A program made the position numbers and the translations under genes. From positions 1 to 24,137 of the IMG/VR virus record IMGVR_UViG_3300046820_001642: a stretch of DNA of 24,137 nt, one strand, 5' to 3'. The number at the start of each line of letters is the position of its first letter. Positions within the stretch are counted from its first letter, which is position 1. Below, one piece after another: positions 1-24,137 of the stretch. The notes below the pieces were generated by a model. It had not been told where the DNA came from. It saw only the letters and a list, made by a program, of their open reading frames with translations, and did not search any database. Origin of the DNA: a virus.

Positions 1-618
1 TGTTCTAACTCTTCCAGAATCACAACTTAAAAAGTTACCAACATCTTTTGAGTTTATAAACACATATTCTTCGTTGTTTAATATATCAATGACCTTTAGG
101 TGTTTTTTGCTATTAGAAATCCTTTGTTTCATCAACCATTCATCATTTTTAAATTTACCACCATAGTTAGGATTATTTTCACCACTTGATCTTTCAGAAA
201 TTTTAAGTTTACTTTCTTCTGAGTGTTTTTTACCGTAAAAATGATTATTAACCCCAGATGCTTTTTGAGACATAATTTTTTTAGTTTCTTCTGACAAAAC
301 TTTTTTTTGTGTATCAGTTTTTGTTAAAAAGCAATTTAAACCTTCATTCACCGAATTAAAATGTTCTTGCCAAAATCTTTCTCTTTGGAGGAGTTCGTCT
401 ACATCGCAATATTCAATAATTTCAATTTTATGGTTTTCAACAGAGTGTTTAATTAAAGAGTTGTAAATACCTCGTTGTTTTTTGATCCTGTTAGGTGTTA
501 AATAAAAAGAGCAACGAACTCGCAAATCTTCCGCTTCACCGATATAAACTTTATCGGTTGGGGATGTAATTTTATAAATCCCTGGTTTATTTGGAAAATT
601 TTTGATTGTTTCTAACAT
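1..618 (-). CDS. GIY-YIG homing endonuclease with NUMOD motifs (3' end outside window)
   Basis: The frame is open for 206 codons from the ATG at 618 to the window edge, so the C-terminus is missing. The N-terminus is a GIY-YIG nuclease domain: GIY at residues 13-15, YIG at 25-27, R35 in the usual arginine position and a glutamate near E80 (LLQRERFW) as the likely metal ligand. Two NUMOD3-like repeats follow at about residues 119-160 (GVNNHFYGKKHSEESK and GENNPNYGGKF), then a NUMOD1-like helix-turn-helix stretch from about residue 175 (VIDILNNEEYVF...SKDVGNFL). This is the standard plan of free-standing phage homing endonucleases, which cut a DNA site to copy themselves. The ATG overlaps the stop of the preceding gene by one base (TAATG), so it sits as a cassette behind the YkuD-like gene. 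Family assignment is firm; the target site is unknown. Confidence 0.9.
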   Translation of the reverse strand, partial: MLETIKNFPNKPGIYKITSPTDKVYIGEAEDLRVRCSFYLTPNRIKKQRGIYNSLIKHSVENHKIEIIEYCDVDELLQRERFWQEHFNSVNEGLNCFLTKTDTQKKVLSEETKKIMSQKASGVNNHFYGKKHSEESKLKISERSSGENNPNYGGKFKNDEWLMKQRISNSKKHLKVIDILNNEEYVFINSKDVGNFLSCDSGRVRT

Positions 619-1217
619 TATTTTATATCTGAACTCTCAATTAGTGTGTAAGTGAATGAATTACCATGCAATTTACTTGATTTTTTACAAATTCCCATAA
701 ATATATCAAAATCTGCGGACTTTTTAAATACCTGACAACCCATTGACCAATTTTCTACGTAAGTAGAGTCGGCACCTGCTTTGTGAATATTGATACCAAA
801 AATACCTTCCTCAATTTTATTTTCATCATAATTCATATCACGATTTGCGTCACGATATACTTTAACATTTTTTGCCTGTTTTAATGCTTCATATTTCCCT
901 TGATGAAGACCAATTCCGTGTGAACCTCTGTATTGTCCTTCAACTAAACGAGCAATTCCGCTTTTATTTTGAGATTCTAAAATCCCTTTTTTTCCTGGAT
1001 CTGTGGTTGCCGGCCATTCGTGATATTTCCACACACCCGTTTCATCTTTGTAACTTAATGTTATTAAGTCATCAAACGCATTTGTTACCTTTTGACCGGT
1101 AGCCGCGTTTCTTATTCCAATAATGTTTGCATCGAATCCTTTATTACTTGTGTCTTCGAAGTAAACATAACCTTTGGCTTTGACGGCAGCCTCGACCTGT
1201 TCTCTTGTGTATCCCAT
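618..1217 (-). CDS. YkuD-like conserved protein, possible peptidoglycan-active enzyme
   Basis: This 199-aa protein has no signal peptide. The C-terminal half carries GINIH (H145) followed by WSMGCQVF (S158, C161), which resembles the H...SxGC catalytic signature of YkuD L,D-transpeptidases. Before it come a G-rich HG(I)GLHQGKYEAL segment (about 100-111) and VYRDANRD (120-127). I recognise the general pattern from phage and bacterial proteins usually left hypothetical; the enzymatic role is inferred from the H/S/C pattern only. The gene is divergent from the endolysin gene at 1326 and separated from it by about 110 bp, which supports a cell-wall role. Its stop overlaps the start of the homing endonuclease gene. 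An alternative is a structural or injection-related cell-wall-binding protein. Confidence 0.6.
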   Translation of the reverse strand: MGYTREQVEAAVKAKGYVYFEDTSNKGFDANIIGIRNAATGQKVTNAFDDLITLSYKDETGVWKYHEWPATTDPGKKGILESQNKSGIARLVEGQYRGSHGIGLHQGKYEALKQAKNVKVYRDANRDMNYDENKIEEGIFGINIHKAGADSTYVENWSMGCQVFKKSADFDIFMGICKKSSKLHGNSFTYTLIESSDIK

Positions 1218-1325
1218 ATTTTTCTTTTTCTAATAAGTATCTTAAAAATCACTAACTGTTCATTTTTTTACAACAAAAACTTTACTTTGTTGGAGATTTT
1301 ACTATTTATAGGAAAATCAAAAATT

Positions 1326-2162
1326 ATGATACTAAAAGTTGGATCAGAAGGAGCTGATGTAAAAAAACTCCAAGAAAAATTAGGCGTAGAAGCCATAGGA
1401 AAATTTGGACCTAAAACAGAAGCTGCGGTTAAATCTTGGCAAAAAGCAAATGGTTTAAAAGATGATGGTATCGTTGGTGATGCCACATGGGCAAAACTAT
1501 TTGGTGAGTCGGTACCTACCACAGAAGTAATCAAAGAGGATGTGGTTATCCCATCAGGAGGTCCATTAAATATTGAAAAATTAAAAGGTCACCTTCCTGA
1601 TGCGGTTCTTGCTCAGATTCCTGACACCGCAAAAAAATTCAATATTACAAATAATTTGAGATTAGCGCACTTCTTATCACAGTGCGGTCATGAGTCAGGT
1701 AATTTCAAAGCTGTAAGTGAAAACTTGAATTATTCTGCCGATGGGTTGAAAAAGATCTTTGGTAAGTATTTTCCTGGTAATCTAAATGAGTCTTACGCCC
1801 GTCAACCTGAAAAGATTGCCGCTCGTGTTTACGCATCAAGAATGGGTAATGGTGATGAAGCATCTAAAGAAGGTTTCAAGTTTAGAGGGAGAGGTTACAT
1901 TCAATTAACAGGTAAAGCAAACTACACTAACTTTACAAAATTTATTGGTGAAGATTGTGTTGCAAATCCTGATTTAGTTGCAACAAAATATCCTTTGGCT
2001 TCAGCAGCATTCTTCTTTGACTCAAACAAATTGTGGGCAATCTGCGATAAAGGTGCTGATGACGCAACTGTAACTGCGGTAACAAAGAGAGTGAATGGCG
2101 GAATTTTGGGGCTTCAAGACCGTATAAAACACTTTAAAGAGTATTACAACTTACTTAAGTAA
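1326..2162 (+). CDS. Endolysin: PG-binding domain + GH19 muramidase/chitinase-like domain
   Basis: This is the only plus-strand gene. Its 278 residues start at the ATG at 1326; the same frame is open further upstream, but the extra codons run back through the divergent gene and give a non-domain hydrophobic peptide. Residues 1-60 form a peptidoglycan-binding module (VGSEGADVKKLQEKLG ... GKFGPKTEAAVKSWQ ... DGIVGDATW). After a linker, residues about 80-278 match glycoside hydrolase family 19: AHFLSQCGHESGNF with catalytic E123, a second acidic candidate E132, and FRGRGYIQLTGKANY at 187-200. GH19 phage lysins cleave peptidoglycan glycan strands for host lysis. There is no signal peptide, so a holin would be needed; none is obvious nearby. 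A weak TTCATT-N18-TACTTT promoter lies at 1259-1288. A strong terminator follows. Confidence 0.93.
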   Translation: MILKVGSEGADVKKLQEKLGVEAIGKFGPKTEAAVKSWQKANGLKDDGIVGDATWAKLFGESVPTTEVIKEDVVIPSGGPLNIEKLKGHLPDAVLAQIPDTAKKFNITNNLRLAHFLSQCGHESGNFKAVSENLNYSADGLKKIFGKYFPGNLNESYARQPEKIAARVYASRMGNGDEASKEGFKFRGRGYIQLTGKANYTNFTKFIGEDCVANPDLVATKYPLASAAFFFDSNKLWAICDKGADDATVTAVTKRVNGGILGLQDRIKHFKEYYNLLK

Positions 2163-2168
2163 AACACA

Positions 2169-2197
2169 AAACCCCTCTTCACGGAGGGGTTTTTTTA
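2169..2197 (+). terminator. Rho-independent terminator of the endolysin gene (probably bidirectional)
   Basis: A nine-base-pair stem AAACCCCTC/GAGGGGTTT (2169-2177 with 2184-2192) encloses a six-base loop and runs into seven Ts on the plus strand. On the minus strand the hairpin is followed by TTTTGTGTTTT, so it may also stop minus-strand transcription ending at 2195. It lies between the converging ends of the endolysin gene and the gene at 2195-2443. Confidence 0.9.
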
Positions 2198-2443
2198 TGA
2201 TATAATATTTATCTCGCTTGTTGTTTCAATAACTACTCTTGCTCCACAACTCAAGAGTGGTTTTTCATCACAACCTGATCCACCATATATAATTTTACTT
2301 GGACCTAAGATTTCAACTTCATTACAATATGTATTTGTTTTACCTTCCTTTATTGTAATAACAGGTAGATCAGTTCCTTTTGTTTTATTAGATCTGATGT
2401 GATGTTGATTCACATGAATTCTTTTTATTTTTGGTCTTGCCAT
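2195..2443 (-). CDS. Small conserved phage protein (RIHVNQHHIR...CGARVVIET)
   Basis: This 82-aa protein starts at the ATG at 2443; a TTG two codons upstream is a less likely start. It has the layout RIHVNQHHIRSN, then an NEVEILGPSKIIYG segment, then LSCGARVVIET near the C-terminus. I recognise this arrangement from many phage genomes, where it is a hypothetical protein with no known function. The N-terminus is basic (RPKIKR). The start overlaps the end of the upstream gene by 19 bases, and the stop abuts the T-tract of the endolysin terminator. Confidence 0.8.
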   Translation of the reverse strand: MARPKIKRIHVNQHHIRSNKTKGTDLPVITIKEGKTNTYCNEVEILGPSKIIYGGSGCDEKPLLSCGARVVIETTSEINIIS

Positions 2444-2715
2444 TTCCAACCCAAAAATAATTTGGTGAAGAATCTGTGAATTGAATTTGGTTTTTTCTCA
2501 AAGAAAATGTGAAAGCTTTTTCCAACCTTGTACGATCCTGCTTGAATTGGTTTTACAATACTATGTATCTCACCTGATCTTTGGATCATTTCTGTTTCCA
2601 AACCTGTAAATTCTTCTTGTTTAGTTTCTTTTTTCTTTCTTGGTTTGTAATTTCTTTTCTTTTGCGGTACTGGTCTTTCTTTACTTACCGTTTCTTTTAA
2701 TATTTCTTTTTCCAT
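2425..2715 (-). CDS. Small basic protein of unknown function
   Basis: The 96-aa product has a very basic, K/R/P-rich N-terminal third (residues 12-36, e.g. KKRNYKPRKKK) followed by a more ordered C-terminal half rich in F, H and K (KSFHIFFEKK, RFFTKLFLGW). I do not recognise the family. The basic tail could bind nucleic acid, but that is a guess from composition. It is preceded by a hairpin at the end of clpP and may start a short two-gene unit with 2195-2443. Confidence 0.65.
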   Translation of the reverse strand: MEKEILKETVSKERPVPQKKRNYKPRKKKETKQEEFTGLETEMIQRSGEIHSIVKPIQAGSYKVGKSFHIFFEKKPNSIHRFFTKLFLGWKWQDQK

Positions 2716-2730
2716 AATTTAATTTTAATT

Positions 2731-2767
2731 AAAAATATTTGGGTGTAAATATTTACTTCACACCCAA
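2731..2767 (-). terminator. Hairpin overlapping the clpP stop codon, probable weak terminator
   Basis: Read on the minus strand, TTGGGTGT (2767-2760) pairs perfectly with ACACCCAA (2746-2739) around a 13-base loop that contains the clpP stop codon. A short T-run (ATATTTTTAATT) follows. The eight-pair stem with a modest T-tract suggests a partial terminator. It could instead be an RNA end-protecting hairpin. Confidence 0.5.
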
Positions 2768-3478
2768 TACTTCTTTCTTGTAATAATCATCAAACCCATC
2801 CAAGTAGTTTGTGATTGATTTATTTTTATCCGCTCCGATTATCTCATCAATAAGTCCGAACTCTTTTGCTTCTTCTGAATTGTACCATCTATCTCTTGAC
2901 GAAAAATCTAAAACCTCTTGGAATGTTCTACCACAATTTTCAGCCAAGATTTTGAATAAGACGTAATTGTATTTTTCACCTTCCATTTGATCAATACGAG
3001 TATCTTGGATGTTTCCTCGTGTTCCGTGACTTACTTGGTGAGTCATTACTTTTGCGTGTATCAAAGATGATCTTTTTCCTTTTGTTCCTGATGATACAAG
3101 AACTGAACCCATCGATGCACACATACCCAAGTTTGTGGTTACTATGTCTGAACTTACATAGTTCATCAAATCCACAATACCAAGACCACACATAACAGAT
3201 CCGCCAGGACTATTGATGTAAAGTGTGATGTCTTTCTTCTCAACTGAATCCAAGAACAATAATTGCGCTTGTACAATATCAGACATATGTTGGTCTACAG
3301 GTCCGGATAACCATAATATTCTATCTCTAAGTAATCTTGAGAAAATATCTATTTGGGTTGCTCTCAATTCTCTTTCTTCCAATACATACGGTGTTAATCC
3401 CGCTTCATACTGGTCTAACACCAGTGTATTAATTCCTTCGCTCTTTGCGAAACTTCTAAACTCTTTTCCGTAATTCAT
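2753..3478 (-). CDS. clpP: ClpP-type serine protease (peptidase S14)
   Basis: The 241-aa protein has the full ClpP core. The catalytic triad is visible as S122 (CASMGS), H147 (MTHQ) and D196 (SRDRWYN), with the YINSPGGSV oxyanion/substrate segment at 87-95. Residues 1-40 form an N-terminal extension relative to a mature bacterial ClpP, and the C-terminal ~20 residues are phage-specific. ClpP assembles as a barrel and degrades unfolded protein with an AAA+ unfoldase. Phages also use S14 peptidases as prohead proteases, but no capsid or portal gene is present here, so a regulatory or host-takeover role is at least as likely. No ClpX/ClpA gene is visible. The upstream gene ends 2 bp away, so it is probably co-transcribed. 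Confidence 0.93.
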   Translation of the reverse strand: MNYGKEFRSFAKSEGINTLVLDQYEAGLTPYVLEERELRATQIDIFSRLLRDRILWLSGPVDQHMSDIVQAQLLFLDSVEKKDITLYINSPGGSVMCGLGIVDLMNYVSSDIVTTNLGMCASMGSVLVSSGTKGKRSSLIHAKVMTHQVSHGTRGNIQDTRIDQMEGEKYNYVLFKILAENCGRTFQEVLDFSSRDRWYNSEEAKEFGLIDEIIGADKNKSITNYLDGFDDYYKKEVLGVK

Positions 3479-3479
3479 C

Positions 3480-3713
3480 TTAATTTGTTTTTTCTAATTG
3501 GTCTTCGTTAAAAATGTGAAGTAATCCGTATTCATCCATCTCACCTACAACTCGTACATGTCCTTCTACTGTTTGAAATACCGATACGATTGTACATGGG
3601 AACTTATACCCTTTCGCTTTGATTGCTTTGTCTCCTACTTTAAACTTAGGTTGGTTTGATGGGAAGTCACCATCTGATAACACAGGGTCATTCCAATTGT
3701 TTTGTTCATTCAT
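3480..3713 (-). CDS. Small SH3/KOW-like phage protein
   Basis: The 77-aa protein has a flexible N-terminus (about 1-22) and a compact beta-type domain FKVGDKAIKAKGYKFPCTIVSVF followed, after a short gap, by DEYGLLHIFNEDQL. The VGD...GY.FPCTIVSV...G..RVV pattern is typical of small SH3-like barrels common in phage genomes, with no assigned function. It lies one base upstream of clpP and two bases downstream of the previous gene, inside a tight run of small genes. Confidence 0.75.
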   Translation of the reverse strand: MNEQNNWNDPVLSDGDFPSNQPKFKVGDKAIKAKGYKFPCTIVSVFQTVEGHVRVVGEMDEYGLLHIFNEDQLEKTN

Positions 3714-3715
3714 AA

Positions 3716-3949
3716 TTATATTTTTTCGTAAGTCATTTCAAAAATGTCAGGTTTACAAGGATAAAACTCACCCATAACTCCTTTGATTATGTAGTCACCA
3801 ATACTAGCAGTCATAGATCCTTCTAAAGTTTTGATCCTTAACTCTTGATCAGTAATATAAGACATGTTACAAAAATCAAAAATCTCTAATTTGTTATCAC
3901 CTGTCCATTGGATTGCGTCAATCTCTACTGGTTTTTTTCTGTATTTCAT
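3716..3949 (-). CDS. Conserved small phage protein ([15 protein letters not shown]...GDYIIKGV family)
   Basis: The 77-aa protein begins with [18 protein letters not shown] and has a TLEGSM...[22 protein letters not shown]-terminal half. This is a recurrent phage protein family that I recognise by pattern; its biochemical role is unknown. Length matches the family. It is packed between 3480-3713 and 3955-4197 with gaps of two and five bases. Confidence 0.82.
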
Positions 3950-3954
3950 AATTT

Positions 3955-4197
3955 TTAATAAATTTTTATTGTTGGGTATTCTATAATCTCAACATGGTTT
4001 CTACACACTTGGTAATGTTTATCTAAAACCTCATCAAGTAATTCTTCTTTTGTTTTGGCAGTATATATCATATAAAAACCACCATATCCCATATCAACAC
4101 TATAACCAATATCTTTCCATCTACCAAACCATCCTTTTCTTTGGAGGTGGTAATTAGCATTTTTAGTTTTTACAAATCTGATTTTAATTGTTCTCAT
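3955..4197 (-). CDS. Hypothetical small protein
   Basis: The 80-aa protein is basic at the N-terminus ([12 protein letters not shown]) and aromatic in the middle ([23 protein letters not shown]), with a helical segment [14 protein letters not shown]. The pattern suggests a small alpha/beta domain. I do not know a function. Its ATG overlaps the stop of the preceding gene (ATGA), which supports both the start and translational coupling. Confidence 0.7.
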
Positions 4198-4409
4198 TGT
4201 TCTTCTTTTTTATCAAGTTCTTTAAGTAGAGCATCTGCTAATTTAATAGACTTTCTTGCAGTTCTAATAAAATCGTAATCAATATCGTAATTTTCTTTAC
4301 TTGCTATTGCCTGCATCGCCATTGCGGCAAAGTATTCACGCTTGGTTAATCCTCCGTCAGTATATCTGTGTATATCTGATGGAAATGCTGTTTTATTTCC
4401 GTTTTCCAT
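4194..4409 (-). CDS. Conserved small phage protein (GLTKREYFAAMAMQ)
   Basis: The 71-aa protein contains the segment GGLTKREYFAAMAMQAI followed by a helix ending ARKSIKLADALLKEL. I recognise this module from many unrelated phage genomes as a short helical protein of unknown function. It overlaps the next gene by four bases and starts 12 bases after the P-loop gene stop. Confidence 0.8.
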   Translation of the reverse strand: MENGNKTAFPSDIHRYTDGGLTKREYFAAMAMQAIASKENYDIDYDFIRTARKSIKLADALLKELDKKEEQ

Positions 4410-4421
4410 TGTTCTTATTCC

Positions 4422-4859
4422 TTAATCAATTACATCGGTTAAATACTGACCTGGACCTAATTTAACTTTGTATAAAGTTTGACCTTTTGGTGCTTCCATT
4501 TGGTCCATCTCGTCCATCCAAGTATCCCAATTTTTTTCCAATAAGTCAACAAACGCATCGTTGTTTCCTCTGTCTTTGTATCGTTGGATGTATTCATCTT
4601 TGATGTCTCTGTTTGGATATACCAATACAAATGGAATACCTTTTTTAATAAGTGCGTCTCTCACATCTTTATGTGATGATACTAAAATCTTATCTACTTT
4701 AGGGTCCTGAATGTTTCTTTCAATGTGTTCAATGTAGTTATCAGGAAAATGTTTCTTATCAAACTTTGAACTATCACTGTCCAACACATTTCTATTTGTA
4801 GTGTTGAAATAAGTTGTCTTCCCTACACCGGGGAATGCTGAATATACTTTTGTCGTCAT
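4422..4859 (-). CDS. P-loop kinase-like protein
   Basis: The 145-aa protein opens with a Walker A motif AFPGVGKT (residues 8-15). Next come LDSDSSKF and a run ILVSSHKDVRDAL...IPFVLVYPNRDIKDEYIQRYKDRG, which looks like a nucleotide-kinase lid and core. The overall pattern matches small phage P-loop proteins often annotated as nucleotide or polynucleotide kinase-like. It sits immediately upstream of the thymidylate synthase gene (reading on the minus strand it follows thyA by 11 bases), so a role in dNTP supply is one reading. A 5'-OH RNA/DNA kinase role in repair is another. The substrate cannot be read from the sequence. Confidence 0.8.
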   Translation of the reverse strand: MTTKVYSAFPGVGKTTYFNTTNRNVLDSDSSKFDKKHFPDNYIEHIERNIQDPKVDKILVSSHKDVRDALIKKGIPFVLVYPNRDIKDEYIQRYKDRGNNDAFVDLLEKNWDTWMDEMDQMEAPKGQTLYKVKLGPGQYLTDVID

Positions 4860-4870
4860 AATTTTATTTT

Positions 4871-5983
4871 TTAATTCGATAATGGTGCTTTAATTGATGG
4901 GTGTGATTGATAATCTTTTAATGTGAAATCACCAACAACATAAGATTCAATACTCGGTCTTGACCCTTCATAAGTTGGGAACTGATTTAGTGTTGGTAAC
5001 TCAAATGGTTCTCTACCAATCTGTTCTTTTGCTTGTTCAATATGATTTAAATATAAGTGAGTATCACCCAAGTTTCCAATCAATTGGTCGGGAATCATAT
5101 TTACTTCTTTTGCCAATATTGTGAGTAATAATCCGTAAGATGGTATGTTGAATGGTAAACCTAAGAATGTATCCACTGAACGTTGATTCCACATTAAAGA
5201 GATTGCTCGTGTTGGAATATTAAATTTGTCACATTCTTTATGAACCTCATTATCTAAATCTATACTAACATTACTTTTTATAAAATCAAACAGTTCATTT
5301 GAATCCAATAAATTAATTTGTTTAGTGTTTTTATACGTGATTCTTTCACTAGCACTCAACTCTCTTGTATAAACTTGAAATCCATAATGACAAGGTGGAA
5401 GTACCATTGAATCCAATTCTCCAACATTCCAAGCATTAACCATTAAACGTCTTGAATCTGGGTTTGTTTTGAGTTCGTTGATTAGGTTTGCAATTTGGTC
5501 TATACCTTTTTCCTCATGATACTTACCATCCATAGTAACCTTAGCATTTGAATGCCAACTTCTCCATTGCTTACCATAGACAGGTCCCAACTCACCCCAC
5601 TTATTAGCAAACTCATCATCAATCCCAATCGCTTTGATAAAGCTTTCCTTTGTCATTCTTGGCACCTCTCCAAACGGAGAATGAACTGCTACCTCATCGT
5701 ACCACTTTTCATATACTTTATACGCATCACCATCCCAAATATGACAATTATTATCAACAAGGAACTTAATGTTTGTATCACCACGAAGGAACCATAATAA
5801 CTCGGTCACCATAGTTTTGAAAGCAATCTTCTTGGTTGTAAGAAGTGGAAATCCAGTTTTCATATCGTGACGGATCTGTCTACCAAATACTGAAATGGTT
5901 CCTCCATTTCTAGTTTCTTTTTTTACACCATTATCCAAAATATCTTGGAGTAATTCTTGGTATTGTTTGTCTAATGTATTCAT
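4871..5983 (-). CDS. thyA: Thymidylate synthase (long form)
   Basis: ThyA methylates dUMP to dTMP using methylene-tetrahydrofolate, supplying thymidine for DNA replication. The 370-aa protein has the N-terminal phosphate loop (DNGVKKETRNGGTISVFG, about 17-34), WFLRGDTNIKFL, the nucleophile C198 in LPPCHYGFQ, and the strongly conserved RAISLMWNQRSVDTFLGLPFN. It is about 100 residues longer than E. coli ThyA. One insert lies around residues 92-130 and another at about 205-256, between the nucleophile motif and RAISLMWNQR. Long forms with these inserts are known in phages and bacteria. It is followed by the P-loop gene and preceded one base away by a 54-aa gene. Confidence 0.96.
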   Translation of the reverse strand: MNTLDKQYQELLQDILDNGVKKETRNGGTISVFGRQIRHDMKTGFPLLTTKKIAFKTMVTELLWFLRGDTNIKFLVDNNCHIWDGDAYKVYEKWYDEVAVHSPFGEVPRMTKESFIKAIGIDDEFANKWGELGPVYGKQWRSWHSNAKVTMDGKYHEEKGIDQIANLINELKTNPDSRRLMVNAWNVGELDSMVLPPCHYGFQVYTRELSASERITYKNTKQINLLDSNELFDFIKSNVSIDLDNEVHKECDKFNIPTRAISLMWNQRSVDTFLGLPFNIPSYGLLLTILAKEVNMIPDQLIGNLGDTHLYLNHIEQAKEQIGREPFELPTLNQFPTYEGSRPSIESYVVGDFTLKDYQSHPSIKAPLSN

Positions 5984-5984
5984 A

Positions 5985-6149
5985 TTATTCTTCCTCCTCC
6001 TCTTCTATTTGTATTCTATATGTCTTTTCCCATTCATACATTGAGTTCCAATATGCCTCTTCGGTTGTATCCATACCCCAGATAAACATTCTCCACCCTA
6101 TTGATCCGATCCATAGTCGGAGTCGTGTTAAAATTGATAATTTTCCCAT
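5985..6149 (-). CDS. 54-aa hypothetical protein with poly-Glu tail
   Basis: The product starts at the ATG at 6149, one base after the previous stop. A longer open frame to 6275 exists, but its extra part lies antiparallel in reading to nothing and overlaps the better-supported gene 6151-6315, so the short form is chosen. It has a basic amphipathic N-terminus (RLRLWIGSIGWRMFIWG) that could lie on a membrane, and ends in six glutamates. The TAATATG junctions on both sides match the neighbouring genes. Function unknown. Confidence 0.6.
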   Translation of the reverse strand: MGKLSILTRLRLWIGSIGWRMFIWGMDTTEEAYWNSMYEWEKTYRIQIEEEEEE

Positions 6150-6150
6150 A

Positions 6151-6315
6151 TTATTTGTTTTTCCATTCTTTCCAAGTTTCAAAATCCTTGAGGGATTCCA
6201 ATTTTTCATTCTCCATTTGTTTGGCCTTTTCTGCCATACTAATAGAAATCCCACCAACTTTCTTGTACTGTTCAACTAACCAATCAACAGCACTTTGTTC
6301 AATATTATTTTCCAT
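6151..6315 (-). CDS. 54-aa helical phage protein
   Basis: This frame begins with MENNIEQSAVDWLVEQ and ends with KDFETWKEWKNK, and reads as a short, charged helical protein. The SAVDWLVEQYKK...AEKAKQME pattern resembles very small phage proteins found in early gene clusters. It overlaps the end of the upstream gene by 11 bases and is followed one base later by the next ATG. It hides behind a longer frame running to 6275, which is in another register. Confidence 0.7.
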   Translation of the reverse strand: MENNIEQSAVDWLVEQYKKVGGISISMAEKAKQMENEKLESLKDFETWKEWKNK

Positions 6316-6622
6316 CTTTAATAATTCCTAATTCAATTCTGTATTTTCTTATTTTTTCTCTGACAGGTTGGAACTCATCTCCATTACTTGCCTTGTGTCC
6401 TTTACCAACCGCCTCGTTAATAATTCCCTCGTTTTTTAAAATAAAAGACAATTTTTCTTGATTTGTCAACTCATAAGGAACAACTTCTGTCCTAATGAAC
6501 TCTCTAATCATACCTCTAATCTTATCAATCTGTTCTGAAGGGTTCTTTTTTGACCCGTAAACCATCACAGATGTCTGATAGATTGTTCTACTCAAATCTA
6601 ATATCTTCTTATCAAATCCCAT
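6305..6622 (-). CDS. Hypothetical protein, 105 aa
   Basis: A mostly helical, charged 105-aa protein without recognisable motifs; segments such as SEQIDKIRGMIREFI and EKIRKYRIELGII are amphipathic. It overlaps the upstream repeat-protein gene by 11 bases and the downstream gene by 11 bases, which supports it as part of one transcript. I do not recognise the family. Confidence 0.7.
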   Translation of the reverse strand: MGFDKKILDLSRTIYQTSVMVYGSKKNPSEQIDKIRGMIREFIRTEVVPYELTNQEKLSFILKNEGIINEAVGKGHKASNGDEFQPVREKIRKYRIELGIIKDGK

Positions 6623-7571
6623 CTTTATCTGTATTTCTAATTACACCCTCAACTCTACCCATATGATTGTAAGAATCCTCAATAACTTCTTTCACATATT
6701 CTGTATGTGGTTTTGTTATATCTTCTTGTCTATGATAGTAATCACCATAACCTCTAAATTCACCGCTCTTGTCAGGTAACTCTTTAAGTTCTTTTACGCC
6801 ATTTTCAATCACATCCTGAACTTGAACCATAGGTATATATGTTGGTATATCATCTTTTAGAATGAAGTGTCCGTGATATCTATTTCTATTGTGTTTCATT
6901 TCTTTGGTTTCTTTTACACCATTTTCAATTACATCTTTAATACTTTCGGTAATCTCATCATTAGTTTTCCAGTGGTCTTTTTGTTCCTCACTTTCAAATG
7001 TACTAGGTATTATTTCTTTAACACCACTTTCAATAATGTCATCTATCCTTTCATCTTGGTCTAACCAATCACCATCTTCAACGTGTTTAACACCATTTTT
7101 AATTGTACTTATAACACTTATGGTACGAATAAGTCTATTCTCTTTGGTTTCTTTTACCCCATTTTGAATGGTGTCTTCAACACTCTCCAGTAAATTTAAA
7201 ACGATATACTTGGTGTCCTTCACCCCATTTTCAATTGTATTTTCCATTTTTTTATCAAAAAACTTCATAACATCAACATGATGGGCCTCTTCAACCTTTG
7301 GTTTATTCAAAAATCTTGATTCAAACCAGCTCTTAATCAAATCTCTTTCTTCGGTACAGTCCTTACCTATAAGTTCCAACTCACTTTGAAATACGTTATA
7401 GTTGAACCATAAGGTTTTATCATTTGTGAACTCAATCACCCATCTTTTGTCTTCTGTGAATATCAACCAAGTTGAACCTTGTTTTGTTACATACTTGTCC
7501 GCACCTTCAACCATTTGGTCAAACATTCCAAAGACAAGTTTCTCTAATTTATTTCCTGATGGATTTTTCAT
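6612..7571 (-). CDS. NGVK-repeat protein of unknown function
   Basis: The 319-aa protein has an N-terminal domain (about 1-95) with WLIFTEDKRWVIEFTNDKTLWFNYN. The rest carries six copies of an eight-residue motif: NTIENGVK (111), DTIQNGVK (133), STIKNGVK (155), DIIESGVK (178), DVIENGVK (213) and DVIENGVK (253), plus a decayed copy near 295. Spacing grows from 22 to 40 residues. I recall the same WLIF...DTIQNGVK arrangement from other phage hypothetical proteins, always without a function. The repeats are probably short helices. The start at 7571 overlaps the upstream stop by four bases (ATGA). Confidence 0.8.
   Translation of the reverse strand: MKNPSGNKLEKLVFGMFDQMVEGADKYVTKQGSTWLIFTEDKRWVIEFTNDKTLWFNYNVFQSELELIGKDCTEERDLIKSWFESRFLNKPKVEEAHHVDVMKFFDKKMENTIENGVKDTKYIVLNLLESVEDTIQNGVKETKENRLIRTISVISTIKNGVKHVEDGDWLDQDERIDDIIESGVKEIIPSTFESEEQKDHWKTNDEITESIKDVIENGVKETKEMKHNRNRYHGHFILKDDIPTYIPMVQVQDVIENGVKELKELPDKSGEFRGYGDYYHRQEDITKPHTEYVKEVIEDSYNHMGRVEGVIRNTDKDGI
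6792..7241 (-). repeat. Six degenerate copies of an [DNS]-x-I-x-[NS]-G-V-K coding repeat
   Basis: The copies lie within the repeat-protein gene. On the plus strand they appear as recurring variants of TTTTACACCATTTTCAAT, conserved at the nucleotide level as well as in protein, with spacing of 66 to 120 bases. The first three copies are regularly spaced; later ones are separated by longer linkers. Confidence 0.85.
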
Positions 7572-8011
7572 TTTTTTTCTCTAATCTCGATGTTGTTTCC
7601 TAAATAGTATTTTTCAAAGATAGTTATGTTTTCATAACCTACTTCTAAAATTCTATCCAAAATATCATCAATAGTCAAATTCTCACCTAAGTATGAATCT
7701 AGTTTCTCTAAAAATTCTTTTGAGAAGTATTCAAGATCATTAAGTAATTTATTTCCGTGGTCATCAGTCTTATATGGAACATCATATTTTTTCAATATAT
7801 CTTCAATCTTTTCCTGTAACTTGTCGTCCAAGAAAAATATATCCCAAGATCCCATCGGTGAATCACCAGTATCGTTAATTCCTTTCATGGTCAATTGGAT
7901 TGCCCATTTTGTTTCAGTTTCATTCATCTTATCCCAAATTCTTACCGTAAGTTCTTCGGTTGGAAATGGGTATTCGAATCTGATGATTCTGAAGTTTGTT
8001 AGATCTTTCAT
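7568..8011 (-). CDS. Hypothetical acidic protein, 147 aa
   Basis: The protein has a beta-rich N-terminal half (FRIIRFEYPFPTEELTVRIWDKM...KWAIQLTMKG) and a helical acidic C-terminal half (LQEKIEDILKKY, SKEFLEKLDSYLG, IDDILDRILEVG). I do not recognise it. It is coupled by ATGA overlaps to both neighbours: its own ATG overlaps the glycosyltransferase stop, and its stop overlaps the repeat-protein start. Confidence 0.7.
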   Translation of the reverse strand: MKDLTNFRIIRFEYPFPTEELTVRIWDKMNETETKWAIQLTMKGINDTGDSPMGSWDIFFLDDKLQEKIEDILKKYDVPYKTDDHGNKLLNDLEYFSKEFLEKLDSYLGENLTIDDILDRILEVGYENITIFEKYYLGNNIEIREKK

Positions 8012-9132
8012 ATTTTAAAAATTAGTTTTCCATTATCGTATATATTAACTATCAATTTATTTACCTCTTTGAATTTTTTATTAGGTGAGAACCAATATTC
8101 AGGTCCTTTTTCTATGTTGCTAGTCGCTTGATAAATTAAGTCTTTGTCGTCATAAAAAATAATATCAATATTTCTTTTTAAATCGACATTAGATGAAATA
8201 TAAAATTTATTATTATTTAAATCCAATCTATGATTAAACATATTTTGTTGTAAGTTATATATCTCATTAGACAACTCTCCTTTTGCCCCATGAAAAAATA
8301 ATTTATGTTTTCTTTCAGTTTTACTTGGGACCCTGACATATGATGTTATTTCTTTTTCACTATCATAATTCGATTCGTAATATTCTTCAACATTACCTAT
8401 ATCATCAATATTCATTTGAAGGAATGGTAATCTTTTATTGTATTTGTATTTCCATAATAAAACATTCATCGTTGTCTCATCACTAAAAGGATAGAAAAAT
8501 TTAATGTCTTCAAGGTCCATATCTAAAGCTTTTTCATTTAACCAATCATACTCTTTGAAGAACTGCCTACAATTCTTATTGTAAATCATTACGGATGTTA
8601 CAGAATAATGAGTTCTATTTCTAACCGTTACATGGTGTTTATTCATTAAAGGATATTCCAATATGTTTGTTTCATCAAATCCTCCTCTGTGAAAAGGATT
8701 ACCTCTCCCATAATTTATTTGATATTCAAATAAACTTTGCTGGATTAATGGGTAATAATCCACTTGCTTTATGAAACCAAATAACTCACTAATCTCACCT
8801 GTTGGTAAAATGTCTGAATCAATATAGATCGCAAAATCCAATTTCAAATTATCTATAGTATCTAATACCACCTTACTTTTAAAGAATACTGATTTGAACA
8901 TGTTTTTATTATTAACATCATTTTTGTTTCCAACAAAACTCATGTTGTTTTCTATGTTTTCATCGGAAATAAAAATTGTATTCAAATTTGAAATGTCGCT
9001 ATCGTATTGAAAATTAAGGGTGTATAAATAAAAATCTAAATTGTCGTGATAAAGATTCAAAGACTTAACCAAATTCAAAGAATTTTGTAAGTAGTTCTCG
9101 GTGCAATGCAATATGATTGGTATTCTAATCAT
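8008..9132 (-). CDS. GT-A fold glycosyltransferase (GT8-like)
   Basis: The 374-aa protein begins IPIILHCTENYLQNSLNLVKSL, the nucleotide-binding start of GT-A enzymes, and has the metal-binding DxD motif DSD at 105-107 (AIYIDSDIL). Further features are a SDET acidic motif at 217-220 and an FFHGAKG segment at 279-285, similar to the second metal-ligand histidine of GT8 enzymes. It would transfer a sugar from an NDP-sugar donor in the cytoplasm; donor and acceptor are unknown. It is the last gene of the sugar block on this strand. The C-terminal ~90 residues look like an added beta domain. Confidence 0.82.
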   Translation of the reverse strand: MIRIPIILHCTENYLQNSLNLVKSLNLYHDNLDFYLYTLNFQYDSDISNLNTIFISDENIENNMSFVGNKNDVNNKNMFKSVFFKSKVVLDTIDNLKLDFAIYIDSDILPTGEISELFGFIKQVDYYPLIQQSLFEYQINYGRGNPFHRGGFDETNILEYPLMNKHHVTVRNRTHYSVTSVMIYNKNCRQFFKEYDWLNEKALDMDLEDIKFFYPFSDETTMNVLLWKYKYNKRLPFLQMNIDDIGNVEEYYESNYDSEKEITSYVRVPSKTERKHKLFFHGAKGELSNEIYNLQQNMFNHRLDLNNNKFYISSNVDLKRNIDIIFYDDKDLIYQATSNIEKGPEYWFSPNKKFKEVNKLIVNIYDNGKLIFKI

Positions 9133-9136
9133 GTTA

Positions 9137-9754
9137 TTATTTTTTAATAAACCACCAAGTTGCCAAAAACTCGTCCGTTTTATTTATGGTATAACCGTTT
9201 TCTTTACAAAACTCATTTACCGCAGGATTAACTCCAAACATACCGGTGTATTGTGCCCTTTCAGGTTGTCCGTCAGGAAAAGTATATAACGCTTGGTCTT
9301 TTTCTTCTTTTCCCTCATAAAAATAATCAGGTAGGTAGTCGTGACCCATTACAATACCACCAGATTTAACTTTTGGGTACCATAGGTTGATATCTTCTTT
9401 CACAGATTTGTAGGTGTGATTTGCATCGATATATACGAAATCTAATGTTTGGTCTGAAATAAAATCACAAGCGTGTTCACCTTTCATTCTTAACATATAA
9501 GCCCTGTCCTCAAAACCCTTTAAATTATCCATAGCTTGAGCATAAGCGTCGATATGTTCTCTATGATTTGATGCGTCATCATATTCTTCATGTGGTAGTT
9601 CTCTCCAAACATCAACCATTAACAATTTTCCATTCCAATTGTTAAGTATTGTGTTTGCGAATTGTCCTTTGAATGATCCCAACTCAACTCCAATATTATT
9701 TAAGTTATGGTAATTCAAAAATTGTCCGATTTGTTCTCTATTTGTAAAATTCAT
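9137..9754 (-). CDS. Class I SAM-dependent methyltransferase
   Basis: The 205-aa protein has motif I as VELGSFKG (23-30), an acidic D48 at the end of strand two (LLMVDVW), the motif DFVYIDANHTY (105-115) and GGIVMGHDY (132-140). This is the Methyltransf_24 pattern, often found beside glycosyltransferases, where it methylates sugars or glycan ends. The YIDANH...GG.v..HDY signature supports that subfamily. It lies between the GT-A and DUF6165 genes with gaps of four and seven bases. The acceptor is inferred from context only. Confidence 0.87.
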   Translation of the reverse strand: MNFTNREQIGQFLNYHNLNNIGVELGSFKGQFANTILNNWNGKLLMVDVWRELPHEEYDDASNHREHIDAYAQAMDNLKGFEDRAYMLRMKGEHACDFISDQTLDFVYIDANHTYKSVKEDINLWYPKVKSGGIVMGHDYLPDYFYEGKEEKDQALYTFPDGQPERAQYTGMFGVNPAVNEFCKENGYTINKTDEFLATWWFIKK

Positions 9755-9761
9755 ATTTTAT

Positions 9762-10133
9762 TTAATATGGTTTATATGATTTTTCTTCTATAAATTCAGA
9801 AGAATATTTTTCATTTATTTTTCTTTTTATCTCGGCTCTTCTATCATTTGTAATGTAAACAGATCTTGCCATTTCAATAAAGTCTTGATCGAACTCTTTG
9901 TTTCTTTCTTTATTTCTAATACTATCCTCAACATTCCACAAAATCTCATTAACCATAATCATTTCATAAAAATCAGAGGTATCAATTTTTAATTCCTGAA
10001 ATACCTTATGGTATAGGTAGTCGTATTCTTTATTGATATTAATTAACTTACTATCGTCAGTTATATTGTTTTTTTTAATTCTAAGTATTGATAGTTTATC
10101 AACTATCTCTCCGATTGAAACTTCAATTTCCAT
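9762..10133 (-). CDS. DUF6165 family protein
   Basis: The 123-aa protein begins VSIGEIVDKLSILRIKK, has VNEILWNVEDSIRNKE in the middle and ends FIEMARSVYITNDRRAEIKRKIN...EEKSYKPY. This matches the DUF6165 pattern, a helical family that accompanies glycosyltransferases in surface-polysaccharide loci. Function is not established. It overlaps the end of the GT9 gene by 11 bases, consistent with a shared operon and a shared glycan task. Confidence 0.82.
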   Translation of the reverse strand: MEIEVSIGEIVDKLSILRIKKNNITDDSKLININKEYDYLYHKVFQELKIDTSDFYEMIMVNEILWNVEDSIRNKERNKEFDQDFIEMARSVYITNDRRAEIKRKINEKYSSEFIEEKSYKPY

Positions 10134-11052
10134 TATTCATCATTATTTCAAGTAATGCGTTAAACGCGGCATTTGGTGATGGTTGACACTCATATGTTGG
10201 TTTGTTTTCATAACAACCTGGTTTTAAGTATGCATTCCAAGCGGTTAATTTTTCATTAACCAAAACATTATATTTCATATCTGATTGACAGAACAACTTA
10301 CAGGATCCACCAACAAATTTGTGTTTATAATCCTGATTACCATTTCTATATGGTGATCTATAATATGGGTTAATTGCACTACCTAATTCAATTATATTAG
10401 TATCAGTTGTACCTGCTAAATGTAATAACCCACTGTCCATAGTTATAATAGCAAAACTATTGTTAATCATGTGCCAGATCTGAGACAAATTTAATTTGTT
10501 TCCTGTGTTGATAACGTTTGGATTATTGATGTTGAAAAAACTTTTCTTGTCGTCTTGACCATACGAAACATCTTTACCGTCTATTACAACCTTCAAACCA
10601 ATACCAAGTATCTTATCAATCAAATCTTCCCATTTATCTTGACTCCAAGTTCTAGACTCCCAAGTTATTGAAGGATTTAAAACCACATACTTACCTTCAG
10701 GTATTTCAATATCTAATGGATCAGGATAAAACTCTAAAGTTCTTTCTTCAGGAGTTAAGATACATCCGAGTTGTGTTGACCAATAATCGGTTAGATGCAT
10801 CTTTCTAATTTGTTTTTGACTTTCACCAAAGTTATGTCCATTACAATCATAGAATGGAATATTGTGAGGCATTATAACACCCTCCTCAGGATTGTAGATC
10901 TTATCAACATAAGGATTATTATTGAAAACTTCAGGTCGGTTTGTCTCAATACTTAATTTACGATTATGAGCCAAACTAAAATACTTCAATAAAGGAGTTG
11001 AGTTCAGTACGTCACCAAAACATCCTGATATTTTAAAACCTAACTCACCCAT
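10123..11052 (-). CDS. Glycosyltransferase family 9 (heptosyltransferase-like)
   Basis: The 309-aa protein shows the GT-B/GT9 plan: KISGCFGDVLNSTPLLKYF at the N-terminus and the GT9 signature MDSGLLHLAGTTDTNIIELG at 205-224. Bacterial GT9 enzymes add heptose to lipopolysaccharide, but many phage and gene-cluster members act on other acceptors. The C-terminal 60 residues contain five cysteines (CKLFC, PGCYE, YECQ), an unusual addition that may bind metal. It is followed by DUF6165 and the methyltransferase, so it likely acts in the same glycan modification. Confidence 0.87.
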   Translation of the reverse strand: MGELGFKISGCFGDVLNSTPLLKYFSLAHNRKLSIETNRPEVFNNNPYVDKIYNPEEGVIMPHNIPFYDCNGHNFGESQKQIRKMHLTDYWSTQLGCILTPEERTLEFYPDPLDIEIPEGKYVVLNPSITWESRTWSQDKWEDLIDKILGIGLKVVIDGKDVSYGQDDKKSFFNINNPNVINTGNKLNLSQIWHMINNSFAIITMDSGLLHLAGTTDTNIIELGSAINPYYRSPYRNGNQDYKHKFVGGSCKLFCQSDMKYNVLVNEKLTAWNAYLKPGCYENKPTYECQPSPNAAFNALLEIMMNNGN

Positions 11053-11056
11053 AAAA

Positions 11057-11308
11057 CTATAAACTTTCGTGTTCTATTCTTTTTATTTTTGCGAAGTAAT
11101 TTTTAATCATTTCTTCTTTTGTTTCACAGTATTCACCTCTCACTATAAAATCAAAAACAACTTCAATATTTTCTTTTAAAAAATTTTTAATTTCAGGTTT
11201 TTGTGTCCATTTTTGAGTTTCAGTACATAATGGGTAGATTTTATTCGTACCACTATCATCGTACTTTACCATCCACTGTTCGTTTTGTTTTATTAAATGA
11301 CCTAACAT
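11057..11308 (-). CDS. Hypothetical protein, 83 aa
   Basis: A small charged protein starting MLGHLIKQNEQWMVKYDD with an N-terminal beta-hairpin pattern, then a helical C-terminus. I do not recognise it. It lies in the sugar block and overlaps the upstream gene by seven bases, so it is co-transcribed, but nothing ties it to glycan chemistry. Confidence 0.65.
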   Translation of the reverse strand: MLGHLIKQNEQWMVKYDDSGTNKIYPLCTETQKWTQKPEIKNFLKENIEVVFDFIVRGEYCETKEEMIKNYFAKIKRIEHESL

Positions 11309-11547
11309 GATTTAAGTTTCTCATTAAAGATCTCGTCGCTTTTGTTTTGGAGGTAGTACTCAAGTGGTTGTATTAACTCGTAATAGTATGTATGCCAGTA
11401 AGCGTCGATATGTTTATTTTGTATTTGTTTATCAAAGTTTCTAATCAATTTTCTTGTCGTCCTAACTTGATCAGTTGTCTTACAAGAGTCAATTACTTTT
11501 TCTATCCATTTTCCTACATCCCCGTAGTGTCTACTTCTATTTTCCAT
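11302..11547 (-). CDS. Small conserved phage protein (GKWIEKVIDSC)
   Basis: The 81-aa protein has GDVGKWIEKVIDSCKT near the N-terminus, then RTTRKLIRNFDKQI and YWHTYYYELIQPLEYYL. The WIEKVIDSC...ARKLI.NF pattern is one I associate with small phage proteins of unknown role. It overlaps the dehydratase gene end by 11 bases and the following gene start by seven bases. Confidence 0.7.
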   Translation of the reverse strand: MENRSRHYGDVGKWIEKVIDSCKTTDQVRTTRKLIRNFDKQIQNKHIDAYWHTYYYELIQPLEYYLQNKSDEIFNEKLKSC

Positions 11548-12463
11548 ATTGTTCTTCTAAATAATTGTAAAGGTTTTTGAACTCGATGGTTTCTCCTTTG
11601 TTATGATAAAACCACATCATTTTTTTCGAGAATAGCCCATACTTTCTGTCATGACCTAATCGATCTTCAACATGATTTATTTGGACTTCTTTATTTAAAA
11701 TTGAGGCAATCTTATTGATGATATCTAAATTTGTCACTCTAAATCCTGTACCAATATTCATTACTTGGTTAACCACTGTGTCGTCAAACATTAAATCACA
11801 AATAACCTTTACGTTATCATACACATACATCCACTCTCTAACTTGTTTTCCGTCACCATAAACTGGTACTGGTTTTCCTTCTTGTATTGATCTTGCAATT
11901 GTCGGTAAAAACTTTTCTTCAAACTGATGTTCACCAAAGTTATTACAAGTTCTTGTGATCAAGTAAGGTAACCCGTAAGTTCTGTTAGCGGATAAGACTA
12001 ACATATCAGAAGATGCTTTTGTTGCTGAATAGTATGAACTTGGTTTAAGATCATCTTCTTCTTTTGCTATGTGGTTTATAGAAAAATGTTCGTCCATATC
12101 TCCGTAAACCTCATCAGTAGAAATATGAATAAACTTTTTTAAGTTCTTATTTTTTCTTGATATTTCAATCAGGTTGAATGTCCCTTCAACGTTTGTCCTT
12201 ACAAATGGAAGTCCGTTTGTAATTGAATTATCTACGTGTGATTCGGCCGCGAAGTGGACCATATAATCAAACTCACCCAATTCATCTGCGGTCACATCAC
12301 ATATGTCTTTTTGTAAAAATGATACATTATGTTTAATGTTCTTTCTACTACCAGCATATGTTAGTTTATCGACACAAAGAACTTCACATTCAAAGTTATC
12401 TAATAAATGGTTAATAAATGCCGATCCAATAAATCCGGCTCCTCCAGTTACAACTACTCTCAT
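11537..12463 (-). CDS. rmlB: dTDP-glucose 4,6-dehydratase-like SDR enzyme
   Basis: The 308-aa protein is an extended short-chain dehydrogenase. The NAD-binding GxxGxxG is GGAGFIG (7-13). The RmlB-type active site is T116-D117-E118 (STDEVYGD), and the catalytic pair is Y145/K149 (YSATK). AAESHVDNSI at 72-81 is typical of nucleotide-sugar 4,6-dehydratases. The ATG at 12463 is chosen because it lies one base past the upstream stop and opens directly with MRVVVTGGAGFIG; an earlier in-frame start adds seven odd residues. The enzyme would make dTDP-4-keto-6-deoxyglucose. RmlA, RmlC and RmlD are not in the window, so either the host supplies them or the substrate is another NDP-sugar. Confidence 0.88.
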   Translation of the reverse strand: MRVVVTGGAGFIGSAFINHLLDNFECEVLCVDKLTYAGSRKNIKHNVSFLQKDICDVTADELGEFDYMVHFAAESHVDNSITNGLPFVRTNVEGTFNLIEISRKNKNLKKFIHISTDEVYGDMDEHFSINHIAKEEDDLKPSSYYSATKASSDMLVLSANRTYGLPYLITRTCNNFGEHQFEEKFLPTIARSIQEGKPVPVYGDGKQVREWMYVYDNVKVICDLMFDDTVVNQVMNIGTGFRVTNLDIINKIASILNKEVQINHVEDRLGHDRKYGLFSKKMMWFYHNKGETIEFKNLYNYLEEQYGK

Positions 12464-12464
12464 A

Positions 12465-12644
12465 CTACCTAAACAAATTTTCAAGTTTTTTCATGATCAA
12501 CATTTGTTGTCTTTGTAATTCGGTAACCTTTCTTTTTTCTTCCTCATTTAAATCATAACTATTTGCCTTGATGTCAGCAATTTCGTTTGACAATCTTCGA
12601 TGTTCGTTCATCAATTGTCCGTGTATTATTTCTTTGTTTTGCAT
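12465..12644 (-). CDS. 59-aa coiled-coil protein
   Basis: The ATG at 12644 follows an A-rich run (TTAAAAAAATACGAT); a GTG further upstream is possible but lies within the end of the previous gene. The product is almost entirely helical with heptad-like spacing (LSNEIADIKANSYDLNEEE...VTELQRQQMLIMKKL). Function unknown. It ends one base before the dehydratase start. Confidence 0.6.
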   Translation of the reverse strand: MQNKEIIHGQLMNEHRRLSNEIADIKANSYDLNEEEKRKVTELQRQQMLIMKKLENLFR

Positions 12645-12655
12645 ATCGTATTTTT

Positions 12656-13237
12656 TTAATCCCACCACTGGGCTAGTCTTTCCTCTAAAACTCGGAAAAG
12701 AAGTTTATTTGCTTTATTATGATTATAGTAAGATACCATTAAACATAAACGTTTTTTGTCTGCTTGTTCTCCATGTTCTTTAATGATTGCACGAACTGAA
12801 GAAGGATATTTGTTTAAGTATTCATCAAATCTTTCACCGGTTGTTTCAATCTCAATAGATTTTAAGTTTGGGTTATCTGGTACATCTTCAAAACTTATAT
12901 CATCATCCCAATAATCCATACACTCTAATGAATAGTGCTCCTGTCTAACTCTTTCAAGTAAGTTAAGGACCAAAGTCATATAACGATTGTCTCTATCAAT
13001 ATCCATATGTCTATTGGCATTGACAAGTTCTTTTCTTTGGTACTCTATTTTCTTCTGTAAGATTTTTAGAATGTAATCTCCGTCCCAATCTCTGTCGTGA
13101 TACATAGTTGGTACCCATCTGATGATGTTTTTTACACCGGTAAGAAAGTATCTTATTCTCCAATGTAGTTTACCGTATAAGGTATTTCTACTCCAAGCAG
13201 AGTCTTCAGGGATTGGTAGTTGTTTATATGTTTTCAT
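12656..13237 (-). CDS. Conserved phage protein (WRIRYFLTGVKNIIRW)
   Basis: The 193-aa protein contains LHWRIRYFLTGVKNIIRW at about 24-41, then YHDRDWDGDYILKILQKKIEYQRKEL, then TLVLNLLERVRQEHYSLECM. I recognise this order of motifs from hypothetical proteins of many large phages. It is helical, acidic at the end, with no known function. Its start overlaps the lipoprotein gene stop by four bases (ATGA). Confidence 0.8.
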   Translation of the reverse strand: MKTYKQLPIPEDSAWSRNTLYGKLHWRIRYFLTGVKNIIRWVPTMYHDRDWDGDYILKILQKKIEYQRKELVNANRHMDIDRDNRYMTLVLNLLERVRQEHYSLECMDYWDDDISFEDVPDNPNLKSIEIETTGERFDEYLNKYPSSVRAIIKEHGEQADKKRLCLMVSYYNHNKANKLLFRVLEERLAQWWD

Positions 13238-13479
13238 TTGTCTAATGTATGGTCAATTAAAATAAATGGTGGATAGATTCTAACTTCTGATCCGTCACTG
13301 TTGAAGTAGTATATTGTATCTCCATCAAAACTTATTGTGTCCGTATACCAAATTGCATCATGCATTGGGTTAAGTCCCGATGTTGGTACATAAACTTTTC
13401 CTTTGATTTCATATTTGTATTTTTTTTCCGTACAGGAAAATAACAAAAGGGTTAATAGTAAAATTTTAATTGTTCTCAT
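13234..13479 (-). CDS. Small lipoprotein
   Basis: The start at 13479 gives a classic signal MRTIKILLLTLLLFSC with a lipobox cysteine at residue 16, so the mature protein would be lipid-anchored. An ATG six codons upstream is also possible. The mature part is about 65 residues, beta-rich (YKYEIKGKVYVP, ISFDGDTIYYFNSDGSEVRI). Phage-borne lipoproteins often act in superinfection exclusion, but nothing here proves it. The gene overlaps the end of the two-TM membrane protein gene. Confidence 0.75.
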   Translation of the reverse strand: MRTIKILLLTLLLFSCTEKKYKYEIKGKVYVPTSGLNPMHDAIWYTDTISFDGDTIYYFNSDGSEVRIYPPFILIDHTLDK

Positions 13480-13744
13480 CTTCAAATCTTGTTTCATATT
13501 CTTTTTTTATTTCTTGGTATTCTTCCATAGCAACTTTATACTTTCTATCCATGTGAATCCATCCAACCAAACTCACACCCCAAATAGTCCAATACATATA
13601 ATCAAACTTTTGAGTCCAAAAAAATGTATAAAAAAATTCAAATAACCAAATAACAGTAAGTAAACCTGAAATTCTGTTATAGGTTCTTGCCTCGTCAATT
13701 TTTACTACCATTTTGTTTATCAACTCATATTCCTTGTCTTCCAT
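13466..13744 (-). CDS. Small two-helix membrane protein
   Basis: The 92-aa protein has a charged N-terminus, two hydrophobic segments (about 25-43, LLTVIWLFEFFYTFFW, and about 50-64, YWTIWGVSLVGWIHM) and a charged helical C-terminus. Function unknown. A promoter candidate lies directly before its ATG, so it may start a transcript that continues through the lipoprotein and the genes beyond. With the lipoprotein it forms an envelope-directed pair. Confidence 0.72.
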   Translation of the reverse strand: MEDKEYELINKMVVKIDEARTYNRISGLLTVIWLFEFFYTFFWTQKFDYMYWTIWGVSLVGWIHMDRKYKVAMEEYQEIKKEYETRFEDENN

Positions 13745-13748
13745 TTTA

Positions 13749-13779
13749 CAAATATAATAATTTTATGGTAATTCATCAA
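13749..13779 (-). promoter_or_regulatory. Promoter candidate, TTGATG-N17-TATATT, predicted leaderless
   Basis: On the minus strand TTGATG (13779-13774) is separated by exactly 17 bases from TATATT (13756-13751), which extends to TATATTTG, the Bacteroidota -7 form TAnnTTTG. The ATG of the membrane protein follows six bases after TATATT, so the expected start of transcription falls on the ATG itself. The -35 box lies inside the last codons of the PcfJ-like gene. Confidence 0.6.
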
Positions 13780-15520
13780 GCCAATCATCATAATCTCTAA
13801 CAGGTACTCGTTCTAGATCTAATATTTCATTTTGCCAATTTTGTAATTCAGGTGTGTATGTGTCCCATTGTGGTGTCATATTTATAATTCTTGATTCATA
13901 TCTTTTCTCACTCACACTCATTTCATCAAATGTTGCCTGTTGTTCAATTACTTTACCACTACGGTATTTTTTAATCAACTTTGGTAACTTCAAAGTCCCA
14001 AGTTTATACATGAGATTGATATTGGCAAGTTGTATTCTAGCAACCTGTGAAAACTCTAACGATGGTGTTTCATTAAACTTTGCTCTTTCTTGTACATTCA
14101 ATATTTCATTTTTTCTATATTGGTATTCCACAGTAATTCTTTCATTACCATCTATTGATCCCTTACGAATTGAAAAGATTAAACAATCTGGTCTTTCTGA
14201 ATAACCACGAACACAATTTCGTTGGTGTTGTGATTCTCCTTCGTAGTCCGATGTTTTACGAAGAAGTACCGGGTAATATGTTTCACCTTCGTGTTCGATT
14301 GGTGTTTCTAAACTATCAACATCACCGTAAAATCTTTCAACCTCACCTTTTCTATACGATTGTAAAAGACGACTAAACTCCTCGTGTTCTAAATTAAAAC
14401 TACTAATGTTTGTGAATTTAAATTTAACATCTTCACCAAGATTCATTAAATCTTTTTTCATCTCTAAATGGTCAATTAAAGTTCTCCATTTATAATGGTC
14501 AAAATATGGCATCAAATCTAAAATTCTATCTTTTTCTTTTGGAGTTAAAGGAACTAATGTTCTACCCAAGAAATATTGATTAAATTGTTCTTTATCTGAA
14601 TAAAAACATTCATAAGACCCACCCATTTGATTCATTTCGATTGGCATAGTATCATCACCATAGTATGGGTCAAATACTTTGTTTTCAATTTTATTAAACC
14701 TGTCTATACCTAAAATGTTATAAACCATATACAATCTATCAAAATCAATCCATTCCATTTCATTAAAAATCTGTTTAACTTTGGAGCCTTTGAGTTTTAG
14801 TTTATCCATCGCGGTATCAACCAAGTTCATATCAAACTTCTTCAATTCTTTTTTAGAAAAGAATGTGCCTGTGAATTTTCTCCAATTGTTTGGGATTTTA
14901 ATACCATTAACCAAATAGTAAGTTAAACTATAAAAAGACCCCATACAATCCCACTGAAAGTTTTGTGGGTTTTCAATCCCCATTCTATCCCAAATCTTTT
15001 CCAAGAAAAAATAAAGATACTGGTCCACAGCAACACTATTTTCAATTCTAATGTTTCTTAAAAAAGCGTCTATAGTGAAATATGTTGGATTCACTTTCAT
15101 ACTTCTTCCAATAACTTGTTTCTTTTTGGTTGAAAATGTTCCTGAATAAAACATTTTCTTTTTGAAATTGAATGTGAAATACTGTGTATTCTTTCTTTCT
15201 GTAAAGTACCTACCTCCTACTTTTCTATTTTTTTGGTGAAATTGGAACTTAATTGATATTTTATCATCACCCTCTTCTATAAACAATCTTTGTCTATCAA
15301 AATGGACTGATGCAAATGGATTTCCAAAATGCTCAACAAAGGCATCTTCAGTGTGGAATTGAGCATCAGAAAAGAACTTACCTTTATTTTTTGTTTCAAC
15401 ATACAAGCCTAAGATATGTCTATCTTTTTGATTTATATCGCAATAATTAAGATATAAACTAGTTCTATAGTTTTTAATCTCAACAAACTTATGAAATGTT
15501 TTACCTTCTACTTCTAACAT
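13763..15520 (-). CDS. PcfJ-like protein, 585 aa
   Basis: This is the longest gene here. A frame continues upstream to 15535 by a TTG codon, but those codons are the -10 promoter box, so the ATG at 15520 is chosen. Residues 1 to about 150 are beta-rich, the middle is helical and aromatic, and a region from about 420 contains SQHQRNCVRGY followed by DCLIFSIRKG and a YQYRKNEILNVQER hairpin. This layout (conserved H/C then Y, I/F, and a strand pair with N..QERAKFN) resembles the PcfJ domain of phage and plasmid proteins, whose function is not established. The gene has its own promoter and sits just after a terminator, so it is an independent unit. Domain call moderate. Confidence 0.6.
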   Translation of the reverse strand: MLEVEGKTFHKFVEIKNYRTSLYLNYCDINQKDRHILGLYVETKNKGKFFSDAQFHTEDAFVEHFGNPFASVHFDRQRLFIEEGDDKISIKFQFHQKNRKVGGRYFTERKNTQYFTFNFKKKMFYSGTFSTKKKQVIGRSMKVNPTYFTIDAFLRNIRIENSVAVDQYLYFFLEKIWDRMGIENPQNFQWDCMGSFYSLTYYLVNGIKIPNNWRKFTGTFFSKKELKKFDMNLVDTAMDKLKLKGSKVKQIFNEMEWIDFDRLYMVYNILGIDRFNKIENKVFDPYYGDDTMPIEMNQMGGSYECFYSDKEQFNQYFLGRTLVPLTPKEKDRILDLMPYFDHYKWRTLIDHLEMKKDLMNLGEDVKFKFTNISSFNLEHEEFSRLLQSYRKGEVERFYGDVDSLETPIEHEGETYYPVLLRKTSDYEGESQHQRNCVRGYSERPDCLIFSIRKGSIDGNERITVEYQYRKNEILNVQERAKFNETPSLEFSQVARIQLANINLMYKLGTLKLPKLIKKYRSGKVIEQQATFDEMSVSEKRYESRIINMTPQWDTYTPELQNWQNEILDLERVPVRDYDDWLDELP

Positions 15521-15526
15521 AAAGTA

Positions 15527-15555
15527 AAGATACAAAAAACCCCCGACTTATTCAA
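15527..15555 (-). promoter_or_regulatory. Promoter candidate, TTGAAT-N17-TATCTT, with -35 inside the terminator loop
   Basis: TTGAAT (15555-15550) and TATCTT (15532-15527) are 17 bases apart on the minus strand. The ATG at 15520 follows six bases after the -10 box, predicting a leaderless PcfJ-like mRNA. The -35 box lies in the loop of the terminator at 15534-15562, and the spacer consists of the terminator's 3' arm and T-tract. Confidence 0.6.
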
Positions 15556-15562
15556 CCGGGGG
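15534..15562 (-). terminator. Rho-independent terminator after the Smr gene
   Basis: On the minus strand CCCCCG (15562-15557) pairs with CGGGGG (15545-15540) around an 11-base loop, followed by TTTTTTG. It closes the transcript ending with the Smr-domain gene and separates it from the PcfJ-like gene. Confidence 0.85.
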
Positions 15563-15579
15563 ATCACACTTTTTTTTCA

Positions 15580-15801
15580 TTAAACTAAACTAACTATAAA
15601 CTTTCCAGGATTGTTCCACTCTTCGTTATAGATGAAGTCATAATCTTTGAGGGTTTTTATTACTACTTGTTTCATCGCTTGGCTAATTCCTGTGATGATC
15701 TCGACTTCCCTCGACTTTTTATTCATCTGTTCCCAAATAAATTGATCCATCAATTTGGATACATCTGCGTGTTTAACTCCATGTAAATCTAAAGTTCTCA
15801 T
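15580..15801 (-). CDS. Smr-domain protein (small MutS-related)
   Basis: The 73-aa protein is essentially a lone Smr domain: LDLHG at residues 4-8, a helix DVSKLMDQFIWEQMN and EIITGIS...VVIKTLKDYDF. Smr domains are DNA- or RNA-acting nuclease-type folds; the classic second motif HGxG is not visible and TGIS replaces TGKG, so nuclease activity is uncertain. It is the last gene before a strong terminator. It follows the conserved protein gene at 15852 after a 50-base gap. Confidence 0.82.
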   Translation of the reverse strand: MRTLDLHGVKHADVSKLMDQFIWEQMNKKSREVEIITGISQAMKQVVIKTLKDYDFIYNEEWNNPGKFIVSLV

Positions 15802-15851
15802 AAAAAATGAATTTGTGTATTATGGCGGTTATGCCGTAGGGAAAGATGTTA

Positions 15852-16484
15852 TTACTCATTATCGTAAAACATTCTTTCACTATCTTCCGTGTGCCATTTT
15901 TCGTGGTCTTCCACGTTATAAAATTCATTACAAACAAGATAATCAGGTTTCTCAGGGAAAGGTTTGGTAACAAAACTTGGTTCCGACCATTTAATTCTGT
16001 TATTTGGTTGGAGGGCAATTTGTCCGTTATCCAATAAAATTATATGATGGGACTTATGTTCCATAGGGTCTTCAGACAAAGTTATATCTGTGTTGATATC
16101 GTTTGATCCCCAATTTATAGTCGCAAAATATTTACCACTATAAAAATTTCTATCTTTCATATAAACCTCAACAGGACCACCACCAATAAAATTTAATTTC
16201 AACAAAGTGAAGTTGTATGAAAAACAATTCCAAAGTTGTAGGTAGTGAAATGGTAAATCCGGGGTTGGTAGTTCAGGTTTAGTTAATAGTGCGTGACTTG
16301 GGAGTTTGTCTCTCATTACACCATTATCAAGTAATACTTGAAAAAGTGCTGCCTGACCTGGCATACATCTAACCGAAATTATGATACCTTGAGAAAACTC
16401 ACCCAAACCTTTTTTTCCTTGATATAGGTATTCGTCTCTAACCCAAACTTTTAAAGGAAAAAAATTATGTTCGATGTAAGCCAT
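15852..16484 (-). CDS. Conserved phage protein (DLPFHYLQLWNCFSY...ALQPNNR)
   Basis: The 210-aa protein starts AYIEHNFFPLKVWVRDEYL and contains DLPFHYLQLWNCFSY (about 75-89), EDPMEHKSHHIILLDNGQIA and LQPNNRIKWSEPSFV. This set is highly conserved among large phages, including cyanophages, and always uncharacterised. The C-terminus is acidic. The start overlaps the stop of the tiny membrane gene by one base (TAATG). A role in host takeover or virion maturation cannot be decided here. Confidence 0.85.
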   Translation of the reverse strand: MAYIEHNFFPLKVWVRDEYLYQGKKGLGEFSQGIIISVRCMPGQAALFQVLLDNGVMRDKLPSHALLTKPELPTPDLPFHYLQLWNCFSYNFTLLKLNFIGGGPVEVYMKDRNFYSGKYFATINWGSNDINTDITLSEDPMEHKSHHIILLDNGQIALQPNNRIKWSEPSFVTKPFPEKPDYLVCNEFYNVEDHEKWHTEDSERMFYDNE

Positions 16485-16588
16485 TATTTTTTCTTTTTAA
16501 TATATCGATACGTTATGTACCCACCTAAAAGGACTACCGTTAAAGTTATCCCTATAATGTGAATGTACGTTTCTATGATACTCATCAT
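16484..16588 (-). CDS. 34-aa single-span membrane peptide
   Basis: The frame begins with two ATG codons in phase (16588 and 16585), encodes SIIETYIHIIGITLTVVLLG followed by GYITYRYIKKKK, and ends at 16484 overlapping the next ATG. One hydrophobic segment (about 9-26) is followed by a basic tail, giving an N-out/C-in topology. The tight TGATG/TAATG coupling on both sides supports it as a real small gene. Function unknown; it could be a holin-like or inhibitor peptide. Confidence 0.65.
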   Translation of the reverse strand: MMSIIETYIHIIGITLTVVLLGGYITYRYIKKKK

Positions 16589-16902
16589 AGGCTATATTTA
16601 TAAACACCGTTATCAAGTTCAACATCCATCAATCCATCGTTTTCCAATATCTTTTCAATTTGTTCTGGTTGAAACTTAATGTTTTCAGGTTCCATGAAGA
16701 TCTTAAATGCTTGGTTTGAGCTGAGTTTATTTTCAATAACAATTTTATAAATTGTTTCATTATTACATTCGATGATTGAAGGGTACTGTCCGTTTACAGT
16801 AACAATAACTTTATCTCCGATTTCTACTTTGTCTAACGACACGACATATGGTTTTTCCTCAACCATAATCAATTTAACTCTTTGTTTTGCATTTTCACTC
16901 AT
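16585..16902 (-). CDS. Hypothetical phage protein with SH3-like start
   Basis: The 105-aa protein has a beta-rich N-terminal part (VEIGDKVIVTVNGQYPSIIEC) and a helical C-terminal part (SSNQAFKIFMEPENIKF...EKILENDGLMDVEL). The GDKVIVTV...YPSIIEC pattern is common in small phage proteins without known function. Its stop overlaps the start of the membrane peptide, and its start overlaps the upstream stop (ATGA). Confidence 0.72.
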   Translation of the reverse strand: MSENAKQRVKLIMVEEKPYVVSLDKVEIGDKVIVTVNGQYPSIIECNNETIYKIVIENKLSSNQAFKIFMEPENIKFQPEQIEKILENDGLMDVELDNGVYKYSL

Positions 16903-17210
16903 AACATAAACCCGTACATTTGTGATACGGCTCCCATATACTTTTTTAGATTTATTACAGCCTGCTTGAAATCCACTCTTGGGGTTTCCTTGAACCTTTC
17001 TGACAGCTGATCATCAGTTAAAGTTTTATCACAACTATCGTATATGTCCTTAAGCATCTGAAGATAAATCTCTTCTTTACTATAAGTATCATCAATTTTC
17101 TTTTCAACAACTTGACCCTCTAATTCAACACAATAATCAATCAATTCTTGTACTTCAGGATGATCCATTAAATGGGTATTAGTTTTGAATATTTGTCTTA
17201 TGTTCTTCAT
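16899..17210 (-). CDS. Hypothetical helical protein, 103 aa
   Basis: An all-helical charged protein: HPEVQELIDYCVELEGQVVE, then EEIYLQMLKDIYDSC and FKQAVINLKKYMG. I do not recognise it. The gene overlaps the zinc-binding protein gene upstream by 32 bases and the next gene by four bases, so it belongs to the same transcript. Confidence 0.68.
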   Translation of the reverse strand: MKNIRQIFKTNTHLMDHPEVQELIDYCVELEGQVVEKKIDDTYSKEEIYLQMLKDIYDSCDKTLTDDQLSERFKETPRVDFKQAVINLKKYMGAVSQMYGFML

Positions 17211-17562
17211 GGTGTTTATTACATAATGTTTTATACCAACCTACAAGTCTTAACTCTCCTTTTTCTCCACAGGTCTCACAAATCTCATAACTTTGATTTT
17301 CATATGAGTGTATTTTTTTAAAAATTTCATCAGATCCAGTATTGATGTAAAATCTTAACGCACCAAACTTTTCTTTGACCTGACAAGTTTGTTTGTCCCA
17401 ACCTAACTCTATTAGATCGGTTATTAGATCCTTAATTAGTGGAAACCAACCATTCCCACATTGAAAGAACTTAGAGTCTTTAATTGGATCTCTATCGGGA
17501 TAGAATCCATTCTCAAGTCCACCAATGGATTCCAAAAACTCATTCATTTCTTCTTTAGTCAT
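17179..17562 (-). CDS. Conserved phage protein with C-terminal zinc-binding Cys pairs
   Basis: The 127-aa protein has the segment GNGWFPLIKDLITDLIELGW and QVKEKFGALRFYI, then a Cys-rich end, CETCGEKGEL...TLCNKHH, which looks like a small zinc site. I recognise the W..LI..L...QVKEKFG.LRFY...ICE.CG pattern from phage genomes; function unknown. It starts eight bases inside the end of the HAD gene. Confidence 0.8.
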   Translation of the reverse strand: MTKEEMNEFLESIGGLENGFYPDRDPIKDSKFFQCGNGWFPLIKDLITDLIELGWDKQTCQVKEKFGALRFYINTGSDEIFKKIHSYENQSYEICETCGEKGELRLVGWYKTLCNKHHEEHKTNIQN

Positions 17563-18154
17563 CTTTCAAAAATTTTAATATTTTTTCTTTAATACCACTT
17601 TGTTTGATTCCCTCTCTTGATCTCGGTGTTAATACGAAATTAGATAAACCAGGATTTTTACTATCGTCTTCCTCACTTGAGAAATATTTGGATAAAAATT
17701 CAGGACTCATGTTCAAGTCATCAACCGCAACCCAATGAGTTACTTCAGGATGGTTTTCCAACCAATGTCCTATCTCCATACTTCTTTCTAATTCTAATTC
17801 AGCGCGAAATCTAAATGCGTTCCATTCCTTAGGGAATACATCTTTGAATTGGTCTGTAACTGCGATTGGTCGTTTTATGATACCTTGACTCTCGTAGTAA
17901 TCCCCAAGTTCCTCCAAGTTCGCATGTAGTCTCCAGTCAGAGCTTACAACGATCTCAGCACCTGTTTCTTCAAGTATTTTGTTTAATACCTTAACAGCAC
18001 CCTTATCGAAGTCATCAAAGCGTGTATGAACTGGTCGGTCTGTAAATTCAACATCAGGATTATCTTTATGAAAATTTGGCCATTTCACTGCTCTTCCACC
18101 CCAATTATTTGAGAGGCAGATTACACCATCATTATCTAAGAATAAAACTTTCAT
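17555..18154 (-). CDS. HAD-superfamily phosphatase, RNA-repair type
   Basis: The 199-aa protein has the HAD motifs in order: motif I FLDNDGV with nucleophile D7 and D9, motif II VVSSDWR with S71/S72, R124 in the position of the motif III basic residue, and motif IV WVAVDDLN with D145/D146. The compact form with SSDWR and EIGHWLENHPEVTHWVAVDD resembles the HAD domain named for Swiss-army-knife RNA repair proteins. Such enzymes remove phosphates; a 3'-phosphate or 2',3'-cyclic phosphate end of cleaved RNA is the likely substrate, though other small phosphatases share the motifs. An RNA ligase and a cREC protein lie within 5 kb. A Bacteroidota-type promoter candidate lies about 47 bases before the ATG. 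Confidence 0.83.
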   Translation of the reverse strand: MKVLFLDNDGVICLSNNWGGRAVKWPNFHKDNPDVEFTDRPVHTRFDDFDKGAVKVLNKILEETGAEIVVSSDWRLHANLEELGDYYESQGIIKRPIAVTDQFKDVFPKEWNAFRFRAELELERSMEIGHWLENHPEVTHWVAVDDLNMSPEFLSKYFSSEEDDSKNPGLSNFVLTPRSREGIKQSGIKEKILKFLKDD

Positions 18155-18225
18155 CTTTTAAGTTTTTGGTTTTTTTTGACAACTGCTAATAATATTACTA
18201 CAAATATAAATAAAATTCCCCACAT
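18151..18225 (-). CDS. Possible 24-aa membrane peptide
   Basis: The frame MWGILFIFVVILLAVVKKNQ plus four residues ends with ATGA overlapping the HAD start. One hydrophobic span is followed by a basic tail, like the 34-aa peptide at 16484-16588. Against it, a promoter candidate (18201-18232) overlaps its start, so transcripts from that promoter would not include the whole frame, and a terminator lies just upstream. It may be translated only from read-through, or be an upstream leader by chance. Confidence 0.4.
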   Translation of the reverse strand: MWGILFIFVVILLAVVKKNQKLKR

Positions 18226-18232
18226 ATACAAA
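18201..18232 (-). promoter_or_regulatory. Promoter candidate, TTTG-N20-TATATTTG (Bacteroidota type)
   Basis: On the minus strand TTTG (18232-18229) lies 20 bases before TATATTTG (18208-18201), an exact match to the Bacteroidota -33/-7 consensus TTTG/TAnnTTTG. Read in the other way it is TTGTAT-N17-TATATT. It comes 25 bases after the terminator at 18252-18283 and would start the HAD transcript with a leader of roughly 40 bases. Confidence 0.65.
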
Positions 18233-18251
18233 TAATAGAGGTTTATGTAAA

Positions 18252-18283
18252 ATAGAAAAGGGGGAGTAGCGAATTCCCCCTTT
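18252..18283 (-). terminator. Terminator downstream of the hairpin gap
   Basis: AAAGGGGGA (18283-18275 read on the minus strand) pairs with TCCCCCTTT (18265-18257) in a perfect nine-base-pair stem with a nine-base loop, and TTTTCTATTTT follows on the minus strand. It ends the transcript that carries the gene at 18551-18985 and the hairpins beyond it. Confidence 0.85.
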
Positions 18284-18287
18284 CAAT

Positions 18288-18370
18288 CGTTACCCTAACG
18301 GATAACGGTCCTAAAAGCCCACCACTAAGGATGGGGTCTTTTAAAAACCCCCACCACAAGGATGGGGGTT
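18288..18370 (-). ncRNA. Structured gap: tandem hairpins with a shared loop (possible RNA element)
   Basis: Two hairpins stand side by side. Hairpin B (18346-18370) pairs AACCCCCA with TGGGGGTT; inside, CC/GG encloses ACAA with one bulged A. Hairpin A (18313-18342) pairs AAAAG with CTTTT and CCCA with TGGG, with the same inner CC/GG and bulged A around ACTAA. The outer stems differ in sequence but the inner part CCAC(T)AAGGAT is conserved, which suggests selection for the RNA shape. A third, small perfect hairpin CGTTA-CCC-TAACG (18288-18300) follows, with the TAACGG repeated just before it. All lie between a gene end and the terminator, so they would be the 3' untranslated region of the 18551-18985 transcript, or a small RNA processed from it. 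No known RNA family was recognised. Confidence 0.5.
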
Positions 18371-18550
18371 CATATGATTTGTTTCAAGAGCCAAAAATAG
18401 GTTAAAAAGAGAGTTTTAAGTTTTAATCAAATGACTTTTGAGTATTTGAAATTTCGTTTAATGTCAGTTCGTTATCTTTATCAATTATCCATCCAGTCGG
18501 ATTCCGATAGTAGAACAACCATCACTTTCTAACCCTATCCACAAACCATA
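18371..18550. other. Gene-free stretch with a weak 31-codon frame
   Basis: No ATG-started gene of convincing length is seen. On the minus strand a frame from a TTG at 18518 to the TAA at 18423 reads naturally at its end (WIIDKDNELTLNEISNTQ...), and an overlapping frame just before it is also open (YGLWIGLESDGC). This could be the decayed or frameshifted tail of a small gene, or untranslated RNA leading into the hairpins. I see no promoter in it. Confidence 0.3.
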
Positions 18551-18985
18551 TTAAATTTCTGTGGTTGCGTTGAAGGTGTCCAACTTATCTTGGATCTCTT
18601 CAATTTTTGATTCCAACATTTTGATCTCTTGGTTTCTATTAACCAAAGAGATTTCGGAGGTTAAAACCATTTCACTTTCCATTCGGAAACGTTCACGACT
18701 TGATTTTCCTTCTGTGCAATCCATTTTCTTTAAGGATGCGATTGTTGATTTCATTTCTGACATCCAAAAGATGTCTCCCATTACAGGTGTGTTTGCGATG
18801 TGGATTTTCGCCTTCAAAGATGCTAACTCTTGTGTTTCTCTTTGGATTTGATTATACAACACCACTGTGCTGTATGGTCTTTGGTTTCCAACCTCAGTTG
18901 AGTTGAATTGTTGCATCAACTTCGTGTTTTCGGCAATGTTTTTAACCAGTTTGTTTTTCTGTTTAAGTGCTTGTTTAATTGTCAT
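18551..18985 (-). CDS. DIP1984-like coiled-coil protein
   Basis: The 144-aa protein is helical: IKQALKQKNKLVKNIAENTKL, then ELASLKAKIHIANTPV and a C-terminal segment MLESKIEEIQDKLDTFNATT. The layout (opening helical repeat, I.R/KI..AN, then EI...N..I..L...I..IQ..LD..N..T) resembles the DIP1984/septicolysin-like family found in bacteria and phages, function unknown. A strong sigma70-like promoter lies 15 to 20 bases upstream of its start, and a 565-base stretch with no certain gene ends at the HAD start, so this gene is probably transcribed alone with a long structured 3' end. Confidence 0.65.
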   Translation of the reverse strand: MTIKQALKQKNKLVKNIAENTKLMQQFNSTEVGNQRPYSTVVLYNQIQRETQELASLKAKIHIANTPVMGDIFWMSEMKSTIASLKKMDCTEGKSSRERFRMESEMVLTSEISLVNRNQEIKMLESKIEEIQDKLDTFNATTEI

Positions 18986-19005
18986 GTTTTCTTTTTTGTT
19001 TCGAA

Positions 19006-19034
19006 AGTATAAATAATTTTTTTTATTTGGTCAA
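19006..19034 (-). promoter_or_regulatory. Promoter candidate, TTGACC-N17-TATACT
   Basis: On the minus strand TTGACC (19034-19029) and TATACT (19011-19006) are exactly 17 bases apart, a near-consensus sigma70-type promoter. The ATG at 18985 follows 20 bases after the -10 box, giving a short A-rich leader. The -35 box overlaps the last codons of the 55-aa lipoprotein gene. Confidence 0.7.
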
Positions 19035-19190
19035 TCGGATTGTGTCGACTGCGTAATAACAATAACTTTCTTCATCAATATGACAGTGTTCTACTTTTAT
19101 CTCATATGACGAATATGCGTCACAGTTACTTTTTGATGTTTTACAACTTGATAGTAATATCAATCCAATAATTAAACTAAACTTCTTCAT
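19023..19190 (-). CDS. 55-aa lipoprotein
   Basis: The frame starts MKKFSLIIGLILLSSC with a clear lipobox (LLSSC, cysteine 16) and continues with a 39-residue mature part containing four further cysteines (SNCDAYSSYEIKVEHCHIDE, then SYCYY). The start overlaps the stop of the upstream membrane gene by four bases (ATGA). It is too short for ordinary length cut-offs but the signal and the coupling are convincing. A surface or periplasmic role such as superinfection exclusion is possible; nothing else shows it. Confidence 0.78.
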   Translation of the reverse strand: MKKFSLIIGLILLSSCKTSKSNCDAYSSYEIKVEHCHIDEESYCYYAVDTIRLTK

Positions 19191-19339
19191 TTTATAAATC
19201 TTAAATAATAAACCTCACATAATAATAACATCGCCATAGTTGACATTACAAAACTCAAAACATCATTAACATAAAATGTTCCTCCCATTACAAATAATAA
19301 TATTAAAAATAATGGTAAATAATAAATTCCTTTTTTCAT
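19187..19339 (-). CDS. 50-aa two-span membrane protein
   Basis: The frame starts MKKGIYYLPLFLILLFVMGG (span 1) and has a second hydrophobic segment, SFVMSTMAMLLLCEVYYL (span 2), ending in FIK. It is joined by ATGA overlaps to the AAA+ gene upstream and the lipoprotein downstream. Short two-span phage proteins can be holins; no lysis gene is adjacent, so this stays open. Confidence 0.68.
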   Translation of the reverse strand: MKKGIYYLPLFLILLFVMGGTFYVNDVLSFVMSTMAMLLLCEVYYLRFIK

Positions 19340-20325
19340 CGTCCAAATCCTACTTTTCCTGATCCTTTAATTGATGGTGCTTTCTTTAATCCTTCGAGGT
19401 TATCCATCACTTCCTCAAAATCTCTACCCATAACTATAGTTGAAATTACAACTTCTTTCAAGTGTGAAAGTGACATTCCGTCTGTTCTTTTTACCCATTC
19501 TTGAACATCAACATTTTCTATATCTTCGTCTGTTAATTTATGACGAATATATGCTTCACGGATCTCATCGTTTGGTAATTCAACTTTGTATCGTCTATCA
19601 AAACGAGATGGTCTATTTGTGATACGATCCTGTAATTTCTCAGGATAGTTGGTAGTTGCAATATATACAACATCTTCAATCTGTTTTACACCATCCAAAA
19701 TGTTTAACAATCTACTTGTTGAGTGACTGTTTTCTCCGGCAATTGAGTCTATGTCTTCCAACAAAACAATCAATGGTCGGTCCGGTTCAATCTTTCTAAA
19801 TGTCGCAATAAAATCCATGAAGTAGTCGATATCTTCCTGATCTTTAATGTTGATGATGATTCCATCATTTTCAATTAATTGTTTTGAGATCAATTGGATG
19901 ATACCTGATTTACCACAACCTGGTTCACCATACATTAGAATACCTCGTTTGTGAACAAAGTTATATTCTTTATACTTGTCTTTACGATCCCAAAAATTTT
20001 GGATGTCTTTCAAGATATCTGTAATCTCGTATGAAGGTAATTGATACAACTCATCTGTCTTGAATGGTTGTTTCTTTAATGTGTGCTGGTTTAATTGTCT
20101 GTTCCAAACAATCTCATAAATACCAGATGGTACTTTAGGAACTGACTTAAATGCCGGAACAAACTCTTCGTCTTGTAATGTTCCCCAACATGTTGGTGAA
20201 TTTGTTACGGGTTTATCCTCCTCGTCCAAATATTTATTGTGTTCATTTCTTGGAATTACCATGTTCTCCAACTCTTCAATCATTTTTAACTCTTCGATAT
20301 AGTCATCAATTTGGTCCTCTCTCAT
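19336..20325 (-). CDS. AAA+ ATPase, BCS1-like
   Basis: The 329-aa protein has a long N-terminal region (1-125) and then a complete AAA+ module: Walker A GEPGCGKS (133-140), Walker B IVLLEDID (186-193), sensor 1 ATTN (N226), and the arginine-finger region NRPSRFDRR (237-245) as in BCS1/classical AAA proteins. The C-terminal helical lid follows. It hydrolyses ATP to remodel a protein or nucleic-acid partner that cannot be named. The start overlaps the preceding stop by four bases and its stop overlaps the membrane protein start. It is a candidate partner for ClpP only by proximity in the genome, and it lacks the usual ClpP-binding IGF loop as far as I can see. Confidence 0.9.
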   Translation of the reverse strand: MREDQIDDYIEELKMIEELENMVIPRNEHNKYLDEEDKPVTNSPTCWGTLQDEEFVPAFKSVPKVPSGIYEIVWNRQLNQHTLKKQPFKTDELYQLPSYEITDILKDIQNFWDRKDKYKEYNFVHKRGILMYGEPGCGKSGIIQLISKQLIENDGIIINIKDQEDIDYFMDFIATFRKIEPDRPLIVLLEDIDSIAGENSHSTSRLLNILDGVKQIEDVVYIATTNYPEKLQDRITNRPSRFDRRYKVELPNDEIREAYIRHKLTDEDIENVDVQEWVKRTDGMSLSHLKEVVISTIVMGRDFEEVMDNLEGLKKAPSIKGSGKVGFGR

Positions 20326-20567
20326 CGTACTAAAATTGGGTGTATTATTATTAAAATTTCTTCTGTTTTATCTTTCATTCTTACAACTCTGTCTTTATAA
20401 AGTTTCAAAGTTTCTTTTGGGTTTTTTATTTTTAAGTGTTCGAACTGAGTTTTCATTTCTGTTCTTGCGTCCGATTCTTTTTTGAAGTACCCAAAGTAGT
20501 CATCACAACCACCAACTCCTCTTGTTCTATCGTAGACCCCATATATCAGGTCGTTGTCTTTTGCCAT
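20322..20567 (-). CDS. Small GGCDxYFGxF protein, copy 1
   Basis: The 81-aa protein begins with LIYGVYDRTRGVGGCDDYFGYFKKESDARTE-type sequence in two blocks (IYGVYDRT and GGCDDYFGYFKKESDAR), followed by a helix and a final beta strand EEILIIIHPIL. A close relative is at 23697-23918 with the same blocks, a duplicated gene family within the window. The function is unknown. It overlaps the AAA+ gene start by four bases and touches the next gene with one shared base. Confidence 0.72.
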   Translation of the reverse strand: MAKDNDLIYGVYDRTRGVGGCDDYFGYFKKESDARTEMKTQFEHLKIKNPKETLKLYKDRVVRMKDKTEEILIIIHPILVR

Positions 20568-20827
20568 TATAATTTATTTGCAACTGATTTGATTGTTTCT
20601 TCATCTTCATTTGAAAGTCTGTGTCTGTTGTTCATTAGATTCAATAGTGTTTTTTTCCACTCTTCATCTAAAAAACTCATACTTTCATTTTTACTTGTGT
20701 TAGTTGAAATAACCAAACCTTCTTCAACAAATAAATCAACTAGTTTCAAAACCTCTCGATCTGATAAATTTTCGTAGATCTCATCAACCGATAAATCTAC
20801 CTCTGCTTGTACCCAAAATATTGCCAT
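20567..20827 (-). CDS. Hypothetical acidic protein, 86 aa
   Basis: The protein has a short beta strand (IFWVQAEVDLSVDEIYE) then helical segments DREVLKLVDLFVEEG and WKKTLLNLMNNRHRL. The LSDREVLKLVDLFVEEG stretch suggests a small helical domain, possibly DNA-related, but I do not recognise a family. Its ATG lies about 17 bases after a promoter -10 box, so it probably opens the transcript that runs down to the AAA+ and small membrane genes. Confidence 0.68.
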   Translation of the reverse strand: MAIFWVQAEVDLSVDEIYENLSDREVLKLVDLFVEEGLVISTNTSKNESMSFLDEEWKKTLLNLMNNRHRLSNEDEETIKSVANKL

Positions 20828-20844
20828 AATTTTTTCTTTTTTAA

Positions 20845-20873
20845 ATAATAATAAAAAAAGGTGACCCCATCAA
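20845..20873 (-). promoter_or_regulatory. Promoter candidate, TTGATG-N17-TATTAT, with -35 inside the ligase terminator
   Basis: On the minus strand TTGATG (20873-20868) and TATTAT (20850-20845) are 17 bases apart. The -35 box lies in the loop and 3' arm of the terminator at 20852-20890 and the -10 box follows the T-tract. The ATG at 20827 is 17 bases further on. Confidence 0.6.
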
Positions 20874-20890
20874 GTTAATGGGAATCACCT
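20852..20890 (-). terminator. Terminator overlapping the RNA ligase stop codon
   Basis: On the minus strand AGGTGA pairs with TCACCT (20890-20885 with 20864-20859) and CCCAT with ATGGG inside it, with a small internal loop; TTTTTTTATT follows. The last codons and the stop of the RNA ligase gene lie inside the hairpin. Confidence 0.85.
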
Positions 20891-22008
20891 ACGTTATTTT
20901 TTTCTCCGTAGATCAAGTAATCAGGATTAATAACTTTACCAACTTTGTAACGCTCACCATTAACATGTTTTACAACAACACCTTCGTGTGGAACTTTAGT
21001 TCCCATGATAAAGTTATTGAATACGTGTTTATCTTGCTCATTTTTAGACCATTGTCCTAAATAAAGAACAGGAACTCTTGGTAAGTCTAATATCTCAAAG
21101 AGATGTTTTTCATCATGGTATGGTAAGTATTTACCGTTCAACTCAACGTCAAAACCAGCAAATAAAATATCTTCAAGTCCGTAGTTGTAATTTTTTTGGA
21201 TTCCATGACCGTAGATCTCACCGTAGATTATCAAACCATCACCCAAGTATTCTTCAGATGCAAATGTTTTAACAAACTTCCATAGTTTATTTTTGATTTC
21301 GTAATTATCCGCTATTGTTCTCCAAACGTCGGTGGAATAAAACCCTTGAGAATCAGAACCTTTTTCAACGTTGTGAGATCCGTAAACATACTCATACCCA
21401 ACCCATTTAACTCCGAACAATTTTTTAACTCGATCTAATAATGAAAGTTTTTTCTTTCTTACAATACCATAACGAGCATTAGTTCCGTGAAGTTTACGAG
21501 TGATTGTAACTAAGTCCTCTTCATTAAACATTTCAGGAGCATTCTTCAAGTTAGGAAACTTGTGGTAAACATGGAAGTTAGGGTTTTGGTGATATTTGAA
21601 CTTTCTACCTCCAACACTCATTTCAACCATCTTAACCGGTGGTTCGTACTTAGTAACACCCAAGATACCCATCATATCGTGACCTTCACTTACATTGTTC
21701 TCCAAAGATTTTGGTGCTAAATATTTGAATGGTATTAGTAAACACTCAGAGTAAACTCCACGTAATTTCACAGTTCTAACTCTCTGCCCTTTTCTCAAGT
21801 ATCCAGTCACTCCCATTAAATCAGATAACTCAACAGGGATTACCGCATCAGTAGTTGCAACAACAACCTTATCACCTACACTGTATTCACCTTTCTTGGT
21901 GATTGCTTGCCAACCACCAACCATAGCAAGTTCGATGTTATCTGCCCCTTCTATTGGTCGGATCTCACCGATCACACCAACATAACATACACTATTTAAA
22001 TTTTCCAT
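20875..22008 (-). CDS. ATP-dependent RNA ligase, Rnl5/DRB0094 type
   Basis: The 377-aa protein has an N-terminal OB-like domain (about 1-120, with VVVATTDAVIPVE and GVYSECLLIPF) and a C-terminal ligase domain. Motif I is KLHG with nucleophile K172 (ITRKLHGTNAR), motif III IYGEIYG at 261-267, motif IV EGVVVK at 342-347 and motif V YKVGK at 354-358. The N-terminal OB domain before the ligase domain is the hallmark of the DRB0094/Rnl5 group, which seals 3'-OH/5'-phosphate nicks in RNA. In phages it could repair tRNA or other RNA cut by host defence. It ends in a terminator that overlaps its stop. Confidence 0.92.
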   Translation of the reverse strand: MENLNSVCYVGVIGEIRPIEGADNIELAMVGGWQAITKKGEYSVGDKVVVATTDAVIPVELSDLMGVTGYLRKGQRVRTVKLRGVYSECLLIPFKYLAPKSLENNVSEGHDMMGILGVTKYEPPVKMVEMSVGGRKFKYHQNPNFHVYHKFPNLKNAPEMFNEEDLVTITRKLHGTNARYGIVRKKKLSLLDRVKKLFGVKWVGYEYVYGSHNVEKGSDSQGFYSTDVWRTIADNYEIKNKLWKFVKTFASEEYLGDGLIIYGEIYGHGIQKNYNYGLEDILFAGFDVELNGKYLPYHDEKHLFEILDLPRVPVLYLGQWSKNEQDKHVFNNFIMGTKVPHEGVVVKHVNGERYKVGKVINPDYLIYGEKNNVGDSH

Positions 22009-22011
22009 TTT

Positions 22012-22275
22012 CTATACTTTTTCAAATTCTTCTTTAACTAATTCTATTTCACCATTCAACCTTTCAAGTTCTTTAGAAATCATTTCTTTAATAGCGTCTT
22101 TACTATAAACACTAACCTCATCTTTTCTTGAGAGAAATACCTTTGATGCGTTAAATTCAATCGTCACATTTAAAGAACAAGATTCTAAAGCGGATTCCAA
22201 TTTACGCTTCTGTCTTTCCAATCTATCAAGGTTTTCTTTAACTTTTTTTGCTTGTTCAAATTTTTCTAATTCCAT
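22012..22275 (-). CDS. Coiled-coil protein, 87 aa
   Basis: The N-terminal half is a long charged helix (EKFEQAKKVKENLDRLERQ...RKLESALES), then a short beta pair (LNVTIEFNASKVFLS), then a second charged helix (KEMISKELERLNGEIELVKE). The helix-hairpin-helix plan could form a dimer. Function unknown. It lies three bases before the ligase and nine bases after the cREC gene, so it may be a partner of either. Confidence 0.68.
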   Translation of the reverse strand: MELEKFEQAKKVKENLDRLERQKRKLESALESCSLNVTIEFNASKVFLSRKDEVSVYSKDAIKEMISKELERLNGEIELVKEEFEKV

Positions 22276-22284
22276 AACTATTTT

Positions 22285-22695
22285 TTATATTGTGTGTTCC
22301 CAAAATACTCTATCACAATTTTGTGGTAGTTTGTTGATGTGTCGATAATTGTTAATATATCCCATCATATTAGCGGCACCAACAGCATTTGCTGAGTGAA
22401 CAACAACTCTAACAACAGGTTTTCCGTCCATCCACTGATTAACTAACCATTTGGTGCAATCCATACCAGTCTTTTCAGTGATGTTATCATAGTTGATCGC
22501 ATAGTTTCTTACAACACCATGTAACCATTCTTTCATCGCACTATCACCCAAGTCGTGATCAAAAGAAATTAGTTCAATATTCTCTAAACCAATCTCATTT
22601 ACCTTACTCACAAACTCATCGTAAGAACGAACGACTATCCAACTTGGATCAACTGGTGTTCTTACATCATCTAAATAAATTTTTACTTTTTCCAT
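22285..22695 (-). CDS. Cyclic-phosphate-processing receiver-like (cREC) protein
   Basis: The 136-aa protein has LDDVRTP (8-14) at the start, SFDHDLG (44-50), TGMDCTKWLV (76-85) and VVHSANAVGAANM (98-110). This order, LDDxRxP - SxDHDLG - TG..W - VHSAN.VGA.NM, is the receiver-type domain predicted to act on cyclic-phosphate RNA ends in RNA repair systems. The aspartates of LDD and DHD would hold the metal as in receiver domains. The reaction has been predicted from genome neighbourhood studies, not shown here. It lies 10 bases from a coiled-coil gene and 280 bases from the RNA ligase gene, and its promoter region carries a TATATTTG box. Confidence 0.82.
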   Translation of the reverse strand: MEKVKIYLDDVRTPVDPSWIVVRSYDEFVSKVNEIGLENIELISFDHDLGDSAMKEWLHGVVRNYAINYDNITEKTGMDCTKWLVNQWMDGKPVVRVVVHSANAVGAANMMGYINNYRHINKLPQNCDRVFWEHTI

Positions 22696-22698
22696 TTT

Positions 22699-23088
22699 TT
22701 ACAAATATAATAATTTTTCTGTATTCAATTCTTTTCCTGTTATCACAAAATACGCATTTTGTAATTCGTGAACATACCTCATTGGTTTAATACCACTTAA
22801 CCCCTCAATACCATACAAACCTTTATGTATGTGTGTGAGTGATGTATCATCTGTCTCCCACCATTCAAACTCACCAATACCAGGTGCGGTGTTTTTCATC
22901 TTAACAAAATGAAGTAACTCCAAAATCTCATCAGTTATTTCAACCGGTTTGAAGTCATCGATGTGAAGAGGTAAACCATCTTTGGTTCCAATATAAAGTC
23001 CGTTAAATGCAATTGCCTTAACATTAGTGGGTGTTCCAAAAAGTGGGTGGGTTACAATACTACCAACCCTTAACTCATTCAACATCAT
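22699..23088 (-). CDS. Bacteroidota phage/prophage protein (YVHELQNAYF)
   Basis: The 129-aa protein opens LNELRVGSIVTHPLFG, has VEITDEILELLHFVKM, and ends with RYVHELQNAYFVITGKEL. The ELR.G..V ... YVHQLQNLYFALTG.EL layout is very common in Bacteroidota genomes and prophages, always uncharacterised. It is the best single marker of the host group in this window. Its start overlaps the upstream gene by 14 bases. Confidence 0.85.
   Translation of the reverse strand: MMLNELRVGSIVTHPLFGTPTNVKAIAFNGLYIGTKDGLPLHIDDFKPVEITDEILELLHFVKMKNTAPGIGEFEWWETDDTSLTHIHKGLYGIEGLSGIKPMRYVHELQNAYFVITGKELNTEKLLYL
22702..22709 (-). promoter_or_regulatory. TATATTTG box before the cREC gene
   Basis: TATATTTG lies six bases upstream of the cREC ATG (22695), the same box and nearly the same distance as at 13749-13756. 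No TTG element is found at the 17- to 20-base spacing seen elsewhere, so this is only a -10 candidate. Confidence 0.35.
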
Positions 23089-23440
23089 ATAATCCGTCTT
23101 TTTCAGAATCCCTCATCATCTGAATTAATAAAGCTTCTCTACTATACTTTCGTATTAGTTTGAAGGTCTCGGGAATATCCGTAAAATCTGATGGTGGGCT
23201 ATCATTTCTGCCAGGTAGGAAGATGAGTGTAAACCCATGATTACCCAAAAACCTTTCCTTTACTCTGATACCACAGATTTCATCAATATAAACCCAAGGA
23301 TAGTTACCCGAAAGTTTAACTTCAATTCCAATTTTTTTCAATCTTTCTACAAATACCTTGATTTTATCACCGGTTAATTCTGTGTTGCTTTTTGTTTCCA
23401 TATCAATATAAGTTCCAAATTTTGTTTCTACCTTTTTCAT
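23075..23440 (-). CDS. Conserved phage protein (ELTGDKIKVFVERLKKIGIEVKL)
   Basis: The start at 23440 gives 121 residues beginning MKKVETKFGTYIDMETK; a longer frame to 23530 overlaps the membrane gene and adds an atypical hydrophobic piece, and the ATGA overlap at 23437-23440 supports the short start. The core TELTGDKIKVFVERLKKIG, then SGNYPWVYIDEICGIRV, GNHGFTLIFLP and IPETFKLIRKY is a pattern I recognise from phage hypothetical proteins. Function unknown. Confidence 0.78.
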   Translation of the reverse strand: MKKVETKFGTYIDMETKSNTELTGDKIKVFVERLKKIGIEVKLSGNYPWVYIDEICGIRVKERFLGNHGFTLIFLPGRNDSPPSDFTDIPETFKLIRKYSREALLIQMMRDSEKDGLYDVE

Positions 23441-23700
23441 TTCATTAATTCTAAAAATATTATTACTACAATTGACCCAAACAAATATCCAAGCCCCGAA
23501 CATAATGCCAATCTTATTCTTTCCTTCCAAGTTTTTGACTCAACCATAAATCCCACAAAAGGTAATGATAAAAATGGTCCGATGAAAGCAAAAAATAACA
23601 TTCCAACATAATTCTTATCTGCAACTACCGTAATGTAAAATGTACTTCCAACTTCTAAGATAAGAGCCGAGAAAAAAACAATCAAATATTTTTTAATCAT
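23437..23700 (-). CDS. Three-span membrane protein, 87 aa
   Basis: Three hydrophobic segments are seen: about 4-25 (KYLIVFFSALILEVGSTFYI), about 32-52 (VGMLFFAFIGPFLSLPFVGF) and about 65-84 (LCSGLGYLFGSIVVIIFLEL), with short basic loops. It belongs to the same envelope-directed set as the small membrane genes further left. No lysis or transport family is recognised. It is coupled by four-base overlaps at both ends. Confidence 0.75.
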   Translation of the reverse strand: MIKKYLIVFFSALILEVGSTFYITVVADKNYVGMLFFAFIGPFLSLPFVGFMVESKTWKERIRLALCSGLGYLFGSIVVIIFLELMK

Positions 23701-23918
23701 CTTAAAACATATCTATGAATTACTATTACTAATTTACCATTGAATAGTGCTCTGTCTGTTTTAATGTCAATTTCCATCATACCCAAGTCTTCCTTGAGTC
23801 TATTGGCTTGTACTCCAACTTCATGTTCGGCGTCTTTTTCGTTTTTGAAAAACCCAAAGTAGGAATCACACCCACCAGTTTTATCACAAACTCCGTAAAT
23901 TATCTCTCTTTGATCCAT
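23697..23918 (-). CDS. Small GGCDxYFGxF protein, copy 2
   Basis: The 73-aa protein has IYGVCDKTGGCDSYFGFFKNEKDAEHE at its start in two blocks (IYGVCDKTGG and CDSYFGFFKNEKDAE), the same pattern as the gene at 20322-20567. The C-terminal part differs in sequence but both end with a beta strand (LVIVIHRYVLR here, ILIIIHPILVR there). Function unknown. It overlaps the upstream zinc-finger-like gene by 35 bases. Confidence 0.75.
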   Translation of the reverse strand: MDQREIIYGVCDKTGGCDSYFGFFKNEKDAEHEVGVQANRLKEDLGMMEIDIKTDRALFNGKLVIVIHRYVLR

Positions 23919-24075
23919 AACATTCTAATTTTTCATTCTTAACATTCCACAAATCTTTTACCCCTTCGGTCATATGACAATTATGACGTTTACCAGTCCT
24001 ACGACCAAAATCAACAATCATATCATTATGACGATTACGAATAAGGTGCGGGCATTCCTTACAAGGTTTTTTCAT
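23884..24075 (-). CDS. Small zinc-binding phage protein (PCKECPH...HNCH)
   Basis: The 63-aa protein has KPCKECPHLIR at the N-terminus, GKRHNCHM in the middle and ECYGSK near the end, so C5, C8, H31/C33/H34 and C52 could bind one or two zinc ions. The KPC.DCP...F..RTG..H.CH pattern is familiar from many phage genomes; role unknown. The start at 24075 follows directly after the stop of the partial gene at the right edge. Confidence 0.8.
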   Translation of the reverse strand: MKKPCKECPHLIRNRHNDMIVDFGRRTGKRHNCHMTEGVKDLWNVKNEKLECYGSKRDNLRSL

Positions 24076-24137
24076 TTAACAATAAATTTTATAAATTAAA
24101 AACCCCTCAATATCTCTAAGAATTTGATTAATACCGT
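24076..24137 (-). CDS. Partial gene at the right edge (C-terminal end)
   Basis: The minus strand is open from the edge for 19 codons and stops at a TAA abutting the next ATG (INQILRDIEGFLIYKIYC). A second frame is also open for 13 codons (VLIKFLEILRGF). Tight coupling at 24076 favours the first, but the stretch is too short to decide the protein. Confidence 0.4.
   Translation of the reverse strand, partial: GINQILRDIEGFLIYKIYC

Follow-up and report, generated by a model that had tools for sequence, protein, structure and literature searches.

A small structured RNA of large phages with complementarity to helix 69 of bacterial 23S rRNA

The window analysed here comprises the whole of IMG/VR record IMGVR_UViG_3300046820_001642 (24,137 bases), probably a genome fragment, and carries a conserved structured phage RNA of about 90 nucleotides on its minus strand, at 18256-18345. 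Conservation, structure and strand are established by computation, as is complementarity to 23S rRNA across unrelated scaffolds. We consider it probable, at roughly 0.6, that the block encodes a small phage RNA which pairs with the 23S rRNA of the host to block or commandeer host ribosomes. The same confidence is given to the wider statement that large phages of several bacterial groups each carry one such small structured RNA, built on one of several scaffolds, which would pair with helix 69-70 in an antisense attack or as a guard.

A conserved RNA in the main noncoding gap

According to the ORF list, the long genes of the window all lie on the minus strand, with the exception of one lysozyme-like gene near the left end. 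The hairpin block is situated between an upstream gene (18551-18985, minus) and a downstream HAD-like gene (17555-18154, minus). Since its neighbours are all minus-strand genes, the block is to be read on that strand, where the RNA lies about 200 nucleotides past the stop codon of the upstream gene. The original prediction placed the block in the only large gap of the window, and this is correct: 18226-18550 is the main noncoding gap, because the other apparent gap is occupied by two small ORFs, one lipoprotein-like of 55 amino acids (19023-19190, minus) and one membrane-type of 50 amino acids (19187-19339, minus). A further small ORF of 24 amino acids, MWGILFIFVVILLAVVKKNQKLKR (18151-18225, minus), is membrane-type with a basic end, and its stop codon and the HAD-like start codon overlap in ATGA. 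About 15 relatives keep it in versions of 24-27 amino acids; it is considered here as context only. An RNA ligase encoded near the block (20875-22008, minus; phrog_968, E 8e-63) might bear on RNA repair during infection.

Along the minus strand the block consists of the hairpin AACCCCCAUCCUUGUGGUGGGGGUU with a U-run (18370-18343), the hairpin AAAAGACCCCAUCCUUAGUGGUGGGCUUUU (18342-18313), AGGACC, P2 (18307-18288) and GGGGGAAUUCGCUACUCCCCCUUUU (18280-18256), and every one of these hairpins folds in computation. The 5' end of the RNA is at about 18345, and its 3' end is the U-tract of the terminator (18256-18259). The P1 hairpin (18313-18342) is found in most members, with variable sequence and loop. 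A single-stranded linker, UUUAGGACC, connects P1 to P2, the CGUUA hairpin CGUUAUCC-GUUA-GGGUAACG (18288-18307), which has a folding energy of -11.2 kcal/mol. P3 (18256-18280) is an intrinsic terminator hairpin, GGGGGA..UCCCCC followed by UUUU, and displays the invariant loop UUCGCUAC. The RNA of the window is structured and intergenic and ends in a GC hairpin with a U-run, as does an sRNA with an intrinsic terminator. The covariance model R1 matches the window at 18242-18348 (minus) with 93 bits and E 2e-18; the window RNA is a member of R1 by construction. A promoter of the Bacteroidota type was considered for the RNA and rejected, as its sole match lies downstream and is at the level of chance.

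The original prediction rested on two adjacent hairpins, 18313-18342 and 18346-18370, whose common loop core was taken as the mark of selected RNA structure, possibly of a stable small RNA. Both hairpins exist and form on either strand. The segment 18344-18376 folds with -17.9 kcal/mol on the minus strand (z -3.0) and -16.2 kcal/mol on the plus strand, and 18308-18345 with -11.7 kcal/mol on the minus strand (z -1.6). For the whole block z is -3.7 (minus) and -4.2 (plus), and none of 200 shuffles is equally stable. The small CGTTA hairpin at 18288-18307 is also real, as is the predicted terminator (GGGGG/CCCCC, 18256-18280). The likeness of the two cores, CCATCCTT(A)GTGGTGG, is however confined to this window. 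In relatives, the hairpin at 18313-18342 keeps its position and changes its sequence and loop, and the more upstream hairpin at 18346-18370 is in many of them swapped for an unrelated hairpin or missing. This upstream hairpin resembles an intrinsic terminator (U-tail 18343-18347), falls outside the RNA family and probably ends the upstream transcript. The two-hairpin core is thus ruled out as a conserved unit, and the notion of a selected loop core common to the pair can hardly be credited at all. Matches of the 16-mer hairpin core in viral contigs were mostly chance or coding; the informative ones had UUUUAGGACCGUUAUCC downstream. Across relatives, conservation falls on the linker, on the CGTTA hairpin and on the loop of the terminator. 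It is the neighbouring terminator hairpin that combines a fixed loop with changing stems, the feature claimed for the wrong pair: its loop UUCGCUAC is held by a stem with compensatory changes in 8 of 8 pairs.

Further copies in related phages, on which the original prediction staked itself, abound. The block is carried by contigs that were chosen through their proteins alone (the HAD gene; an AAA+ ATPase). When these contigs were combined with the loci from the viral-contig search with the hairpin core, nhmmer (E <1e-6) found the block in 47 loci, representing 24 distinct sequences with the window included, and the sequence is nearly constant from UUUAGGACC through the terminator. Searched over whole protein-chosen records, model R1 finds the RNA in 11 of 22, a few of them near-duplicates, with new forms of P2 such as UUAGGACCGGUAUAGUUACG and CUUAGGACCGAUAUUGCUACGG, followed by the loops UUCGCUAC or UCGCUACC. 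Matches of 18-23 bits in the inspected records were plain terminators and were rejected as members. A strict pattern occurs in at least 84 viral contigs and is absent from 84,980 bacterial and archaeal genomes. A relaxed bipartite pattern, in which the two conserved words are fixed, P2 is unconstrained and the known class is left out, occurs in at least 120 viral contigs, compared with 20 for the reversed pattern. Among the relaxed matches listed, 75 are distinct; nearly all of these show UUCGCUAC in a hairpin loop on differing stems, and many have scaffolds unlike that of the window. As the patterns fix the conserved bases, the invariance of the words within the pattern-found sets is partly the result of selection by the search, and independent evidence for conservation comes from the protein-chosen sets and the free positions only. 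All 20 of the large contigs examined (46-304 kb) contain the RNA once, and in several related large phages no copy was found. Rfam 15 contains no family matching the window, none near its gathering score in 18200-18450, and none that matches the 11 tested loci with other scaffolds. Single RNAs compared with named phages by BLAST gave no useful match because the conserved words are short.

The structure itself varies in the manner of a selected fold. In an alignment of 74 distinct terminator-type RNAs (A1), 90.5% of the cells pair, and two-sided changes number 130 cells compared with 33.5 after shuffling. The covariation score of P2 and P3 is 0.448, compared with 0.235 for shuffled alignments and at most 0.225 when the partners are slid. 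P3 has 89% of its cells paired around the invariant loop. P2 shows compensated variation past its first three bases, including compensatory changes at the column pair 67-83. A small, structured and probably stable phage RNA under selection is strongly supported.

Complementarity to 23S rRNA

A resemblance of the conserved words to the I-CeuI site of 23S rRNA was the lead for a comparison with E. coli rrlH. The most constant segments of the RNA, UUAGGRCCGUU and UUCGCUAC, are exact complements of bacterial 23S 1918-1928 and 1930-1937. The two targets adjoin each other in helix 69 and the strand that follows, the region of bridge B2a; in the antisense of 23S 1918-1937, the two invariant words follow each other with a single base between them. 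Very different bacteria, Prevotella among them, have an identical target. In the window, antisense segment 1, UUAGGACCGUUAU (18302-18314, minus), is complementary by 13 Watson-Crick pairs to E. coli 23S 1916-1928, the 3' side of helix 69 and the linker that follows. This is the longest Watson-Crick run between the window RNA and the 23S rRNA of rrlH, and the match reaches 15 nucleotides with G-U pairs allowed. Antisense segment 2 is the P3 loop (18266-18273, minus), complementary to 1930-1937, and the P2 loop GUUA is complementary to 1911-1914 in the loop of helix 69. The base opposite U1915, which is m3Psi in E. coli, is mismatched in the window RNA.

UUAGG.CCGUU is invariant in A1. The position opposite U1923, which the patterns leave free, is A or G in every one of the class A RNAs (52 of 52) and, among the relaxed matches listed, in 75 of 76; the remaining one (L457) resembles a chance match. 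Complementarity to 23S is conserved and is kept through wobble-compatible changes, and pairing with this target would directly explain the invariant bases. By arithmetic, the chance of two fixed words of 11 and 8 nucleotides adjoining is about 4e-8 in an RNA of 2904 nucleotides and about 1e-4 when an entire genome of 4.6 Mb is considered. When the window RNA alone is shuffled with its dinucleotides preserved, 6 of 20000 shuffles reach an equal bipartite match; the fairer question at the level of the family is the adjacency of its two invariant words in 23S, to which the value of about 4e-8 applies. The natural antisense order, UUCGCUACC before UUAGGACC, has no match in the pattern scan. The two segments would therefore have to bind in a permuted, kissing-type arrangement. 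By duplex energies computed for whole RNAs, helix 69-70 is the top-ranked site for only 14 of 21 RNAs because the GC-rich arms add noise, and this measure was abandoned as a stand-alone test.

The same segments occur in differently built RNAs of cultured phages, namely Pseudomonas phages PA5oct, Paride, MIJ3 and Callisto and Vibrio phages PWH3a-P1 and R16F. The Pseudomonas phages have UUAGGACCG ... AUUCGCUACC, located in Paride at 273888-273953 of OR805295.1 and beginning in PA5oct three bases past the stop codon of EST35_0189. The predicted RNA of PA5oct, about 120 nucleotides long, would occupy 115477-115600 (plus) of MK797984. About 0.6 chance matches of the pattern that found PA5oct were expected in the first set of ten genomes, and PA5oct alone is moderate evidence for the word pair; its case is strengthened by the hairpin loop, the extra matching bases, the position and the conservation in relatives. 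The two Vibrio phages were found by searching with the 23S sequence itself, and only at E=1. In both, the intergenic CCUUGGGACCGUUAUAGUUAUGGC spans 23S 1907-1930 with two departures, each of them a G-U wobble, and is followed by GUCGCUACC; in R16F it lies beside tRNA genes.

Several other sequences were noted in the analysis. In loci L406, L366 and L503-L509, the AUUCGCUACC hairpin is enclosed in a GCCCAC/GUGGGC-type stem with an AAAGUGRGC end, a quite different scaffold. Staphylococcus phage PG-2021_4 (Sextaecvirus) has at 201-230 (minus) the sequence CCGACGAGGGAUUUCGCUACCUU, whose complementarity to 23S 1927-1949 includes two G-U pairs; it is possibly another independent anti-23S RNA. Enterobacter phage Arya and Hafnia phage TS33, two unrelated phages, share GGAACUUACCCGACAA outside annotated genes (about 201-228), followed by GGUGAU. 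It has 16 nucleotides complementary to the helix 71 region of 23S, at E about 1, and this match may be due to chance.

Possible action on the ribosome

Helix 69 and its surroundings make the intersubunit bridge B2a and contact the A- and P-site tRNAs. By combining the structure of the RNA with its complementarity, it is possible to outline how the RNA might act. It would probably derive from the upstream transcript, at the 3' end of the latter, or else from a promoter within the upstream gene, and would stop at its own terminator. In the cell, the single-stranded linker UUUAGGACC would nucleate on 23S 1921-1929, and the linker together with the 5' arm of P2 would pair with 1916-1929. P2 would then open onto helix 69, its loop GUUA pairing with 1911-1914, and the P3 loop UUCGCUAC would kiss 1930-1937. 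The RNA would act as a clamp on helix 69 and on the strand that follows. The most likely target is free or immature 50S, in which the region of helix 69 is exposed. The bound RNA would hinder the joining of 50S to 30S, or the maturation of 50S, and would in this way affect translation, with the phage slowing, holding or re-assigning host ribosomes. As the phage needs ribosomes, plain inhibition would have to come late, remain partial or be limited to a sub-pool. Mutations in helix 69 block translation or 70S formation (PMC1190176), and a synthetic PNA against helix 69 is described as inhibiting E. coli growth (Kulik et al. 2017, as cited in PMC7038079); helix 69 is thus a reachable and sensitive target.

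The gene context of the RNA is consistent with an independent element. Of 117 cases drawn from 123 distinct RNAs, 106 have their upstream gene on the same strand, and in 93 of these the stop codon of that gene is within about 60 nucleotides, so that the RNA directly follows a same-strand stop codon in the manner of an sRNA derived from a 3' UTR. The upstream genes fall into about 30 unrelated clusters. As the upstream gene changes between phages, this suggests that the RNA, rather than its neighbour, is the conserved unit. A tie to the HAD gene was ruled out, the RNA being on the other strand and elsewhere in L189-191 and having other neighbours in many contigs.

The same context could be produced by a cis-acting 3'-UTR element that tethers 50S subunits to phage mRNAs or protects their 3' ends, given that the RNA so often follows a stop codon on the same strand and does so behind many unrelated genes. 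Such an element would be expected at each important mRNA, yet there is one copy per genome, and the exchange of the upstream gene points to the RNA itself; we regard a role in cis as quite unlikely. Pairing with 23S might also serve protection, with the RNA shielding helix 69-71 from anti-phage or stress nucleases, or preventing the hibernation of subunits. The evidence of complementarity is the same for this explanation, and the host gains by attacking ribosomes during infection, when phages need them; the window phage has an RNA ligase, a repair-type enzyme, and PA5oct-type phages, Paride among them, have the RNA. The predicted pairing would, however, itself block bridge B2a, and the analysis found no toxin or target, so that protection appears unlikely, if less so than a role in cis.

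The RNA might instead be a guide for an enzyme, of the phage or of the host, that modifies, cuts or repairs 23S near 1915-1930. Archaea and eukaryotes have guide RNAs that target rRNA, and we know of no guided enzyme for the phage RNA. Two antisense segments flanking a short target, and an unpaired base opposite U1915 in the window, would suit a guide. The C/D and H/ACA guides (archaeal C/D: PMC4644070) are likewise small RNAs with antisense segments to rRNA; the phage RNA differs from them in its lack of boxes, its permuted antisense order, its occurrence in phages of bacteria and its terminator end. On reading of 18256-18345 (minus), boxes C (RUGAUGA) and D (CUGA) are absent; in place of an ACA box the RNA ends in UUUU, its antisense order is reversed relative to a continuous guide, with no matches to the natural order, and no dedicated protein gene is constantly adjacent. 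A guide is thus very unlikely. Equally improbable is a conserved terminator or RNA element bound by a phage or host protein, its complementarity to 23S being coincidental. The conserved loop does sit in a terminator hairpin, and protein-bound loops are likewise fixed amid changing stems, but coincidence would have to account for an adjacency with a chance of about 4e-8, for the retention of the same two words by unrelated scaffolds and for changes that are compatible with wobble pairing.

Relation to known RNAs and significance

In phage phiKZ, the PHIKZ298 3' UTR gives rise to an RNA of about 100 nucleotides (PMC8545117). It resembles the present RNA in being a stable RNA of a jumbo phage located past a stop codon, with at least two stem-loops of which the last is a terminator (PMC8545117). 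It differs in having neither antisense word and no known target, and was ruled out as a homologue. The anti-helix-69 PNA is also antisense to helix 69, but it is man-made, whereas the phage RNA is natural, structured and bipartite. The ribosome-associated ncRNAs of Haloferax (PMC6104027) are also small RNAs proposed to act on the ribosome, and differ in being archaeal and cellular. The RNA anti-CRISPRs (Racr, PMC10651486) are also phage small RNAs that interfere with a host ribonucleoprotein, and differ in mimicking CRISPR repeats where the present RNA is antisense to rRNA. A literature search of open-licence papers found no such phage anti-23S RNA, and a 2026 review of jumbo phages does not mention 23S rRNA.

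Phages steer host translation with proteins and tRNAs. If the reading of this RNA as a ligand of 23S is true, ribosomes would be controlled in a new way, through base-pairing with that part of the large subunit which is most conserved. The synthetic anti-helix-69 oligomers would then have a counterpart in nature, and a conserved element that many large phages carry without annotation would be accounted for. The cultured phages PA5oct, Paride and Vibrio PWH3a-P1 make this reading testable at once. Paride reportedly grows on dormant cells, and its possession of the RNA raises a possible link to hibernating ribosomes. Many large phages may thus use an RNA to grip the ribosomes of their hosts.
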